DNA of 64,000 bases, from positions 1 to 64,000 of the forward strand of contig NZ_PTPZ01000008.1 in NCBI RefSeq assembly GCF_002943105.1, read 5' to 3'. Below are positions 1-64,000 of this stretch, piece after piece. Origin of the DNA: Cloacibacterium normanense. Lineage in GTDB: Bacteria; Bacteroidota; Bacteroidia; Flavobacteriales; Weeksellaceae. Within the stretch, counting starts at the first letter, position 1. Each line of letters opens with the position of its first letter. The notes under the pieces are model-generated. The model searched no databases. It was given only the letters and a program-made list of their open reading frames with translations, and was not told where the DNA came from. Both the position numbers and the translations under genes were made by a program.

Positions 1-95
1 GCTGTAATCTTTCTGTGTTCGCTTAATATAAAGCGGTTCTTGATGTTCTTTCATAACGATGTTTTTTTTGTGTATCGCTATTTCAGGACTAGACA
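1..95 (-). mobile_element. Partial IS3-like insertion sequence end
   Basis: A reading frame starts at ATG 54 on the minus strand and runs off the left edge (18 codons: MKEHQEPLYIKRTQKDYS). It resembles, from memory, the N-terminus of the helix-turn-helix OrfA of flavobacterial IS3-family transposases. Upstream of it, reading toward the outside, the sequence ends in TGTCTAGTCCTGAAATAGCG (tip at 95), which has the TG start and the look of an IS3 terminal inverted repeat. The second end and any target duplication lie outside the window, so the element type is an inference. Confidence 0.5.
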
Positions 96-108
96 ATGAT
101 ATAAAAAA

Positions 109-140
109 GAAAACCTTGAGTTCATCTCAAGGTTTTTTTA
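109..140. terminator. Hairpin terminator after coaE
   Basis: The stem is AAACCTTGAG / CTCAAGGTTT with a five-base loop. It has T-rich sequence on either side, so it can act in both directions. It lies 19 bases past the coaE stop and separates that operon from the IS end. Confidence 0.75.
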
Positions 141-158
141 TTTTTAGAAAATTAGAAT

Positions 159-815
159 TTACAAATCCATTCTTTTTAACTCGTCTATAACTTGTTGAGT
201 AAATTCTTTTAAAGTCTTTAAATCAGTATTATTTTGGATCACAAAATCAGCTAATTTTACTTTATCAACTTCAGGCATTTGTTTATCGATGATTTCTTTT
301 ACTTCTCGGTATGTTCTGCCATCTCTATCCATCACTCTTTTTATTCTGATGTTTTCATCAGCAGTAACCAAAATTGAATGATAACAACTTTCATTCAGTT
401 TTAATTCAAAAAGTAAAGCCGTTTCTTTGAAAACAAATTCAGCGTTTTGAGCATTTACCCAATTTTCAAAATGTATTTTTACTGCAGGATGAATGATTTG
501 GTTCAGTTTTAAAAGCAATTCTTGATGGTTAAAAACCTTTTCTGCAACAAATTTTCGGTTGTATTTTCCGTGTTCATCATAAGATTCTTCGCCAAGAAGT
601 TCTATAATTCTAGACTTTAGATTTTCGTCTATATTCACCAATTCTTTTGCCCAAAAATCAGAATCATACACAGGAAATCCCAGCTCTTCAATAAATTTAG
701 AAACCGTAGATTTTCCACTTCCTATTCCGCCCGTAATTCCGATGATTTTAGTTCCGAGTTTCGGGTTTCGGGTTTCGGGTTTTTCAGAACTCGTATCTGG
801 TATCTCGTAACTCAT
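159..815 (-). CDS. coaE: Dephospho-CoA kinase
   Basis: Phosphorylates dephospho-CoA in the last step of coenzyme A synthesis, in the cytoplasm. The P-loop GGIGSGKST is at residues 29-37, followed by a typical CoaE core; 218 aa against about 195-205 for the family. The excess is an N-terminal extension of about 22 residues encoded by a heptanucleotide repeat array. Family members normally begin two or three residues before the GITGG strand, but no ATG exists there, so the ATG at 815 inside the repeat is taken as start. It begins 2 bases after the stop of the MBL-fold gene, so the two are probably co-transcribed. Confidence 0.93.
   Translation of the reverse strand: MSYEIPDTSSEKPETRNPKLGTKIIGITGGIGSGKSTVSKFIEELGFPVYDSDFWAKELVNIDENLKSRIIELLGEESYDEHGKYNRKFVAEKVFNHQELLLKLNQIIHPAVKIHFENWVNAQNAEFVFKETALLFELKLNESCYHSILVTADENIRIKRVMDRDGRTYREVKEIIDKQMPEVDKVKLADFVIQNNTDLKTLKEFTQQVIDELKRMDL
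751..813 (-). repeat. Heptanucleotide repeat array inside coaE
   Basis: Read on the minus strand this holds GAGATAC-CAGATAC-GAGTTCT followed by three CCCGAAA units and CTCGGAA, a period of 7. It encodes the N-terminal extension of CoaE. Related period-7 arrays lie at 3241-3274, 44444-44506 and 49190-49217. Confidence 0.75.
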
Positions 816-817
816 AT

Positions 818-1684
818 CTAATACCCAAAAACTTCGTTAAAACTGAAAGTTTCATCTAGCTTCACGCCTTTTTCAGTCATTTTCAGACTTGCCAATTCGT
901 TTTGTGCATCATGTTCGAAGAACAGTAAGTATTCATTCTCTACACATTGTTTTAGAAATTTTCCTTTTTCTTCCATGGTAAGAAGCGGTCTCGTGTCATA
1001 TCCCATCACGTAAACTTGCGGAATGTGCCCAGCTGTTGGAATGAGATCTGCTGCAAAAACAATCGTTTTTTCTTGATATTGAATCACAGGAAGCATTTGT
1101 TTTTCGGTGTGTCCGTCTACAAAGATCACGTCCATTTTCAAATCTGGTGCGAAACCATAATTTCCCGTTTTTGGAGTAGGCAGAAATTGCAATTGTCCGC
1201 TTTCTTGCATCGGTAAAATGTTTTCCTTCAAGAAACTTGCTTTTTCTCTTGGATTGGGTTCAGTTGCCCATTGCCAATGATTTTCATTAGTCCAAAACTG
1301 TGCGTTTTTAAATGCTGGTCTATAACCTGTTTTGTCATCATTCCACTCAATGGCGCCACCACAATGGTCAAAGTGAAGGTGTGTCAAGAAAACATCTGTA
1401 ATGTCTTCTCTTACAAACCCGAATTTTTTTAAATTTTTGTCTAAAGATTCGTCTCCATAAAGCGAATAATGCCCGAAAAACTTCTCATCTTGCTTATTTC
1501 CTAATCCACAGTCTATTAAGATGAGTTTTTTGCCATCTTCCACCAAAAGAGAACGAGTCCCTAGTTCGATTAAATTTTTAGAATCTGCAGGATTAGTACG
1601 TTCCCAAAGAGATTTCGGGACGACGCCAAACATAGCACCGCCATCTAATTTAAAATTTCCGCATTGTATAGGGTAAAGTTTCAT
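818..1684 (-). CDS. MBL-fold metallo-hydrolase
   Basis: A metallo-beta-lactamase-fold hydrolase of 288 aa. The metal-binding THLHFDHCGG motif is at residues 101-110, with further likely ligands in VDGH (about 190), the AADLIPTAGH segment (about 211-220) and a C-terminal FEHD. No signal peptide is visible, so it is probably cytoplasmic. The substrate cannot be read from sequence; relatives include lactonases, glyoxalase II-like enzymes and RNases, and the length and motif order fit the small-molecule hydrolase group. It lies immediately upstream of coaE in the same direction. Confidence 0.85.
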   Translation of the reverse strand: MKLYPIQCGNFKLDGGAMFGVVPKSLWERTNPADSKNLIELGTRSLLVEDGKKLILIDCGLGNKQDEKFFGHYSLYGDESLDKNLKKFGFVREDITDVFLTHLHFDHCGGAIEWNDDKTGYRPAFKNAQFWTNENHWQWATEPNPREKASFLKENILPMQESGQLQFLPTPKTGNYGFAPDLKMDVIFVDGHTEKQMLPVIQYQEKTIVFAADLIPTAGHIPQVYVMGYDTRPLLTMEEKGKFLKQCVENEYLLFFEHDAQNELASLKMTEKGVKLDETFSFNEVFGY

Positions 1685-1766
1685 ATAAAGTGTGATTTTT
1701 GCTAATTTAATTAATTTTCTGATAGTTTATATTTTTCATTTTCTTAACCTAACTCTTTGCCTCAAC

Positions 1767-2789
1767 CTAAAAAAGTTCTCCTGGGTTTTTCGGCCTCGAA
1801 ATTCCTAAATGTTTGTAAGCTTTTTCCGTCACTTCTCTTCCTCTTGGAGTTCTAATGATGAAACCTTCCTGAATTAAAAACGGTTCATAAACTTCTTCCA
1901 AAGTTTCAGGATTTTCGCCAATAGAAGTTGCCAAAGCAGAAATCCCAACTGGTTTTCCTTTGAAATTTTCGATCATCACACGCATAATTTTATTGTCCAT
2001 GTCATCCAATCCATATTCATCTACATTCAGAGAATTGAGTGCAAACTTGGTAATCTCTATTTCAATTTCACCGTTTCCTTTAATTTCTGCAAAATCTCGA
2101 ACTCTGCGCAAAAGTGCATTGGCAATTCTCGGAGTTCCTCTGCTTCTTCTTGCAATTTCCAGTGCAGCATCTTCATAAATAGGAACGCCCAAAACTCTTG
2201 CACTTCTCTCGATAATTATTCCCAAAAGTTCTACCGTGTAATATTCTAATCGAGATTGAATCCCGAATCTTGCTAACATTGGTTTTGTAAGCATTCCAGA
2301 ACGAGTGGTAGCACCAACTAATGTAAAAGGGTTCAAGCCAATTTGTACAGAACGAGCATTTGGGCCTGTTTCCAGCATAATGTCGATTTTATAATCTTCC
2401 ATCGCAGAATACAAATATTCTTCAACCACGGGTGAAAGTCTGTGAATCTCATCAATGAAAAGCACGTCGTTTTCTTCCAAATTTGTTAAAAGTCCAGCCA
2501 AACTCCCAGGTTTATCTAAAACTGGCCCAGAAGTAATTTTACAATTTACACCCAATTCATTGGCAATAATATGCGCCAAAGTAGTTTTTCCCAAACCTGG
2601 AGGCCCATGTAAAAGCACGTGGTCTAAAGCGCCACCTCTATTTTTAGCAGCCGCCACGAAAACCTCTAAATTTTCCAACGTTTTTCTTTGTCCCGCAAAA
2701 TCCTTAAAACTTTGTGGGCGAATCTGTTCTTCCTGCATTAATTCCTCATCAGAGAAATTTTCTTTATCTGCGTGTAAAAAATCTGGCAT
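1767..2789 (-). CDS. ruvB: Holliday junction helicase subunit RuvB
   Basis: The ATPase motor of the RuvAB complex, which drives branch migration of Holliday junctions during recombinational repair. It is a 340-aa AAA+ protein of normal family length. Walker [10 protein letters not shown] is at 62-70, Walker B FIDEIHRL at 111-118, the GATTRSG sensor region follows, and a C-terminal winged helix contains the TPRGREVT segment. It is followed after 82 bases by the MBL-fold gene. ruvA and ruvC are not in the window. Confidence 0.97.
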
Positions 2790-2869
2790 CAGTGAAAATT
2801 ATATCTTCAAATTTATTCTTTTTTACTCAATTTACGACATAGAATTCGGAGGCGTTAAGAAAATTTTGA

Positions 2870-3045
2870 AATAATTCGTTAAAAAGTTTCTGCTGTTTGA
2901 GCATTGTTGGGTTTGTGGTGGAGCGAGTTTCAGGGATTTTAGAATTATTTAGAAATTTTTAGCCGAGAATTCAAGTCTTGAAATAGTATTCGCCGACATA
3001 AAGGAGGCAATTTTTGGTTCTTTTGTATCAAGACAAAAGAACAAA
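2870..3045. repeat. Intergenic repeat-like segment with perfect hairpin
   Basis: This non-coding stretch between ruvB and hutI resembles the dispersed intergenic elements common in flavobacterial genomes. Its right end is a perfect 10-bp inverted repeat, GTTCTTTTGT / ACAAAAGAAC with a six-base loop (3017-3042), 21 bases before the hutI start. It has no good T-tract for a terminator on the plus strand. No second copy was found in the window, so membership of a repeat family is an inference. Confidence 0.4.
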
Positions 3046-3063
3046 TTGTTTATTTTTACAATT

Positions 3064-4299
3064 ATGAAACTAATCGGTCCTTTCAAACAAATTCTTACAC
3101 TCAATAATCTTCCACTTCGAGGAAAACTCTCTGATGAACAATTAGAAATTATCGAAAACGGCGGAATTTTAATTAATAATAACACCTTAATTGAAGAAGT
3201 TGATGATTTTGAAAAATTGAAATCTGACTTCCCAAACGCTGAACTCGAACCTCGAACCTCGAATCTCGAACCTCAAATCCTTCTTCCCGCATTCATAGAT
3301 TGTCACACACATATTTGTTTTGGAGGAAACAGAGCCAATGATTTTGCGATGCGAAATGCGGGGAAAACTTATCTAGAAATTGCAGAAAAAGGCGGTGGAA
3401 TTTGGAGTTCGGTTCAGCATACCAGAAATGCTTCCGAAAAAGAACTTTTAGAAACGCTTTTAGAAAGAATAAATCGATTAATTTCATTGGGAATTACGAC
3501 TATTGAAATCAAATCTGGTTACGGATTGAATGTAGAAAGTGAACTGAAAATGCTTCGTGTGATTCAACAGGCGCAAACTAAAACCAAAGCAACTTTAGTC
3601 CCAACTTGTCTTTCTGCCCATTTAAAACCAAGAGATTTTGAAGGAAATAATGAAGAATACTTACAATATATTGTAGATGAAATTCTACCAAAAGTAAAAG
3701 AAGAAAATTTAGCGAAAAGAGTAGATATTTTCATCGAAAAATCTGCATTTCAACCAGAAGAAAGTCGAAAATTTTTAGAAAAAGCAAAGGAATTAGGTTT
3801 TGAAATCACCGTTCATGCAGACCAATTTACAGCGGGAAGTTCTAGAATTGCAGTGGAAGTTGGTGCTGTTTCAGCAGACCATTTAGAAGCGACAATTGAT
3901 GAAGATATACAATATTTAGCCAATTCAGAATCCGTTGCAGTTGCACTTCCTGGTGCGAGTTTAGGTTTGGGAGAACCTTTTACCCCAGCGAGAAAAATTT
4001 TAGATAAAAACGGAATTCTCGCTATTGCAAGTGATTGGAATCCTGGTTCTGCACCGATGGGAAATCTCATTACCCAAGCTTCCATTTTAGCCACTTTTCA
4101 AAAATTAAGCACTGCCGAAGTTTTGGCTGGAATTACATTCCGTGCTGCAAAAGCATTAAATTTGACTGATAGAGGAATTCTGAAAAAAGGAATGAAGGCA
4201 GATTTCGTAGTTTTTGAAACCGATAATTTTCAGAATATTTTATACAACCAAGGAAGTTTAATGGCGAATGAAGTGTATATTGATGGAGAAAAAATTTAA
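3064..4299 (+). CDS. hutI: Imidazolonepropionase
   Basis: Third step of histidine breakdown: hydrolyses 4-imidazolone-5-propanoate to N-formimino-L-glutamate. It is a 411-aa amidohydrolase with the metal motif DCHTH (His81, His83), a central HADQF segment, and ASDWNPGS near the end. The ATG at 3064 is preferred over an in-frame TTG at 3046 because the family begins close to this point. Residues 60-71 are encoded by a heptanucleotide repeat (3241-3274), apparently in a surface loop just before the first metal strand. hutG follows after 6 bases, so this is an operon. Confidence 0.95.
   Translation: MKLIGPFKQILTLNNLPLRGKLSDEQLEIIENGGILINNNTLIEEVDDFEKLKSDFPNAELEPRTSNLEPQILLPAFIDCHTHICFGGNRANDFAMRNAGKTYLEIAEKGGGIWSSVQHTRNASEKELLETLLERINRLISLGITTIEIKSGYGLNVESELKMLRVIQQAQTKTKATLVPTCLSAHLKPRDFEGNNEEYLQYIVDEILPKVKEENLAKRVDIFIEKSAFQPEESRKFLEKAKELGFEITVHADQFTAGSSRIAVEVGAVSADHLEATIDEDIQYLANSESVAVALPGASLGLGEPFTPARKILDKNGILAIASDWNPGSAPMGNLITQASILATFQKLSTAEVLAGITFRAAKALNLTDRGILKKGMKADFVVFETDNFQNILYNQGSLMANEVYIDGEKI
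3241..3274 (+). repeat. Heptanucleotide repeat array inside hutI
   Basis: Nearly five units of the form AACTCGA/ACCTCGA/ATCTCGA, period 7, lie in frame in hutI and encode ELEPRTSNLEP. They belong to the same family as the array in coaE. Confidence 0.75.
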
Positions 4300-4305
4300 T
4301 TAAAC

Positions 4306-5226
4306 ATGGACAACATTTGGCAAGGACGTAACGATGGAGATTCACCGCTTCATCACAGAGTATTCCAACGAGTAGAAATAGTGGAGAACTATGAAAATAT
4401 TTCACCGAATAATTTCGTTTTGTATGGTTTTGCGGTAGATGAAGGCGTTAGAAGAAACAAAGGAAGAGTTGGCGCTGCCAAAGCTCCAGACATCATCCGA
4501 AAAAATATGAGCAATTTTCCTGTAGTTTCTCCAGATTTTAAATTATTAGATTTCGGAAATATCACTAGCGAAGACCGAAATTTAGAAAATACTCAAGAAA
4601 ATCTTGCTGAAAAAGTTTCTAAAATTCTGCAAAAAAATGGAAAATCAATTGTTTTAGGTGGCGGCCATGAATTGACTTTTGCGCATTATTCTGGTATCAA
4701 AAAAGCATTTCCCAACCAAAAAATTGGTATCATCAATCTCGATGCACATTTTGATAACCGTGAACCCGAAAATGGAGTAGGAGCAAGCTCTGGAACGGGT
4801 TTTTGGCAAATCGCCCAAGAAGGAGAAATTCATTCATTGCACATCGGGATTCAGAAAAATTCTAATACACTCAAATTGTTTGATACTGCTCATCAATTCG
4901 GCATGAAATATATTTTGGCAGACGAAATTTTCTTCGAAAATCTTTCTAAAATCTATCAGCAAATAGATGAACTAATTCTTTCGGTAGACCAATTGTACCT
5001 CACCATTTGTATGGATGTTTTCAACGCGTCTATTGCGCCCGGAGTTTCGGCTGCTGCGTACAACGGAATCTTTTCAGATGCCACTTTTCTGCATTTTTAC
5101 AGACATATTTTGAAGTCAGAAAAATTGGTCGCGCTAGATGTTGCCGAGGTAAATCCAGATTTTGATATTGCCGAGAGAACCGCCAGATTGGCCGCCAGTT
5201 TGGTAAATGAGTGGTTTATGATTTAG
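4306..5226 (+). CDS. hutG: Formimidoylglutamase (arginase family)
   Basis: Hydrolyses N-formimino-L-glutamate to glutamate and formamide, the last step of one histidine-degradation branch. It is a 306-aa ureohydrolase with the dimanganese motifs GGGHE (118-122), NLDAHFD (144-150) and CMDVFNAS (234-241), and SSGTGF in the substrate-binding region. It begins 6 bases after hutI. An agmatinase or arginase is possible from motifs alone, but the direct link to hutI makes the Hut role much more likely. hutU is absent and hutH lies 18 kb away. Confidence 0.9.
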   Translation: MDNIWQGRNDGDSPLHHRVFQRVEIVENYENISPNNFVLYGFAVDEGVRRNKGRVGAAKAPDIIRKNMSNFPVVSPDFKLLDFGNITSEDRNLENTQENLAEKVSKILQKNGKSIVLGGGHELTFAHYSGIKKAFPNQKIGIINLDAHFDNREPENGVGASSGTGFWQIAQEGEIHSLHIGIQKNSNTLKLFDTAHQFGMKYILADEIFFENLSKIYQQIDELILSVDQLYLTICMDVFNASIAPGVSAAAYNGIFSDATFLHFYRHILKSEKLVALDVAEVNPDFDIAERTARLAASLVNEWFMI

Positions 5227-5228
5227 AA

Positions 5229-5400
5229 GCAACACGTTTATATTTTCTTTCACTTTCAGTCCTGCTTTCGCTACTCGCTTTTTTGTTTTTTTTTTTTGTC
5301 ATATTGAGCGAATTCGAAATATCTAAAAAAAACAAAAAGAGCTCAAACATGTCGCTCAATCAGGGCTAGAAATTGGTTTCGGTTTTATTTTCACTTTTTT
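5229..5400. repeat. Large imperfect palindromic element, copy 1
   Basis: The left arm (AGTCCTG at 5258-5264, then CTTTC and T/G-rich sequence) pairs with the right arm (CAGGGCT at 5361-5367). The flanks AGCAACACGTTT and TTTCGGTTTTATTTTCACTTTTT match copy 2 at 38643-38797. Between the copies a T-A pair in the stem is replaced by G-C, so pairing is kept. The loop carries an unrelated TGTCA-type repeat (5297-5324). This fills the gap between hutG and the aldehyde dehydrogenase. Confidence 0.7.
5297..5324 (+). repeat. TGTCA...TGAGC dispersed repeat, copy 1
   Basis: TGTCATATTGAGCGAATTCG and following AAATATCT match the pattern TGTCA-NN(N)-TGAGC-NN-TCGAA-NN-TCT shared with the copies at 13012-13040, 50195-50220 and 50934-50961. 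It sits in the loop of the palindromic element. Confidence 0.6.
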
Positions 5401-5459
5401 AAATGATAAGCATTTAAAATTTTTATCTTTGGCAAAACCACGTTTAGGCTTTAGTACAG

Positions 5460-5467
5460 TATCTTTG
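5460..5467 (+). promoter_or_regulatory. -7 box for aldehyde dehydrogenase gene
   Basis: TATCTTTG matches the Bacteroidota -7 consensus TAnnTTTG, 22 bases before the ATG at 5490. A second TATCTTTG lies at 5424-5431. No clear -33 element was found. Confidence 0.5.
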
Positions 5468-5489
5468 TACACTTTTTTAATCAAAAATT

Positions 5490-6785
5490 ATGGAACAATT
5501 CCTTCAAAATAAATTACAAAATTCTCAAGACGCTTTCCAAAAATGGAAAAAAATTCCATTTGAAGAAAGACAAAAATATTTCACTCAACTATCTGAAATT
5601 CTGAATAATAGAAAACAAGAGTTTGCGACAATAATTACCCAAGAAATGAATAAACCCATTTCGCAATCGGTTTCAGAAATAGAAAAATGTGCGGCGTTAT
5701 GTGATTATTATGCGGCCGCAGAAAATGTACTGAAAACGGAACAATTAGAAACAGAGTTTCAAATTTCCGAAATCCATCACGAACCTTTGGGCGTTATTTT
5801 GGGCGTTATGCCATGGAATTTTCCTTTTTGGCAAGCGATTAGATTTGCAGTTCCTACCATTTTAGCAGGAAATGTAATTGTGCTGAAACACGCTTCTATT
5901 TGTGAAAAATCTGGTGTAACCATGCAAGAAATTTTTGAAGAAGCAGGTTTTCCAAAAGGTATTTTTACTTTTTTAAAAGTTTCTCACACCGAAGTTGAAG
6001 AAATGATTGCCAATCCTATTATCAGAGGCGTTTCTCTCACAGGTAGTGAAGCTGCAGGAAGAAAAATTGCCGAAACCGCGGGGAAAAATTTAAAAAAATG
6101 TGTTTTGGAATTAGGCGGGAGTGATGCTTTTATTGTTTGTGAAGATGCAGATGTAGAAAAAGCTGCAAAAGATGGAGCACAAGCAAGATTACAGAATAAT
6201 GGACAAACTTGTGTAGCAGGAAAAAGATTTATCATTTACGAAAAAATATATCAAGATTTTGTAGAAAAATTCACAGAAGAGTATCAAAAATATCAACCAG
6301 AAAATCCTATGAATGAAGAAACGAAATTAGGATTAATGGCGAGAGAAGATTTAGCTACAGATTTAGAAAAACAATATCAAAAAGCGCTTAACAGCGGAGC
6401 GAAAGCTATTGTAGCGTTAGAATCTGTAGGAAGTATAGCTTTTAAACCAGGTATTTTAGAAATGAATCCAGATAATCCTATTGCTCAGGAAGAATTATTT
6501 GGTCCATTGGCAATGGTTTTTAAAGTAAAAAATGATGAAGAAGCTTTACAAATTGCCAATAATACGATGTTTGGATTAGGAAACGCCGTTTTCACCTCAA
6601 ATAAAGAAAGAGCTTTGTTATTTGCAGAGAATTTAGAAAGCGGAAGCGTGGCAATTAATCAAATTTTTCGTTCAGATGTAAGATTGCCTTTTGGCGGAAG
6701 AAAAAATTCTGGATATGGAGTAGAATTGTCTATGTATGCACTCAAAGAATTTACCGCTCCCAAAACCATTATCGGTAAATTTTAG
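5490..6785 (+). CDS. NAD(P)-dependent aldehyde dehydrogenase, succinate-semialdehyde type
   Basis: Oxidises an aldehyde, probably succinate semialdehyde, to the acid. It is a 431-aa ALDH-superfamily protein, a little shorter than the usual 450-490 because the N-terminus is short. It shows PWNFPFWQ (108-115), ELGGSDAF (207-214) with the general-base Glu207, and the catalytic Cys241 in NNGQTCVAGKR. The C-terminal FGGRKNSGYG segment is typical of the GabD/Sad branch. The gene stands alone behind its own promoter, so the exact substrate is uncertain. Confidence 0.88.
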   Translation: MEQFLQNKLQNSQDAFQKWKKIPFEERQKYFTQLSEILNNRKQEFATIITQEMNKPISQSVSEIEKCAALCDYYAAAENVLKTEQLETEFQISEIHHEPLGVILGVMPWNFPFWQAIRFAVPTILAGNVIVLKHASICEKSGVTMQEIFEEAGFPKGIFTFLKVSHTEVEEMIANPIIRGVSLTGSEAAGRKIAETAGKNLKKCVLELGGSDAFIVCEDADVEKAAKDGAQARLQNNGQTCVAGKRFIIYEKIYQDFVEKFTEEYQKYQPENPMNEETKLGLMAREDLATDLEKQYQKALNSGAKAIVALESVGSIAFKPGILEMNPDNPIAQEELFGPLAMVFKVKNDEEALQIANNTMFGLGNAVFTSNKERALLFAENLESGSVAINQIFRSDVRLPFGGRKNSGYGVELSMYALKEFTAPKTIIGKF

Positions 6786-6800
6786 AAATTTTAAAAAATA

Positions 6801-6828
6801 AAAAAGCTCCAAATTTTGGAGCTTTCAT
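6801..6828. terminator. Bidirectional terminator between converging genes
   Basis: The hairpin AAGCTCCAAA / TTTTGGAGCTT is flanked by A- and T-rich runs. It lies between the ends of the aldehyde dehydrogenase gene (plus) and pyk (minus) and can serve both. Confidence 0.8.
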
Positions 6829-6829
6829 T

Positions 6830-8266
6830 TTATATAGTTGTTAATCTGAGTGTATTGGTTTTTCCACCTTCATAAACTGGCATTGCATTGAGATTTACTA
6901 CAAAATCTCCTTTTTCTACATAACCGTAATGGTGAGTTAACATGTTCACTTGGATTACCGTTTCGTCTGTAGATTTGTTCATGTCATAGTAGAACGCTCT
7001 TACTCCCCATAAAAGGTTCAGCATGGTAAGAACTCTTCTGTTAGAACTGAAAACGATAATTCTAGAAGTAGGTCTGTGTGCAGAAATTTGGAAAGCAGTA
7101 TAACCAGAGTGAGTAAGCGTAATAATGGCTGCTGCACCAGTAGTTTCTGCAATTTTAACTGCGTTTAGACAAACCATATCTGTTACGAAACGATCGTCTA
7201 CACAAGTTATTTTTTCTATAATATCATTTTTCTTTTCGTAAAGATTAGTAGATTCTATATTCTTAATAATCTTTGTAATGTTTTTAACTACATCTACTGG
7301 ATATTTTCCTACAGAAGTTTCACCAGAAAGCATCACTGCATCAGCACCGTCTAACACGTTGTTTGCCACGTCATTTACTTCGGCTCTAGTTGGAGTAAGG
7401 CTACTGATCATGGTTTCCATCATTTGCGTAGCGATAATTACTGGTTTAGAGTAATATCTGGCTTTGTCTACTAATTTTTTCTGAATGACAGGAACTTCTT
7501 CCATTGGAACTTCTACTCCTAAATCTCCACGTGCAACCATTAATCCGTCACATTCTAGAAGAATTTCGTCAATATTTTTTACACCTTCTGGTTTTTCAAT
7601 TTTTGCAATAATTGGAATTTTGAAATCAGAATGCGCTTCAATTAATTTCTTTAAATCAATAATGTCTTGAGCATGACGAACGAATGAAAGTGCAATCCAG
7701 TCGAATTCATTTTCAATCATGAATTTAGCATCTTCGATGTCTTTTTCTGTCAAAGCAGGAAGAGAAACATTAGTGTTCGGTAAATTCACTCCTTTTTTAG
7801 AGCTTAATGGTCCACCTTGAATCGTTTTTGCTTTTACCGTATCTTTTTGGTTGGTTTCGATGACTTCGAAAACCAATTTCCCATCGTCAATAAGGATTCT
7901 TTCGCCAACTTTTACGTCTTGCGGGAATTTTTCGTAAGTCATGAATACTTTGGTAGAATCTCCTTCGCAAGGCTCATTGGTAAAGGTAAGTACGTCTCCT
8001 GGATTAAGGAAAGAACCTTCTTTTACCACACCTACTCTTAATTTAGGACCTTGTAAATCTCCTAAAATAGAGATGTTATAACCGTATTCTTGATTGATTT
8101 CTCTAATAATGTCTACATTTCTCTTAACCAGTTCGTAATCGGCATGAGAAAAATTTATTCTAAAAACATCGGCTCCAGCTTTTACCAGTTCTAGCATGAT
8201 TTCTTTCGTAGAAGAAGCAGGTCCTAATGTTGCGATTACTTTGGTTTTTTTCGCTCTCTTATTCAT
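6830..8266 (-). CDS. pyk: Pyruvate kinase
   Basis: Transfers phosphate from phosphoenolpyruvate to ADP, the last step of glycolysis. It is 478 aa, the normal length. The N-terminal KVIATLGPAS strand, the active-site segment IIAKIEKPEG, MVARGDLGVE and ADAVMLSGETS are all present, followed by the C-terminal allosteric domain. Its start overlaps the end of the IPExxxVDY gene by 8 bases, so it is the last gene of the acpP-fabF-rnc run. Confidence 0.97.
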   Translation of the reverse strand: MNKRAKKTKVIATLGPASSTKEIMLELVKAGADVFRINFSHADYELVKRNVDIIREINQEYGYNISILGDLQGPKLRVGVVKEGSFLNPGDVLTFTNEPCEGDSTKVFMTYEKFPQDVKVGERILIDDGKLVFEVIETNQKDTVKAKTIQGGPLSSKKGVNLPNTNVSLPALTEKDIEDAKFMIENEFDWIALSFVRHAQDIIDLKKLIEAHSDFKIPIIAKIEKPEGVKNIDEILLECDGLMVARGDLGVEVPMEEVPVIQKKLVDKARYYSKPVIIATQMMETMISSLTPTRAEVNDVANNVLDGADAVMLSGETSVGKYPVDVVKNITKIIKNIESTNLYEKKNDIIEKITCVDDRFVTDMVCLNAVKIAETTGAAAIITLTHSGYTAFQISAHRPTSRIIVFSSNRRVLTMLNLLWGVRAFYYDMNKSTDETVIQVNMLTHHYGYVEKGDFVVNLNAMPVYEGGKTNTLRLTTI

Positions 8267-8717
8267 AATAATTAATTAGCTTGTATAGTTCGCTATTGGG
8301 TTGTAAAGAAAAATCTTGTATTTGAAACATGATGTTTTCTGGCAGCAAAATTAGTGAAAAATCTTTAAAACTATCCTTTGCATAAATAATGTAGTCTACA
8401 TCTTTATTTTTGGGCATCAGAAATTTTATTTCTTCAGTCTGTGCAAAGAGTTCGTTGTCTGTTTTTTTTCGTAATGGTGCTGATTTGTTAGATACTATAG
8501 AATAGCAATTTTTAGTTTCTTTGTGATATCCTTCGAATTTTGTAAAACAAAACTGTTTTATTTTTAAGTCGTCTGTTCTTACGAATTGGAAGGGATTTAT
8601 TTTGTTAATTTCGAAAAATATTTCGTGATCGGGTAATTTTTTAGCCAATCTTAGTAAACCAATGTCCATTGGTTCATCATCTTCTAGGTCAAGAAATATT
8701 TTTTTGTTTTTCAACAA
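8259..8717 (-). CDS. IPExxxVDY family protein
   Basis: A 152-aa protein of unknown function, from a flavobacterial family named after its motif. Here the motif reads MPKNKDVDY, with Lys in place of Glu. No signal peptide or membrane segment is visible, so it is probably cytoplasmic. The gene overlaps rnc upstream by 29 bases and pyk downstream by 8 bases, so translation is likely coupled. Its place between RNase III and pyruvate kinase is, as far as I recall, conserved in related genomes, but the sequence does not give a function. Confidence 0.8.
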   Translation of the reverse strand: MLKNKKIFLDLEDDEPMDIGLLRLAKKLPDHEIFFEINKINPFQFVRTDDLKIKQFCFTKFEGYHKETKNCYSIVSNKSAPLRKKTDNELFAQTEEIKFLMPKNKDVDYIIYAKDSFKDFSLILLPENIMFQIQDFSLQPNSELYKLINYYE

Positions 8718-9456
8718 TGTGTTCTTTTTTATTTAAGGAGTAAAACGCTCTTTGTGCTGCTTTTTCTTCTGCTTTTTTCTTAGAAGTTTCTGTGGCAGAA
8801 GAGATTTTTACATTATTTAAGTAGATGCAACTCTTAAATAGAAGGCTCTTATTGGGCAAAGTTTCTTCGGTGATATCATATTTGATAGTCACCTTTTTCT
8901 TTTGGCTCCATTCTAGCAATAATCCTTTGTAACTTACGATTTTGTTTTCTAGTTTTTCTATATGTTTATCGGTAAACAATTTTTCTAAAACAATTTTTTC
9001 GCAAGTTTCATAATTGGTGTCTAAATATAGCGCACCAATAAAGGCTTCGAAGAGATTCCCCGAAATGTTTTCACCTAAATTACCATTTCCACCATTTTGA
9101 ATAAAATCTGTAAGCTTCAGTTTTTCGCCTAGAGAGTTAAGGTTTTTTCGATTGACAATTTTTGATTTCATTTGGGTAAGAAATCCTTCATTGGCAACAG
9201 GATAATTTTTATAAAGGTAGCAAGAAATGATGCTTCCTAAGACTGCATCTCCTAAAAATTCTAATCTTTCGTAGTTTTTGGCTCCCGTAGTTTTATTAGG
9301 AATTTTCAGAGAAAAAGCTTCATGATAGTAATCAAGATTTTTCACATTCTGCCCAATTATTTTACTAACTCTGGCAGAAAGTAGCTTTTCTTTTTCAGTC
9401 TTTTTTTTGAAAGGTCTTTTAAGTAGAAATTTTTGTAATGAATTTTTTAAGCCCAT
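8689..9456 (-). CDS. rnc: Ribonuclease III
   Basis: Cuts double-stranded RNA in rRNA maturation and mRNA turnover. The RNase III signature ERLEFLGDAVL and a C-terminal double-stranded RNA-binding domain ending in KKKAEEKAAQRAF are present. The ATG at 9456 (255 aa) is chosen over an in-frame start at 9480. Its A is shared with the last base of the fabF stop (TAATG), a typical coupled junction, and the longer start would lie well inside fabF. An N-terminal basic stretch precedes the catalytic domain, as in other Bacteroidota RNase III proteins. Confidence 0.95.
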   Translation of the reverse strand: MGLKNSLQKFLLKRPFKKKTEKEKLLSARVSKIIGQNVKNLDYYHEAFSLKIPNKTTGAKNYERLEFLGDAVLGSIISCYLYKNYPVANEGFLTQMKSKIVNRKNLNSLGEKLKLTDFIQNGGNGNLGENISGNLFEAFIGALYLDTNYETCEKIVLEKLFTDKHIEKLENKIVSYKGLLLEWSQKKKVTIKYDITEETLPNKSLLFKSCIYLNNVKISSATETSKKKAEEKAAQRAFYSLNKKEHIVEKQKNIS

Positions 9457-10703
9457 TATAATTTCTTGAATAGAACGCAAGCATTGTGACCTCCGAAACC
9501 AAAGGTGTTACTCATGGCTACTTTTACATCTTTTTTCACAGGATGATTAAACGTAAAATCTAATCTGCTGTCTATGTTTTCGTCATCAGTAAAATGGTTA
9601 ATAGTAGGAGGAACAATACCATGTAAAATAGTTCCTAACGCTGCTATAGCTTCTATTACACCAGCTGCACCTAGAAGGTGACCAGTCATAGATTTAGTAG
9701 AGTTGATTTGAATATCATATGCATGTTCGCCTAATAGTCTGGCAATTGCATTAGATTCAGCAATGTCTCCTAATGGAGTAGAGGTACCATGCATATTGAT
9801 GTGGTCTACTTCATTTGGAGTTAATCCTGCGTCTTCTAAACAATTTTTCATTACTAAATAAGCGCCCAAACCTTCTGGGTGAGGTGCTGTCATATGATAT
9901 GCATCTGCACTTAAACCACCACCTGCAAGTTCTGCATAAATGGTAGCACCACGTTTTTTAGCATGTTCATATTCTTCAAGGATGATACAACCTGCACCTT
10001 CTCCTAACACGAATCCATCTCTGTCTTTGTCAAAAGGTCTAGAAGCAGTTTTATAATCATCATTTCTTGTAGAAAGAGCCATCATAGAATTAAATCCTCC
10101 CATTCCTGAAGCGGTAACAGCAGCTTCTGAACCTCCACATACAATTACGTCTGCTTTTCCTAACTGAAGAAGCATTTTAGCATCTATCAAAGCATTTGCA
10201 GAAGATGCACACGCAGAAACTGTAGTGTAATTAGGTCCGTGAAACCCGTATTCCATAGAAATGTGACCCGGAGTAATATCCGCAATCATTTTTGGAATGA
10301 AGAAAGGATTAAATCTAGGTATTCCTTCAGATTTTGCCCAGCCTAGAACTTCGGTTTCGAAAGTTTCTAAACCTCCAATTCCTGAGCCCCAGATTACACC
10401 AACTCTGTTTTTATCTACTTGATCTTCGATAATTCTAGAATGTGAAACAGCTTCACGAGCTGCCACCACACCGAGTTGAGTGTTTCGGTCCATTTTTTTT
10501 GCTTCCTTTTTCTCAAAATGATCTAAAGGATTGAAGTTTTTTACCTCACAAGCAAATTTTGTTTTGAAGTTAGTAGAATCGAAGAGAGTGATAGGAGCAG
10601 CGCCACTTACGCCTTTTACAAGGTTTTCCCAATACTCTTGAGCATTATTACCAATTGGTGTAATTGCACCAAATCCTGTTACTACAACTCTCTTCAATTC
10701 CAT
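9456..10703 (-). CDS. fabF: Beta-ketoacyl-ACP synthase II
   Basis: Condenses acyl-ACP with malonyl-ACP to lengthen fatty acids. It is a 415-aa thiolase-fold enzyme of standard length. The catalytic triad is visible: Cys165 in SACASSANAL, His305 in NMHGTSTPLGD and His342 in MTGHLLGAAG, with Lys337. It follows acpP by 26 bases, and its stop overlaps the rnc start. The acpP-fabF-rnc order is widespread in bacteria. Confidence 0.97.
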   Translation of the reverse strand: MELKRVVVTGFGAITPIGNNAQEYWENLVKGVSGAAPITLFDSTNFKTKFACEVKNFNPLDHFEKKEAKKMDRNTQLGVVAAREAVSHSRIIEDQVDKNRVGVIWGSGIGGLETFETEVLGWAKSEGIPRFNPFFIPKMIADITPGHISMEYGFHGPNYTTVSACASSANALIDAKMLLQLGKADVIVCGGSEAAVTASGMGGFNSMMALSTRNDDYKTASRPFDKDRDGFVLGEGAGCIILEEYEHAKKRGATIYAELAGGGLSADAYHMTAPHPEGLGAYLVMKNCLEDAGLTPNEVDHINMHGTSTPLGDIAESNAIARLLGEHAYDIQINSTKSMTGHLLGAAGVIEAIAALGTILHGIVPPTINHFTDDENIDSRLDFTFNHPVKKDVKVAMSNTFGFGGHNACVLFKKL

Positions 10704-10729
10704 AGTTTTGTTAATTTTTGTAATAAAAA

Positions 10730-10969
10730 TTATTGTTTGATAACTTCTTCAATATAAGCGATTGCGTGACCTACAGTAGTGATTTTTTCTGCTTGATCAT
10801 CAGGAATCTGAATGTTGAATTCTTTTTCAAATTCCATAATTAATTCTACAGTATCTAAAGAATCTGCACCTAAATCATTAGTGAAGCTTGCTTCAGGAGT
10901 TACTTCTGTTTCTTCCACGTCTAGCTTATCTGCGATGATAGCTTTTACTCTTGATGTAATGTCTGACAT
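10730..10969 (-). CDS. acpP: Acyl carrier protein
   Basis: Carries growing acyl chains on a phosphopantetheine arm. It is 79 aa, acidic and helical, with the attachment Ser37 in [10 protein letters not shown]. It is first in the acpP-fabF-rnc-IPExxxVDY-pyk run and has a good promoter 37-66 bases upstream, so it probably drives the transcript. Confidence 0.97.
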
Positions 10970-11005
10970 AGCAATTTGTTTTAAAAATTTTTGTTAATTC
11001 AAGTG

Positions 11006-11035
11006 CAAATATATAAAATTCTGTGCCAATACAAA
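11006..11035 (-). promoter_or_regulatory. Promoter of the acpP operon
   Basis: On the minus strand TTTG (11032-11035), an 18-base spacer and TATATTTG (11006-11013) form a close match to the Bacteroidota housekeeping promoter (TTTG, about 19 bases, TAnnTTTG). It lies 37 bases before acpP. Confidence 0.65.
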
Positions 11036-11115
11036 TTTTTTTCACATATTTTGATTTTAAATTATTGTAAATCAGTCTAATAATATTTTAGTAATATGAT
11101 TTAGAGATTAATTCT

Positions 11116-11123
11116 TAATTTTG
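11116..11123 (+). promoter_or_regulatory. -7 box for folE
   Basis: TAATTTTG matches TAnnTTTG and ends 17 bases before ATG 11141. It covers an upstream in-frame GTG (11123), which argues against that GTG as start. Confidence 0.6.
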
Positions 11124-11140
11124 TGACATTATTTCAGACT

Positions 11141-11806
11141 ATGAGTAACTTTTTTGAAAACGATGATGATGTTTTTACAGGCAAAGACCATACTCCGCTT
11201 CGTGAGGATGCTTTTGTAAAAACACCAGAAGAAAAAATAAAAATTATAGAAGAAAAGTTTGCAGAGATTATGCACACTTTAGGTCTTGATATGACCGATG
11301 ATTCTCTTAAAGATTCACCAAAACGTGTCGCAAAGATGTATGTGAACGAAATTTTTGGTGGACTTTTGCCAGAAAACAAACCAGGGATTTCTACTTTCAG
11401 CAATAAATATAAGTATAGACAAATGCTGGTAGAGAAAGATATCACGGTGTATTCTTTCTGTGAACATCATTTTTTACCGATTATTGGCAAAGCGCACGTT
11501 GCGTATATTTCAAACGGAGACGTAATTGGGCTTTCTAAAATCAATAGAATTGTTGATTATTATGCAAAACGTCCGCAAGTGCAGGAAAGATTAACGATGC
11601 AGATTGTAGATGCACTGAAAGAAGCACTCGGAACGAAAGATGTAGCTTGTATTATTGATGCGAAACATCTTTGCGTAAATTGTAGAGGAATAAAAGATAC
11701 CGCAAGTTCTACCATTACTGCAGAATTGAGCGGGATTTTTAGAACCAATCCTATTACCAGACAAGAATTCTTACATTATGTAGGAAGTCATGCGAAGTTG
11801 GATTAA
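11141..11806 (+). CDS. folE: GTP cyclohydrolase I
   Basis: Converts GTP to dihydroneopterin triphosphate, the first step of folate and pterin synthesis. From ATG 11141 it is 221 aa, the normal size. The zinc-binding CEHHFLP (Cys107, His110) and the later HLCVNCRG are visible, with the family strand QERLTMQIVDAL between. The GTG at 11123 is rejected because a -7 box ends on it. It is followed after 22 bases by a Cys-rich leader ORF and then cysS, so transcripts from folE may run into cysS. Confidence 0.95.
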   Translation: MSNFFENDDDVFTGKDHTPLREDAFVKTPEEKIKIIEEKFAEIMHTLGLDMTDDSLKDSPKRVAKMYVNEIFGGLLPENKPGISTFSNKYKYRQMLVEKDITVYSFCEHHFLPIIGKAHVAYISNGDVIGLSKINRIVDYYAKRPQVQERLTMQIVDALKEALGTKDVACIIDAKHLCVNCRGIKDTASSTITAELSGIFRTNPITRQEFLHYVGSHAKLD

Positions 11807-11828
11807 ATAATTTATCTAAAATAGTATT

Positions 11829-11891
11829 ATGACCAGATTTAAAAAAATATCACACCAGATTTTTACAACTATAATTATTTGTTGTTGCTGA
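11829..11891 (+). CDS. Candidate Cys-Cys-Cys leader peptide upstream of cysS
   Basis: A 20-codon ORF, MTRFKKISHQIFTTIIICCC, ends with TGT TGT TGC directly before TGA. It lies 65 bases upstream of the cysS ATG and 22 bases after folE, with an A/T-rich start context normal for this genome. A run of Cys codons before the gene for cysteinyl-tRNA synthetase is what a ribosome-stalling sensor of charged tRNA-Cys would look like. Cys-tract leader peptides are known from mycobacterial cysteine attenuation. No strong terminator hairpin follows; a weak 7-bp pairing of AGATTTT (11857-11863) with AAAATCT (11904-11910) spans the Cys codons. Function is inferred. Confidence 0.55.
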   Translation: MTRFKKISHQIFTTIIICCC

Positions 11892-11956
11892 TTTTTATAA
11901 AATAAAATCTTAATTCTTCATTTTTTTAAATCTATCAATCATTAAATAAAAATTCA

Positions 11957-13426
11957 ATGCAACTTAAAATATACAATTCGCTTTCTGCGGAAAAAGAAAT
12001 TTTCACACCTATTAACGGCAACAAAGTAGGAATGTACGTTTGTGGACCAACCGTTTACAGCAATGTGCACTTAGGAAATGTGAGAACTTTTATGAATTTC
12101 GACTTTATTTATAGAAGTTTGAAACATTTGGGTTATGATGTTCGTTACGTAAGAAATATTACAGATGCAGGACATTTAACAGACGATGGAGATGTAAATA
12201 ACGACCGTTTCGTTAAGCAATCTCGCCTAGAAAAACTAGAACCTATGGAAATTGTACAAAAATATACTGTAGATTTTCATAAAGTTTTAGAAAAATTTAA
12301 TCTTTTGCCTCCAACGATTGAGCCTACTGCAACTGGTCACATTATCGAACAAATTGAATTAACCAAAGATTTAATCGAAAAAGGTTTGGCTTATGAAAGC
12401 AACGGTTCTGTTTATTTTGATGTGCGTGCTTACAACGAAAAAGGCGGAAATTACGGCGAACTTTCTAAAAGAAATATAGACGAACTTTTTGCCAATACTC
12501 GTGATTTAGACGGACAAAACGAAAAGAAAAATCCACAAGATTTTGCCCTTTGGAAAAAAGCTTCACCAGAACATATTATGAAATGGATTTCACCTTGGGG
12601 CGAAGGTTTCCCAGGTTGGCATCTAGAATGTACTGCGATGTCTACCAAGTATTTAGGCGAACAATTTGATATTCACGGAGGTGGAATGGATCTTAAATTT
12701 CCGCACCACGAATGCGAAATTGCTCAAGGAAAAGGTTGCAACGGAGTTTCGCCAGTGAAATATTGGTTGCACGCGAATATGCTGACCATGAACGGACAAA
12801 GAATGAGTAAATCTACAGGAAACTACATTCTACCGCAGCAATTAATTTCCGGTGAAAATGATTTTTTTGAAAAACCGTTTCATCCAACTGTAGTTCGTTT
12901 TAATTTTTTACAAGCGCATTACAGAAGCGTTCTTGATATTTCAAACGAAGCGATGTTGGCTTCAGAAAAAGGTTTCCAACGTTTAATGGAAAGTTTGAAA
13001 GTTTTAAACACTGTCACGCTGAGTGGAGTCGAAGCGTCTTCTAGTTTTGACCTAAAAGAATGGAAACAGAAATGTTATGATGCTTTGAATGACGATTTCA
13101 ATTCGCCAATTTTAATTTCTCATCTTTTTGAAGCAGTAAGTTTTATTTTCAAACTAAAAGATGGAAAAGAGTCTATTTCTTCGGAAGATTTAGAAGAATT
13201 AAAAACCTTGATGAATGCTTTTGTGTTTGATGTTCTAGGTTTACAAAATATTGAAGAAAATAACAATTCAAAATTAGACCAAACATTACAAGTGCTCATA
13301 GAACTTAGAAATCAAGCCAGAAAAGCCAAAAATTTTGAACTTTCTGACCAAATTCGTGATAAGTTATTAGAACAAGGTATAGAACTGAAAGACGGAAGAG
13401 AAGGAACTTCTTACGTTTTAAATTAA
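11957..13426 (+). CDS. cysS: Cysteinyl-tRNA synthetase
   Basis: Charges tRNA-Cys with cysteine. It is a 489-aa class I synthetase with YVCGPTVY (zinc-ligand Cys29), HLGN in place of HIGH (38-41), [17 protein letters not shown] and RMSKSTGN (the KMSKS loop). A linker before the DALNDDFN helix holds the peptide [10 protein letters not shown], encoded by a dispersed repeat (13012-13040); relatives lack such an insert at this point. It is preceded by the Cys-tract leader ORF and followed by a strong terminator. Confidence 0.97.
13012..13040 (+). repeat. TGTCA...TGAGC dispersed repeat inside cysS
   Basis: TGTCACGCTGAGTGGAGTCG followed by AAGCGTCTT is a near match to the copies at 50195-50220 and 50934-50961 (both in reverse orientation) and 5297-5324. 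It lies in frame and encodes a linker peptide of CysS. Confidence 0.7.
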
Positions 13427-13448
13427 AAAAAAATAAATTTTTATAATA

Positions 13449-13487
13449 GACCCTTTTTGTGTTCTAAATGCAGAAAGGGTTTTTTGT
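13449..13487 (+). terminator. Terminator after cysS
   Basis: The stem ACCCTTTTTG / CAGAAAGGGT (one wobble pair) is followed by TTTTTTG. It lies 22 bases past the cysS stop. Confidence 0.8.
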
Positions 13488-13738
13488 TTTCTTGAAAATA
13501 ACTCCTGATTGTAAATTGGGAATACTTTTCACTAAAAAGGATAAATTTTCAACAGAATAGAATTTTTTAAAATACCTTAATTTTTTAGATACTTTACTAA
13601 ATATTATTATATCATAAAGAGACATTAAATCCCTTTATTTAAAGGCATAAATTATCAGAAACAAATTAAAAATCATATAATTAATTTTTTCTAAAGCATA
13701 TATATTTTTGTAAATTCGTGAGTTGAAAAACGAAAAAA
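13488..13738 (+). promoter_or_regulatory. malQ upstream region with -7 box
   Basis: This AT-rich non-coding stretch precedes malQ. TATTTTTG (13703-13710) fits TAnnTTTG, 28 bases before the ATG. A perfect small palindrome, CCTTTA-TT-TAAAGG (13632-13645), lies about 60 bases further upstream and could be an operator. Nothing else was recognised. Confidence 0.4.
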
Positions 13739-16390
13739 ATGAAATTATATTTCACTATTAATTATGGAACTGAGTTTGGGCAGAAGTTAGCCATTCAAGT
13801 TTCTGAAGGGAAAAATGTGAAAACACATGACCTTCATTTCTCGGATAATAGAAATTGGAAGGGCGAAATCGATTTTTTCTCTAAATCTATAGAATACAAA
13901 TATTTGGTTCTAGATGCTAATAATCAAATCATTAATGAGGAGATTTGTCATCATCGATTGAATTTTGTGAATAATTTCCAAGAGTATAATATTTACGATG
14001 TCTGGAACAATAAAAATTTCCCCGAAAACTATCTCAATAATAAAATTCTTCAAAATAAACTAGGAGATTTAAAAGCCGAGAAAGTTGCAATTCTTAAAAA
14101 ACATACGCATCATTTTAGAATAGAAGCTCCGTTGTATTCGCCTGATTGGAAAATGGTGATTTTGGGAAATAATGAAACTTTAGGAAACTGGAATTATGCA
14201 GACGCTCCAAAAATGGCTCAAACTTCTGTTGGCGTTTGGGAATTGGCGGTAGATTTAAAAAAACAAAAAGAATTTGTACAGTATAAATACGGGATTTTCG
14301 ACGAGAAAAAAGGCGAAGTTATTGCTGTAGAATACGGCGAAAACAGATTAGCTTTCCCTAATCAGGATGCGGAAGTTTTGCAAGTTCACGCAGATCATTA
14401 TTTCAGATTTAATGCCGAACAATTATACAAAGCAGCTGGAGTTGCCATTCCTGTTTTCAGTTTAAGAAGCGAAAAAGGTTTTGGAGTTGGTGAGTTTGCA
14501 GATATTAAAAAATTAGCAGATTGGGCACATAAAACCCATCTTTCTATCATTCAGATTTTGCCAATTAATGATACTACCGCTAATTACAGTTGGACGGATT
14601 CTTATCCTTATGCGGCGATTTCGGTTTATGCACTGCATCCACAGTATTTGAGTTTAGAGAATCTGCAATTTTCAATTCCAGAAAATTTAAAAGTAGAATA
14701 TAAGCACAAGAAAGATGAACTAAATGCTGAAAAGTTTGTGGATTATGAACAAATGATTTCAGGAAAATGGAAATTCATCAAAGCTGTTTTTGAAGAAAAT
14801 AAATCTGAAATTCTTAAAGACAAAGATTTCTTGAAATTCTTGAAAGAAAATGCAGATTGGCTGAAACCTTATGCTGCTTTTTGTGTTTTAAGAGACAAAA
14901 ATAACACTCCGAATTTTAACAATTGGAAAACGCATAAAAAATACGTTGCAGGAAAAATTTCTCAATTTTTTGATGCAAAACATGCCGAATTTGAAGGCGT
15001 AATGCTTCATTCTTGGGTGCAATATCAGTTGCATTTGCAGTTAAAAGACGCTGTAGATTACACTCACGGTTTAGGGATTTCTCTGAAAGGAGATTTACCA
15101 ATCGGTATCTACAGATTTTCTGCCGATGCGTGGACAGAGCCAGAACTTTTCGGGATGGATTTTCAAGCAGGAGCACCACCTGATGAATTCTCTGATTTAG
15201 GTCAAAACTGGGAATTCCCAACGTATAATTGGGAAGTAATGAAAGAAAACAATTACGATTGGTGGAAAAAACGCTTTAACGTAATTGCGCGCTATTTTGA
15301 TGCAATGAGAATAGACCATATTCTAGGGTTTTTCAGAATTTGGAGAATGCCAATGACTGCTACACAAGGAATTTTAGGGTATTTTTATCCTGCGGTTCCT
15401 GTGACTTTGCAAGAGTTTTCGGCAAGACATATTCCATTTAATTATGATAGATATTGCAGCCCTTTTATCAATGACCAAATTCTTTGGGATAATTTCGGTT
15501 ACGAAAAAGAGGTGATTGCAGAACATTTCTTATATCAAGAAAATGGAGTGTATCATTTCAAACCAGAATATGATTCGCAAAGAAAATTAGTAGATTATTT
15601 TAAAACGCATCCTAGAGATTGGATGGAAGAGAAACTGATTTCACTTGCTGCAAATGTTTTATTTTTAACCGAAAATAACGGCGAAGACATTGTTTATCAT
15701 CCAAGATTTAATATTCAAAAAACATCTTCATACCAACATCTTTCTGATTGGGAAAAGAATGCATTGCATGAATTGTATATCGATTATTTCTTCAGAAGAC
15801 AAGATGGACTTTGGCATGAAAAAGCCATGGAAAAATTACCAATGCTGCTTTCAGCAACAGATATGTTAATTTGCGGCGAAGATTTAGGTTTGGTTCCAGA
15901 TTGTGTTCCTGGTGTGATGGATGCTTTAGGAATTACAGCGCTTAAAGTTCAGCGTTCGCCAAAAGAAGATGTTCCGTATTACAATCCTCAAAATGCAGGT
16001 TATATGAACGTAGTTACGGCTTCTTCTCACGACAGTTCTACATTAAGACAATGGTGGAAAGAAAACCGAGAACTCACCCAGAATTACTATAATAATCAAT
16101 TGAATCAATACGGAACTGCACCTTCGGAACTTCTTCCAGAATTGGCAGAGATTATTATGAAACAGCATTTGCATTCTCAAGCGATGTTGGCGATTTTCCC
16201 AATTCAAGAGTATTTTGCTACAGATTATGAAATTGTAAATCCTTATGCAGATGACGAGAGAATCAATAATCCAGCGGTTTTCCCTCATTATTGGAGATAC
16301 AGAATGCATATTGCACTAGAAGATTTATTACAAAAAGAACATTTTAATGATAAAATTGCACAGTTTGTAAGTGAATCAAACAGACAATAA
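13739..16390 (+). CDS. malQ: 4-alpha-glucanotransferase, DPE2-like with CBM20 domains
   Basis: Transfers glucan chains between maltose or malto-oligosaccharides and larger glucans, in the cytoplasm. At 883 aa it is much longer than E. coli MalQ (694). The first 230 or so residues look like two tandem CBM20 starch-binding domains, and the GH77 catalytic domain begins near FSLRSEKGFGVGEF. Catalytic regions are DAMRIDHILGFFR (nucleophile Asp), CGEDLGLVP (acid/base Glu) and SSHDSSTLR. The layout matches the plant DPE2 type, which acts on maltose and a glycogen-like acceptor. It stands alone with its own promoter and terminator. Confidence 0.92.
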   Translation: MKLYFTINYGTEFGQKLAIQVSEGKNVKTHDLHFSDNRNWKGEIDFFSKSIEYKYLVLDANNQIINEEICHHRLNFVNNFQEYNIYDVWNNKNFPENYLNNKILQNKLGDLKAEKVAILKKHTHHFRIEAPLYSPDWKMVILGNNETLGNWNYADAPKMAQTSVGVWELAVDLKKQKEFVQYKYGIFDEKKGEVIAVEYGENRLAFPNQDAEVLQVHADHYFRFNAEQLYKAAGVAIPVFSLRSEKGFGVGEFADIKKLADWAHKTHLSIIQILPINDTTANYSWTDSYPYAAISVYALHPQYLSLENLQFSIPENLKVEYKHKKDELNAEKFVDYEQMISGKWKFIKAVFEENKSEILKDKDFLKFLKENADWLKPYAAFCVLRDKNNTPNFNNWKTHKKYVAGKISQFFDAKHAEFEGVMLHSWVQYQLHLQLKDAVDYTHGLGISLKGDLPIGIYRFSADAWTEPELFGMDFQAGAPPDEFSDLGQNWEFPTYNWEVMKENNYDWWKKRFNVIARYFDAMRIDHILGFFRIWRMPMTATQGILGYFYPAVPVTLQEFSARHIPFNYDRYCSPFINDQILWDNFGYEKEVIAEHFLYQENGVYHFKPEYDSQRKLVDYFKTHPRDWMEEKLISLAANVLFLTENNGEDIVYHPRFNIQKTSSYQHLSDWEKNALHELYIDYFFRRQDGLWHEKAMEKLPMLLSATDMLICGEDLGLVPDCVPGVMDALGITALKVQRSPKEDVPYYNPQNAGYMNVVTASSHDSSTLRQWWKENRELTQNYYNNQLNQYGTAPSELLPELAEIIMKQHLHSQAMLAIFPIQEYFATDYEIVNPYADDERINNPAVFPHYWRYRMHIALEDLLQKEHFNDKIAQFVSESNRQ

Positions 16391-16420
16391 TTGAGATTAA
16401 AATTCCTTAGTTACACAATA

Positions 16421-16463
16421 AAAAAGTTAAAATCGAGTTTAGATTTTAACTTTTTTTATTTTT
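16421..16463 (+). terminator. Terminator after malQ
   Basis: The stem AAAAAGTTAAAATC / GATTTTAACTTTTT with a 7-base loop is followed by T-rich sequence. Confidence 0.8.
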
Positions 16464-16548
16464 CTACATCAAATTCTTAGTTAGTAAATATGGCTTAAAT
16501 TCTACATTTTTAAAAGGATACAACTTCTCATTATCAAAAAATAGAAAG

Positions 16549-16582
16549 TTTGGCACGTATTTTTAATAATGCATAATAGAAC
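16549..16582 (+). promoter_or_regulatory. Possible promoter with TTTGGCACG motif
   Basis: TTTGGCACG lies 40 bases before the Tyr-rich gene. TGGCACG matches the -24 half of a sigma-54 promoter, but the expected GC at -12 is TA here. It could instead be the -33 TTTG of a housekeeping promoter, with TAATAGAA 21 bases further on. Confidence 0.25.
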
Positions 16583-16599
16583 ATTAAATAACTAAGAAG

Positions 16600-17529
16600 A
16601 TGAAATCTATATTCACAAAATTATTCCTCGTTTCTGCGTTATCAGTTACAGGAATTTCATACGCACAATATTATCCTAATGATGATTATGGCAACAATTA
16701 TGGCTATGAATATTATTATGATGATTACAATTATCCAGACGAATATTATTATGAATATCCTAATGATTATTACACCAATGATTTATATAGAGGATATTAT
16801 AATGATTATAGGAACACGATTATTAGCATCAATTGGGATAGATTTTTTGTAGAATTCAGGCTTTCTCCTTATCAAATCAGAGAAATAAGAATTTTAAACT
16901 CACGTTTCTCTAGTTACGGAAACTGGCACAGATATTACAGATATAATCCTAACAGATGGTACTATGACAGATTTATTGCATTAGAAAGAATTCTAGGTCC
17001 TAGAATTTACGTAGTGTATTATCAAAGATATTATCGCAATTATAATCCAATCGTTTATTATCAAAATTATAGAGTAAAATATTATAGACCAATAGTTTAT
17101 GTTACGCCTAGATATAGAAATGTAGATGTAAGAACTTTTAAAAATGATGCTTACAGAACAGGTGGTTTCAGAAATAATGATAGATCGTATAATGACAATA
17201 GAAACTTCGAAAAATCTCGAGAAAATTCAGGTTTTAGATCAGGTTCATCTGATGAAAGACCTAGAAATAATGGTGGATTCAGAAGTTCAGATTCTAGAAA
17301 TGATAATGACAGAAACTACGGAAACCAAAGTCAACAACCATCTAGAAATGAAGGCTTCAGAAGTGTTTCTCCTCAAAGAAGTGAAAACCAAAACAGAGGA
17401 AATGACGCAGTAAGAGGCGGTGGTTTTAGAAATCAAGGCCAAGAAAATAAAGCTTCAGAAAATCGTTCTTCAGGAAATGGAAGAGGAAATGGTAACGGAA
17501 ACGGAAACAGAGGTGGCGGATTTAGATAG
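16600..17529 (+). CDS. Tyr/Asn-rich exported protein with Gly-Arg tail
   Basis: An unrecognised protein of 309 aa. A signal peptide of about 22 residues (ending SYAQ) is followed by a segment very rich in Tyr, Asp and Asn (to about residue 70). A middle part with FRLSPYQIREIRILNSRF may form a small helical domain, followed by a Tyr/Arg-rich stretch. The last 120 residues are low-complexity, with repeated GGFR or GFRS units and a final Gly-Asn-Arg run. Such tails are often disordered, and some bind RNA or polyanions, but nothing here fixes a role. It is probably periplasmic or surface-exposed, and monocistronic with a terminator at 17569. Confidence 0.75.
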   Translation: MKSIFTKLFLVSALSVTGISYAQYYPNDDYGNNYGYEYYYDDYNYPDEYYYEYPNDYYTNDLYRGYYNDYRNTIISINWDRFFVEFRLSPYQIREIRILNSRFSSYGNWHRYYRYNPNRWYYDRFIALERILGPRIYVVYYQRYYRNYNPIVYYQNYRVKYYRPIVYVTPRYRNVDVRTFKNDAYRTGGFRNNDRSYNDNRNFEKSRENSGFRSGSSDERPRNNGGFRSSDSRNDNDRNYGNQSQQPSRNEGFRSVSPQRSENQNRGNDAVRGGGFRNQGQENKASENRSSGNGRGNGNGNGNRGGGFR

Positions 17530-17568
17530 AAACATCATACTTTACATACTAATATTTTGATTTTTAAA

Positions 17569-17599
17569 TGAGGAACGATTCTATAGTTCCTCATTTTTT
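17569..17599 (+). terminator. Terminator after the Tyr-rich gene
   Basis: The hairpin TGAGGAAC / GTTCCTCA with a 9-base loop is followed by TTTTTT. Confidence 0.8.
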
Positions 17600-17625
17600 A
17601 TGATAAAAAACATAAACCAATTTTT

Positions 17626-17723
17626 AGGCACGAGATTTGTTACGTTAAATAAGAGAAGTAATTCTTCATATCAAATTAATTTTTACATTCACACAAAAGC
17701 GGAACTTTGGTTTCGCTTTTTTA
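17626..17723 (+). ncRNA. Candidate small RNA between two terminators
   Basis: A second terminator-like hairpin (AAAGCGGAAC / GTTTCGCTTT then TTTTTT, 17696-17722) lies about 100 bases beyond the terminator of the previous gene, with no ORF between. A GGCACGAGATTTGTTACG motif (17628-17645), resembling a weak sigma-54 promoter, lies just after the first terminator. A short transcript of about 70-80 bases would account for this arrangement. There is no other evidence for it. Confidence 0.25.
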
Positions 17724-17784
17724 TTTGATATTAAATTTATTTAAACTTGAGTTTTGAGAAAATTTTTGTTCTAACTTCGTAGTT

Positions 17785-18765
17785 ATGAAAATTTTATATG
17801 CGATTCAAGGAACAGGAAACGGACATGTTTCCAGAGCAAGAGAAATTATTCCCATCCTCAAAAAATATGGTGAACTAGATATTCTCATCAGCGGAACTCA
17901 AGCCGATGTAAATCTAGATGAAGAAATAAAATATCAGTTCAAAGGTTTCGGGTTTGATTTCGGAACCAAAGGTGGAATAGACTACAAAAGCAGTTTCCGA
18001 AAAGCAGATTTTTCACAATTAATAAAAGATATTAGAAATCTCCCAGTGAAAGATTATGACTTGGTGATTAATGATTTTGAACCTGTTACCGCTTGGGCTT
18101 GTAAACTGAGAGGGAAAAAATCGGTTGCGCTGAGTCATCAATCAGCATTTTTGTCTCCTAAAACGCCTATTATTTCTGGAATTCATTTGGGTGCAATCAT
18201 TCTCAAAAATTATGCTCCAGCTACTGATAAAGTGGGATTTCACTTCGAGCGATATGATGATTTTATCAGAACTCCTGTGATTCGTTCGGAAATAAGGAAT
18301 TTAAAACCAGAGAATTTAGGACATTATACGGTATATCTTCCTGCGTATTCAGATGAATTTATTTTGAAAAAATTATCAAAGCATCCAGACCAGAAATTTC
18401 AAGTTTTTTCTAAACATACTCGCGTAGATTATTCTCAAGGAAATGTAGAAGTTTACAAAGTGAATAATGAAAAGTTTAATCAATCTTTAGCAAAATCCGA
18501 AGGATTATTAACGGGTGGCGGTTTCGAAGGTCCCGCTGAAGCTTTATTCTTGGGCAAAAAACTTCTGTGTGTGCCTATGTTTCATCAGTATGAACAACAA
18601 TGCAATGCTTTGGCTGCTGAAAAAATGGGAGCAACTGTGATTTGGAGTGAGAAAGAATTTGACCAAAAATTAAATCATTGGCTCAAAAATGCAGAACCCA
18701 TTCAAGTCAATTTTCCTGATGAAACAGAAGAAGTCATTAAAAACCTCATCGAAAAATACAGCTAA
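17785..18765 (+). CDS. Glycosyltransferase family protein (GT28/GT-B like)
   Basis: A 326-aa protein with a GT-B fold pattern. The N-terminal strand MKILYAIQGTGNGHVSRA carries the glycine-rich GNGHVSRA loop typical of MurG/UGT-like transferases. The C-terminal LLTGGGFEGPAEALFLGKKLLCVPMFHQYEQQ segment matches the nucleotide-sugar binding region. No signal peptide is visible, so it acts at the cytoplasmic side. Donor and acceptor are unknown; glycolipid or polysaccharide synthesis is the general expectation for this group. Confidence 0.8.
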   Translation: MKILYAIQGTGNGHVSRAREIIPILKKYGELDILISGTQADVNLDEEIKYQFKGFGFDFGTKGGIDYKSSFRKADFSQLIKDIRNLPVKDYDLVINDFEPVTAWACKLRGKKSVALSHQSAFLSPKTPIISGIHLGAIILKNYAPATDKVGFHFERYDDFIRTPVIRSEIRNLKPENLGHYTVYLPAYSDEFILKKLSKHPDQKFQVFSKHTRVDYSQGNVEVYKVNNEKFNQSLAKSEGLLTGGGFEGPAEALFLGKKLLCVPMFHQYEQQCNALAAEKMGATVIWSEKEFDQKLNHWLKNAEPIQVNFPDETEEVIKNLIEKYS

Positions 18766-18854
18766 GTTTTTTTAACAAAATTTTAGCTTTTCAGCATTTA
18801 ACCTTTGTAAGGTTTTGTCATCAAAAAGATAATTAACCAAATAATTACAAAAAA

Positions 18855-19319
18855 ATGACAAAGAAAATAATTTTAAGTGCAGCCATTTTTGGTGCAGTAT
18901 TTATGTTCGGACAAGAGAGACAAAAACTTACGCCAGAACAAAGAGAAGCTAAAAAAGCAGAAATGGTTCAGAAAGCGAAAGAAAGACAACAGGCTCATTT
19001 AGACAAGATGACTACAGAACTTAATCTTTCTAAAAAGCAAGTGGAACAAATAAAAGCTTTGCAAGAAAAAAATAATGCAGAAAGAGAAGCGAATAGAGCA
19101 AAAATGGAAGAAGTGAGAAAGCAAAGACAACAAGAAATGCAAGCGAAAAGAGATGCTCATGATGCAGAAATGAAAAAAATCCTTTCGCCTGAACAATATG
19201 ATAAATGGCAAAAACAAAGATTAGAAAACATGCAGAAACAAAGAGACGCATGGAAAAATAAAGCCATGAGAAAAGGAGGGAAACAAGGCGGAATGAAACC
19301 ACAAAATACACCTCAGTAA
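18855..19319 (+). CDS. Exported coiled-coil protein, Spy/CpxP-like
   Basis: A 154-aa exported protein with a signal peptide of about 19 residues and then an almost wholly helical, highly charged region. Two LTPEQ/LSPEQ-type segments (KLTPEQREAKK near residue 24 and LSPEQYDKWQKQR near 116) and LNLSKKQVEQIKAL resemble the LTxxQ repeats of Spy/CpxP periplasmic chaperones. The C-terminal tail is Lys/Gly-rich. It is monocistronic with a strong terminator. The Spy-like role is an inference from pattern only. Confidence 0.7.
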   Translation: MTKKIILSAAIFGAVFMFGQERQKLTPEQREAKKAEMVQKAKERQQAHLDKMTTELNLSKKQVEQIKALQEKNNAEREANRAKMEEVRKQRQQEMQAKRDAHDAEMKKILSPEQYDKWQKQRLENMQKQRDAWKNKAMRKGGKQGGMKPQNTPQ

Positions 19320-19365
19320 AACACAAACTTTATAAACTTTTTATTTTAATTTTTAATTCACACAG

Positions 19366-19396
19366 CGAGAAAATTTTTTCTCGCTTTTTTTGTGAT
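19366..19396 (+). terminator. Terminator after the Spy-like gene
   Basis: The stem AGCGAGAAAA / TTTTCTCGCT is followed by TTTTTTT. Confidence 0.85.
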
Positions 19397-19470
19397 TTTT
19401 ATCAAATTCTTAAAGGTTTGTTTAATAAAATAATTTTTATAAATTTAGCCAAAACTAACAAAACCATTTT

Positions 19471-21357
19471 ATGAACAAGCTTTTCTCTTTTATCTTTCTT
19501 GTTTTCAGTACTTTACTATTTTCTCAAAATTATGCAGTTTCTGCGATTCCAGAAAATTTACTTCATAAAGCCAATGCTGTAGTAAGAAATGATGAAACCA
19601 CTATTGATATTAATGCCATAGATAATATGGTGCAGACTTACAATAAAACCATTACCATACTGAATAAATCTGGTGATAATTTTTCAAGTATTCGTATTCC
19701 TTATGATAAAAGTGTTTCGGTAAGCAATATAAAAGTGTCTATTTTAGACCAAAATGGAAAAGTAATTAAGAAATACTCTAAAAGCGATTTTATAGATGCT
19801 AGTCATAGTCCTAGTTTTTCTTTTTATGATGATAGTAGAATTTTGTTTCTAAATTACATGTCAATTTCTTATCCGTATTCTATACAGTATTCTTATACCA
19901 CAGAGACAAGAAATACAGTATTTATGCCAGATTTTTTCCCAATTGATGGCTATAATATTTCTACAGAAAAAAACAGTTTAGTAATTAATAATAAATCTGG
20001 AATTAAATTAAGAACTAAAGTTCATGAGAATGATTTCGCGAAAATTTCATTTTCAGAAAATGGGCAAAAATATTTTTACAGTTTTTCTAATGTTCCAGCA
20101 GTAGAAGATGAACCACGCTCACCTAGTTTAATAGATTTTTTACCAAAAGCTGAGTTTTCGTTAGATCAATTTTCCTTAGAAGGGAAAAAAGGAAACCTTA
20201 CTCAGTGGAATGAATTTGGGAATTGGTATTACCAAAGTTTAATTCAGCCTGTTTCAGAAATTACACCAGCACTTCAAGCAGAAGTTGCAGCACTTAATTT
20301 AACAGGAGGCACTCATGATAAGGTGAAAAAACTTTTCCAATACATGCAGAGCAAAACCAGATATGTTTTGGTAGCAATAGGAATTGGTGGTTGGAAACCT
20401 ATGTTGGTAGAAGATGTTAGAAAAAAAGGATATGGTGATTGTAAAGCATTAACCAATTACATGAGAACATTATTGCAAGCGGCAGGAATTAAATCTTATT
20501 ACTGCATCATCACAGATGATCGGTCACCGATAAAATTTTCTGAAGATTTTCCAAAAATGTTTGGAAATCATGCTATTCTCATGATTCCTACAGAAAAAGG
20601 AAACATTTGGTTAGAAAATACTTCACAAGAAATTGCTTTTAATCATTTGAATTATACTTCTTTAGATAGAAATGTGATGGCCATTTCTGAAGATGAAATC
20701 AAGTTAGTCAATACGCCTACTTATAAACCAGAAGAAAGCAGTGAAATTCTAAATGCTGAAGTTAAACTAAATCCAGATAATAGTATAAATGTGGATGCTA
20801 AATTTAGATTTTCTGGGGCGCAATATGATTTCCAAAGACCACTTACTTCCTTAAACAAAGATGAGGTAAAAGAAGCGCTTAAAGAAAGATTTTATTACCT
20901 TAATATGGAAAATCTAGAGGCTAATAATGTGACTAATAATAGAGATGAAGCGCAGATAAATTATGAAGTGAAGTTGCAAGCGAAAAATTATTCTAAAAAA
21001 TTAGGAAATGACATCATTTTAAGAGCAATGCCGTTCTTAGATCTTATGCAAACTACTATTCACGAAGACAGAAAATTACCATTAGAAGTCTATTTTTCTT
21101 ATCAAGATACTTACAATTTTTCTCTAGAAATTCCAGAAGGATATAAATTGGCAGAAGTTCCAAAATCTGTACAGTTAAATTCAGAGTTTGGCAGCTATTC
21201 TCTCCAATTTTCTATGGAAAATGGCAAATTGGTTACTCAACGAAAAATTACCATTCTGAAAAATATTTATCCTAAAGAAAAATTCAAAGAATATATAGAA
21301 TTCAGAAAAAAAACCAATAACCTAGATAATACTAAAATTCTTTTAACTAAAATATAA
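19471..21357 (+). CDS. DUF3857 and transglutaminase-like exported protein
   Basis: A 628-aa exported protein (signal peptide of about 18 residues ending LLFSQ). The N-terminal half fits DUF3857. A transglutaminase-like core follows, with the catalytic Cys324 in GYGDCKALTNYM and His367 in FGNHAILMI; the third position falls in IWLENTS. A beta-rich C-terminal part follows. Such proteins are common in flavobacteria and have no settled function; a protease or crosslinking role in the envelope is possible. The next gene begins 2 bases later and is a paralogue. Confidence 0.82.
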   Translation: MNKLFSFIFLVFSTLLFSQNYAVSAIPENLLHKANAVVRNDETTIDINAIDNMVQTYNKTITILNKSGDNFSSIRIPYDKSVSVSNIKVSILDQNGKVIKKYSKSDFIDASHSPSFSFYDDSRILFLNYMSISYPYSIQYSYTTETRNTVFMPDFFPIDGYNISTEKNSLVINNKSGIKLRTKVHENDFAKISFSENGQKYFYSFSNVPAVEDEPRSPSLIDFLPKAEFSLDQFSLEGKKGNLTQWNEFGNWYYQSLIQPVSEITPALQAEVAALNLTGGTHDKVKKLFQYMQSKTRYVLVAIGIGGWKPMLVEDVRKKGYGDCKALTNYMRTLLQAAGIKSYYCIITDDRSPIKFSEDFPKMFGNHAILMIPTEKGNIWLENTSQEIAFNHLNYTSLDRNVMAISEDEIKLVNTPTYKPEESSEILNAEVKLNPDNSINVDAKFRFSGAQYDFQRPLTSLNKDEVKEALKERFYYLNMENLEANNVTNNRDEAQINYEVKLQAKNYSKKLGNDIILRAMPFLDLMQTTIHEDRKLPLEVYFSYQDTYNFSLEIPEGYKLAEVPKSVQLNSEFGSYSLQFSMENGKLVTQRKITILKNIYPKEKFKEYIEFRKKTNNLDNTKILLTKI

Positions 21358-21359
21358 CC

Positions 21360-23285
21360 ATGAAGACTAAAATTTTAACTGTTTTTTTATTTTCTATTTC
21401 AATGTTTGTGTTTTCGCAGCACAAGTTTTTGAAATATCCAGAATTTAATAAAAATGACCTTTCTAAAACGAAATCTACCATCAAAGAAGATGCTCATGCA
21501 GAAATATTATACAGTTCTATTAGTAATTTGATTATTAATGGACAATTAGAAACCAAAGTTTTTAAAAGAATTAAAATTTACAATAAAGAAAAATCTTCTC
21601 AGTATCTAGATGTTGAAATACCTTTATATGAAGGAAATGGAGAAAGAGAATATGTTTCTGGATTGAAGGCGGTAACTTACAATTTAGAAAATGATAAAGT
21701 CATTAGTTCTAAAGTAGAAAAAGACGCAAAATTTAAGTCTAAGGAACAAAAAAATCAAGTAATTCAAAAATTCACGTTTCCTAATGTAAAAGATGGGTCT
21801 ATTATAGAATATCAATATCAATTAAATTCTCCTTTTTTACAATTGCTAGACAAAACTTATTTGGAGTTTGATATTCCTGTTATTTATGAAGAATATATTT
21901 TTGATTTTCCTAAATTTTTTGGGTACAATTATAATTTTCAAGGAGGATTAATGCCAAAATATAAAGAAGATCAAGCTCAAATGATGTATGGTCAAGATTA
22001 CTACAGTTTGAGATTAGGTTTCGAAAATGTACCGCCTTTTAAAGCCGAAAATTTCATGAAAAATGAAAGGAATTATATTGCTAGTGTGAGACCTGAGTTA
22101 AATTCTACAAATTTTAATAATATTTTTAAATCTTACGCTACAACTTGGGATGATGTTAGAGATAAGTTAAAAGAGTATGATGATTTTGGAGGACAATTAA
22201 GTAAAAAATCTTTGGCAAGAAATGTGCTTTCACAAGATATTTTAAGCATGACTTTGCCAAAAGAAAAAGCGGGTAAAATTCTAAAATTTGTTCAATCTAC
22301 TTATACTTGGGACGGAAATGTTGGGTTATTTACAGGAGATGGTATTAAAAGTTTAATAGACTCTAAAATAGGAAATAGTGCAGAGATTAATCTTTATTTA
22401 ATTATGCTGATGAGAGAAGCTGGCCTTAATGTAAGTCCAATGATTATGAATACTGTAAATAGAGGAATTTTGAATATTGCATTTCCTACAATTGGTGCTC
22501 CTAATTATGTAGTAGCTTGTTTAGAAGATAATGGTAATTACTATTTGTATGATGCAACTTCTAAATTTTCTTTGCCAAACTTATTGCCACCAAGAGCTTA
22601 TAACTATAACGCTATTCTGTTAAAAGATAAAAAAGCGGAAATTCTACAAATTAATAATTTCATCGAAAGTAAAACCTATCTTAATGTAGATGCTAAACTG
22701 AATGAAGATACTACTTTTGAAGGCAACTTTAAAGATAGAGATACTAAAACTTTTGCGATTCTTGCCTATGATGAATATGTAGACAATAAACAAGACTACG
22801 AGAAAAAGTACAAAGAAAGATACACCTTTAATTTTAATAATTATAAATCAGAAGTAGTAAATGATAATGAGTTTCAGACCAGTTTTGATTTCAATACAGA
22901 CGGTTTTGTAGATGGAGTTGGGGGTAAATTAATTTTCAATCCACTGCTATTTTTATACCGACAAAACCACGAATTTAACCAAACCGAAGAAAGAAAATAT
23001 CCTATAGAGTTTCTTTCTCCTTATGAAACGGTGAAAAAAGTAACCATTACCATTCCAGATAACTATAAATTTGAAAATCTTCCGAAGTCTAAAAAATTCA
23101 AAACCGAAGATGAAGGGATTGTTTATTCTTATCTAGTGAGCACTGAAGGGAACAAAATCACTGTAGAAACCTCAGTTAAAATAGACTCGGATAATTTTCC
23201 TAAAGAATATTACCCTGCATTTAAGCAGATTTTTGATGCCATTACACAACTCGAAGGTCAGCTCATAACGCTGGTAAAAAAATAA
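21360..23285 (+). CDS. DUF3857 protein with degenerate transglutaminase domain
   Basis: A 641-aa paralogue of the preceding protein with the same signal peptide and domain order. In the transglutaminase core the Cys position is Ser340 (KIGNSAEINLYLIM) and the His position is Asn (APNYVVACLED), while YLYDATSK still carries an Asp. It is therefore probably inactive as a transglutaminase. Starting 2 bases after its neighbour, it is surely co-transcribed. An active/inactive pair may act as a complex, but this is not shown by the sequence. Confidence 0.82.
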   Translation: MKTKILTVFLFSISMFVFSQHKFLKYPEFNKNDLSKTKSTIKEDAHAEILYSSISNLIINGQLETKVFKRIKIYNKEKSSQYLDVEIPLYEGNGEREYVSGLKAVTYNLENDKVISSKVEKDAKFKSKEQKNQVIQKFTFPNVKDGSIIEYQYQLNSPFLQLLDKTYLEFDIPVIYEEYIFDFPKFFGYNYNFQGGLMPKYKEDQAQMMYGQDYYSLRLGFENVPPFKAENFMKNERNYIASVRPELNSTNFNNIFKSYATTWDDVRDKLKEYDDFGGQLSKKSLARNVLSQDILSMTLPKEKAGKILKFVQSTYTWDGNVGLFTGDGIKSLIDSKIGNSAEINLYLIMLMREAGLNVSPMIMNTVNRGILNIAFPTIGAPNYVVACLEDNGNYYLYDATSKFSLPNLLPPRAYNYNAILLKDKKAEILQINNFIESKTYLNVDAKLNEDTTFEGNFKDRDTKTFAILAYDEYVDNKQDYEKKYKERYTFNFNNYKSEVVNDNEFQTSFDFNTDGFVDGVGGKLIFNPLLFLYRQNHEFNQTEERKYPIEFLSPYETVKKVTITIPDNYKFENLPKSKKFKTEDEGIVYSYLVSTEGNKITVETSVKIDSDNFPKEYYPAFKQIFDAITQLEGQLITLVKK

Positions 23286-23286
23286 A

Positions 23287-23318
23287 CGAAAAGCGAGATT
23301 TTTTCTCGCTTTTTTCTT
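23287..23318 (+). terminator. Terminator after the DUF3857 pair
   Basis: The hairpin AAAGCGAG / CTCGCTTT with an ATTTTTT loop and a following T-run lies just past the stop. Confidence 0.8.
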
Positions 23319-23356
23319 TGCAAGGATTTGTGTAATTTTAGACAAAATAATTTAAA

Positions 23357-24850
23357 ATGTTAATTTACGGAGTAGACCACTTTACTTACCAAGATGTCAT
23401 CAATATTATCAATGGTAAGCAAAAAGCAAATTTGGATAAAAAATCAAAAACCCAAATCCAGAATTCTTACCAAAATGTACAGAAAATCGTAAAATCAGAT
23501 AAAACCGTTTATGGAATTAATACAGGTTTTGGTCCACTTTGTGATGTGAAAATTTCCGAAGAAGAAACCGCACAGTTACAAGAAAATCTTATCATTTCGC
23601 ATTCTGTAGGAGTAGGAAAACCGATTGCTAAAGAACTTTCAAAAATTATGATGGTGTGTAAAATTCACGCTTTGTCAAAAGGATTTTCGGGGATTTCTTT
23701 AGACGTTGTAGAACGATTGATGCTCATGCTAGAAAAAGACATTATTCCTGTAGTTCCAGAGCAAGGTTCAGTTGGCGCAAGTGGAGATTTAGCGCCACTT
23801 TCTCATTTGGTTTTACCACTTTTAGGTTTAGGAAAAGTTTGGGATGGCGAAAATACAGTAGAAACTGCTCAAATTTTAGAAAAACATCAATTACAGCCTC
23901 TAAAATTACAAGCCAAAGAAGGTTTAGCGCTGATTAATGGAACTCAATTTATCTTAGCACATGCAATTTTAGGCTTAGATAAATTTAAATACTTATTAGA
24001 TTTAGCAGATGTAGCTGCTGCTTTTTCGATAGAAGCGTATCAAGGTTCTGCAAGTCCTTTTAAGAAAGAATTACACGAAATTAGAGCATACAAAGGCAGC
24101 CAATTGGTGGCGAAAAGAATGACCAAACTGCTCAAAAATTCTGAAAATTTAGAATATCACGAAAATTGCGGAAGAGTTCAAGACCCGTATTCTATGCGTT
24201 GTGTTCCGCAAGTTCACGGTGCGAGTAGAAATGCTTATGAGCACCTGAAACAAATGGCAGAAACAGAACTGAATTCTGTAACCGATAATCCTATCGTAAT
24301 TTCTGATGAAGAAGCCATTTCTGGAGGAAATTTTCATGGTCAATTAATGGCTTTACCCATTGATTATGCAACTTTGGCTGCTGCAGAATTAGGAAATATT
24401 TCTGATCGAAGAAGTTATCTTTTATTAGAAGGAAAATATGGTTTGCCAAAATTATTGATTGAAAGTTCTGGATTGAATTCTGGATTTATGATTCCGCAAT
24501 ATACTACTGCTGCATTGGTTACCGAAAATAAAACGCTTTGTTTCCCAGCTTCGGCGGATTCTGTTCCTACGAGTTTGGGACAAGAAGACCATGTTTCTAT
24601 GGGAAGTATTTCGGGGAGAAAATTTAATCAGGTTTTAGGGAATTTAGAAAATATTTTAGCAATAGAATTGATGTTTGCAGCGCAAGGTTTAGAGTTCCGT
24701 AGACCGCTGAAATCTTCTAAAATCATAGAAGAAAATTACGAAATCATTCGAGCTAAAGTGAAAAAACTAGAAAACGACAGATTAATTGGCGAAGATATTC
24801 TTACCATTGCAGAAATGGTGAAAAATAGAGCATTTAAAGTGGAAATATAA
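23357..24850 (+). CDS. hutH: Histidine ammonia-lyase
   Basis: Removes ammonia from histidine to give urocanate, the first step of histidine breakdown. It is 497 aa, the normal length. The MIO cofactor arises from Ala141-Ser142-Gly143 in SVGASGDLAPLSH. NTGFGP (55-60) and GNFHGQ, with the QEDHVSMGS motif further on, are the expected active-site parts. It is a single-gene unit between terminators, 18 kb from hutIG. A tyrosine ammonia-lyase is the alternative, less likely given hutIG in the same window. Confidence 0.93.
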   Translation: MLIYGVDHFTYQDVINIINGKQKANLDKKSKTQIQNSYQNVQKIVKSDKTVYGINTGFGPLCDVKISEEETAQLQENLIISHSVGVGKPIAKELSKIMMVCKIHALSKGFSGISLDVVERLMLMLEKDIIPVVPEQGSVGASGDLAPLSHLVLPLLGLGKVWDGENTVETAQILEKHQLQPLKLQAKEGLALINGTQFILAHAILGLDKFKYLLDLADVAAAFSIEAYQGSASPFKKELHEIRAYKGSQLVAKRMTKLLKNSENLEYHENCGRVQDPYSMRCVPQVHGASRNAYEHLKQMAETELNSVTDNPIVISDEEAISGGNFHGQLMALPIDYATLAAAELGNISDRRSYLLLEGKYGLPKLLIESSGLNSGFMIPQYTTAALVTENKTLCFPASADSVPTSLGQEDHVSMGSISGRKFNQVLGNLENILAIELMFAAQGLEFRRPLKSSKIIEENYEIIRAKVKKLENDRLIGEDILTIAEMVKNRAFKVEI

Positions 24851-24872
24851 ATCAACGATAGCTTAAATAAAG

Positions 24873-24902
24873 AAAAGGACTTCTATTTTGAAGTCCTTTT
24901 CA
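24873..24902. terminator. Terminator between hutH and the NHL-repeat gene
   Basis: The hairpin AAAAGGACTTC / GAAGTCCTTTT with a TATTTT loop lies between converging genes and may serve both. Confidence 0.8.
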
Positions 24903-24934
24903 TCTAAATAATGGAATATTAAAGTAAAATTGTT

Positions 24935-25759
24935 TTAATTTGGGGGTAATTCTATCTTGTATATTTTAGAATTTCCAGCTTCTGCAATGTATAAGAAACC
25001 TTTTTCGTCTAATGTAATTTGTTCAGTAGAAAGAAGGTAATTGTCATCTAAAATTACGATTGTATTTTTTGTCTTTGGATCATATCTTAAAATATTAGAT
25101 TTCGAATAGTTATAAAAATAGATAAATCCATTTTTATCAACATCTAAATCCTTTGGCTCGATTTCGTCGTTAATAGGTAGCTTTTCTAAAGTGTTTTTTG
25201 TAAGATCATACTTTAGAATGACTTTGTTATCTCGGTCACCTAACAATACATTACCATCAATATCTACTGCAATGCCCAAATCGTCTCCTACATTTTCAAG
25301 TTCTATGTCCTTAAATTCGTGGGTTTTAAAATTGTAAGTTTTTATTCCTTTGTGAAAAAATTCAGTGTAAAAGAGATTTCCATTTTTATCCAAAGCAATA
25401 TTATAAGGTGTTCCCCAACTTACATTTTTATCAACTATAGAAACTTCTTTTGTTTTAGGGTTTATTTGCTTTATCTGATGATTATTAGTGTCTGCAAAAT
25501 ACATTAAACCAGTAGAAAAATCGGTTGCCATTTGCTGTGGATAGAGAGCATTAGTTTTTTCTAGTATTTCTAATTTTTTAGAATCTACATCCCATATTTT
25601 AATTTCGTTGTTTTGAGTATCCGCTATATAGATATTTCCTTGATTATCTGCCGTAACACCTATAGGATATTTAAATTTTCCATCTATCGTTTCCACGATT
25701 TTTTGAGCTTGGCAAAAACAAGTACTTATTATTGCTACAAGAATTAAAGATTTTTTCAT
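24935..25759 (-). CDS. Exported NHL-repeat beta-propeller protein
   Basis: A 274-aa protein with a signal peptide of about 18 residues ending CQAQ. The rest consists of NHL-type repeats of about 40 residues; PIGVTADNQGNIYIADTQNN and the related PYNIALDKNGNLFYTE mark the repeat pattern. This predicts a beta-propeller, probably periplasmic or surface-attached. It lacks a T9SS tail, unlike the related protein at 30315-31556. The ligand is unknown. It lies at the downstream end of a long minus-strand run of exported proteins. Confidence 0.78.
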   Translation of the reverse strand: MKKSLILVAIISTCFCQAQKIVETIDGKFKYPIGVTADNQGNIYIADTQNNEIKIWDVDSKKLEILEKTNALYPQQMATDFSTGLMYFADTNNHQIKQINPKTKEVSIVDKNVSWGTPYNIALDKNGNLFYTEFFHKGIKTYNFKTHEFKDIELENVGDDLGIAVDIDGNVLLGDRDNKVILKYDLTKNTLEKLPINDEIEPKDLDVDKNGFIYFYNYSKSNILRYDPKTKNTIVILDDNYLLSTEQITLDEKGFLYIAEAGNSKIYKIELPPN

Positions 25760-25774
25760 GATGTAATTATTGGT

Positions 25775-26224
25775 TTAAAAATCTAGTAAAGGATTTGTTT
25801 TCCACGAGACAGCTTCTGTTAAGAAAGTTTCTTTTTCTGCATGAATTTCAATTTCTTTTTCTTCGTTTTTTATTCCAACATTGATGATGTCTTTTTTGAA
25901 ATCATAAAAAATATTGAAAAAAATGCCGTCACAATTGTGTTGCATACAACCATGAGCAATTAAGACATTGTTTTTGATGAACATTGGAGATTGAACATCA
26001 AAATGACTTTCTAAAAAATCAAATTTTTCTTTGCCCAATAATTTTTGTAGTCGTGTTCTTAAAGCACTTTTTTTCTCGATGAGTTTTACTTCGTAAGGAT
26101 ATTTTCCGTTATAATTTTTCATATAAGATAAACTGCTCTTTTTGGTTGTGCTTTTGATTTTCTTTTGTTGAGCATTCAATTGAAAACTTAAAAAAAACGA
26201 TAAAATAATAATTAAATTTTTCAT
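25775..26224 (-). CDS. Small exported protein with Ivy-like GCxxHxC motif
   Basis: An unrecognised 149-aa protein with a signal peptide of about 18 residues (ending LNAQ) and a Lys-rich stretch. The core has the segment LIAHGCMQHNCDGIFFNIFYD. The spacing G-C-x-x-H-x-C, preceded by a hydrophobic strand and followed by another, recalls the CKPHDC loop of Ivy lysozyme inhibitors, in which the two Cys form a disulphide. It also has the LQKLLG segment and similar size. The similarity is by eye only. It starts 15 bases upstream of the NHL gene and is likely co-transcribed. Confidence 0.6.
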   Translation of the reverse strand: MKNLIIILSFFLSFQLNAQQKKIKSTTKKSSLSYMKNYNGKYPYEVKLIEKKSALRTRLQKLLGKEKFDFLESHFDVQSPMFIKNNVLIAHGCMQHNCDGIFFNIFYDFKKDIINVGIKNEEKEIEIHAEKETFLTEAVSWKTNPLLDF

Positions 26225-26295
26225 GAATTTTTATAATTTTTTACTGTAATTATTTGATTTTCTTTTAGATATATTAGACTGCCTTTTACGGTCTT

Positions 26296-27108
26296 TTAAA
26301 TTGCTTTTATTTCGGTTACTTTAGATTTGTTGAGGTCTAAAGCACTTATTCCAAATTCATTTTTTCCTAGATAACTGCTTTGAAATTTCCTTTTGATTTT
26401 ATAGTTAATTTGCAAACGTCTGTAGAACCATCTTTAGAAAAAGTTCCTAAAATGAAGAGTTTATCGATGATTTTATCATCTGTATATTTCATCGTAATTG
26501 CAGAAAGAATATATTTTGTATCGGTTGGTTTTCCTTGGTAAAAAAAACTGAACAGCAATTTTATCGTTTAGTTTATCCCAACCAACTGGATGAGCAAAAG
26601 TTTCCTCAACTTTCATGTATTGATTTTGGTCAAAAAGATATTTCCAAGCAAGGTTTTGCTCTACATTGAAGTCTAAATTTCCGAACATTTCGTATGAACC
26701 AACAGAAGAAATATCTTCGAGTTGCTTAAAACCTAATGCCAAATTTTTGAAATTTAAAATTTTAATGAAGTGCTTTTTCAGAAATTGGTCTTCCAAGTAG
26801 CCGGAATAGTTGTTTTTGTATGGTCTTAAACTTCCAGAAGCTATTTTTTCGTTCGAAGTTTTGCTTTTATAAATGCTTACATCAATAAATTCCGCATATT
26901 GAGAGATGCTAATTTTGAATTTAGATTTTGAATTTTTGATATAAAATAGATAACCTTCTAAAGTACCATCGCTATTACTTTTTAAGACAATATTAATGGC
27001 TTTGTCATCGTAAAATCCTTTGTAGTTTTTAGCTTTTTGAGCAAAATTCAAAATACTGAAAAACATTGTAAATAATAGAAAAATAGAATTGGTAGCTTTC
27101 ATTTTCAT
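26296..27108 (-). pseudogene. Exported protein gene interrupted by two compensating frameshifts
   Basis: The start at 27108 encodes a signal peptide and about 185 residues. A run of 8 T on the minus strand (26540-26547), one base too long, then throws the frame off and gives an early stop at 26476. The continuation is open in another frame (VQFFYQGKPTDTK... to 26367). One missing A near 26379-26381 restores the first frame, which then runs to a natural stop at 26296 (ending KSKVTEIKAI). The intact protein would be about 270 aa. Both shifts fall in homopolymers, so sequencing error is likely and the gene may be whole. The start overlaps the previous stop (TAATG). Function unknown. Confidence 0.7.
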
Positions 27109-27623
27109 TATTTGGCTCTTTTGTAAAGTTTTTCTATATGCTTGTGAATAGAAACCATATCTGCAACTTCTGGTTTTGATTCTCCGTTAAAAAGAATAAA
27201 TTCTGAAATGGTAACTTTGGTTTTGTAAGGGTATTTCTTTCCAGTTTTAGAAACAAATATTACTCTTTTCCCAGCATCTACATTTATGGTTTTTATTTTC
27301 ATACTGTCTAAATATTTTTGAGCTTGTGCAGTATAGTAATAAGCATCATCCGTAACAATGCTATAATCTTCTTCGTCTAAACCTTGCGTAAGACTATCAA
27401 TTTGTTTTTCAGTAGCAGAAACATGTACCACTTCAAAAGGGTGAATGATTGTTTCTTCTTCTTTTGTGGATTTTTCTAGGGCTAATTTTTCTTGGTTTGT
27501 TGAAGAGATAGTATTTTTTTCAACGGTATTTCCAGATTTTATTTTTTGGGTTTCAACTTTATTACAAGAAATAATAGTAAGGATTGATAATACAATTGTT
27601 ATGGTTATTTTATTGATATTCAT
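27108..27623 (-). CDS. Lipoprotein, paralogue of the 31574-32005 protein
   Basis: A 171-aa protein with a lipoprotein signal peptide (LTIISC, Cys at about residue 20), probably anchored in a membrane. After a Ser/Thr/Lys/Glu linker, the C-terminal domain reads DEEDYSIVTDDAYYY..., then IKTINVDAGKRVIFVS. This aligns by eye with the protein encoded at 31574-32005 (DEFSVIVEDGLYYL..., IKTIKINSSDQVRFLE). The family is not recognised. Its stop overlaps the next start by TAATG, so it is coupled to the frameshifted gene. Confidence 0.72.
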   Translation of the reverse strand: MNINKITITIVLSILTIISCNKVETQKIKSGNTVEKNTISSTNQEKLALEKSTKEEETIIHPFEVVHVSATEKQIDSLTQGLDEEDYSIVTDDAYYYTAQAQKYLDSMKIKTINVDAGKRVIFVSKTGKKYPYKTKVTISEFILFNGESKPEVADMVSIHKHIEKLYKRAK

Positions 27624-27780
27624 GTCTTTAATTTTCTGCGAAAGTAAATTTATTAATCATAATTTTTCTTTAGTAATTAATTAAATGAGGTTTTGAGTTA
27701 ATTAAATCCCCCAAAATACCGTTTCAAGTTATTTTGAAACTAAGTAAATTGAGGGATAACGTTTAAACTGAAAAAAACTA

Positions 27781-29376
27781 TTACTTTTTGATTATCTTTT
27801 TTGTAGTTGTATTGTTTTTATCATCTTCTATTCGCACCAAGTACACACCAGAAGATAAACTAGAAATATTGATTTGTTTTTGAGTGGTTGTAATTAACTT
27901 TTGCCCATGAAGGTTATAAATTTCAACTGATTTTATTTTTCCATCAGATTGAATATTGATGAAATCTTTTGCAGGATTTGGGGAAATAGAGATGTTTAAT
28001 TTGTTTTTCAAATCATTAGTACCCAGATTTGATGTTGTAAAAGAATATACTGCTGGGTAATTAGTTCCACCTACGTTTAGAGAAGCTTGTCCTGTACCTG
28101 CACTATTAGTAGATTCAGCAATATAATAGTACACTGTATTTGGTTGAAGATTAGTTAAGCTAATTATTTGATTTACAACTTGATTTCCACCTTGAATTGG
28201 AGTAGGTGATGATGCTATATTGGTAAGCGTTCCTGTAGATAATCCATATTTTATAACAGATGTTGTGAGTCCGTTATTTGGGTTTACATCAAATCTTATA
28301 TCAGCACTTGTAGAGGTAATATTAAAAGCAGGAGTAGAAGATAGATCCCAAGTTACTGTAGGTCTTGTAACGGCTAAAGTGGTAAAGCTCTTTACTTCAG
28401 ATTCAGTAGTTCCGTTAGAATTAGTAGAAGTGATTTTGTAATAATATGTAGTATTTGCTTGTAAGCCAGTAAGGTCAATGTTTCCTGAAATTGTTCCTGA
28501 ATTTCCTGATGTACCCGTAGAATGTAAAGTCAAATTATTGCTAGAAGTTCCTAAGTATAATTTACAATCACTGGTTACTCCATCTAATGGAATGTAAGAA
28601 TAACTAATTTTAGCACCATATCCTGTTACCTCTGTATGAGATGTATTTGTAATAATAGAATAATTTATACCATTATATAAATTGGTGATTTCTGTTGCTG
28701 TTAAAGCTCTATTGTATACAAAGAGTTCATCAATAGTTCCTTGATAACCTTTAAAGGGATGAAATCCGTTTCCACTCATGCCATTTCCAAAGACAAAATT
28801 ATTTGTAGATTTATTAAGCCAAGCTGAAGAGTTAATATTTCCTTTGTAAACTCCATTAAGGTATAACTTCATAGCACTAGAAGAAGATGGCTCATATACT
28901 ACGGTATAATGACGATAGCTATTCATGTTAGGAAATACATCAGTATAGTCTACTGATAAGTAGCTATTATTGGCATAAACTTCTGAATGTAAATAACTGG
29001 TTTGAAATCTTAAAAGATAGCCTCCATATAATTCAAATAAACTTCCATAACTACTTTGTGGGTTTACAGATTCTTTAGCCCAAAATGATAGTGTGAAAGG
29101 AGTATTACTATAGCCACTAGTTGCGGGAGATATAATTGGAGAAAGGCTGGTATTAATAATTCCTGTTTGACCTTGAAAATAGACTCCACTTCCTCTTTTT
29201 GCTGTATTGTAAGAAATAGTAGCGGTAGTATTAGATCTAGCGGTAAAATTGTTTTGGGAATCATGGCTATTAATATTGGATTCAAAGCCGTAATATGCAA
29301 TTAATCCATTAGTTGGAGCTTGTCCAAAAATGAAAATATTTGCTAATAATATTAAAAAAAATAGAGATTTTTTCAT
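27781..29376 (-). CDS. T9SS cargo protein with LamG and fibronectin III domains
   Basis: A 531-aa secreted protein. The order is: signal peptide (about 18 residues), a LamG/concanavalin-like jelly roll (about 20-235, beginning LIAYYGFESN), two fibronectin type III-like domains (about 240-335 and 345-445, with NTTYYYKITSTNSNGTTES), and a C-terminal T9SS type A sorting domain from SISPNPAKDFINIQSDG to KKIIKK. It is therefore sent across the outer membrane by the gliding-associated secretion system. The LamG fold suggests glycan or protein binding; the ligand is unknown. Confidence 0.85.
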   Translation of the reverse strand: MKKSLFFLILLANIFIFGQAPTNGLIAYYGFESNINSHDSQNNFTARSNTTATISYNTAKRGSGVYFQGQTGIINTSLSPIISPATSGYSNTPFTLSFWAKESVNPQSSYGSLFELYGGYLLRFQTSYLHSEVYANNSYLSVDYTDVFPNMNSYRHYTVVYEPSSSSAMKLYLNGVYKGNINSSAWLNKSTNNFVFGNGMSGNGFHPFKGYQGTIDELFVYNRALTATEITNLYNGINYSIITNTSHTEVTGYGAKISYSYIPLDGVTSDCKLYLGTSSNNLTLHSTGTSGNSGTISGNIDLTGLQANTTYYYKITSTNSNGTTESEVKSFTTLAVTRPTVTWDLSSTPAFNITSTSADIRFDVNPNNGLTTSVIKYGLSTGTLTNIASSPTPIQGGNQVVNQIISLTNLQPNTVYYYIAESTNSAGTGQASLNVGGTNYPAVYSFTTSNLGTNDLKNKLNISISPNPAKDFINIQSDGKIKSVEIYNLHGQKLITTTQKQINISSLSSGVYLVRIEDDKNNTTTKKIIKK

Positions 29377-29439
29377 TCTATGATGTTTTTTATGTATTTG
29401 TTTTCTTTTTTAAAGAATTTTTTTTGAAAATTATATAAT

Positions 29440-29469
29440 GCAAAGACCATCAAAAATGGTGGTCTTTGC
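29440..29469. terminator. Hairpin downstream of the 106-aa gene
   Basis: GCAAAGACCATC / GGTGGTCTTTGC form a 12-bp stem with one wobble pair. The flanking T-tract is weak, so this is a terminator or a processing hairpin. Confidence 0.5.
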
Positions 29470-29479
29470 AAAAAATTAA

Positions 29480-29800
29480 TTATAATTTACTCAGTAATTG
29501 TACTTTTCCGTTCATATCAGACGAAGCTTCAAGAAGTAATTTACCTTTTTTTCCTTTTTCAGAAATGTAAAGTTTGTCGCCTTCTTCCATTTTAATAGTT
29601 GTAGTAGCGCCTTTGGTTAAAGAATAAGTTCCGCCACTTCCGGCATTGTAAACTTGTACTGCTTCGCTGGTGTCATTTTTGATTTTAATGTCAATTTTAG
29701 CTTGAGCAATTATTTCTTTTGCAATTGTATTTGTATACACATTTGAGTTAGCTGTAAGATATGCACTCGCCATAAGACAAGTAAAAAGTACTTTTTTCAT
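29480..29800 (-). CDS. Small exported protein, unknown
   Basis: An unrecognised 106-aa protein. A signal peptide of about 19 residues is followed by a short beta-rich domain with VQVYNAGSGGTYSLTKGATT and EEGDKLYISEKGKKG. The pattern of alternating polar and hydrophobic residues suggests a small beta-sandwich. It lies 18 bases downstream of the 161-aa gene in the same direction and is probably in one transcript with it. No motif fixes a function. Confidence 0.65.
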   Translation of the reverse strand: MKKVLFTCLMASAYLTANSNVYTNTIAKEIIAQAKIDIKIKNDTSEAVQVYNAGSGGTYSLTKGATTTIKMEEGDKLYISEKGKKGKLLLEASSDMNGKVQLLSKL

Positions 29801-29818
29801 AAGTTTAAAATTTTGAGA

Positions 29819-30304
29819 TTATTTTATTAATTGATTGTGTAAAGTTTTGGCAGCAGCTTCGGTTTTAATGAATATAGGGAGATAAGCATTGCCCATATTC
29901 ATTACAAATCCGTCTTTGTTATATTCGCCAGAAAAGTAATTTGCATCTTTGTTCTTGGCAGAAAGTTGTATTTTGTAGATGTCATCATTAGACCATTTTT
30001 CAACATTGCCAATTTCTAAATTAGTATCTTTAAGATTAATGGTGTAATTAAAGACATGGCGTAAATCTCCTCCTTCAGATTGCTTATTATAAGATTCTAT
30101 AGTAAGATATAGTTTGCCGTTTTCTACTCTGGCATATTGTTTTTCGAAGTCTTCTTCGTCTATGCTATCATCTGGCATTGCAGTTTTGGTGCAGAGTTCT
30201 TTACCAGAAATATTGTACGTTTTGCCATTGCTAAATTTACCTGTACTTTGAGCTGAAAGAGAGAGGACAGATCCTAATAAAAGGATTAAAAAAGTTTTTT
30301 TCAT
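29819..30304 (-). CDS. Small exported protein, unknown
   Basis: An unrecognised 161-aa protein with a signal peptide of about 18 residues (ending SLSAQ). The mature part has a single Cys (GKELCTKTAMPDD), an acidic DDSIDEEDFEKQ stretch and several predicted beta strands (KLYLTIESYN, VFNYTINLKD, YKIQLSAKN). It follows the T9SS NHL gene by 10 bases, so it is probably in the same operon. No function is suggested by sequence. Confidence 0.65.
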   Translation of the reverse strand: MKKTFLILLLGSVLSLSAQSTGKFSNGKTYNISGKELCTKTAMPDDSIDEEDFEKQYARVENGKLYLTIESYNKQSEGGDLRHVFNYTINLKDTNLEIGNVEKWSNDDIYKIQLSAKNKDANYFSGEYNKDGFVMNMGNAYLPIFIKTEAAAKTLHNQLIK

Positions 30305-30314
30305 AAACGTTTTT

Positions 30315-31556
30315 TTATTTTTTTATTAATTTTTGAGTTTCAGTATTTCCATTTTTATCAGAAATCTTAAGAAGGTAATTACCCCTTGGTAGAGTTGAAA
30401 TATTCATTTCTTTTAAAGTTGATTCTTTCAGCTTTTTACCAGACAAGTCATAAAGCTCTATTTTAGAAATTGCAGTTTCAGATTTTATCGAAATTTTTTC
30501 TGATGCAGGATTAGGATAGATTGATGTTTTTAGCTTAAGTTCATTTTCTTGAATCGCAAGGTTTGTGTTGGAAATTTTTTTAATTTTTGAATTGAAATAA
30601 TCCGCAATAAAAATATCTCCTGTAGAATTTTTTGTAATTCCATAAGGTGTAAAAAAACTTGAATTAAGTGTAGTTCCGTTTACGTCTCCTGCTGTTCCGT
30701 TTCCTGCAAAAGTAGTTACAACACCACCATTAATGGTCAATTTACGAATTCTATTATTATTACTATCAGAAATCAATAAATCACCATTATTATCTGCGAA
30801 AATAGCTAGTGGCATATTAAACCTAGCACTAGTTCCCACTCCATCAATATAGTCATATGCATAATTACCAGAAAGTGTGCTTACATAGCCTGTAGGAGAG
30901 ATAACTTTAATGGTATTTATGTCTGTTACATATAAATTACCATTTCCGTCAATAGTGATTCCCGAAGGATAGCTAAACTTTGCTGCGGTTCCTTGCCCGT
31001 CAATCTGTCCATTAGTACTTCCAGCAAAAGTAGTAACGATACCTGTAGGAGTTATTTTTCGGATTCTATGATTATTGTAATCAGTCACATAGAGATTGTC
31101 ATTATTATCAATTGCAATACCTCTAGGAGCACTAAATTTTGCTGAAGTTCCTGTTCCGTCAGTATTCCCTGCGACACCAGATCCTGCTATAGTAGTTACA
31201 TTTCCAGTTGGAGTTATTTTTCTGATGATATGGTTACCTGTATCAGCTACATATAAATTATTGTTAGAGTCAATTGCAATTCCAGTAGGGCTATTAAATC
31301 TAGCCCAAGTTCCAAAACCATCTGTGTTTCCTGTACAACTTAAACAACCTGCAAATACTGAAACAAACCCAGCTGGTGATATTTGTAAAATGTTAGATCC
31401 AGAGCCATTAACTACATATAAGTTATTATATGTATCAATTGTAATTCCTTTTGGACCTGCTAATTCGGTAGAAGATGAAAATGTGGTTACAGTTTGTGCA
31501 AAAGCTACACTATTTATTAAAATTGTAACTGCGAAAAGTAGTATTTTTTTTATCAT
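30315..31556 (-). CDS. T9SS-secreted NHL-repeat beta-propeller protein
   Basis: A 413-aa protein. A signal peptide (about 20 residues) is followed by about six NHL repeats of roughly 50-55 residues, each with a form of GIAIDSNNNLYVADTGNHIIRKITPTG. The linkers contain GTSAKF or GTAAKF, typical of large NHL propellers. The C-terminal domain SIYPNPASEKISIKSE...KLIKK is a T9SS type A sorting signal. It is thus a surface or secreted propeller. The repeats are close in sequence, pointing to recent internal duplication. Confidence 0.85.
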   Translation of the reverse strand: MIKKILLFAVTILINSVAFAQTVTTFSSSTELAGPKGITIDTYNNLYVVNGSGSNILQISPAGFVSVFAGCLSCTGNTDGFGTWARFNSPTGIAIDSNNNLYVADTGNHIIRKITPTGNVTTIAGSGVAGNTDGTGTSAKFSAPRGIAIDNNDNLYVTDYNNHRIRKITPTGIVTTFAGSTNGQIDGQGTAAKFSYPSGITIDGNGNLYVTDINTIKVISPTGYVSTLSGNYAYDYIDGVGTSARFNMPLAIFADNNGDLLISDSNNNRIRKLTINGGVVTTFAGNGTAGDVNGTTLNSSFFTPYGITKNSTGDIFIADYFNSKIKKISNTNLAIQENELKLKTSIYPNPASEKISIKSETAISKIELYDLSGKKLKESTLKEMNISTLPRGNYLLKISDKNGNTETQKLIKK

Positions 31557-31573
31557 TTTATATGTTTTTTAAT

Positions 31574-32005
31574 TTAAAATTTCGTTTTTTTGATTGTTAA
31601 AAAATAATTTTGAAATTCGTTTTCTATGTCTGTTATATCTATTTGTTTTGCGCTTTTTTTCGGCATGTAGAAAATAATATCCCAAGAAAGTTCTTTAATG
31701 TTGAATTTCTTAAATCGGCCATTTTCTAAGAATCTTACTTGATCAGAACTATTGATTTTAATGGTTTTGATGTTTTTCTTTTTTAAGAAAATTTTGGCTT
31801 GATCTAAATAATATAAGCCATCTTCTACAATCACAGAAAACTCATCTTCACTCGCCGATTCTTTTTTCAGTTGGTTAATTTTATCGTTAGAAGGCATTAC
31901 AATCACTACTGTTTTTTCTTTAATATTCAATGTTTTTTGAGCCGGTAATACGTTGAATGTGAAAAGAAGTAGAAGAGCAAAAAGGTTTAATTTGAATTTC
32001 ATCAT
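31574..32005 (-). CDS. Small exported protein, paralogue of the 27108 lipoprotein
   Basis: About 143 aa when started at one of the tandem ATG codons at 32005/32002, directly before the signal peptide; a longer frame from 32032 is less likely. The signal peptide is of ordinary type (ending LPAQ) rather than the lipoprotein type of its paralogue. The shared core is EDEFSVIVEDGLYYL, IKTIKINSSDQVRFLE and a C-terminal helix. It lies 17 bases upstream of the NHL gene. The two copies flank the same block of exported proteins, which suggests a local duplication. Confidence 0.7.
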   Translation of the reverse strand: MMKFKLNLFALLLLFTFNVLPAQKTLNIKEKTVVIVMPSNDKINQLKKESASEDEFSVIVEDGLYYLDQAKIFLKKKNIKTIKINSSDQVRFLENGRFKKFNIKELSWDIIFYMPKKSAKQIDITDIENEFQNYFLTIKKTKF

Positions 32006-32073
32006 TTTTAGAAAATTTAAAGAAATTACCACGGAACTTATAGAAAAGTCCCGCAGTAATCATATGAAGAAGG

Positions 32074-33240
32074 TTACTTGTTTGCGTTTGCTTTAGCACA
32101 ATCTATCGGGTCCATTCCAGAGTTGGCATAATCTGTAGGTGGAGTGATATAGTTTTCGGCTAAACTTCCTGGTGCAGAATAAGAATTTTGCTGTTCTATT
32201 TGCATATTCATAAATCCACAAGTTCCGTCTGGTTTTTTGAAAACTGCTACAATAGCCATAATTCTAGAAGTTAAAGTTTTTACATAAATTCCTTGATTGT
32301 TCCTTAAATCTTGATATTGTGGCGCCCATTCACTTGTTGGGTAACAATAGATTGGCGTTTCTTTCCATCCGTAATCTGCTACACGTTTTTTTACTGCTGC
32401 CATCATTGCTTGTTGAGAAGGTGCTTTTCCTGGAGTTGCTTTTTTAGGAAGATTCATATTTGCAGAATAAGCTTCTTCTTTTTTCTTGTCCATATCTTTA
32501 AAGATTTGAGCAATTTTTGCGGGAGGATAATTTTTAATTTTGTCTTCCATTCCTGCTTTATAGAAGAATAAATATTGCTGACCGTCAAATAAATTATGAC
32601 CATAAGGATCACCACCCGAAGCTGCGTAAGGTTCGTCTGAAGCATAGAATAATCCTGGTTCTAGTTGTAGCAAACCTTTTACTTCTCCTTTTTTTACACC
32701 TTTTGCGGGATCTTTGTCTAAATACTGTACATATGCAATATCTGGCATATAACAGTCTCTGTAATGTAAAATTCCTTTGGATTTCATTTGTTGCAATAGC
32801 ATGGCTTTGTATTTTGCATTTACACCAGAGCTAATCCAAGTGGTATATTGAGCATCAATAATTGGATTTCCTTCGCTGTTTTTTTGGAAATGATATCTTG
32901 AATAAAGATTGACTTTGAAATTAGCATCATCAAATTCTAAATACACTTTTTTAAGGGCTAAAACCTTACCATTAGTAATATTTTTAATTCCTAAAGGAAC
33001 TGATGCGTAGTAAATTCCACTTGGTCCATCTTTTTTGAAATTTTGTTTTTCTAAAAAAGGATCTGCAGCATCTTCTTCTAGTGCTTTTAAATCTTTTTTG
33101 TCTGGAGTAATCGCTTTTTTAGCATCTCCTTCTGGTGTTCCTAATGTTTTTTCGGCAACTTTGGTAAGGAGTTTTCCGAATTGAGCATTTGCTTGTAGAG
33201 TAAAGCAAGTAAGAAGGAGAATAGAAATAGTTTTTCTCAT
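32074..33240 (-). CDS. Exported protein, unknown
   Basis: An unrecognised 388-aa protein with a signal peptide of about 19 residues (ending ANAQ). The N-terminal mature part is charged (KAITPDKKDLKALEEDAADPF). The remainder mixes helices with strands, and near the middle is a KDMDKKKEEAYSANMNLPKKATPGKAP linker-like stretch. The end carries PIDCAKAN. It is the first gene of the minus-strand block and is divergent from the sensor kinase at 33491, with 250 bases between. Regulation by that kinase is possible but not shown. Confidence 0.68.
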   Translation of the reverse strand: MRKTISILLLTCFTLQANAQFGKLLTKVAEKTLGTPEGDAKKAITPDKKDLKALEEDAADPFLEKQNFKKDGPSGIYYASVPLGIKNITNGKVLALKKVYLEFDDANFKVNLYSRYHFQKNSEGNPIIDAQYTTWISSGVNAKYKAMLLQQMKSKGILHYRDCYMPDIAYVQYLDKDPAKGVKKGEVKGLLQLEPGLFYASDEPYAASGGDPYGHNLFDGQQYLFFYKAGMEDKIKNYPPAKIAQIFKDMDKKKEEAYSANMNLPKKATPGKAPSQQAMMAAVKKRVADYGWKETPIYCYPTSEWAPQYQDLRNNQGIYVKTLTSRIMAIVAVFKKPDGTCGFMNMQIEQQNSYSAPGSLAENYITPPTDYANSGMDPIDCAKANANK

Positions 33241-33336
33241 AATGTTTTTATATATTAAATTGTGTTTTCATCAATAAACCAATAGCGATATAATTTTTGT
33301 AAGAATTGGCTAAAGTGTTTCTTCATGTTTTTTTTG

Positions 33337-33344
33337 CAAAATTA
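33337..33344 (-). promoter_or_regulatory. Possible -7 box for the 388-aa gene
   Basis: On the minus strand TAATTTTG fits TAnnTTTG, 96 bases upstream of the start. No -33 element is clear. Confidence 0.35.
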
Positions 33345-33476
33345 TTTCTAGTGATGCTTTGTTCTGGAGTACATTTAACCAAATCTGATTTTGGATTAAC
33401 GTAACTAACTTTTAGATTTTCGTTAATTCAAAATGGTTTTTAGTAAACTCTGAAACGGAGTGAGAAGAATTATTGT

Positions 33477-33484
33477 TAATTTTG
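33477..33484 (+). promoter_or_regulatory. -7 box for the sensor kinase gene
   Basis: TAATTTTG ends 6 bases before ATG 33491. A transcript from it would have almost no leader. It also rules out the in-frame TTG at 33473 as start. Confidence 0.55.
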
Positions 33485-33490
33485 TTTATA

Positions 33491-36343
33491 ATGATTAAGA
33501 AAATCTTATTTTTTCTCGCGGTTTTAATAAATTTTGTGCTTTCTGCACAAAATAATATTCCCTATTATTACCATCTCAGTAAGCAAAACGGAATGCCTAC
33601 AGAAGTGGTTTATGATGTTTATCAAGATAGAAAAGGTTTTATTTGGCTTTCTACAGAACAAGGTCTATTCAGATATGACGGTAAAAATTATCAGAATTAT
33701 GCATTAGATGAACAGACTTCTAAATCAGGTTCTTGTATCAGCGAAGATAAATATGGAAGAATTTGGTATAGCAATTTTGATGGTTATCTTTATTTTATAG
33801 AAAAAGGACAACTGAAATTGTTCAAACCTCACATTCCTATTGGTTATCTTAAATTTGGACTCATTAATAATTCGCTTTTTACGGTAGAAGAAGAAGGAGT
33901 AATCGTTTATGATTTGATGACGGGAAAGAAAAAGAAATCTTATCTTATCAATCAAAAAAAACTCAATTTTACGCATAGCGATGGAAAGAATTTTTATGTT
34001 TTCGCAGATGAATTACTCATCATTAATGAAAAAGGAAAAACCGCAGTTCAACTTCCAGGAGCGCTTAAAAATTTCAGAGCAGGAATTATGCAGAACACCA
34101 AAAATGGTTTGCTTTTTACTTCTAAGCATGAAAATTTTGGGTATTATTTTAAAAATAATACATTTTCTAAAGTTAGTCTTCCTAAAGAAATCACTTTCGT
34201 GCAAAACACGTCTTTTGATGGAAAAGAAAACTGGCTTTGTACTACTGATGGCGCTTTTAGCACGAATTTAGCACAACCTTTTTTCAAAGGATATAACATT
34301 TCTACGGTTTATAAAGATAGAAATCAGAATTATTGGTTTGCTACCATCAATAATGGAATTTTCTTAGTTCCCAATCTTCATGTGCAGTTTTTTGAAAGTA
34401 AAAATATTATCACTTCACTTTCTGCGTATAAAAACCAACTGCTCATCGGGACACAAAATGAAGAGTTATTTCTGAAAAATATTGAAAATCAAAAAGAAAA
34501 GTTAATTTTTAAGGGAGAAAATAAACACGAGATTTATTTGTTGAGATCTTTCAATAATTCTCCGAATATTTTTACTTCTTCTTACGGTTTTAGAATTCTA
34601 GACCAAAATGGAAAATTAGTCTACCAAGACGAAGCAGCCATCAAAGATATTGTTCCATTAGACGAGAAAAACTTTGCTTTTGCAGCGAGCGGAACTTGCG
34701 GTTTTCTCAGTTTTGGAAATACAAAAGCCGATTGGAAAAAAATCTTTCCTCCTCAGATTACTTTAGGAACTCAGAATACTTTAATCAATAAAGTGAGAGG
34801 GAAATCTGTGGTTTTCAATGCAGAAAATTTGAGATTATATTTTGCAACCAATAAAGGTCTTTTTGTGGTTTCAAAAAATAAAACTCAAGAAATTTTATAT
34901 CGAGGAAAATCTGTGTATATCAGTAGATTGGTTCAATATGGCTCGCAGATTTTTGCACTTACTCAGAATAATAAATTGTTGCAAGTAAAAGACTTTCAAA
35001 TCATTCAACCAAATGTTTTTCAGTCGCTTTCTCAGAATAAAATTCTCAATATCAGAATGATTAATGAGAGATTGTACTTGAACTCTGACAATGGAATTTT
35101 TGTCTATGATTTTAAAACTCGAAAACAATACAAAAAACTTTCTTACAACCAAGATTTTGAATTCAGTCAAATTACAGAAATAGGCGATAAGGTTTTTATT
35201 GGTGTAAATAGAGGGATTTTATCCTTGCCACTTTCTTATCAAGAACATCAGAATTACCCGAAATTAATTTTAGATGAGGTGAAAGTAAATGGTAAAATCA
35301 CTTCTTTTTCTTCTCAAAAATCATTTGAAAATGATGAAAACAATTTGGAATTAAAATATGCTTTGCTCAATTTTACTCCAGGAGAAAAATACAAGGTTTT
35401 TTATAAAATAAATAATGGAAATTGGCATCTCGCAGACGAAAATTCTAGAAAATTAGACTTTCCGTCACTTTCGGCTGGCGATTATCAAATCACATTGAAA
35501 ACCGAAGATAAAAATGCATCGCCCATTGTATTAAATTTTACCATAAAACAAGTTTTTTGGAAATCTTGGATTTTTATACTTTTTGTAGGAGGTTTGTTGA
35601 TTTTTTTAATCATTTTTTATTATCGATATCAAATCAGAAAAATAAATTATACCAAACAGCTAGAAATTGACACCATTCGTTTAGAAAAAGAGAGCAATAG
35701 TTCAAAACTCAAAGCTTTTAAATCGCAAATGAATCCGCATTTTTTCTATAATGCACTCAATACTTTGCAGTCGTATATTCTAACCAATGAAAAAAAGCCA
35801 GCGCTTACTTATTTGTCTCAATTTTCTGGATTAACGCGCAAAATTTTAGAATTTACAGAACAAGATTACATCTCTTTAGAAGAAGAAATAGAAACGCTGA
35901 AACTGTATTTAGAATTAGAAAAAGCGAGATTTAATGGAGATTTACACTATGAAATCTCGACTAAAAATATGGACCATCTTTCTAAAATTCATATTCCTGT
36001 TTTGCTTCTGCAACCTTATGTAGAAAATGCAATTAAACACGGACTTCTTCATTCTAGAAAAGAAAAAATATTGAATATTTCCTTTGAACAGAAAAAAGAT
36101 TTTCTCTGTATTATTATTGAAGATAACGGAATTGGTATCGAAAAAAGTAAAATTATTAATGCTCAAAAAGGCAACCAAAAACCAGCTTCTTTTGCAACTT
36201 CAGCACAAGAAAAAAGAGTAGAAATCCTTAATAAAATGTATAAAAATTCGGTTTCTATCATCATAGAAAATAAGGAAAACGAAAATGGAGTTTCTACAGG
36301 AACTTTGGTGAAAATTCAACTAAAACCCATGAATGTATTATGA
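33491..36343 (+). CDS. Sensor histidine kinase, LytS-type with beta-propeller sensor
   Basis: A 950-aa membrane sensor. It has a signal peptide (about 19 residues), then about 600 residues of propeller-like repeats (such as DVYQDRKGFIWLSTEQGLFRYDGKNYQNY). A Y_Y_Y-type beta domain follows (about 600-690), then one membrane helix (about 693-715), a short coiled coil and a LytS/His_kinase domain. The phospho-acceptor His750 lies in MNPHFFYNALNTLQ, and the ATPase part has ENAIKHGL and IIEDNGIGI. Its stop overlaps the start of the LytTR regulator gene (ATGA), so the two form one system. The signal sensed is unknown. Confidence 0.92.
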   Translation: MIKKILFFLAVLINFVLSAQNNIPYYYHLSKQNGMPTEVVYDVYQDRKGFIWLSTEQGLFRYDGKNYQNYALDEQTSKSGSCISEDKYGRIWYSNFDGYLYFIEKGQLKLFKPHIPIGYLKFGLINNSLFTVEEEGVIVYDLMTGKKKKSYLINQKKLNFTHSDGKNFYVFADELLIINEKGKTAVQLPGALKNFRAGIMQNTKNGLLFTSKHENFGYYFKNNTFSKVSLPKEITFVQNTSFDGKENWLCTTDGAFSTNLAQPFFKGYNISTVYKDRNQNYWFATINNGIFLVPNLHVQFFESKNIITSLSAYKNQLLIGTQNEELFLKNIENQKEKLIFKGENKHEIYLLRSFNNSPNIFTSSYGFRILDQNGKLVYQDEAAIKDIVPLDEKNFAFAASGTCGFLSFGNTKADWKKIFPPQITLGTQNTLINKVRGKSVVFNAENLRLYFATNKGLFVVSKNKTQEILYRGKSVYISRLVQYGSQIFALTQNNKLLQVKDFQIIQPNVFQSLSQNKILNIRMINERLYLNSDNGIFVYDFKTRKQYKKLSYNQDFEFSQITEIGDKVFIGVNRGILSLPLSYQEHQNYPKLILDEVKVNGKITSFSSQKSFENDENNLELKYALLNFTPGEKYKVFYKINNGNWHLADENSRKLDFPSLSAGDYQITLKTEDKNASPIVLNFTIKQVFWKSWIFILFVGGLLIFLIIFYYRYQIRKINYTKQLEIDTIRLEKESNSSKLKAFKSQMNPHFFYNALNTLQSYILTNEKKPALTYLSQFSGLTRKILEFTEQDYISLEEEIETLKLYLELEKARFNGDLHYEISTKNMDHLSKIHIPVLLLQPYVENAIKHGLLHSRKEKILNISFEQKKDFLCIIIEDNGIGIEKSKIINAQKGNQKPASFATSAQEKRVEILNKMYKNSVSIIIENKENENGVSTGTLVKIQLKPMNVL

Positions 36344-37086
36344 AAGCACTGATTGTAGATGACGAAGAAAGAGCTAGAGTTTCTCTTAGATATTTAATTG
36401 CAGAATTTTTGCCCCATTTAGAAATTGTGGCAGAGTGTGATGGGATTCCTAATGCTGTAAAATCTATACATAAACATAAGCCAGATTTGGTGTTTTTAGA
36501 CATCGAAATGCCTGGACATTCTGGATTAGAAATTCTAGACTTTTTTGACGAAAAAGATTTAAATTTTGGAATAATTTTTACCACAGCTTATCAAGAATAT
36601 GCCATTAAAGCGTTTAAACTTTCGGCGGTAGATTATTTGTTAAAACCCATTAATCCTACAGAATTGCTAGAAGCGGTAAATAGATTTCAGAAATTAACAA
36701 GTCAGAAAATAAAAGTGCTTCACGAAAACTTAGGAAAAGATTTTTCAGAAACCAAAAAAATAGGAATTTCTCATAGCAACGGAATAGAACTTATTTTGCC
36801 AGATGAAATTGTTTATATCAAAGGAGAAGGCGCTTATTCAGAAATACATTTGACGGATGGTAAGAAGATTTTGGCAAGTAAAAACCTGAAAATGTTCGAA
36901 GAAAATTTAGCCGAAAATCCACAATTTATAAGAGTTCACAAATCTTATATCGTGAATTTTAATAATCTCATTTCTATTAATAAATCAAACGGAGGAACCA
37001 TTGTTATGACTAATCAGATGGAAATTCCGTTTAATTCTGATAGTTATGAACTGATTTTAGAAAAAATAAATTTGATAAAAAAATAA
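36340..37086 (+). CDS. LytTR-family response regulator
   Basis: A 248-aa regulator. The N-terminal receiver domain has the acidic pair DD at 7-8, phospho-acceptor Asp54 in VFLDIEMPG, and the conserved Lys in LLKPINPTEL. The C-terminal LytTR DNA-binding domain (about 140-245) shows IVYIKGEGAYSEIHLTDGKK and FIRVHKSYIVN. It is coupled to the kinase gene by a 4-base overlap. Its targets are unknown. Such regulators in Bacteroidota often act on neighbouring genes or autolysis/polysaccharide loci. Confidence 0.93.
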   Translation: MKALIVDDEERARVSLRYLIAEFLPHLEIVAECDGIPNAVKSIHKHKPDLVFLDIEMPGHSGLEILDFFDEKDLNFGIIFTTAYQEYAIKAFKLSAVDYLLKPINPTELLEAVNRFQKLTSQKIKVLHENLGKDFSETKKIGISHSNGIELILPDEIVYIKGEGAYSEIHLTDGKKILASKNLKMFEENLAENPQFIRVHKSYIVNFNNLISINKSNGGTIVMTNQMEIPFNSDSYELILEKINLIKK

Positions 37087-37090
37087 AAAA

Positions 37091-37120
37091 AAACTTTGCC
37101 AAAAAATCTTGACAAAGTTT
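37091..37120 (+). terminator. Terminator after the LytTR gene
   Basis: The stem AAACTTTG-C-CAA / TTG-A-CAAAGTTT has one mismatch. A repeat array (37123-37154) follows it. Confidence 0.6.
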
Positions 37121-37122
37121 AT

Positions 37123-37154
37123 AATTTTCAATTTTCAATTCTCCATTTTCAATT
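37123..37154. repeat. TTTTCAATT short tandem array
   Basis: Units of AATTTTCAATTTTCAATTCTCC type run into the 3' end of the dioxygenase gene and supply its TGA stop. A related array lies at 38871-38902. Confidence 0.6.
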
Positions 37155-37976
37155 AATCAAAACACTCGTCATACTTAGACTCCCACCGATGATTTCGTCG
37201 TTAAAAAGTGATATATTGTCGTTTTTTTCCTTCAAACCAAGCGTATAAATCAGAGGTAAATAATGATCTGGAGTAGGAATGGCATTTTGTAGCGCCGTTC
37301 CTTGTTTTTCAAAATGAATTAAATTCTGAAAATTTCCATCGAGAATCCATTCATTTGTTTTGGCTCTCGCTTCTATTGCCCAATCCCAACCAGCGCCAAC
37401 CGTATTGATGTTCTTCCAGTCAATCATTCTAAGATTGTGAACTACGTTTCCGCTTCCGATAATCAGAATGCCTTTTTCTCTTAATTTTTGTAATTTTTTA
37501 GCCAAATCAAAATGATATTGAGCAGGCTGAGTATAATCTATACTCATTTGAATTACAGGAATATTTGCTGCGGGATATAAATGTTTAATCACACTCCACG
37601 CTCCATGATCTAGTCCCCAACTATCGGTTTCTATAACTGAAGTGGGCGCCAAAAGTTCTGCTGTTTCTTTCGCCAATTCAGGATTTCCTTTGGCGGGATA
37701 TTCTACCTCGAAAAGTTCTTGCGGGAATCCATAAAAATCATGAATCGTTTTCTGCATTTCTCCCGAAGTTACATAAGTTCCTTTGGTGTACCAATGCGCA
37801 GAAATACACAAAATAGCATTGGGAGTAGGAATTTTTTTAGAAATTTCTCTAAATCCTCTCACAAATTGGTTTTCTTCTATTGCATTCATCGGCGAACCGT
37901 GTCCTAAAAATAGAACTGGCATTTTTTCGCTTTTGGGCAATTGTTCGGAAATGTATTCTAATACGTTGATGTTCAT
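37149..37976 (-). CDS. ygiD: Extradiol dioxygenase, YgiD/LigB type
   Basis: A 275-aa protein of the class III extradiol ring-cleavage family (4,5-DOPA dioxygenase). The metal site is formed by His in LFLGHGSPMNAI (about 23-34), His in GLDHGAWSV and His in SGNVVHNL; the ISAHWYTKG segment is also typical. E. coli YgiD cleaves L-DOPA, and the substrate here is not known. The end of the gene lies in a TTTTCAATT array, which provides the stop codon. It is followed upstream on the chromosome by the converging LytTR gene. Confidence 0.85.
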   Translation of the reverse strand: MNINVLEYISEQLPKSEKMPVLFLGHGSPMNAIEENQFVRGFREISKKIPTPNAILCISAHWYTKGTYVTSGEMQKTIHDFYGFPQELFEVEYPAKGNPELAKETAELLAPTSVIETDSWGLDHGAWSVIKHLYPAANIPVIQMSIDYTQPAQYHFDLAKKLQKLREKGILIIGSGNVVHNLRMIDWKNINTVGAGWDWAIEARAKTNEWILDGNFQNLIHFEKQGTALQNAIPTPDHYLPLIYTLGLKEKNDNISLFNDEIIGGSLSMTSVLIN

Positions 37977-37990
37977 TTTAATTAAAAATT

Positions 37991-38020
37991 GATGCAGAAT
38001 GCTCTAAAGCGTTCTGCATC
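37991..38020. terminator. Terminator after the YceI gene
   Basis: The hairpin GATGCAGAATGC / GCGTTCTGCATC has one mismatch. On the minus strand it is followed by AATTTTTAATT. It lies 22 bases past the YceI stop. Confidence 0.65.
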
Positions 38021-38041
38021 TTTCATCGTTTGTGTTTGTTA

Positions 38042-38551
38042 TTATCCTTTTACGAATTGTAATTCTCCAGCGATTTTTACTTCATCGCTTACTAAAACAC
38101 CGCCAGTTTCCAAGGCTGCATTCCAGTTTAAACCGAAATCACTTCTTTTAATTTTTCCTTCAAAAGTAAATCCAGCTTTAGTGTTTCCCCAAGGATCTTG
38201 GTTGATTCCACCAAATTCTACTTCTAATTGTACAGGCTTAGTTACACCGTTGATGGTTAAATGTCCTGTTACATCATCAGCTAAAGAAGCACTTTCGAAA
38301 GTAATCGTTGGGTTTTGTTCAGCGTTGAAAAAATCTGCACTTTTCAAGTGAGTATCTCTATCTGCGTTATTTGTGTCAATAGAATCTGTTTGGATAGTCG
38401 CGCTTACTTTTGCGTTTTTGAAAGTATCATCTTCTGCTTCTACTTCTGCAGTAAAAGTGTTGAAAGCTCCTTTTACGTTAGAAATCATCATGTGTCTTAC
38501 TTTGAAGGTAATTTCACTGTGTGTAGTGTCTAAGTTCCATTTTGTTGCCAT
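38042..38551 (-). CDS. YceI family protein
   Basis: A 169-aa lipocalin-like YceI protein, a family that binds polyisoprenoid or other amphipathic lipids. The N-terminus WNLDTTHSEITFKVRHMMISNVKGAF and the later TGHLTINGVTKPVQLEVEF and GFTFEGKIKRSDFGLNW are characteristic. There is no signal peptide, so unlike E. coli YceI it seems to stay in the cytoplasm. It lies upstream of the dioxygenase gene in the same direction, with a terminator between. Confidence 0.92.
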   Translation of the reverse strand: MATKWNLDTTHSEITFKVRHMMISNVKGAFNTFTAEVEAEDDTFKNAKVSATIQTDSIDTNNADRDTHLKSADFFNAEQNPTITFESASLADDVTGHLTINGVTKPVQLEVEFGGINQDPWGNTKAGFTFEGKIKRSDFGLNWNAALETGGVLVSDEVKIAGELQFVKG

Positions 38552-38642
38552 AATATTTTGTATTTTAGTTATTTATTATGATGCAAATGTACAGCGCACA
38601 GAATCCTAGATGCATTGATGTAAGATAAGAAATGATTTTTTT

Positions 38643-38797
38643 AGGAGCAAGACGTTTTTGTCAACTTTTGAACTTGCAGTCCGGCTTTCCATTACAATTT
38701 TTTTCTTGCCACTTTGCTCTGCTCCATCAACAAGAAAAAAGATTTTCATTTCAATCCGGGCTAGAACAAGGTTTCGGTTTTCTTTTCACTTTTTAGA
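38643..38797. repeat. Large imperfect palindromic element, copy 2
   Basis: The arms AGTCCGG (38678-38684) and CCGGGCT (38756-38762) pair, as do TTTTTTCTTG (about 38697-38707) and CAAGAAAAAA (about 38730-38740). The outer flanks GAGCAAGACGTTT and AGGTTTCGGTTTTCTTTTCAC match copy 1 (5229-5400). Here the inner stem uses G-C where copy 1 has T-A. Confidence 0.75.
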
Positions 38798-38799
38798 AA

Positions 38800-38826
38800 T
38801 TCAGCTTAATCAGCGAGATAAAAATG
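38800..38826 (-). repeat. CTCGCTGATT-type repeat, copy 1
   Basis: On the minus strand it reads TATCTCGCTGATTAAGCTGA, matching the start of the repeat at 48605-48638. It abuts the palindromic element. Confidence 0.5.
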
Positions 38827-38870
38827 AAACCTCTCTTAAACTGAGAAATTCCTCCGTAAAAATTCTTTAT

Positions 38871-38902
38871 TTTTCCATTTTCAACTTTCCATTTTCCATT
38901 CA
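38871..38902. repeat. TTTTCCATTTTC short tandem array
   Basis: Units TTTTCCATTTTCAACTTTCC and CATTTTCCATT directly follow the TIGR03915-type gene's stop. It belongs to the same family as the array at 37123-37154. Confidence 0.6.
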
Positions 38903-39667
38903 TTAAAACTTCTCCGTCAGATATTTCCAATAGCGTTTCGGAACCCACTGAATATGAAGTTTCATGTTTTTTCGTTCAGGAATTCCAGTTTTTACAAAAT
39001 AACTTTGCCAAAGTTTTTGGTATTTTTTCTCTTCCTCGTGATGGAATTGTTCAGAATTTCTAAAATTTTGTAATTGAGAAGAATCTGGCGTGAAGAAATG
39101 AACTTCTTTTAAATCATAGAAAATTCCATAATGCCTTTTCAAATCGAAAATCATCCATTTTTGATCAGCGTATCTTTCTTTAAAATGTTTTCTAATAAGT
39201 GGTAAAACATTAAAATCAGGTTCTATTTTGGCAAAATACACTTCGTCTTGCAGTAATTCAAAACGTACAAAAGCCAGCATTCGGTGTCGTTCTCGGCTCA
39301 CGCTTCTGCAAATTTTAGAAATTTCTAAAATATCATCATTTCCAAAATCTTGTAAAATATTTTGTTTCGGATGTTTTATAGAATGCTGGATTGCGCTCAA
39401 AATTAATCTTTCTAAGTCTTTTCTCTCCGAAAAATAAACCATCATGAGTTGAGAAATGCCTTGCTTTCCTAGGTTTTCTTCTATTTTTTTCAGAACTCGG
39501 TCAGATTTGTTAAAATCAGTAATGACTTCGTGTGTTTCTGCGAAGAAATTCTCTTGACTGTAATTTTGTTGAGCCACAATTTCCACCACATCATATTTGT
39601 ACTCGAAAACTTCGAATATCGCTGTAAATAAACCTTCAAAAGTGGAATCGTAGAGTAAGGTGGTCAT
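38903..39667 (-). CDS. Putative DNA metabolism/repair protein, TIGR03915 type
   Basis: A 254-aa protein of the family that nearly always accompanies the radical SAM protein encoded just upstream. It begins TTLLYDSTFEGLFTAIFEVFEYKYD and ends IQWVPKRYWKYLTEKF, both typical of the family as I recall it. The middle has CRSVSRERHRMLAFVRFELL. It has no signal peptide. The activity is not established; the family name only reflects association with DNA repair. It is probably co-transcribed with the radical SAM gene, from which a 159-base repeat separates it. Confidence 0.82.
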   Translation of the reverse strand: MTTLLYDSTFEGLFTAIFEVFEYKYDVVEIVAQQNYSQENFFAETHEVITDFNKSDRVLKKIEENLGKQGISQLMMVYFSERKDLERLILSAIQHSIKHPKQNILQDFGNDDILEISKICRSVSRERHRMLAFVRFELLQDEVYFAKIEPDFNVLPLIRKHFKERYADQKWMIFDLKRHYGIFYDLKEVHFFTPDSSQLQNFRNSEQFHHEEEKKYQKLWQSYFVKTGIPERKNMKLHIQWVPKRYWKYLTEKF

Positions 39668-39668
39668 A

Positions 39669-39832
39669 TTTTAAACGCAAAGGCGCTAAATAATTTTCAT
39701 TTTATCATTGTTTTTAAGACGCAAGAAAATCAAAGATTTTCAGATTAGTATTTCAACGAAGTTGAAAACTTTGCGACTTAATTTTTTGTCATTATTTTTA
39801 AAAGTGTTTTGCGTCATTGCGTAGATTTAAAA
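39669..39832. repeat. CGCAAAGG / TTGCG dispersed element
   Basis: The outer arms TTTTAAACGCAA (39669-39680) and TTGCGTAGATTTAAAA (39817-39832) are inverted. Inside lie two perfect hairpins, GAAAATC-AAA-GATTTTC (39725-39741) and TTTCAAC-GAA-GTTGAAA (39751-39767). It resembles the CGCAAAGACGC elements common between genes in Bacteroidota. It overlaps the radical SAM stop codon. Confidence 0.6.
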
Positions 39833-41083
39833 CAAACTCAATTGCTCCGAAAACGGATTTTGCCATTTAGATTTCATGCCGTTTACAATGATTTGTCTGA
39901 AATTCTGCTCGTCTATCAGTTGGTTGAAAATATTTTGACTTTCAAATTCTATAAAATATTTGGCTCTGTTGGTGGCAACGCCCATTTTTTTGAGGTGCTC
40001 TAAATTCAGTTTCTGAAATTTTCTCGCCATCAGAATTTTATTTACAGAAGTTACGCCCACTCCAGGAATTCTTAACAGCATTTCTTTCGGAGCTGTATTG
40101 ATATTTACAGGGAATTTTTCTCTGTTTCTAAGCGCCCAAGCTAATTTTGGGTCTACTTCTAAATCTAAAAACGGATGATTTTTGTCTAAAATTTCATTCG
40201 CGTCAAATCCATAAAAACGCATCAACCAATCTGCTTGATACAGTCGGTTTTCTCTTTGCATTGGAACTTGCGCATGAATGGAAGGTAAATTTTTATCTTC
40301 TAAAACAGGAACGTAACCAGAATAGTACACCCGCTTCATGTTGTAATTTTGATAAAAATGTTTGGCTACATGAATAATTTTCAGGTCGGTTTCATTGGTT
40401 GCGCCCACAATCATTTGGGTAGATTGACCAGCTGGGGCGAATTTCGGAGTTTTTCTGAAAATTTTTCTTTCTTCTTGATAAACCGTTAAAGCATTTTTAA
40501 TAAAACCCATCGGTTTTATCATGTCTTGATGGGATTTTTCGGGAGCGAGAAGTTTTAAGCCAGATTCTGTAGGGATTTCCAAATTAATGGAAAGTCTGTC
40601 TGCATAAAGACCCGCTTCTCTAATTAATTCATCACTTGCTCCAGGAATGGTTTTTAGGTGAATGTAACCATTGAAGTTATGTTCTTCTCTCAGTTTTTTG
40701 GCAATTCTCACCAATCGTTCCATGGTGAAATCTGCATTTTTAAAAATTCCAGAACTTAAAAATAAACCTTCAATGTAATTTCTGCGGTAAAAATTCATGG
40801 TGAGGTCTACCACTTCTTCCACAGTGAAAGCTGCTCGTTTTATGTCGTTTGATTTTCTGGAAACGCAATATAAACAGTCGTAAATGCAATGATTGGTCAA
40901 GAGAATTTTGAGCAAGGAAATACACCTGCCATCTTCTGTGTAAGAGTGACAAATTCCCGCAGTGTGACTGTTGCCTAACCCGCCTTTGTTTTTACGATTT
41001 CCACCACTCGAAGAGCAGGAAACGTCGTATTTAGCAGCGTCTGCAAGGATTTCTAGTTTTTCTTTTATTCTGTCGAAATTCAT
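39827..41083 (-). CDS. Putative DNA modification/repair radical SAM protein, TIGR03916 type
   Basis: A 418-aa protein. The radical SAM cluster motif is CIYDCLYCVSRKSND, with the three Cys spaced C-x3-C-x2-C (about residue 68-75). A helix-hairpin-helix near the end (MLLRIPGVGVTSVNKILMAR) suggests DNA binding. A Cys-rich N-terminal stretch (KYDVSCSSSG) is also present. The TIGR03915-type partner lies downstream. The lesion or base acted on is unknown. Confidence 0.88.
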   Translation of the reverse strand: MNFDRIKEKLEILADAAKYDVSCSSSGGNRKNKGGLGNSHTAGICHSYTEDGRCISLLKILLTNHCIYDCLYCVSRKSNDIKRAAFTVEEVVDLTMNFYRRNYIEGLFLSSGIFKNADFTMERLVRIAKKLREEHNFNGYIHLKTIPGASDELIREAGLYADRLSINLEIPTESGLKLLAPEKSHQDMIKPMGFIKNALTVYQEERKIFRKTPKFAPAGQSTQMIVGATNETDLKIIHVAKHFYQNYNMKRVYYSGYVPVLEDKNLPSIHAQVPMQRENRLYQADWLMRFYGFDANEILDKNHPFLDLEVDPKLAWALRNREKFPVNINTAPKEMLLRIPGVGVTSVNKILMARKFQKLNLEHLKKMGVATNRAKYFIEFESQNIFNQLIDEQNFRQIIVNGMKSKWQNPFSEQLSLF

Positions 41084-41166
41084 AATCTTCTCTGGTCAAA
41101 GATAGTTCGCGCAAAATAAAATTTCAATAGATTTTGTCTAAAGTTATCCGCAAAAAATGTTAAAAT

Positions 41167-42642
41167 TTATAGCAATTCTTTTCTGATTTTTGCAATCGCT
41201 TTTTTCATGCTTTCATTGAAGTGTTCTTTTTCTAATCGGGTTGGCGGTGCTTTTCTTACTTCGCAATCAGAAATGCTGCATGTTTCACAGGTTACGCCTA
41301 CATCTTCAGATTTAATGCTGTCGTTTTTCGCAAATTTTATTTTTTTCAAAGAGTTTGAATTCAGTAAAATTCCCAAGCAGTAACTTCTGTTGGTTCCGTC
41401 TGAAAATGGATTTCTGTGCGAGGTAGAAATAACCAGATAACTCAATCCAGAATCTTTATAATGAGAAATTTGTGCAGAAGTGGCGGTCTCGTTTTCTTTT
41501 AGTTCTTTTAGATTTTTAATGGCAACCCAACGTCTGCAATAATGTTCATTGGTAGCATTTCCGTGTGGAGCTTGCTGTTGATTTAGGTGTAATTCCTTGA
41601 GAATTTGAACCTTGTCTGTATTTTTCTTTTTGACGAAACACAAATAAAATAAATCTTTTATCCCAAATTCGGCTGAAAGTAAATTGGTTAAGCGATAATA
41701 AAAAGTTTCAGGAGAATTGGTAAAATGGGCAATTAATTCATCGAATTTTTGAGAATCAAAGTCTGGTTCGTCAAAAAATTCTTCTGTTTTTTCAATCAAT
41801 TCATCTTTTGGAATCAGAATACAACCTGCAAAATAAGATGCGTAAAAATTGCTTAATAATTCTTCGAAACTCGTGAAATCTAACCAAGAATAAGTATTCG
41901 GTCTTGGATTAAGTTCTAAAACTTGAAAGCCAATTTCTTTGGCTAGGATGAAGGTTTTTTGGTTCTCGTCAAGTAAACGATTCAGAAGCAATAATTTTTT
42001 TTCAGGAACGTAAAGCGAACGAAGATGATTTAAGGTTCCGTATTGCTCAAAATCTTCGGATTTTATTTCATAGTCGAAAACATCAATCAAGATTTTTTCT
42101 AAATGTTTAATGTCAATATTTTTCCCAAGCTTTAATTGATTTTCTTCAGCGAAATTTTTTGCTTTTTCTTCGATATCGGGGAAGTGATTGTCGTATAATT
42201 CTTGAAAACTTCTCACTACAGCGAAGTAAAAACGCTCTTTTCCTAGATTATAATTTTGGGAAATTTCGATTAAAGTATTAAGGAAGGCAGTTACTTTTTT
42301 TGGCGCTTCGCTGATGATATTAATAAGCGTGTTCTTATTGATTCCAAAAAGTTCTAGCGGAACTTCTTTGAAGAAATCACTTTGTAAAATCTCACTAAAT
42401 GGAGCAAGATTTTTGTCTAATTTGGTAGAGACTAAATCGTCAAATTTACAATTCAACACATCAGCTAACTGAATGATTTTGTCGTGTTTAGGGTATTTTT
42501 TTCCGTTTTCTATTTCGTTGAGATAAGATTTAGAAAGTTTGGTTTTGTCTGCTAAATCTTGCAGTGACCAATTTCTTTTTTGTCTCTGTTGTCTCAGTTT
42601 TAAACCAAAAACGGTCTTGATAAAATCACTTTCGCTGCTCAT
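41167..42642 (-). CDS. XRE/ImmA-like regulator, RamB/MccR type
   Basis: A 491-aa regulator when started at ATG 42642; a 30-residue upstream extension is hydrophobic and unlike the family. The order is: an HTH_3 domain (about 10-65, LQDLADKTKLSKSYLNEIENGK), a helical middle, an ImmA/IrrE-like segment in which HExxH is replaced by LAKEIGFQ, and a C-terminal DUF2083-like part ending in CETCSISDCEVRKAPP. Relatives control short-chain acyl and glyoxylate-shunt genes. It is divergent from aceB-aceA, so it probably controls them. Confidence 0.85.
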   Translation of the reverse strand: MSSESDFIKTVFGLKLRQQRQKRNWSLQDLADKTKLSKSYLNEIENGKKYPKHDKIIQLADVLNCKFDDLVSTKLDKNLAPFSEILQSDFFKEVPLELFGINKNTLINIISEAPKKVTAFLNTLIEISQNYNLGKERFYFAVVRSFQELYDNHFPDIEEKAKNFAEENQLKLGKNIDIKHLEKILIDVFDYEIKSEDFEQYGTLNHLRSLYVPEKKLLLLNRLLDENQKTFILAKEIGFQVLELNPRPNTYSWLDFTSFEELLSNFYASYFAGCILIPKDELIEKTEEFFDEPDFDSQKFDELIAHFTNSPETFYYRLTNLLSAEFGIKDLFYLCFVKKKNTDKVQILKELHLNQQQAPHGNATNEHYCRRWVAIKNLKELKENETATSAQISHYKDSGLSYLVISTSHRNPFSDGTNRSYCLGILLNSNSLKKIKFAKNDSIKSEDVGVTCETCSISDCEVRKAPPTRLEKEHFNESMKKAIAKIRKELL

Positions 42643-42743
42643 GATAAAATTTTTATTGAATCTAAATAAGGCGAAAAAGCCTTTAAAATTCAAAGATAAG
42701 AAATATAAGCGATTTTTCGCATAATAAATCATATTAAAAATTT

Positions 42744-42757
42744 AGCGAACGTTCGCT
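42744..42757. promoter_or_regulatory. 14-bp palindrome, candidate operator of aceBA
   Basis: AGCGAACGTTCGCT is a perfect palindrome. It lies between the divergent regulator and aceB, 18 bases before the aceB -7 box, where it would cover the -33 region. The looser GCGATTTTTCGC at 42711-42722 may be a second half-site pair. Confidence 0.6.
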
Positions 42758-42775
42758 GTAAGTGAAAATATTTTT

Positions 42776-42783
42776 TATATTTG
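42776..42783 (+). promoter_or_regulatory. -7 box for aceB
   Basis: TATATTTG fits TAnnTTTG, 86 bases before the aceB ATG. It overlaps TTTGCAAA, which resembles the half-site recognised by RamB-type regulators in actinobacteria. Confidence 0.6.
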
Positions 42784-42869
42784 CAAAAGAACAAATTCAA
42801 AATCTATTCATTTTGTTTCAAATAAAAACTAATGACCACATTTTTTTGAAACCCACAACAAAATATATT

Positions 42870-44441
42870 ATGGAGTCTAATTTCAAAATCACAGCCGCTC
42901 ATCATTATCCCGAAATTTTCTCGGAAGAATTGGTGAAATTTTTGGTTTACTTGCATAAAAAATTTAATCAAGACAGATTAGAATTATTGTCTGCAAGAAA
43001 AATGGTGCAACAAAATATAGATGGAGGAGTTTTTCCAAAATTTCCCGAAGAAACTTCAGGAATTAGAGAAGAAAATTGGGTATGTAGCAGATTGCCAAAA
43101 GATTTACAAGACAGACGTGTAGAAATTACAGGTCCAGTTGATAGAAAGATGATTATCAATGCTTTGAATTCTGAAGCGTCTACTTTTATGGCAGATTTCG
43201 AAGATTCTAATTCGCCAACTTGGGAAAATTGTATGGAAGGACAAATTAATCTTTCTGATGCAATCAATAGAACCATAGATTTTGTAAACGAAGAAGGGAA
43301 ATCATACAAATTGGGCGAGAAATTGGCGGTGCTTTTGGTAAGACCTCGAGGTTTACATTTATACGAAAAAAATATTACAATAAATGGAGAAAAAGCTTCT
43401 GGCTCTCTGATTGATTTCGGGATTTATTTTTTCAGAAATGCGAAAAAATTATTAGAAAACGGAAGCGGTCCTTATTTCTATTTACCAAAATTAGAGCATT
43501 ATAAAGAAGCACGATGGTGGAATGAGATCTTCAATTTCTCACAAAATTATTTAGGTATTTCTCAAGGCACTATTAAGGCCACAGTTCTCATCGAAACCAT
43601 TACTGCTTCTTTTCAGCTCGATGAAATTTTATACGAACTCAAAGAACACAGTTCTGGACTTAATTGTGGAAGATGGGATTACATTTTCTCGTACATCAAA
43701 AAATTCAGAAATCACAAGGAATTTTTAGTTCCGGACAGAGATCAAGTGACCATGACTTCACCTTTTATGAGTGCCTATTCTAAACGAGTAATTCAAGTTT
43801 GTCACAAACGTGGAGTTCATGCAATGGGAGGAATGGCAGCGCAAATTCCTGTGAAAAATAATGAAGAAGAAAACGAATTGGCATATGCGAAAGTTAGAGC
43901 CGACAAAGAACGTGAAGTGAAAAACGGGCACGATGGAACTTGGGTTGCACATCCTGGTTTGGTTCCTGTAGCAAAGAAAATTTTTGATGAATTTATGCCT
44001 ACACCAAATCAAATAGATAAAAAACACGAAGAATATCATATTACAGAGGCAGATTTATTAGAAGTTCCAAAAGGTGAAATCACCGAAAAAGGCGTAAGAA
44101 AAAACATCAACGTAGGAATTCTTTATATAGAATCTTGGCTCATGGGAACTGGAGCAGCTGCATTGTATAATTTAATGGAAGATGCTGCCACTGCGGAAAT
44201 TTCTAGAACTCAAGTTTGGCAATGGCTAAAAAATCAAGCAAAACTTAATGACGGAAGAACATTGACCCAAGAAATGGTTCTGGAATTTGAGAAAGAAGAA
44301 CTTGAAAATATCAAAAAATATGTAGGCGAAAATCGTTTCGAGAAAGGAAAATTTGATTTAGCAACCAAACTCTTTAATGAATTGGTTTTCGATGAAAATT
44401 TTGAAGATTTCTTAACCTTAAAATCGTATCCGTTTATCTAG
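42870..44441 (+). CDS. aceB: Malate synthase
   Basis: Condenses glyoxylate with acetyl-CoA to malate in the glyoxylate shunt. It is 523 aa from ATG 42870, close to malate synthase A; an upstream in-frame start at 42762 would lie before the -7 box. Motifs include [16 protein letters not shown] (about 94-109), [13 protein letters not shown], the central [13 protein letters not shown] and [20 protein letters not shown] near the C-terminal catalytic Asp region. aceA follows after 94 bases, so they form an operon. Confidence 0.96.
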
Positions 44442-44443
44442 AT

Positions 44444-44506
44444 GTGAGATTCGAGATACGAGATACGAAATTTTTAACTCGGAACTCGGAACACGGAACT
44501 CGTATC
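44444..44506. repeat. Heptanucleotide repeat array between aceB and aceA
   Basis: GAGATTC-GAGATAC-GAGATAC is followed by four units of AACTCGG type, period 7. GATACGAG near the start and CTCGTATC at the end could form a hairpin. It belongs to the same family as the arrays in coaE and hutI. Confidence 0.75.
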
Positions 44507-44535
44507 AAAATTTTAACAAACAAACCCAAAATATC

Positions 44536-45813
44536 ATGAACAGACAAGAACAAATCCAAGCGCTCGAAAAAGAATGGAGAGAAAATCCAAGATGGAGCGG
44601 AATTACAAGACCTTATTCTGCTGAAGAAGTTTTAAAACTAAGAGGAAAATACAAGTTAGATTATACCATTGCTGCTCAAATGTCAGAGTTGCTTTGGAAA
44701 AAGCTAAATAGTCAAGATTTTGTTGCAGGATTAGGAGCTTTAACAGGAAATCAGGCAGTTCAGGAAGTGGATGCAGGTTTAGAAGCGATTTATCTTTCTG
44801 GTTGGCAAGTTGCCGCAGATGCGAATCTTTCTGGAGAAATGTATCCTGACCAATCGCTTTATCCTGCGAATTCAGTTCCAGCAGTGGTGAAAAAAATCAA
44901 TAATGCACTTTTGAGAGCAGACCAAATTCAGTCTGTAAATGGAGGTGGTGAAAAAGATTATTTGGTTCCAATCGTTGCAGATGCAGAAGCTGGTTTCGGA
45001 GGAAATCTGAATGCTTTTGAATTGATGAAACAAATGATAGAAGCTGGTGCAGCTGGTGTTCACTTCGAAGATCAATTGTCTTCTGCTAAAAAATGCGGTC
45101 ACCTTGGTGGAAAAGTTTTGGTTCCAACTCAAGAAGCGATCAATAAATTGATTGCGGCAAGATTAGCAGCAGATGTTTGCGGAGTTCCTACTGTTTTAGT
45201 AGCAAGAACAGATGCTGATGCAGCAGATTTATTGACTTCTGATATTGATGATAGAGATAAAAAATTTGTAACTGGTGAAAGAACTTCTGAAGGTTTTTTC
45301 CAAGTGAATTGTGGAGTAGAACAAGGTATTGACAGAGGACTTTCTTATGCGCCTTATGCAGATTTAATTTGGATGGAAACTTCTAATCCAGATTTAGAAT
45401 ATGCGAGAAAATTTGCAGAAGGAATTCATGCAAAATTTCCTGGAAAAATGTTGGCGTACAATTGTTCTCCATCTTTCAACTGGGCAGCGAAATTAACCGT
45501 TCCTGAAATGGAAACATTCCGTGAAGAATTAGCGAAAATGGGATACAAATTCCAATTCATTACTTTGGCTGGTTTCCACGCTTTGAATACTGCGATGTTT
45601 GAACTAGCATTGGCTTACAAAGAAAGAGGAATGGCGGGTTACAGCGAATTACAAGAAAGAGAATTTGCATTACAAGCGAAAGGTTTCCGTGCAGTGAAAC
45701 ACCAAAGTTTCGTAGGAACTGGTTATTTTGATGCAGTTCAAACCGTTGTTACCGCAGGAAATTCTTCTACCACAGCTTTAGCTGGTTCTACGGAAGCGGA
45801 GCAGTTTCATTAA
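44536..45813 (+). CDS. aceA: Isocitrate lyase
   Basis: Splits isocitrate into glyoxylate and succinate, the first glyoxylate-shunt step. It is 425 aa, typical of the short bacterial form. The catalytic motif KKCGHLGG has Cys187, and the metal-binding DAEAGFGG and [11 protein letters not shown] precede it. The C-terminal YNCSPSFNW segment is also typical. It lies after aceB, and a repeat array in the gap may affect expression balance. The RamB-like gene next to aceB is the likely regulator. Confidence 0.97.
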
Positions 45814-45815
45814 TC

Positions 45816-45870
45816 AAGAGCCAAGTAAAAGTTAAAAAGAGCCAAGTAAAAAGACTCAAGTAAAAAGTAA
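45816..45870. repeat. AGCCAAGTAAAAAGT short tandem array
   Basis: Three imperfect units of GAGCCAAGTAAAAAGTTAAA type (about 19 bases) lie just after the aceA stop. No function is seen. Confidence 0.6.
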
Positions 45871-45986
45871 GAATAAAGTTTAAAAAGGATTCTGAAATTT
45901 TAGAAAATAAAAAATGATTTATTCATAATTCATTTCCATTTGTCACTCTTAACAAACAAAGAGTCCATAGTTTTTAATTTGTTGAA

Positions 45987-46018
45987 AAAATCGCCTCGCA
46001 ATTTTGCGAGGCGATTTT
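45987..46018. terminator. Bidirectional terminator between aceA and the GH31 gene
   Basis: AAAATCGCCTCGCA / TGCGAGGCGATTTT form a perfect 14-bp stem with an ATTT loop. It serves both converging genes. Confidence 0.9.
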
Positions 46019-46022
46019 GGTG

Positions 46023-48434
46023 TTATAGTTTTATTTTCACTTTACTTTCTTTCGCAGAATCCCAAACCAAATTCACTTTCAAAGTTTTCTTCTCAGAATC
46101 ATAAGTGTATTCTAATTTTTTACAACCTGCTTTTACAGAATTTGGATTTTTAGAAACATGGTGAATAATGAGTTCTAAATTTTTAGATTTTGCTGAAAAA
46201 TTTGTGCCCACTTCATTTTCTAACTCAAAATTGATGGCCCTTCCATTGGTTTTAGCTTCGAAATTCATCATTTCAAATTGACCTTTTTCGTAGGCTTCGT
46301 TTTGTAAACCATCGTCATTATACAATTTCAGTTCGGTTTCTTTTACTTTTTCGTCAAAATAATAATGTAAAATCAAAGAATTTCCATCGTATTCCTTAGT
46401 AGATTGCATCGGTTTCGCCATCGGAATAATGCTTCCTGCTCTTACAAAAGTTGGGATTTTATCTTCTTCCGTGGCAAAAATTTGAGTAGTTCCGCCAGAA
46501 GTTTTTTCATCAGTATAGAAATTTACCCAATCAGAATTTTTAGGAAAATAAATGCTTTGTTCTTTTTGTCCTTTATTTAAAATCGGAGAAATTAAGAAAT
46601 CTTTGCCCCAAAAATAAGCGGTATTATACGTGTACAATATTTGATTTTCTGGTTCTTCAAAAAATAAAGGTCTCATTAACGGAGTTCCGTTTTTATGATT
46701 TTCGAAAACTAAATTGTAATTATAAGGAAGCAAAGCGTAACGCAATTCAATGGCTTTTTTCGCTAAATTTTTTGCTTTTTCGCTTCTGTAAACCGGTTCG
46801 CTTGGTACATTTTCGTCAGCGTGAGGTCTGTAAATTGGGTTGAAAACGCCATATTGCAACCAACGAGCATACAATTCATCGTCTTCATTTTTTCCTGCAA
46901 AACCTCCTAAATCACTGTGCATAAAAGCAATTCCTTGCAATCCCATTTGCAAAGCAATGTCAGGCTGACTTTGCAATCCGCCCCAATTTCTAGAAACATC
47001 GCCACTCCAAGGAACAAGACCGTTTCTTTGAGCACCAGAATAACCTGCTCTCATCAAAATAAACGGACGAGCATTTGGTGAAGTTTCAGCAAAACTTTCT
47101 TTGACCAATTTCGCCCAATCCATTCCGTAAATGTTGTGAACTTGGTCGCCGTTTTTTCCGTTTCCGTGAAGAATGGTAGAAGGATGAACTTCTGGCTCAC
47201 CTAAATCTCCCCAAATTCCTGTAACGCCTTGATTTAATAAGTCTTTGTAAATATTTTTGAACCAAGAATTTCCTTTTTGGCTGTAAATGTCAATCAAACC
47301 AGTGTGCCCGAAATAAAAATCGTACATAAATGCTTTTCCCTCGTTGTTTTTTGCTAAAATTTCTTTGTCCAGCGCTTCTTGATAACGCGAAGAAGTGTTC
47401 ACTACGAAAGGTTCGGTGATGAGAATGGTTTCTACGTTGTTTTTTCTCAAATCGTCAATCATTTGTTGAGGTTTCGGGAAATTATCTTTGTCCCAAGCAA
47501 AATTTCCTAGCGTTCCTTGAATGGATTTTCCGAACCAATATAAATCTAAAATAATGGCATCAACTGGAATTTTTTCTGCTCTGAATTTCTCAATCGTTTC
47601 CAAAGTCTGTTGCTGTGTACGATAGCCAAATCTACTTGAAAAATTTCCTAAACTCCATCTTGGAAGCATCGGTTGTTTTCCTGTTAAATTGGTATAATTT
47701 TTAACCAAATCTTCCCAAGAATTTCCAGAAATTACCTGATAAACTTTTCTTCCAGAAACGGTTTCGTAAGTCAATGAATTGTCTTTTTTGCTGTCTAAAT
47801 CAAGGTAACCAATCGGTGCATTGTCAAAATGAATCAAATATTTTTTACTCGAAACTACAATAGACATCGTGTAATTGAGTAATTCAGATTTGGTTTCGTA
47901 GCCGTAATGAGCACGGTTATAAAGCATTAATCTGTTTCCGCGACGATTCATTCCGAGTGCTCTTGCTCCAGCTCCATATAAAACTTCGTCTGGAGAAAGA
48001 TTGAAATTTAATGTTTCAAAATTTTGCGGATGATTATTGATTTCTCCATTTTCATAAGTTCCGTAACCATTTTTTTCAGAAATCAAGAGTTCATTACCTT
48101 TATAATAAGAAATTTGAAAAGGCACTTTTTGAATTTTTACGGTAATTCCAGAAGTTTCAATCCATGCAAAACCTCTGGTTTCTCTGAAATTGTATTTTAC
48201 AGATTTTGGAGAGAGAATTACGGCGTGAGAATTTTCTGCAAGCGTTTGATTTTTTGGGATAAAAGCCGTTTCTACCATTTCTGGCGTGTAGAATTTCACT
48301 TGATATAATCCATCATTGACAGAAATTTCGGCGGTGTTATTTTTAAATTCAATTTTTTGAAAAAATCTTTGATTGTTTTGTGCGAAAAGACTTGCTGCAA
48401 AGAAAAGCAGCAAAAATTTGAAAAGGTTTTTCAT
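46023..48434 (-). CDS. Alpha-glucosidase, glycoside hydrolase family 31
   Basis: Releases glucose from alpha-glucans, outside the cytoplasm. It is an 803-aa protein with a signal peptide of about 18 residues (ending SLFAQ). The GH31 barrel has LDLYWFGKS, the nucleophile Asp in GIWGDLGEPEVHPS (near residue 409; most members have WxDMNE here), and the acid/base Asp in PWSGDVSRNWGGLQ. C-terminal beta-sandwich domains follow. It has no T9SS tail, so it is probably periplasmic. It fits with the secreted amylase at 51709 and MalQ as a starch-use route. Confidence 0.92.
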   Translation of the reverse strand: MKNLFKFLLLFFAASLFAQNNQRFFQKIEFKNNTAEISVNDGLYQVKFYTPEMVETAFIPKNQTLAENSHAVILSPKSVKYNFRETRGFAWIETSGITVKIQKVPFQISYYKGNELLISEKNGYGTYENGEINNHPQNFETLNFNLSPDEVLYGAGARALGMNRRGNRLMLYNRAHYGYETKSELLNYTMSIVVSSKKYLIHFDNAPIGYLDLDSKKDNSLTYETVSGRKVYQVISGNSWEDLVKNYTNLTGKQPMLPRWSLGNFSSRFGYRTQQQTLETIEKFRAEKIPVDAIILDLYWFGKSIQGTLGNFAWDKDNFPKPQQMIDDLRKNNVETILITEPFVVNTSSRYQEALDKEILAKNNEGKAFMYDFYFGHTGLIDIYSQKGNSWFKNIYKDLLNQGVTGIWGDLGEPEVHPSTILHGNGKNGDQVHNIYGMDWAKLVKESFAETSPNARPFILMRAGYSGAQRNGLVPWSGDVSRNWGGLQSQPDIALQMGLQGIAFMHSDLGGFAGKNEDDELYARWLQYGVFNPIYRPHADENVPSEPVYRSEKAKNLAKKAIELRYALLPYNYNLVFENHKNGTPLMRPLFFEEPENQILYTYNTAYFWGKDFLISPILNKGQKEQSIYFPKNSDWVNFYTDEKTSGGTTQIFATEEDKIPTFVRAGSIIPMAKPMQSTKEYDGNSLILHYYFDEKVKETELKLYNDDGLQNEAYEKGQFEMMNFEAKTNGRAINFELENEVGTNFSAKSKNLELIIHHVSKNPNSVKAGCKKLEYTYDSEKKTLKVNLVWDSAKESKVKIKL

Positions 48435-48604
48435 CTGATTATAATTATTTTTTTAGAGGACAGATGTAACACCCTAAATTATACTTTTGATATAAAAACA
48501 AGAGTTTTGAAAATGGGTATTTCATTTCCTAAAACATTAAAATTTGTTAGCGTAAAGGTAAGGAAATTGAAATTTAAAAATTTATGAAATTTATCTTGAA
48601 TTTT

Positions 48605-48638
48605 GTCTCGCTGATTTTGCTGATTGAGCAGATTTTTA
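48605..48638 (+). repeat. CTCGCTGATT-type repeat, copy 2
   Basis: CTCGCTGATTTTGCTGATTG then AGCAGATTTTT is made of 9-base units (GCTGATTTT, GCTGATTGA, GCAGATTTT). A matching piece lies in reverse at 38800-38826. The rest of the 275-base gap (48435-48709) shows only AT-rich sequence and the queD promoter. Confidence 0.55.
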
Positions 48639-48697
48639 AATCAAATTTAAGCTAATTAAATGATGGTTTTAAAACAAATTCAATTTCAAAAATTCTC

Positions 48698-48705
48698 TAT
48701 CTTTG
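48698..48705 (+). promoter_or_regulatory. -7 box for queD
   Basis: TATCTTTG ends only 4 bases before the ATG at 48710, which implies a leaderless transcript. Confidence 0.6.
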
Positions 48706-48709
48706 CACC

Positions 48710-49156
48710 ATGATACGCATTACTAAAATTTTCACCTTCGAGACGGCGCATGTTTTGTATAACTATGACGGCAAATGCAAAAATATGCACGGACATTCTT
48801 ACAAACTTTTTGTGACCGTAAAAGGAACTCCAATTAATGACATCAATAACGTGAAAAACGGTATGGTAGTGGATTTTGGAGATATTAAAAAAATTGTAAA
48901 AGAGGAAATTGTAGATGTTTGGGATCATGCGGTTTTACTCAATGCTTTGACACCGCACAAAGAATTGGGCGAAGATTTGGCTCAAAAAGGACATAAAGTA
49001 ATTGAGTGCAATTACCAACCCACTTGCGAAAATATGCTCTACGAAATTGCCGAAAAAATTAAAAATAAATTGCCTTCTCATGTTCAATTGGCGTATCTGA
49101 AACTCCACGAAACCGAAAATTCTTACGGAGAATGGTTTGCGGAAGAAAACAGTTAA
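48710..49156 (+). CDS. queD: 6-carboxytetrahydropterin synthase (QueD)
   Basis: Converts dihydroneopterin triphosphate (the FolE product) to 6-carboxytetrahydropterin on the way to queuosine and other deazapurines. It is 148 aa, of PTPS/QueD family length. The zinc-binding His are in TFETAHVL and MHGHSY, the catalytic Cys in DGKCKNMHGH, and DFGDIK and LHETENSYGEW are the other signatures. Other pterin synthases of this family are possible; QueD is most likely. The lpxH-like gene follows after about 54 bases. Confidence 0.92.
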   Translation: MIRITKIFTFETAHVLYNYDGKCKNMHGHSYKLFVTVKGTPINDINNVKNGMVVDFGDIKKIVKEEIVDVWDHAVLLNALTPHKELGEDLAQKGHKVIECNYQPTCENMLYEIAEKIKNKLPSHVQLAYLKLHETENSYGEWFAEENS

Positions 49157-49189
49157 TGTGCTAATTTGATGATGAGATAATTTTTTACT

Positions 49190-49217
49190 TTGAACCTTGA
49201 AACTCGAACCTTGAAAC
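49190..49217 (+). repeat. Heptanucleotide repeat at the lpxH start
   Basis: GAACCTT-GAAACTC-GAACCTT-GAAAC has period 7 and is related to the arrays in coaE, hutI and upstream of aceA. It contains the TTG codons that are the only available starts for the next gene. Confidence 0.6.
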
Positions 49218-49984
49218 AAATAAAATTACAACCCAATAAAAAAATCTACTTTGCTTCTGACCAGCATTTTGGTGCGCCAACTCCTGAGTTGAGTAAGCCA
49301 AGAGAAGCTAAATTTCTAGCATGGTTAGACGAAATAAAACAAGATGCGCAAGTGCTTTTTTTAATGGGCGATTTGTTTGATTTTTGGCACGAATGGAAAT
49401 ATGTAGTTCCGAAAGGTTACGTGAGGATTTTAGGGAAATTGGCCGAACTGAAAGACAATGGAATAGATATTTATTTCTTCGTGGGTAACCATGATTTGTG
49501 GATGAAAGATTATTTGGAAGAAGAAATCGGCATTCCAGTTTTCTTTGAAAAACAATATTATGAAGTTTCAGGGAAAAACTTCCTTTTAGCTCATGGTGAC
49601 GGACTTGGACCAGGCGATAAAGGTTATAAGAGAATGAAAAGACTTTTTACCAATCCTATTGCGCAGTGGTTTTTTAAGTGGCTTCATCCTGATATTGCGA
49701 TGAAAATTGCGATTTATTTTTCTACCAAAAATAAGATGATTAGTGGAGTAGAAGACATGAAGTTTTTAGGCGAGGACAAAGAGTTTCTTATCATTTATTC
49801 TAAAGAAAAATTGAAGTCTGAAAACTTAGATTACTTCGTATATGGTCATCGTCATTTACCTATGATTATAGATTTGAAAATTGATGGAAAGGAAGCAAAA
49901 CATGTGAATCTAGGTGATTGGATTTCGTATTTTACGTATGGCGTTTTTGATGGAGAGGAATTTAAAGTTTTAGAATATAAATAA
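49211..49984 (+). CDS. lpxH: UDP-2,3-diacylglucosamine pyrophosphatase-like phosphoesterase
   Basis: A calcineurin-like phosphoesterase of about 257 aa. LpxH cleaves UDP-2,3-diacylglucosamine to lipid X in lipid A synthesis. The metal motifs are YFASDQHFG, FLMGDLFDFWHEW, VGNHDLWMKD, AHGDGLGPGD and YGHRHLPM. No ATG precedes the first motif; TTG at 49211 (or 49190) is used as start, both inside a heptanucleotide repeat. LpxH versus a related UDP-diacylglucosamine hydrolase cannot be told apart by eye. The next gene starts 10 bases later. Confidence 0.85.
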   Translation: MKQIKLQPNKKIYFASDQHFGAPTPELSKPREAKFLAWLDEIKQDAQVLFLMGDLFDFWHEWKYVVPKGYVRILGKLAELKDNGIDIYFFVGNHDLWMKDYLEEEIGIPVFFEKQYYEVSGKNFLLAHGDGLGPGDKGYKRMKRLFTNPIAQWFFKWLHPDIAMKIAIYFSTKNKMISGVEDMKFLGEDKEFLIIYSKEKLKSENLDYFVYGHRHLPMIIDLKIDGKEAKHVNLGDWISYFTYGVFDGEEFKVLEYK

Positions 49985-49994
49985 GGCGTAAGTT

Positions 49995-51032
49995 TTGAAA
50001 AACATTTTCAACATAAAATCTGAAGCAGATTTCCAAGCAGTATGTTTGGAAACATTTCTTTATCAGTACGAAAATGTAGAAGTTTACCGAAAATTTGTAG
50101 ATTTTTTAGGTAAAAATCCATCGGAAATAAAAGAAATAAAAGATATTCCATTTTTGCCCATTGAAATGTTTAAAAACCATTTGGTTTTAGACAAAGTCTT
50201 CGGCTCCGCTCAGACTGACAAACCTTTAAGTTATTTTCAAAGTTCGGGAACTACGCAAATTCAGACGCGTTCTAAACATTATATTGCAGATTTTAACCTT
50301 TACGAAGAAAGTATTTATAAGAGTTTTGAGCAGTTTATAGGGAAACCAGAAGATTATATTTTCTTAGGATTATTGCCCAATTATTCAGAAAATCCACATT
50401 CTTCATTGATTTATATGGTAGATTTCTTGATGAAAAAGTCTGGAAAGCCAGAAAACGGATATTTTCTTTATAATCACCAAGAATTGTTTGAACTGTTACA
50501 GAAATTAGGTCAAGAAAATAAAAAAGTAATTCTTTTCGGTGTTTCTTTTGCCTTATTAGATTTCCTAGAATCTCATAACGATTTTACGACTTTACAAATC
50601 AACGATTTTACAGTCATAGAAACGGGCGGGATGAAAGGCAGAAAAGAGGAAATGACCAAAGATGAACTTCTGAAAATTTTACAAAAAGGCTTCGGAACAG
50701 ACAAAATTTTCTCTGAATATTCTATGACAGAATTGCTTTCTCAGGCATATTCTCTAGGCGAAAATATATACGAAACGCCCAACTGGATGCGTGTTCTCAT
50801 CAGAAATACCGAAGATCCATTTTCTTATATGGAAGCAGGCAGAACTGGCGCTATCAATATTATAGACTTGGCGAATAGACATTCTTGCAGTTTTATTGCG
50901 ACACAAGATTTGGGCAAAATTGTAAATGATTTTGAGATTCTTCACTATGCTCAGAATGACAAACATGGGTTTCAGGTTTTGGGAAGAATAGACCATTCTG
51001 ATATTCGCGGTTGTAGTTTATTGGTTTCATAA
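49995..51032 (+). CDS. LuxE-like acyl-protein synthetase/acyltransferase
   Basis: A 345-aa protein of the LuxE/acyl-adenylating family. YFQSSGTTQIQTRSKH holds the SSGTT nucleotide-binding loop, GGMKGR and SEYSMTELLSQAY are further adenylation-like motifs, and QVLGRIDHSDIRGCSLLV closes the domain. It starts with TTG. Two dispersed TGTCA repeats lie inside, at 50195-50220 (encoding VFGSAQTD) and 50934-50961 (EILHYAQND). Relatives occur in surface-polysaccharide loci, and the acyl group and acceptor are unknown. It shares an operon with lpxH and the following gene. Confidence 0.8.
   Translation: MKNIFNIKSEADFQAVCLETFLYQYENVEVYRKFVDFLGKNPSEIKEIKDIPFLPIEMFKNHLVLDKVFGSAQTDKPLSYFQSSGTTQIQTRSKHYIADFNLYEESIYKSFEQFIGKPEDYIFLGLLPNYSENPHSSLIYMVDFLMKKSGKPENGYFLYNHQELFELLQKLGQENKKVILFGVSFALLDFLESHNDFTTLQINDFTVIETGGMKGRKEEMTKDELLKILQKGFGTDKIFSEYSMTELLSQAYSLGENIYETPNWMRVLIRNTEDPFSYMEAGRTGAINIIDLANRHSCSFIATQDLGKIVNDFEILHYAQNDKHGFQVLGRIDHSDIRGCSLLVS
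50195..50220 (-). repeat. TGTCA...TGAGC dispersed repeat inside the LuxE-like gene, first copy
   Basis: On the minus strand it reads TGTCAGTCTGAGCGGAGCCG then AAGACT. It is in frame with the host gene and matches the copy in cysS. Confidence 0.7.
50934..50961 (-). repeat. TGTCA...TGAGC dispersed repeat inside the LuxE-like gene, second copy
   Basis: On the minus strand it reads TGTCATTCTGAGCATAGTGA then AGAATCTC. It is in frame and encodes EILHYAQND in a loop before the last motif. Confidence 0.7.
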
Positions 51033-51041
51033 AATTCTGCT

Positions 51042-51581
51042 ATGATTAAAGTAGAGGAACTTACTTTTGCCTACATTCAAAAATTTTGTGATTTTGAAAA
51101 AGATATTGTCTTGACCAATCATTTTCATACCGATTGGGAAGCCGATATTTTGGTGATTAATCAGGAAGGTTTTTCTCATGAAATTGAAATTAAGTTATCG
51201 AAGAGCGATTTCAAAAATGATTTCAAAAAATTTTATCAGAATCAAAATAGCGGAGAGAAATTTTTGAAGCATGACAAAATTTGTTGTGGTGATTATGTTT
51301 GTAATCATTTCAGCTTTCTATTGCCAATGGGAATGATTGCGTTGGAAGAAATTCCCCAGCATTGTGGCATAATAGAATTTTATCACAATGAAGATACTTG
51401 GAAAACGGAATTCTATATCCGAAGATTGCCTCAAAAAATTCATGAAGATCTTTATTGGAATCTAGTAGACCAAAAAGATTTTTTAAGAAAATTATCTAGA
51501 AATTATTACTTCAAAAAACTAGAATTAAAAGGAAAAACAGAAGAATTTATTTTCAGAAATGAATTGGGAAATAAAAAATAA
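51042..51581 (+). CDS. PD-(D/E)XK nuclease-like protein, unknown
   Basis: An unrecognised 179-aa protein. WEADILVINQEGFSHEIEIKLSKSDF has the D-(x)n-E-x-K layout of PD-(D/E)XK nuclease cores (Asp in EADIL, then EIEIK), preceded by a helix with Glu. Later KHDKICCGDYVCNHFSFLLP adds Cys and His residues. It has no signal peptide. It starts 10 bases after the LuxE-like gene and is co-directional. MmcB-like repair proteins have a similar core, but the match is by eye and the role uncertain. Confidence 0.6.
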   Translation: MIKVEELTFAYIQKFCDFEKDIVLTNHFHTDWEADILVINQEGFSHEIEIKLSKSDFKNDFKKFYQNQNSGEKFLKHDKICCGDYVCNHFSFLLPMGMIALEEIPQHCGIIEFYHNEDTWKTEFYIRRLPQKIHEDLYWNLVDQKDFLRKLSRNYYFKKLELKGKTEEFIFRNELGNKK

Positions 51582-51708
51582 TATTCCTTTTTTTAAGATT
51601 TGTGTTAAAAAAATGACATTTTTTTCTAGAAAAATTACAAAAGTCATAAAAAAATGGCTTTGAAAAAGATTTCTTTTATATATCTTTACTTTCTGAAATA
51701 CGAACAAA

Positions 51709-53898
51709 ATGAAACATAGATTTACTTTATTGCTGGTACTCTTATTATCTGTAATTTCCGTAAAAGGACAAGATTATTTAGATGATATTATGTTCCAGTC
51801 TTTTGGTTGGGATGAATACTCTCAGTCAAGACACACCAGTGAAGGTGGCTTTTACGAATATTATAACTCAAGAGCCGGAAATTTAAAGGCGATGGGTTTT
51901 GATATGATTTGGTTGCCACCACCAAGTGCTTCTACAGGAGGTGTGGGTTATTTTCCTACAGAATTGTATAATTTTTCTCAAACTTCTTGGGGTTCTGAAG
52001 CTCAATTAAAAAAAATGCTTGCTAATATGAATGCAAGAGGTCTTTATCCTATTGCAGATGTAGTGGCAAATCATAGAAGTGGAACTACTGGTTGGGTAGA
52101 TTTTACAAATCCAGCATGGGGTTGTGAAACAATTTGTAGTAATGATGATGCAGCGAGTGCTTCTTATGTAGGTTGTAGACCTTCTGGTGCTCCAGACACA
52201 GGAATGGAATTTGGCGGTTCAAGAGACATGGATCATACCAATTTAACCGTTCAGAATGGGTACAAAGAATTTTTAACTAGACTAAAAGGTTTAGGTTTTA
52301 AAGGATGGAGATGGGATGTAGCGAAAGGTTTTTCTGCATCATATTTTGGAAACTATATCAATGATAGTAAACCATATTACTCTGTAGGTGAATTTTGGGA
52401 TAGTGATGTAAATGCTCTTAAAACTTGGATTAACGGGACGTATTCTGGTGGTGCAACTATTTCTGGAGCTTTTGACTTTTCTTTATATTATACTCTTTCT
52501 GGAGTTATGGTTACTAATGGAAAACAATTTGCCTCTAATAATTATGCGTCATTAAATTGGTCAGGAAGTATGGCTGGTTTAGCAGGGCAATATGGATTCA
52601 GCGAAAAAGCAGTAACTTTCGTAGATAACCATGACACTTTTGTTCATGACTCATCTTTTCTTGGCTCTGATATTCCTAAGGCTTACGCTTATATTCTTAC
52701 TCATCCAGGAATTCCATGTGTTTTTGCGCCACATTATTATGGAGGAACTTATACTAAAGATGGGATAACAAGAAACTATGGTGCAGGATATGCGACAGCA
52801 ATTAATAAGTTAATGGCAATAAGGAAAACTACTGGAATAAATGCTTATAGCCATATTACCATTGATAAAGCGGAGGCTGGATTATATGCAGCTTATATCA
52901 AAAAGAGTTTCACAGATTCAGAACCAGTAGTTGCTGTTAAAATTGGTCCATATAGTTGGACTCCTACTTTAGGAACAGGATGGGTGCTTTCTGCTTCTGG
53001 TACTGATTATGCAGTTTGGACTAAAACAGCTGTAAATGTTGCTCCTAATATTAATATTACCCCTGCTGTTAGTAAATATACTCAAGGAACTAATTTAACA
53101 GTAACTATTTCTTCCACTGATGATAGTGGAGTAGCTCCTGTTGTTAGGTATACATTAGATGGTTCCGATCCTACAGCTTCTTCACCTATTTATTCTTCTC
53201 CATTTGTAATTAATTCTAATACTACTGTAAAAGCGGTAGCTTTTGATAACTTAGGATTAAGTTCGGGAGTAGTTGAAAAAGCTTTTTCTTTTGAAGCTCC
53301 TCAAAATATTGTAGTGAGATTCAAACCTCCAACTACAACTCCTAATTGGCCATTGCCGAAAATTCATTATTGGAATTATTCTCCATCTAATGCACTTCCT
53401 GCTGCAAATTGGGGAACTCCTATAAATATGACGGCAGATACTGAAAATGTAGGTTGGTTTAAATATACTTTCCCGAATGTTAGCAAAGTAAGTTTCTTAT
53501 TCAGAGATGGAAATTCTACTGGTACTTTAGGAGTAACCCAGACTGGTGATATTGTGAATGTAACTCAAGACTCTTGGTATGAATGGGACCCTACAAATTC
53601 TTTATTCGTGAAACAAGTGAGTTTGTCTACAGATGATCTAGCGGTGAATGCTAAAAAGGTAACCTTAGACATTTTACAAAATCCTGCTTTAAATGGTGTG
53701 ATTCGTGTAAGATATTCTAATGCAAAAGGCGGTAACCTTTATCTTTATGATTTAAGTGGTAAAATGCTTAAAACTCAAAAAGTTTCTGCCAATTCTGGAG
53801 ATGATACCATTTCAGTAAGCAATTTACAAAGTGGTAATTATTTACTGATGCTGAAATCAGATCAAGGAATGTCTGTATCAAAAGTAATTATCAAATAA
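51709..53898 (+). CDS. T9SS-secreted alpha-amylase, GH13
   Basis: Hydrolyses internal alpha-1,4 links of starch outside the cell. It is 729 aa with a signal peptide of about 20 residues. The GH13 barrel has DVVANHRSG, GWRWDVAKG (nucleophile Asp), YYSVGEFWDSD (acid/base Glu) and TFVDNHDTF. A chitobiase/hexosaminidase C-terminal-type domain (VVRYTLDGSDPTASSPIYSSPF) follows, then a starch-module-like beta domain and a T9SS tail (LDILQNPALNGVIRVRYS...KVIIK). The barrel resembles plant-type amylases. It has a T-rich upstream region and two terminators downstream. Confidence 0.93.
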   Translation: MKHRFTLLLVLLLSVISVKGQDYLDDIMFQSFGWDEYSQSRHTSEGGFYEYYNSRAGNLKAMGFDMIWLPPPSASTGGVGYFPTELYNFSQTSWGSEAQLKKMLANMNARGLYPIADVVANHRSGTTGWVDFTNPAWGCETICSNDDAASASYVGCRPSGAPDTGMEFGGSRDMDHTNLTVQNGYKEFLTRLKGLGFKGWRWDVAKGFSASYFGNYINDSKPYYSVGEFWDSDVNALKTWINGTYSGGATISGAFDFSLYYTLSGVMVTNGKQFASNNYASLNWSGSMAGLAGQYGFSEKAVTFVDNHDTFVHDSSFLGSDIPKAYAYILTHPGIPCVFAPHYYGGTYTKDGITRNYGAGYATAINKLMAIRKTTGINAYSHITIDKAEAGLYAAYIKKSFTDSEPVVAVKIGPYSWTPTLGTGWVLSASGTDYAVWTKTAVNVAPNINITPAVSKYTQGTNLTVTISSTDDSGVAPVVRYTLDGSDPTASSPIYSSPFVINSNTTVKAVAFDNLGLSSGVVEKAFSFEAPQNIVVRFKPPTTTPNWPLPKIHYWNYSPSNALPAANWGTPINMTADTENVGWFKYTFPNVSKVSFLFRDGNSTGTLGVTQTGDIVNVTQDSWYEWDPTNSLFVKQVSLSTDDLAVNAKKVTLDILQNPALNGVIRVRYSNAKGGNLYLYDLSGKMLKTQKVSANSGDDTISVSNLQSGNYLLMLKSDQGMSVSKVIIK

Positions 53899-53919
53899 GA
53901 TTACAATATAAAATCAAAT

Positions 53920-53950
53920 AAAAAGCCATTCTTTCGAATGGCTTTTCTAT
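53920..53950 (+). terminator. Terminator after the amylase gene
   Basis: The hairpin AAAAGCCATTC / GAATGGCTTTT with a TTTC loop is followed by CTATTTTT. Confidence 0.85.
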
Positions 53951-54000
53951 TTTTGAAAATAGAGCAAATGGTTTTTTTATTTTCGAAAAATATGGACATA

Positions 54001-54034
54001 AAAAAACCTTCAGAAATATTCCGAAGGTTTTTAT
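54001..54034 (-). terminator. Terminator after gapA
   Basis: The stem AAAAAACCTTC / GAAGGTTTTT, followed on the minus strand by a T-run, lies 23 bases past the gapA stop. Confidence 0.8.
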
Positions 54035-54056
54035 GTTTGATATTATTTCTTGCTAA

Positions 54057-55085
<1,029 letters not shown>

Positions 55086-55090
55086 TTAAT

Positions 55091-56077
55091 TTACATTGCC
55101 AAGATTTCTGCAATCTGGAGTAAATCTTGATTGATTTCATTATGCTTTTTAATCGCATCTTCTATTGGCGTAAAAACTAAATCGTTTGATCTAATTCCTG
55201 CCATTACATTCGTTAATCCTTTCATAAGTCCTACTACAGCTCCATATCCCATTCTACTTGCCAAAACTCTGTCTGCACAACTTGGCGCACCACCTCTTTG
55301 GATGTGTCCTAGAATAGAAACTCTAATATCATAATCTGGGAATTTTTGTTTAGTTTGTTCGGCTAACTCATAAGTAGAAGCTAATCTCTCACCTTCAGCT
55401 ACAATAACAATACTAGATGTTTTTCCTCTTTTTTGTGCTTTTTCGAAAGTTTCGAACAAATCTTCTAAGCTATCTTTCTTCTCAGGAATAAGAATATCTA
55501 ATGCTCCAGAAGCAATACCACTATTCAAAGCGATAAAACCAGCATCTCTTCCCATTACTTCGATGAAAAATACTCTATTATGAGAGGTAGCAGTATCTCT
55601 AATTTTGTCAATGGCTTCCATTGCAGTATTCAGTGCAGTATCATAACCGATGGTAAAGTCTGTACCGAAGATATCATTGTCAATGGTTCCTGGGACACCA
55701 ATTACTTTTACGCCAAATTCTTCTGCGAAAATTTTAGCTCCTGTAAATGTTCCATCTCCACCAATACATACTAAAGCGTCAATACCATTTTTCTGACATT
55801 GTTCGAAAGCTTTTTGTCTACCTTCCTCGGTTCTGAATTCTTTAGAACGAGCCGAACGAAGGATGGTTCCTCCTAAATTAATGATATTGCTTACAGAACG
55901 AGGTCCCATTTTGGTAAAATTACCTTCGATAAGACCAGTGTAGCCTCCTCTTACTCCTACACATTCTATTTTATGGTAGTTTGCAGTTCTTACCACTGCT
56001 CTAATTGCTGCATTCATTCCCGGTGCGTCTCCACCCGAAGTAAGCACCGCGATTTTTTTCAAACTTGCGTTACCCAT
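55091..56077 (-). CDS. pfkA: ATP-dependent 6-phosphofructokinase
   Basis: Phosphorylates fructose 6-phosphate, the committed step of glycolysis. It is 328 aa, typical of bacterial PfkA. The ATP site has TSGGDAPGMNAAIRAVVR, the GGDGTFTGA loop follows (about 103-111), and the substrate site has GTIDNDIFGTDFTIGYDTA with the catalytic Asp. FIEVMGRDAGFIAL and LGHIQRGGAPS are also present. It is the first gene of the pfkA-gapA unit, with a -7 box 20 bases upstream. Confidence 0.96.
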   Translation of the reverse strand: MGNASLKKIAVLTSGGDAPGMNAAIRAVVRTANYHKIECVGVRGGYTGLIEGNFTKMGPRSVSNIINLGGTILRSARSKEFRTEEGRQKAFEQCQKNGIDALVCIGGDGTFTGAKIFAEEFGVKVIGVPGTIDNDIFGTDFTIGYDTALNTAMEAIDKIRDTATSHNRVFFIEVMGRDAGFIALNSGIASGALDILIPEKKDSLEDLFETFEKAQKRGKTSSIVIVAEGERLASTYELAEQTKQKFPDYDIRVSILGHIQRGGAPSCADRVLASRMGYGAVVGLMKGLTNVMAGIRSNDLVFTPIEDAIKKHNEINQDLLQIAEILAM

Positions 56078-56096
56078 AGTGTTTTAATTTGACATG

Positions 56097-56104
56097 CAAA
56101 TTTA
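56097..56104 (-). promoter_or_regulatory. -7 box for pfkA-gapA
   Basis: On the minus strand TAAATTTG fits TAnnTTTG and ends 19 bases before the pfkA ATG. Confidence 0.55.
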
Positions 56105-56174
56105 CAAAATAATACAAAACGGGATACCATGTTTTTGGTCATATTTGATTTTTTGGCTATTAATAAAATATTGC

Positions 56175-56182
56175 TATTTTTG
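56175..56182 (+). promoter_or_regulatory. -7 box for the His/Cys small protein gene
   Basis: TATTTTTG ends 5 bases before ATG 56188, so the transcript is probably leaderless. Confidence 0.55.
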
Positions 56183-56187
56183 CAGAA

Positions 56188-56541
56188 ATGAACAAAAAAT
56201 TACATTCAAACAGAAGATTTCTGGCATCACTTTTTGCAAGTGTATATCTGTTTGCTGTAGTATTTTCGGGCTTTTTCCATACCCATACCAATAATTTCAA
56301 AGAAGATTTACTGTCTTTTAGCAAGAAACCTGTTTCTGAAAAAATTGTAAATTTTGGTGGAGTAGATGATTGTTTCTCTTCACATTTTTTTAATGCTGGG
56401 GTAGGAATTTTAGATTCCGATGCAAATTTTCTGTTCATTATTTCTAAAAAAATTACGCTTAAAAATTTCCAATATCACTTTACTGTACCTACAGAAAAAG
56501 TAGTATTCTTCTCATTACGGGCGCCACCAGTTTTCATTTAG
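56188..56541 (+). CDS. Small membrane/exported His-Cys protein preceding a TonB receptor
   Basis: An unrecognised 117-aa protein. One hydrophobic segment (about residues 12-29) is followed by FFHTHTNNF, then VDDCFSSHFFNAG with a single Cys and His. The end, FSLRAPPVFI, resembles the RGPP-type tail of DUF2946 proteins, which often lie next to copper or zinc transport genes. The His-rich motif after the membrane segment could bind metal in the periplasm. It is 79 bases before the TonB receptor gene in the same direction. The metal link is an inference. Confidence 0.65.
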   Translation: MNKKLHSNRRFLASLFASVYLFAVVFSGFFHTHTNNFKEDLLSFSKKPVSEKIVNFGGVDDCFSSHFFNAGVGILDSDANFLFIISKKITLKNFQYHFTVPTEKVVFFSLRAPPVFI

Positions 56542-56620
56542 ATTTTTTACGACTTGCGATGCTATTTTTAGAAGTTCGCAAATTCCTTTATTATTTCAAT
56601 TTTAACAAAAATTAATCTAA

Positions 56621-58990
56621 ATGTTAATCAAAAAAATATATTTTTTTGTTGCAATGTTTCTTGCAACACAGTTGGTAATGGCGCAATATAAATTAAGTGG
56701 AAAAATCACTGATTTTGATACTCAAGAGCCTGTAAAAAATGCTTCGGTTTATCTGGTAGACCTTAAAACCAGTACCGTTTCAGACCAAAATGGTAATTAC
56801 TCTTTCCAAAATCTAAAATCTGGAAAATATTTCGTAGAAATTACAGGTGATAACTATACTTCATTGTTGGTTTCAATAGAAGTAAACCAAGATGCTGTTT
56901 CTGATTTCACTCTTCAAAAATCTACCAAAGAAATAGATGAAGTGGTGGTAACTGCAGTAACCAGAGCTTCGGAACTGAAAAAGATTCCAGTAGTCATTAA
57001 ATCTGTAGATAAAAATATCATCAACCAAAATGCTTCCACCAACTTAATTGATGGATTGAAAAATATTCCGGGAGTGAACCAAATTACTTCTGGAGCTGCT
57101 ATTTCTAAACCTGTAATCAGAGGTTTAGGTTACAATAGAGTAATCACTTTGGTAGATGGAATCAAGCAAGAAGGTCAACAATGGGGTGGCGAACACGGAA
57201 TAGAAATCGATGAATTTTCTGTTGGGAAAGTAGAAATTGTAAAAGGTCCGGGAAGTTTAATGTACGGTTCAGACGGAATTGCGGGTGTACTGAATTTTAT
57301 TTCTCCAAAAGTTGCAGCAAATGGTAAAATCGAAAATCAATTGATTACCAATTATCAAACGAATAACAACTTAATTGCGACTTCTTTTTCGAATAAAGGA
57401 AATAAAAACGGCTTCGTTTGGGAAGGTAGATTGACCAATAAATTGGCTGGAAATTATGAAAATAAATATGACGGAAAAGTCTTGAACTCGGGTTTTAAAG
57501 AATTTGATGGCAACTTAATGTTAGGAATCAATAAAAACTGGGGACATTCTTATTTCAACGTGAGTTCTTATAATACCACTTTGAATATTGTAGAAGGAGA
57601 AAGAGATGCTGATGGAAAGTTCACGTTCATCAATAACAATGGCGACGATGTTACTGCAACAGATGAAGATTACAAAGGCTATAAAGTAGGATTTCCGCAT
57701 CAAGAAATCAATCACTTGAGATTGACTTCTAATAATTATTTCTTATTGAAAAACGGAACCATTAATGCTGATTTTGCTTTTCAAAACAATAAAAGAAAAG
57801 AATTTGCAGACGCAACCAATCCTGATGAAAAAGAATTGTTCTTTGATTTGAATACTTTCAACTATAACGTAAGATATAACGTGAAAGAAACCAATAATTG
57901 GGAAACTTCTTTCGGAATTGGTGGGATGCAACAATCGAACACCAATAAAGGAGTAGAAGCGCTTATTCCTGATTATCAATTTTTCGATGCAGGAGCGTTT
58001 GTTTTCACACAAAAAACTTTTAACAAAAAACTGACTTTAGCGGGAGGATTGAGATTTGACAATAGAAATGTAGATGCTCAAGAAATGCTGGAAGATACCG
58101 ATGTGAAATTTGCGGAATTTAATAAAAATTACAGCGGAATTTCTGGAAGTTTAGGTTTGTCTTATCAATTAGACAAGCAATCTACTTTAAAATTAAATCT
58201 TTCTAGAGGTTTCAGAGCACCGAATATTGCAGAACTTTCTTCTAACGGAATTCACGAAGGAACTTTCAGATACGAAATTGGTGACATCAACCTGAAATCC
58301 GAAATCAGTCACCAAATTGATGCGGCATATTTCTTAAATTCAGACCATATTAGTTTTGAATTTACGCCGTTTGTGAACTTCATTTCTAATTATATTTATA
58401 CCGAAAAAATGCAAGATGCAAACGGAAATGATGTGATTATTGACCCAAATGATCCAGTTCCTGCATTTAGATTTACTCAAGGAAACGCGCAGCTTTTCGG
58501 TGGAGAGATTTTCTTGGATTTTCACCCACATCCATTTGATTGGTTGCATGTAGAAAATTCATTTTCTTATGTAAGAGCTACGCAGAATAATCGTCCAGAA
58601 AATGAAAAGTTCTTGCCATTTATTCCAGCGCCAAAATATCGTGGAGAGATTAAAACCAATTTCGAGAAGGTGAATAATACTTTTTCTGATTTTTATGCTA
58701 AATTTTCAGTAGACCATTATTTCAAGCAAAATAATATTTACAGCGCTTTTGATACCGAAACTGCTACTCCTGCTTACACACTTTTGAGTGTAGGAATTGG
58801 TGCAGACATTAAAGCATTTGGCAAAAAAGACTTTTTCAATGTTTTCATCAGCGGAGAAAACTTAACAGATGTAGCGTATCAGAACCATTTGAGCAGATTA
58901 AAATATGCTCCTGAAAACCCAGCAACAGGAAGAATTGGCGTTTTTAACATGGGCGGAAATTTCAGTGTGAAACTGATGATGAATTTCTAA
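56621..58990 (+). CDS. TonB-dependent outer-membrane receptor
   Basis: A 789-aa receptor. A signal peptide of about 21 residues is followed by a carboxypeptidase-regulatory-like domain (about 22-105, KITDFDTQEPVKNASVYL). Next comes the plug (IDEVVVTAVTRASELKKIP to VKGPGSLMYGSDGIAGVLNFISP) and a C-terminal beta barrel. It is likely an importer of a metal complex or another small ligand. The small His/Cys protein upstream favours a metal, but no ligand residue can be assigned. No SusD partner is seen, which argues against a glycan system. Confidence 0.9.
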   Translation: MLIKKIYFFVAMFLATQLVMAQYKLSGKITDFDTQEPVKNASVYLVDLKTSTVSDQNGNYSFQNLKSGKYFVEITGDNYTSLLVSIEVNQDAVSDFTLQKSTKEIDEVVVTAVTRASELKKIPVVIKSVDKNIINQNASTNLIDGLKNIPGVNQITSGAAISKPVIRGLGYNRVITLVDGIKQEGQQWGGEHGIEIDEFSVGKVEIVKGPGSLMYGSDGIAGVLNFISPKVAANGKIENQLITNYQTNNNLIATSFSNKGNKNGFVWEGRLTNKLAGNYENKYDGKVLNSGFKEFDGNLMLGINKNWGHSYFNVSSYNTTLNIVEGERDADGKFTFINNNGDDVTATDEDYKGYKVGFPHQEINHLRLTSNNYFLLKNGTINADFAFQNNKRKEFADATNPDEKELFFDLNTFNYNVRYNVKETNNWETSFGIGGMQQSNTNKGVEALIPDYQFFDAGAFVFTQKTFNKKLTLAGGLRFDNRNVDAQEMLEDTDVKFAEFNKNYSGISGSLGLSYQLDKQSTLKLNLSRGFRAPNIAELSSNGIHEGTFRYEIGDINLKSEISHQIDAAYFLNSDHISFEFTPFVNFISNYIYTEKMQDANGNDVIIDPNDPVPAFRFTQGNAQLFGGEIFLDFHPHPFDWLHVENSFSYVRATQNNRPENEKFLPFIPAPKYRGEIKTNFEKVNNTFSDFYAKFSVDHYFKQNNIYSAFDTETATPAYTLLSVGIGADIKAFGKKDFFNVFISGENLTDVAYQNHLSRLKYAPENPATGRIGVFNMGGNFSVKLMMNF

Positions 58991-59102
58991 AAATCTAAGA
59001 AAATTACTTTATTGAGATGATAAAATTCTCGGTAAAGCGAATTGACTTTTTATAAGGAAAATTTACCTATAAAAAATGCTTTCTGTTTTCATAAAAAAAC
59101 AC

Positions 59103-59110
59103 TATTTTTG
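59103..59110 (+). promoter_or_regulatory. -7 box for tig
   Basis: TATTTTTG fits TAnnTTTG and ends 21 bases before ATG 59132. Confidence 0.55.
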
Positions 59111-59131
59111 CAACTCAAAATTTTTAACAAG

Positions 59132-60466
59132 ATGAATGTTACAAGAACCAATCATGACGAAGTAAGTGCTTTGCTTACAGTAACTTTAAATAAATCTGAT
59201 TACAAAGATAAAGTTGAAAAACAACTGATCAATTATGCTAAAAATGCTACTGTTCCTGGTTTTAGAAAAGGGAAAGTTCCATTGAGCATGGTGAGAAAAC
59301 AATTTGAAGCAGGTATTGCTTTTGAAGAAATTAACAAACAAATTTCTGAAGCGTTGAACAACTATGTAAACGAAAACAATTTAAGATTAGTTGGTCAGCC
59401 AGTTCCAGTTCCTATGAACGAACTAGATTACAATGCAGAAGAAGTTTCTGTAGGTTTCGAAGTTGGTTTTGAGCCAGATTTTAATATTGATTTATCTTCT
59501 TACGAAGCTCCTCATTATAAAGTAGAAGCTACTGATAAAGAAATCAACCAAAGCATCGAAAACATGCAAAAAAGATTTGCTGATAAAGATGCTCAAGATA
59601 AAGCGACTAAAGATTCTTATGTAGCACTTTCTATTGCACAAGTAGTAGAAGCTGATGCAGAAGGAGAGCACAATCATCCACCGAAAAATGTAGTAGTTTC
59701 TGCTGAGCAAAAAGAAGCTTTCGGTTTGGTAAAATCTCACAAAGTAGGTGATGTAGTGAAGTTAACTAAAACTCAGTTAACGGAAAACGAAACTTTGGCT
59801 AAAGATTTAAATTACAACGAGCATGAACTAGGTCACATTCATCATGAAGATTTAGAAGCTACTGTTACAGAAATCTATAAATTAAACTTAGCACCACTAG
59901 ATCAAGAATTATTTGATAAAGTATATGGTGAAGGAAATATTAATTCTGAAGAAGAATTAAAAGCAAGAGTAAAAACTGAATTAGACGAATATTTCCAACA
60001 AAATGCTGATATTCACTTTGTGAATAAAGTATTAGAAAACGTTTCTGAAAAAACTGAAGTTCAGTTACCAGAAGCATTCTTAGTAAAATGGTTACTATTC
60101 TCTAATCCAAACATTACTTCTGAAGAGCAAGCTAAAGAAATTCTTGAAGCAGAAAAATCTATCATCAAAAATCAAATCATCGAAGGAAAATTATTCCAAG
60201 ATTATGATGTAAAAGTAGATTATGCAGATGTTTTAGCTCAAGCTGAAGTTTTAGTAAACAACCAATTAGCAATGTACGGAATCCACAATCTTCCACAAGA
60301 AGAAGTACAGAAATATGCGGTAGAAATGCTAAAACAAGAAGAGCAAGTAAGACAGATTTCTCAAGAAGTTGCAATGGGTAAACTAAAAGATGTAATCCTA
60401 GAGAAAGCAAGCAAAAAAGAAACTAAAATTACACACGAAGAATTTTTAGCAGAATTACAAAAATAA
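59132..60466 (+). CDS. tig: Trigger factor
   Basis: The ribosome-bound chaperone that meets nascent chains at the exit tunnel. It is 444 aa from ATG 59132; the upstream extension is rejected because the -7 box lies within it. The ribosome-binding motif appears as VPGFRKGKVPLSMVRKQ (about residue 41-57). The middle part has a His-rich stretch (HNHPPKN and HELGHIHHED) in place of a clear FKBP signature, and the C-terminal domain is long and helical. A terminator follows. It is close to the family length, though the PPIase domain looks divergent. Confidence 0.93.
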   Translation: MNVTRTNHDEVSALLTVTLNKSDYKDKVEKQLINYAKNATVPGFRKGKVPLSMVRKQFEAGIAFEEINKQISEALNNYVNENNLRLVGQPVPVPMNELDYNAEEVSVGFEVGFEPDFNIDLSSYEAPHYKVEATDKEINQSIENMQKRFADKDAQDKATKDSYVALSIAQVVEADAEGEHNHPPKNVVVSAEQKEAFGLVKSHKVGDVVKLTKTQLTENETLAKDLNYNEHELGHIHHEDLEATVTEIYKLNLAPLDQELFDKVYGEGNINSEEELKARVKTELDEYFQQNADIHFVNKVLENVSEKTEVQLPEAFLVKWLLFSNPNITSEEQAKEILEAEKSIIKNQIIEGKLFQDYDVKVDYADVLAQAEVLVNNQLAMYGIHNLPQEEVQKYAVEMLKQEEQVRQISQEVAMGKLKDVILEKASKKETKITHEEFLAELQK

Positions 60467-60490
60467 TTTTCTAGAAATTTCTTAGAAATA

Positions 60491-60526
60491 TAAATCCGTC
60501 TCGAATTTCGAGACGGATTTTTTTTA
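60491..60526 (+). terminator. Terminator after tig
   Basis: AAATCCGTCTCGA / TCGAGACGGATTT form a 13-bp stem followed by TTTTTTT. Confidence 0.9.
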
Positions 60527-60614
60527 ACACACATTTAACTGATTTCTCTTGTCTTGATAAGGTTTTTCTTTATATTTTTATCAAATTAAATTAATATTAA
60601 TCAAAATTAAAACC

Positions 60615-63600
60615 ATGAGAAAACAATTTCTTTCTTTTGTATTGTCTTTCTTCCTGATTGCCAATGCATTTGCACAGAACATTCCTCTTGATCCTAGTGT
60701 CAGAACAGGCACACTTTCTAACGGGATGAAGTATTACATCAAGAAAAACGTAAAACCAGAAAAAAAAGTAGAATTCCGTTTAGCGATTAATGCGGGTTCT
60801 ATCAATGAAGATGATGACCAGAGAGGTCTTGCTCACTTTATGGAGCACATGAATTTCAACGGAACTAAAAATTTCCCAGAGAATAAATTGGTAGATTTTC
60901 TACAATCTATCGGGATTAAATTCGGACAACACCTTAATGCGTATACCAGTTTTGACGAAACCGTTTATATGTTACCTGTTCCATTAGATAAGCCAGGAAA
61001 CCTAGATTCTGGACTTAAAGTAATGGAAGATTGGGCTTTTAACGCATTACTTACCGATAAAGAAATAGAAAAAGAAAGAGGCGTAGTTTTAGAAGAATTG
61101 CGTTTAGGATTAGGAGCAGACAAAAGAATGCTAGACCAATATCTTCCTAAATTAGCTTACAATTCTAGATATGCAGACCGATTACCAATTGGTAAAAAAG
61201 AAATTCTACAAAATTTCAAACCAGATGCGTTGAGAAGATTTCACAAAGATTGGTACAGACCAGATTTAATGGCTTTGGTAGTAGTAGGAGATGTTAATGT
61301 AGATGAAATGGAGCAAAAAATTAAAGCTAATTTTAGTAAATATCAAAATCCTGCAAATGCTAGAAAAAGAGTAGACTATGATATGCCAAATCATAAAGAA
61401 ACTTTGATTTCTATTGCTACTGATGCAGATGCAACTTCGTCTTCGGCGCAATTTTATATCAAAGATGATGGTCCTGCAAAACCAGATGTTACCGTAAATG
61501 ATTATCAAAAAAGCATTGTAGAACAATTGGCTGCTACCATTGTGAATAACCGTTTACAAGAATTAACCAATTCTGAGAAGCCACCTTTTATTTTCGGATA
61601 TGTTTCTCATAGCAATTTCTTGAGAACCAAAGATGCTTTTCAAGCGTATGCAATGACCAAAGAAGGAGAACAAAAAAATGCGCTTAAAGTGCTGTTAGAA
61701 GAAGTAGAAAGAGCAAAAAGATTTGGTTTTTCTCAAAATGAATTAGACAGAGCAAAATCAGAAACCCTTTCTAACCTAGAAAAATCTTATAACAATAGAG
61801 ATAAAACAGAAAGTGCAAGATTGGTAATGGAATATGTAAGAAATTTCCTTAACCAAGAGCCAATTCCAGGAATTGAATGGGAATATGAATTGCACAAACA
61901 ATATTTACCAAGCGTAACGTTAGACCAAGTGAATAACATTCTGAAAAATTATATCAAAGATGATAGCAGAGTGATTGTGGTAACTGGTCCTAAAAAAGAA
62001 AATGCAGTACTTCCTACAGATGCGCAGTTATTGGCAATTGTAGATGATGTGAAAAATGCACAGTTAAAACCTTACGAAGACAAAGCTGCCATTAAAACTT
62101 TGGTTGAGCCTTTTAAATCAAATGGTAAAATTGTAAAAACCGAAGCAGATGCCAAGTTGGGAACCACTACTTTTACATTAAGTAATGGCGCAAAAGTAAC
62201 TTACAAAAAAACAGATTTCAAAGAAGACGAAATTGTTTTCTCAGCGATTAGTTTAGGTGGAAGTTCTTTAATTTCTAATGAAGACATCGAAAAAACGCAA
62301 TGGGCTTTTCCAGCGCTTTCAGAATCTGGGTTTAATAAATATTCTAAAAATGACATTGCCAAATTCCTTTCTGGGAAACAGGTTTCTGTAATGCCTTATG
62401 TAGGAGGGATTTCTACAGGATTTAACGGAAATTCTACCAAAAAAGATTTCGAAACACTTTTCCAAATGATTTATGGTTATTTTACCAACCTAAATTATGA
62501 CGAAGCAAGCTACAATTCTTATAAAGCGAAACAACAAGGATTTTTAGATAACCTTTTGGCAAATCCTCAAACGTATTTCCAAAGCGAAGTTCAGAAATAT
62601 TTGAACCAAAAAAATCCTAGATTCTTCGGAATTTTACCAGATGCTAAAGCTTGGGAAAAAACCAGCTATAAATTAGCGTATGATATTTACAAAAAATCAG
62701 TGGCTAATGCAGGAAACTTCCATTTCTATTTTGTAGGAAATGTAGACGAAAACCAAATCAAACAACTTTCTGAACAGTATTTAGCAAGTTTACCTTCTAC
62801 CCAAAAATCAGAAACGTATAAAGATTTAGGATACAGACCTCTTTTCACTTCTACAGAAAAAGTGATTAAAAAAGGGAAAGATCCTAAAAGTATGGTGATG
62901 ATTAGATTCAGTGGCGAAACCAAATATAATGAGCAAGAAGACCTTGCCATGAGAGCTTTAGGTGAAGTTGCTACGATTAAAATCATCGAAAAACTTCGTG
63001 AAGACGAAGGCGGAATTTACGGAGGTGGAGCAAGAGGAAGCTTAAACAAAGTTCCTTACGGAAGTTACAATTTCAGTATTAATTTCCCTTGTGGACCAGA
63101 AAATGCAGAAAAATTAACCAAAATTGCTTTGGCCGAACTTCAAAAAATGATTGACAACGGTCCAGAACAAAAAGATTTAGATAAATTTAAAGAAGGAGAA
63201 GCGAATGATGATGTAACCAATATGAAAGACAATAATTATTGGCTACAAAACATCACGAGCTACCAAACTCAAGGTGGCGATAAATACAGCGTTCTTAATT
63301 ATTTAACTAAAGTAAAAGCACTTACAGTAAAAGATTTACAGGCCGTTGGTAAAAAGTATTTAACCGATAAAAATAGAATGGTATTTACTTTAATGCCAGA
63401 AGTAGAAACGCCAAAAACAGAAGCTCCAAAAGCAGCAGTTTCTGCAAATGTAACGGCTCAACAAGTGATTGATAATTATGCCGCAGCTTTGGGTGGAAAA
63501 TCTAAATTAGAAGCGGTAAAAACCGTGAAAACACTTTCTACAATTAAAGTAATGGGGATGGAAATGGAAGCGACTACTTTAGAAATGGCACCGAATAAAT

Positions 63601-64000
63601 CTAAAGCGGTTCAAAAAGTTATGGGACAAGAAATGGTTCAAGTTTTTGACGGCGAGAAAGGGTATATGATGCAAGCTGGTCAGAGAATGGATTTACCAGC
63701 TCCTGCAATTGAAGAAGCAAAGAAAAAAAGACTATTCGAAGTGCTTTCTTACAATGCGGCAGATTTCAAAACAGTAGAAAAAGTAACGGAAGAAGGTAAA
63801 GAATTATACCTTTTAGCTGGTGCTGGTAAAAAATTATATTTTGATACCAAAACCAATTTATTGGTGAAAAGCACTTCTGACAAAGGAGATATGGTTATTC
63901 TAGATTACATGGAAGTAGACGGAATTAAGTTTCCTAAAAATATCAAATTAGCCATGATGGGACAAAACATGGAAATGACCAATAATCAAGTTATCGTTAA
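60615..64000 (+). CDS. M16 family zinc metallopeptidase (partial at window edge)
   Basis: This open frame starts at ATG 60615 and runs past the right edge, with 1128 whole codons in the window. A signal peptide of about 21 residues (ending AFAQ) is followed by an M16 domain with the inverted zinc motif HFMEH (His74, Glu77, His78) and the downstream Glu in KERGVVLEELRLG. A second M16-like half without the motif comes next, including a GGGARGSL segment. After an Ala/Pro linker near codon 935, QQVIDNYAAALGGKSKLEAV starts a separate domain like those of LolA/outer-membrane lipoprotein-type proteins. It is probably periplasmic. Confidence 0.9.
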   Translation, partial: MRKQFLSFVLSFFLIANAFAQNIPLDPSVRTGTLSNGMKYYIKKNVKPEKKVEFRLAINAGSINEDDDQRGLAHFMEHMNFNGTKNFPENKLVDFLQSIGIKFGQHLNAYTSFDETVYMLPVPLDKPGNLDSGLKVMEDWAFNALLTDKEIEKERGVVLEELRLGLGADKRMLDQYLPKLAYNSRYADRLPIGKKEILQNFKPDALRRFHKDWYRPDLMALVVVGDVNVDEMEQKIKANFSKYQNPANARKRVDYDMPNHKETLISIATDADATSSSAQFYIKDDGPAKPDVTVNDYQKSIVEQLAATIVNNRLQELTNSEKPPFIFGYVSHSNFLRTKDAFQAYAMTKEGEQKNALKVLLEEVERAKRFGFSQNELDRAKSETLSNLEKSYNNRDKTESARLVMEYVRNFLNQEPIPGIEWEYELHKQYLPSVTLDQVNNILKNYIKDDSRVIVVTGPKKENAVLPTDAQLLAIVDDVKNAQLKPYEDKAAIKTLVEPFKSNGKIVKTEADAKLGTTTFTLSNGAKVTYKKTDFKEDEIVFSAISLGGSSLISNEDIEKTQWAFPALSESGFNKYSKNDIAKFLSGKQVSVMPYVGGISTGFNGNSTKKDFETLFQMIYGYFTNLNYDEASYNSYKAKQQGFLDNLLANPQTYFQSEVQKYLNQKNPRFFGILPDAKAWEKTSYKLAYDIYKKSVANAGNFHFYFVGNVDENQIKQLSEQYLASLPSTQKSETYKDLGYRPLFTSTEKVIKKGKDPKSMVMIRFSGETKYNEQEDLAMRALGEVATIKIIEKLREDEGGIYGGGARGSLNKVPYGSYNFSINFPCGPENAEKLTKIALAELQKMIDNGPEQKDLDKFKEGEANDDVTNMKDNNYWLQNITSYQTQGGDKYSVLNYLTKVKALTVKDLQAVGKKYLTDKNRMVFTLMPEVETPKTEAPKAAVSANVTAQQVIDNYAAALGGKSKLEAVKTVKTLSTIKVMGMEMEATTLEMAPNKSKAVQKVMGQEMVQVFDGEKGYMMQAGQRMDLPAPAIEEAKKKRLFEVLSYNAADFKTVEKVTEEGKELYLLAGAGKKLYFDTKTNLLVKSTSDKGDMVILDYMEVDGIKFPKNIKLAMMGQNMEMTNNQVIV

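Follow-up and report, generated by a model that had tools for sequence, protein, structure and literature searches.

Two places in the 64,000-nucleotide stretch of Cloacibacterium normanense DNA analysed here (the window) carry long imperfect palindromes, and the question raised by this locus is what keeps them folded: a function as RNA, the life of a mobile element, a mutational habit of palindromes, or a role of the folded DNA itself. An earlier note on this DNA had described them as two palindromic copies of one element, and both were found in the window, with the following parts (genomes carry the handles G000, this genome, G001 and so on).

5223..5396, minus strand: copy 1, whole conserved unit of outer ends and hairpin; both ends are kept at the same site in 7/7 genomes of the genus
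5223..5396 (same unit), minus strand: copy 1 outer ends, left TTTAG-AAGCAACACGTTT and right GGTTTCGGTTTTATTTTCAC
5224..5226, plus strand: TAG stop codon that ends the upstream gene (4306-5226), inside the left edge of the copy 1 unit
5254..5371, minus strand: copy 1 Flavo-1 hairpin, a sub-threshold Rfam match (30.8 bits; the orthologous place gives 72.3 bits in G006 and 63.8 in G002)
5258..5264, no strand assigned: copy 1 outer stem, left arm, AGTCCTG on the plus strand, partner 5361-5367
5269..5356, minus strand: copy 1 exchangeable core of type B with tip, from the alignment of seven orthologous sites (type A here in G001, G002, G005 and G006)
5298..5323, no strand assigned: copy 1 tip, a REP-like palindrome of the GTCA..TGAGCGNAGTCGAA..TATC kind, variant GAGCGAATTCGAA, with kindred palindromes in other tips
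5361..5367, no strand assigned: copy 1 outer stem, right arm, CAGGGCT on the plus strand
38643..38797, minus strand: copy 2, whole unit of outer ends (left AGGAGCAAGACGTTT, right GGTTTCGGTTTTCTTTTCAC) and hairpin
38674..38766, minus strand: copy 2 Flavo-1 hairpin with core of type A (72.2 bits)
38678..38684, no strand assigned: copy 2 outer stem, left arm, AGTCCGG on the plus strand, partner 38756-38762
38756..38762, no strand assigned: copy 2 outer stem, right arm, CCGGGCT on the plus strand

The compensatory change that had drawn attention to the pair, T-A in copy 1 becoming G-C in copy 2, is real, and the paired blocks are exact. The outer flanks said to be shared are so in part: the right-hand 44 nt align at 88.6% (E 1.5e-13) and are the only portion of the two copies to align well, but the quoted flank strings AGCAAGACGTTT and GGTTTCGGTTTTCTTTTCAC occur within the window in copy 2 only, their copy 1 counterparts being AGCAACACGTTT (5228) and GGTTTCGGTTTTATTTTCAC (5375). 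The cores belong to two different types (B in copy 1, A in copy 2) and cannot be aligned with each other. Likewise, the T-G wobble described as kept in the same orientation is present in both copies, but it lies on the plus strand of the window and not on the strand of the Rfam structure; read from the Flavo-1 strand, the two bases form a C.A mismatch that the paired consensus does not include.

The intergenic space that holds copy 2 is very changeable. G005 retains the AGAAGCAACAC edge and has other sequence in the remainder (L150), no element was recognised in G001 (L149), and in G004 and G006 the copy 2 flanks stand about 3 kb and about 8 kb apart (L142 and L141).

Both copies are members of Flavo-1 (Rfam RF01705), a dispersed intergenic hairpin repeat. 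In a window search with the RF01705 covariance model, copy 2 had an E-value of 6.5e-14 and copy 1 one of 0.015. Copy 2 reaches the 42-bit gathering score, as does the copy 1 site in G006 and G002, but the copy 1 sequence itself does not. Across the 2.84 Mb and 19 contigs of its own genome (G000), 26 places matched RF01705 at E<=0.001 and 16 of these passed the cut-off, which bears out the proposal of a dispersed element with many copies. The copy number there is at least 26, since BLAST with the copy 1 region revealed further related copies absent from the Rfam list, e.g., G000 C13:191722-191882 at 85%. None of 14 control genomes yielded a match, while matches were found in 23/40 genomes in a search of relatives and in 22/148 genomes from the phylum at large, the matching ones belonging mostly to the same order. 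Among the matches listed in a pattern scan of named genomes, nearly all came from Flavobacteriia (Flavobacterium, Chryseobacterium, Polaribacter and Halpernia among them), and one viral contig carries the Flavo-1 pattern. Three of the own-genome copies (L003, L006 and L012) lie within about 1.5 kb of the ends of contigs C19 and C12, so some copies may adjoin repeats that broke the assembly.

Flavo-1 is thus a genuine, structured, repeated element that is common in flavobacterial genomes, and it is no discovery in itself, since the family has been catalogued since 2010. In the available text of that year's motif survey it is tabled as an RNA motif (PMC2864571), with which our copies agree in sequence, structure, Bacteroidota range and high copy number. 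They differ from it in that the type B core of copy 1 scores below the Rfam cut-off, the conserved unit exceeds the 76-position model, and cores and tips are exchanged in place, as set out below. The accessible portion of a 2022 sRNA review names Flavo-1 without a function (PMC9029176), and that of a 2021 Flavobacterium psychrophilum transcriptome study reports Flavo-1 matches lying sense and antisense alike to transcribed regions, with many outside them, and finds no real clue to function (PMC9723704). In the accessible parts of the literature on Flavo-1, RF01705 and REP, RAYT or palindromic repeats of flavobacteria and Bacteroidetes, we found neither core exchange nor a DNA role announced for Flavo-1.

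The earlier note had staked its reading on covariation in the arms, and the covariation is there. We gathered 255 copies and used the 144 distinct ones that follow the strict type-A pattern, leaving out 106 that do not match it and 5 duplicates. Over four tested stem pairs, 560/576 cells are Watson-Crick, and all four Watson-Crick pair types are present at one stem position. The stem pair flagged at the outset, read on the Flavo-1 strand, is C-G in 71 copies, T-A in 51, A-T in 11, G-C in 10 and T-G in 1; another is T-A in 63, G-C in 41, A-T in 37 and C-G in 2, with one non-pair. Kept pairing had been proposed as a sign of selection for the fold; template switching is a second possible source of such compensatory change, and the warning extends to covariation in other such repeats.

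The fold that is kept is that of one specific strand, the Flavo-1 strand, which is the minus strand of the window in both copies. Ten cells hold a G-T wobble on that strand and none an A-C, the would-be wobble of the opposite strand (two-sided p 0.002), and since all ten wobbles are on the Flavo-1 strand and none on the other, one single strand folds. The test is weakened by the small count, by the many related copies and by most copies having been collected with the RNA model or the pattern; in copies found by the sequence pattern alone the wobbles number 6 G-T against 0 A-C.

Two internal loops interrupt the stem. Loop 1 is GNA opposite GNA and near-invariant except for its middle base: on the 5' side the G and the A are invariant in 62/62 Rfam-found copies and the middle base is free, and on the 3' side G and A stand in 136 and 137 of 137 copies (both sets together), with a middle base that is mostly G. 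The 5' side of loop 2 starts with G in 137/137 copies (in 75 of these the pattern itself requires it), and its 3' side ends in A. The likely form is that of sheared G.A pairs, and GNA loops of this kind are stable in DNA; published work searched for such a motif in DNA offered nothing of use. Single-sequence folding energies are weak evidence here, with z-scores of -0.49 to -1.96 folded as RNA and -0.89 to -2.42 folded as DNA.

These loops bear on the suggestion that the palindrome is neutral, its pairing restored by template switching between the arms and not by selection, with the copies as inert remnants. Copying of one arm from the other would erase mismatches, yet GNA/GNA persists in nearly every copy, so the pairing is unlikely to be kept by arm-copying mutation alone; the asymmetry of G-T against A-C also speaks against it. 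We return to this suggestion below, where the sites are compared between species.

The wobbles and the conservation of the internal loops suit RNA as well as single-stranded DNA, and the main rival to a DNA reading is accordingly a structured RNA of the Rfam sRNA type, that is, a transcript or UTR element that would owe its kept fold to RNA stability or regulation. To its credit, the 3' edge of the element often adjoins gene ends: among 162 copies scored by simple open-frame calls (4/80 pattern loci dropped), neighbour orientation is -- in 55, ++ in 34, +- in 31 and -+ in 23, with one side unknown in 16 and an open frame across the element in 3. Right neighbours are antisense in 93 cases against 61 (p 0.012), and the 3' end of the element adjoins the stop codon of an antisense right neighbour at <=30 nt in 36/94. 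A pure DNA element need not show this antisense bias or this closeness of its 3' end to gene ends, and both count against one. On the side that abuts the gene end, however, the mRNA would carry the complement and not the folded strand. In 40 '--' copies, whose neighbours transcribe the complement only, 157/160 cells are Watson-Crick; the fold is equally intact there and is kept regardless of the direction of transcription.

Signals of transcription were likewise sought. TAnnTTTG is the -7 box promoter motif of Bacteroidetes, and it shows no peak upstream of the copies on the Flavo-1 strand. No sigma-70-type promoter beyond chance was found in copies 1 and 2, the one promoter-like match that overlaps copy 2 being at chance level, and neither copy contains an intrinsic terminator (a G+C-rich hairpin followed at once by a T-run), a single terminator-like site (38826-38852) being placed outside copy 2. 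For F. psychrophilum, the accessible text reports several 5' transcribed regions that coincide with Flavo-1 matches, which favours an RNA, and sense and antisense matches alike, which does not (PMC9723704). DNA is preferred to RNA because the fold is no less perfect in the '--' copies, because there is no promoter peak, and because the published matches lie in both senses and also in untranscribed sequence; a structured RNA is still a possibility to be reckoned with, if a doubtful one.

If the folded strand is DNA, it is natural to ask whether the hairpin is moved, and the earlier note had pointed to mobilisation by a REP-associated tyrosine transposase. A REP- or MITE-type element moved by a RAYT or an IS200/IS605-type Y1 transposase would be dispersed and palindromic with a mismatch-bearing fold on one strand, as Flavo-1 is, and GTAG-type REPs occur in these genomes. 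In Bacteroidetes, moreover, according to the accessible text of one survey, atypical hairpins border the subclass 2.6 Y1 transposases and recur at other places in the genome (PMC6006769). Seven matches in the own genome mark six Y1-transposase (RAYT-like) loci (L027, L028, L029, L031, L032 and L033), the locus at C11:65456-65798 being one gene split in two frames. Flavo-1 was found within about 1.5 kb of 0/6 of these, and of 1/30 loci inspected among 31 matches in eight other genomes, where the gene in question is bracketed by other palindromes, as judged by eye. Linkage of Flavo-1 to a RAYT was therefore rejected after 36 Y1 loci, and with it that part of the proposal. By eye, several of the own-genome Y1 loci have palindromes of their own on their flanks, of families that differ from locus to locus.

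Flavo-1 copy number does not follow the Y1 count: there are at least 89 copies with one Y1 gene in G012, 84 with one in G014 and at least 89 with three in G026, versus about 30 copies with 4 to 6 Y1 genes in G003, G004 and G006. Nor was there a replication-strand bias, with origin at dnaA and the terminus assumed opposite, as 18/31, 18/31, 17/29 and 13/20 copies run with the fork in the four sets (the G014 set being the best-scoring 20 of 84). Flavo-1 shares with REP/RAYT (TnpA-REP) systems and REPINs the many dispersed intergenic palindromes and the one-strand hairpin with mismatches, but its hairpin is much larger, its tip variable and its place kept across species, and it has no cognate RAYT. 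REPs have a GTAG-type 5' tetranucleotide and, in the accessible text of one source, a palindrome in the size class of 20-40 nt (PMC3733652), and they accompany a cognate Y1 gene flanked by copies; Flavo-1 instead has the foot TAGCC..GGGA and stem arms of about 30 nt each below its variable tip, and its relation to Y1 genes is that given above.

Like MITEs, Flavo-1 is short, non-coding, dispersed and built on inverted repeats. Unlike MITEs, which combine terminal inverted repeats with target-site duplications and clean empty sites, it showed no target-site duplication, clean empty site or parent transposon. The three element-less sites (copy 2 in G002; L218 in G003; L235 in G003 and G004) are untidy, and their junctions look like deletions. 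No clean insertion was found at the predicted orthologous positions of copies present in one genome only; several of these positions held variant copies and others could not be aligned. The mobility of Flavo-1 would thus be read from its dispersal alone, since no strand bias, clean insertion or mobilising enzyme was found. What stands of the label of a MITE- or REP-like element is the dispersal and a REP-like behaviour, not kinship with RAYT systems or MITEs, and movement by a Y1 transposase, already weakened, appears very unlikely.

An autonomous version with distant half-elements was also considered and rejected. The search pattern left 4/80 pattern loci without a 3' half; by eye, three of the four are normal copies in which bases have changed or the tip is long, and the fourth is truncated by the end of the locus.

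Integron attC sites are imperfect stems in which some unpaired bases are conserved and the tip varies. Flavo-1 resembles them in these respects and in the exchange of its inner part, and core exchange would be explained if a tyrosine recombinase acted on the folded single strand. No integron integrase scored over the curated cut-off of TIGR02249 in 8 genomes, however, sub-threshold tyrosine recombinase matches appearing in 8/8 of them and in 14/14 controls alike; Flavo-1 copies are dispersed and do not form cassette arrays, and no cassettes accompany them. We consider an attC-like site the remotest of the readings weighed here.

What the hairpin does at a given place can be seen by comparing sister species. 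We grouped 119 copies from G000, G002, G003, G004 and G006 by homology of their flanks into 29 orthologous groups, one mixed group being split by eye. Most copies hold the same place across sister species. In 8/29 groups, however, one or more pairs have cores below 70% identity despite a flank of 75% or more on at least one side, and by eye the core type differs between species at seven sites, both arms changing together each time. The copy 1 site has type B in G000, G003 and G004 and type A in G001, G002, G005 and G006, with both outer flanks conserved in 7/7; the copy 2 site has type A in G000 and type B in G003, the palindrome being missing in G002. Cores at the remaining five are C in G000 and A in G003, G004 and G006 (L023); A in G003 and G006 and D in G004 (L178); A in G004 and D in G003 and G006 (L205); A in G006 and B in G003 (L171); and D-like in G003 and B in G006 (L187). 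At three sites (the L012 group, the L020 group and L205) the tip is the same palindrome inverted. At some sites, then, the whole core or the tip alone has been replaced or inverted while the outer ends persisted.

At the L205 site (L245, L246 and L205 in G003, G006 and G004), the Flavo-1-like element lies directly upstream of an apparent tmRNA gene.

The tip inversions are the kind of footprint that template switching leaves, and here the neutral reading finds its support, as hairpins can arise and be maintained, and loops be inverted, through template switching, per the accessible text of two studies (PMC8794818; PMC8604942). Against it, where the core is kept the element is more conserved than its surroundings: over 24/28 groups, chosen for core identity >=0.8, its identity is 95.1%, that of other intergenic sequence in the same alignments 84.9% and that of coding sequence 87.9%, a contrast inflated by this choice of groups. 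With this conditioned sample and the evidence of the loops and wobbles, a purely neutral palindrome seems improbable.

We therefore tentatively prefer, at somewhat short of an even chance, to read Flavo-1 as an old dispersed hairpin of single-stranded DNA, REP-like, that was spread by a factor other than the Y1 transposases found and is now changing in place. Its observed footing is the family membership, the covariation, the wobbles of one strand, the persistence of sites and the exchange of cores and tips. On this footing, the working form would be folded single-stranded DNA rather than a transcript, and the copies would have been spread long ago by a trans-acting factor that is not any Y1 transposase found. 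Template switching in place may since have inverted tips and corrected arms, exchange with other copies may have swapped cores, and selection would meanwhile have maintained the fold, as the greater identity of core-kept elements suggests within its conditioned sample.

A bolder version of the single-stranded hairpin is doubtful, though conceivable: Flavo-1 would be a class of DNA hairpins rather than a family of RNA genes, with three exchangeable modules, namely outer ends, a core of type A, B, C or D, and a tip. Some form of recombination or copying, guided by recognition of the outer stem, would replace the core as a unit at a fixed site, and tips would collect other REP palindromes. Such a palindromic element would stay where it is and renew its own inside. 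New here are the sites mostly kept across species, the whole cores replaced at seven sites and the tips inverted at three. The search for a function is narrowed by the one-strand fold, by its independence of the direction of transcription and by the exchange of cores at fixed sites, and together these make DNA-level models testable.

The tips touch on a further matter. In the own genome there are 23 occurrences of the palindrome TGAGCGNAGTCGAA, and three of them lie inside Flavo-1 matches (L013, L017 and L025), which cover less than 0.1% of that genome. A slightly shorter TGAGCGNAGTCGAA-type pattern was counted 12 times in 11,153 bp of element and 3 times in 411,799 bp of flank in the five-genome set, counts which include orthologous copies repeatedly. 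Other REP palindromes of this kind are strongly over-represented in Flavo-1 tips, and the tip may be a hot spot or a safe harbour for them. A REP of the GTAG type (GTAGGGACAAATCGTGATTTGTCC) is also found beside copy 1, between it and the upstream gene, in G003, G004 and G006 (L124, L126 and L125), and is absent in G000, G002, G001 and G005. It gives the upstream gene a new stop codon (window place 5223-5229) and resembles the REP adjoining the Y1 transposase at G000 C11:160368 (L033).

Follow-up and report, generated by a model that had tools for sequence, protein, structure and literature searches.

A putative cysteine-codon leader ORF upstream of cysS in Cloacibacterium normanense and other Weeksellaceae

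A short ORF directly upstream of cysS in Cloacibacterium normanense is probably a leader peptide gene that acts in cis, gauging how much Cys-tRNA(Cys) is available and adjusting cysS accordingly. Comparison with related genomes makes a sensor function of this leader likely, and the data are best read as control of cysS by a ribosome-stalling leader that works with no intrinsic terminator and acts most likely on the initiation of translation. In the proposed mechanism, a ribosome would translate a peptide of the form MxxFKK...TTIICC(C) and, when charged tRNA-Cys is scarce, would halt with Cys codon 18 or 19 in the A site, beside the leader stop. The Cys-codon stretch, UGUUGU(UGC), would be able to pair with the complementary cysS start, AUGCAAC/U, and a ribosome stalled on this stretch would keep it from closing the cysS initiation region, so that more synthetase could be made. 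We infer that the leader is translated, that the ribosome stalls upon cysteine shortage and that the stall raises cysS output. The site of the read-out is held more tentatively, as translation initiation is given somewhat less than an even chance, with Rho access or mRNA decay as the routes that would otherwise apply.

The window, meaning the whole stretch of 64,000 nt that was analyzed, carries the following features at this locus.

11141 to 11806, plus strand: folE (GTP cyclohydrolase I), the upstream neighbor, ending 22 nt before the leader ATG; this neighbor is not constant
11829 to 11891, plus strand: leader ORF, MTRFKKISHQIFTTIIICCC followed by a stop, with 20 sense codons (start ATG at 11829) and TGA (11889-11891); conserved in relatives
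11880 to 11888, plus strand: Cys codons 18-20, TGT TGT TGC, the putative hungry codons; the first two invariant, the third lineage-specific
11892 to 11956, plus strand: leader-cysS gap of 65 nt, with no G, 7 C and no intrinsic terminator
11957 to 13426, plus strand: cysS, cysteinyl-tRNA synthetase, the proposed regulated gene; TIGR00435 equivalog, 441 bits (cut-off 340)
11957 to 11965, plus strand: cysS start ATGCAACTT (Met-Gln-Leu), in which GCAAC is complementary to the leader Cys-codon sequence GTTGC/GTTGT

The first-pass annotation of this DNA had described a 20-codon ORF ending in TGT TGT TGC TGA, 65 nt before cysS, and these coordinates were confirmed; its range of 11829-11956 covers the ORF together with the gap. 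Its view that such a Cys run is unlikely by chance was borne out by a survey of both strands of the window, where amongst 277 ATG-started ORFs of 15-30 amino acids this leader was the only one ending in CCC. The downstream gene is the sole full-length match in the genome to tRNA-synt_1e, the class-I CysRS Pfam model, and the second match to this model is partial (65 positions) and lies at the cut-off. The annotation had also reported no strong intrinsic terminator, in agreement with the zero intrinsic-terminator-like sites detected here within positions 11700-12100. A cmscan search of positions 11000-13700 returned no Rfam family other than a chance SNORA12 match inside folE, and no NCBIfam family was found for the leader peptide. 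Searches for further leaders in the same genome gave 18 TGYTGYTGYTRA sites (17 plus this one), with no other convincing ATG-started leader in the 16 loci read, and 33 ATHATHTGYTGY sites, with no other leader in the 30 loci read.

Conservation was followed in the family Weeksellaceae, where 80 cysS loci from named genomes were examined first and further genomes were then added. More than 50 leaders were read in Cloacibacterium, Chryseobacterium, Elizabethkingia, Epilithonimonas and Soonwooa, and 68 distinct 57-nt cores yielded the consensus MIKFKKVSxKIFxTTIICC. The ATG and Cys codons 18-19 were present in 68/68 cores; because the core-collecting pattern demanded an ATG, a Phe/Tyr codon and Cys-Cys, invariance there arises partly by selection, and the conservation argument therefore rests on the unselected positions. 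Across the 68 cores pS was 0.49 and pN 0.117, and this large excess of synonymous over amino-acid change indicates that the leader peptide is under purifying selection. Residues F4, I11, I16, C18 and C19 showed no amino-acid change, while codon 11 had undergone 7 codon changes and codon 16 had undergone 8, all of them synonymous.

Most of the core-selection bias is removed by a sequence-only 57-nt model (R1), and the few decayed exceptions also bound it. Strong R1 matches (37.8-61.6 bits) were obtained in 87 of 197 family genomes, with one per genome and never two, and after this strong set the scores fell from 37.8 to 24.9 bits or less. The strong matches spanned six genera (g1, g9, g11, g32, g35 and g44), and a 396-genome sample of the order gave no strong match outside the family. 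Amongst the weak matches away from cysS (24.9 bits or less), those that were fetched showed no leader. At all 38 of the strong loci checked by script, the leader lay 40-89 nt before cysS, with gaps mostly of 40-73 nt. A chance ORF was ruled out by the conservation of the leader across relatives together with the single strong model match per genome. The first-pass annotation had staked its proposal on conservation of the ATG and of the Cys codons in close relatives; both held, in single copy and linked to cysS wherever examined. The more specific pattern that it expected, a conserved MxxF...CCC stop ORF, stood as regards the ATG, Cys 18-19 and the excess of pS over pN, and failed as regards the third Cys codon, which is lineage-specific.

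The leader ORFs ranged in length from 19 to 32 residues, mostly 19-25, and the tails after Cys18-Cys19 varied, with endings (each followed by the stop codon) that included CC, CCG, CCC, CCDRIIF, CCERFS and CCCCKCCC. Additional Cys codons were recurrent in this variable tail, as in CCCCxCCC. Since the tail is free after Cys18-Cys19, the invariant unit is two tandem Cys codons near the stop. An ORF under coding selection that carries, near its stop, tandem codons for the amino acid of the controlled gene is what would be expected of an attenuator leader. The purifying selection on the peptide would also suit a small protein with a function of its own, such as a Cys-rich peptide acting in trans, whose gene shares an operon with cysS by happenstance. 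We regard this as very improbable, given the hypervariable C-terminal tail, the position of all examined copies before cysS and the unrelated Cys-run peptides found at the same place in other families.

The sequence upstream of the leader changed between loci, with folE in some and, in others, a gene ending ...HHLKAI and its stop 2 nt before the ATG; therefore, the leader travels with cysS. It was absent from g38 (Kaistella-like), Capnocytophaga and others and, as it is missing from many family members, it is not essential to cysS. Leader genes near structural genes are common in Bacteroidetes (PMC4833913), and the ORF could on that ground be a non-regulatory reinitiation aid that merely feeds ribosomes to cysS. 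We give this explanation very little credence, since the spacing in Bacteroidetes peaks at 11-14 nt (PMC4833913), as against mostly 40-73 nt here, and the tandem Cys codons would be left unexplained.

Several loci departed from the common pattern. In the decayed exception G155 (L063/L253), the reading frame ends in ...TTTI, a stop, a single C and a second stop. The leader of genome G056 (L251), MVKFKRISHNIIATTIICWR and a stop (...TIICWR), has lost its second Cys codon (to TGG), and the cysS of this genome starts Met-Ile-Leu rather than Met-Gln-Leu; the loss of the Cys codon and the loss of Gln2 in cysS are a single co-occurring change. Genome G040 (L336), which has no strong R1 match, carries a diverged ORF with several Cys codons, MIKLRKFSRRCFSYCCRELRIGNRCCRKLGFYHFNF, about 128 nt before cysS. 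Beyond the 38 script-checked loci, an intact leader (MIQFKRIAHKIFSTTIICC and a stop) lies 277 nt from cysS in genome G016 (L250).

Additionally, in other families of the phylum, 89 regions upstream of cysS were scanned for ORFs that have 3 or more Cys within 6 residues. Such a Cys-cluster ORF was present in 5 of the 89 regions, compared with 1.2% of shuffles, and the ORFs before cysS came from three further families.

Family f2: Cys-cluster ORFs MYTTNLSQFKQYFPAIENGCNSCCS and MQTSNLAQYKQFFKSIENGCNCCC
Family f14: Cys-cluster ORF MKILTSYFCSCCCCC and, from a second genome read separately, MRHSIISVLYSAGCCCCC
Family f18: Cys-cluster ORFs MIVFNTYCCCCCC and MNAPRLLFCCCC

The Cys-run endings in these families were GCNCCC, CSCCCCC, YCCCCCC and FCCCC, each directly before the stop. 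The two f2 leaders have the peptide NLxQ[FY]KQ[FY]F..IENGCN in common; between families, the f2, f14 and f18 peptides showed no evident resemblance, nor did they resemble the Weeksellaceae leader. As no peptide resemblance is evident across families, several independent origins of the Cys run before cysS are most likely in Bacteroidota. The cysS upstream regions sampled from family f3 yielded no Cys leader. The central proposal of the first-pass annotation, a stalling sensor of charged tRNA-Cys, thus gains support at the sequence level from codon-level conservation, linkage to cysS and convergent Cys-run leaders in three families.

A related explanation places the sensor in the peptide itself. 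The nascent chain (F4, I11-F12 and T15-I16-I17) would act in the exit tunnel, the stall would need both peptide and codons, and free cysteine or another ligand might be sensed. The residues before the Cys codons are indeed conserved beyond what a codon counter would need (7 and 8 synonymous changes at I11 and I16), and the common peptide of the two f2 leaders points in the same direction. Opposed to this, the f14 and f18 leaders have only their Cys runs in common with the Weeksellaceae leader, the two f14 N-termini differ from each other, and RNA pairing could explain part of the TTIICC conservation. We therefore consider an arrest-peptide sensor unlikely.

The preferred reading, in which the Cys codons themselves govern the cysS start, was examined through predicted RNA structure. 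Between the Cys run and the cysS start, the two f14 genomes have almost the same DNA, and their leader N-termini are different. The predicted f14 fold pairs GCUGUUGC-UGUUGUUG with CAACAAC-CGC-AAAACCAGC just before the AUG. Opening the start region was predicted to cost 11-13 kcal/mol in free RNA, compared with about 5-10 kcal/mol with a ribosome on the Cys codons, and the free opening cost of one of these loci (L344) was reached by 4 of 200 shuffles. As modeled, the f14 arrangement locks cysS at the level of translation, and a ribosome halted on the sensor codons would open the lock; these Cys codons appear, in the predicted fold, to be at once the sensor and the lock on the start site. With this strong predicted stem between Cys codons and start, L344 and L345 are a better model for the mechanism than the Weeksellaceae leaders. 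For f18 and f2, a ribosome on the Cys codons gave no predicted opening of the start region.

The evidence is weaker in Weeksellaceae, where the cysS start AUGCAAC/U is complementary to the leader UGUUGU and cysS codon 2 was Gln in all 105 leader-bearing rows of the cysS tree, with 0 changes over a tree length of 10.1, compared with 8 changes over a tree length of 6.7 in leaderless lineages. Amongst 50 sites equally variable in leaderless lineages, 2, cysS codon 2 included, were as fixed in the presence of the leader; an independent-pairs test of leader against Gln2 has few independent events and cannot reach significance. Leader codon 18 was TGT in 105/105 and underwent no change along the cysS tree, although the share of TGC in cysS bodies is 43%; this bias fits either pairing of the RNA or a preference for the codon read by wobble. 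A comparison of intra- and inter-species duplex energies for the leader against the gap or the cysS start gave no signal of co-evolution.

Three further elements of the window enter its predicted folding.

11865 to 11870, plus strand: ACAACT (Thr13-Thr14), a candidate 5' arm that could pair with the Cys codons; this pairing is weak in the sequence of the window
11835 to 11848, plus strand: AGATTTAAAAAAAT, 5' arm of a predicted 14-bp AU stem; z -3.45, not clearly common to relatives
11920 to 11933, plus strand: ATTTTTTTAAATCT, 3' arm of the predicted 14-bp AU stem, in the leader-cysS gap; pairs with 11835-11848

Most relatives have the Thr codons at 14-15, a better match to the Cys codons, and an ACAACA/UGUUGU hairpin is predicted in them with 87% of cells paired; covariation is absent, the 3' arm being nearly fixed by the Cys codons. 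Unlike this Thr/Cys hairpin of the relatives, the long-range AU stem dominates the window's own predicted fold. In the Weeksellaceae thermodynamic model, the cysS start was open, at a cost of about 1.3 kcal/mol, when the RNA was free, stayed open when a ribosome occupied the Cys codons, and was partly closed solely with a ribosome at codons 9-13. The start-closing amplitude was on average 1.0 kcal/mol larger than in synonymous shuffles. As modeled in Weeksellaceae, the effect of ribosome position is by itself no starvation switch. A broader scheme, in which MIKFKKVSxKIFxTTIICC would be an arrest peptide reading charged tRNA-Cys plus a second cue and Cys codons in Bacteroidota would close the cysS start by a design that arose several times independently, is speculative and, in our judgment, quite improbable.

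The base content of the gap bears on a Rho/polarity mode of attenuation, by which Rho would load on the bare RNA between leader and cysS and terminate transcription, unless a ribosome stalled at the Cys codons blocked its access. Against the window's 0 G in 65 nt, the gaps of relatives have on average 4% G and 12% C, and the sequences upstream of other genes in the window contain 10.7% G and 12.5% C; the gap is thus G-poor and not C-poor. This depletion in G and not in C would suit Rho, as would the lack of an intrinsic terminator in 11700-12100 and the adjacency of the window's Cys codons to the leader stop, and the same has been proposed for mycobacterial cys leaders by analogy with the tna operon (PMC1262725). 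On the other hand, the gap is only about 40-70 nt long in most loci and low in C, and its G depletion equally fits selection for an unstructured initiation region. We hold Rho attenuation to be a possible though doubtful alternative to control at translation initiation.

Cysteine-codon leaders are already known and, as far as the searchable literature goes, what is new here is a terminator-less cysS leader in Bacteroidota. The first-pass annotation had suggested a leader not yet described in this group. Indeed, no description of the Weeksellaceae cysS leader was found in the searchable literature; as a type, tandem-Cys uORFs before cysS are known from Rhodobacterales (PMC8632094). There, uORFC-8-2 has a conserved AUG and two tandem Cys codons, and ribosome-mediated attenuation has been proposed; it forms two stems, with Cys codons 14-15 in the first conserved stem and a U-run ending the terminator (PMC8632094). 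In both systems, the short uORF that lies directly before cysS contains a tandem pair of Cys codons, whereas the Weeksellaceae leader has its Cys codons at 18-19, belongs to another phylum and lacks an intrinsic terminator, and for this last reason it falls outside uORFC-8-2. Closer in its lack of a conserved terminator is the situation in mycobacteria, whose cys operons have candidate Cys-run leaders (PMC1262725), and cysteine-dependent elongation has been reported to regulate downstream genes in M. smegmatis (Canestrari 2020, as summarized in PMC9031893). The mycobacterial polycysteine sORFs likewise have a Cys run near the leader stop; they differ in peptide, phylum and target, which is a cys operon there and cysS in Weeksellaceae. 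They are also leaderless, whereas a leaderless start is indicated by promoter match in only a few Weeksellaceae relatives.

Induction of tna depends on free tryptophan sensed through the nascent peptide. As in TnaC leaders, a ribosome halted at the end of the short Weeksellaceae leader could mask the RNA after the stop; the likely signal here differs, being uncharged tRNA-Cys. Within the same class of bacteria, Flavobacterium psychrophilum has clues to leader peptides before operons for amino-acid biosynthesis, and the 5' UTRs of its aminoacyl-tRNA synthetase genes are structured; the accessible part of that study names no cysS Cys leader (PMC9723704). Amino-acid leader control in Bacteroidota has so far consisted of such general clues in searchable papers, of which this flavobacterial transcriptome study is one example, and the present leader is a concrete and easily testable case: the prediction is made at the level of named codons, the target gene is known, and relatives that carry the leader or lack it are numerous. 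Cys leaders before cysS seem to have emerged repeatedly and independently, which suggests that such control favors cysteinyl-tRNA synthetase as a target in the phylum. Bacteroidota generally do without Shine-Dalgarno initiation, and control of cysS by a stalled ribosome may therefore differ from textbook cases.

The 5' end of the transcript was approached through TAnnTTTG, the Bacteroidota-type promoter box. It occurred near the leader ATG in 4 of 85 upstream sequences; an exact box ends 4 nt before the ATG in L043, L053 and L059, and the remaining one (L144) apparently lies inside a coding end. In the f18 locus L360, the ATG of the leader is preceded, at a distance of 7 nt, by TATCTTTG. No such box stands near the leader ATG in most loci, the window among them. 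From these matches, the leader would stand at the 5' end of the transcript in L043, L053, L059 and L360, like the mycobacterial sORFs, and at loci without a box, the window included, it may lie inside a longer mRNA.

Two repeat-like sequences were also observed. At positions 1350-1460 of L144, from the Cloacibacterium relative G003, the leader runs on as CCRHCEK and a stop into CGTCATTGCGAGAAGTAAAACGACGAAGCA, which looks like a dispersed repeat inserted directly after the Cys codons. In the window, the repeat-like GTCACGCTGAGTGGAGTCGAAG lies inside the cysS reading frame at 13013-13034 (plus strand), with a second copy, bearing 2 mismatches, at 50198-50219 (minus strand); shuffles gave an expectation of none for these two copies.
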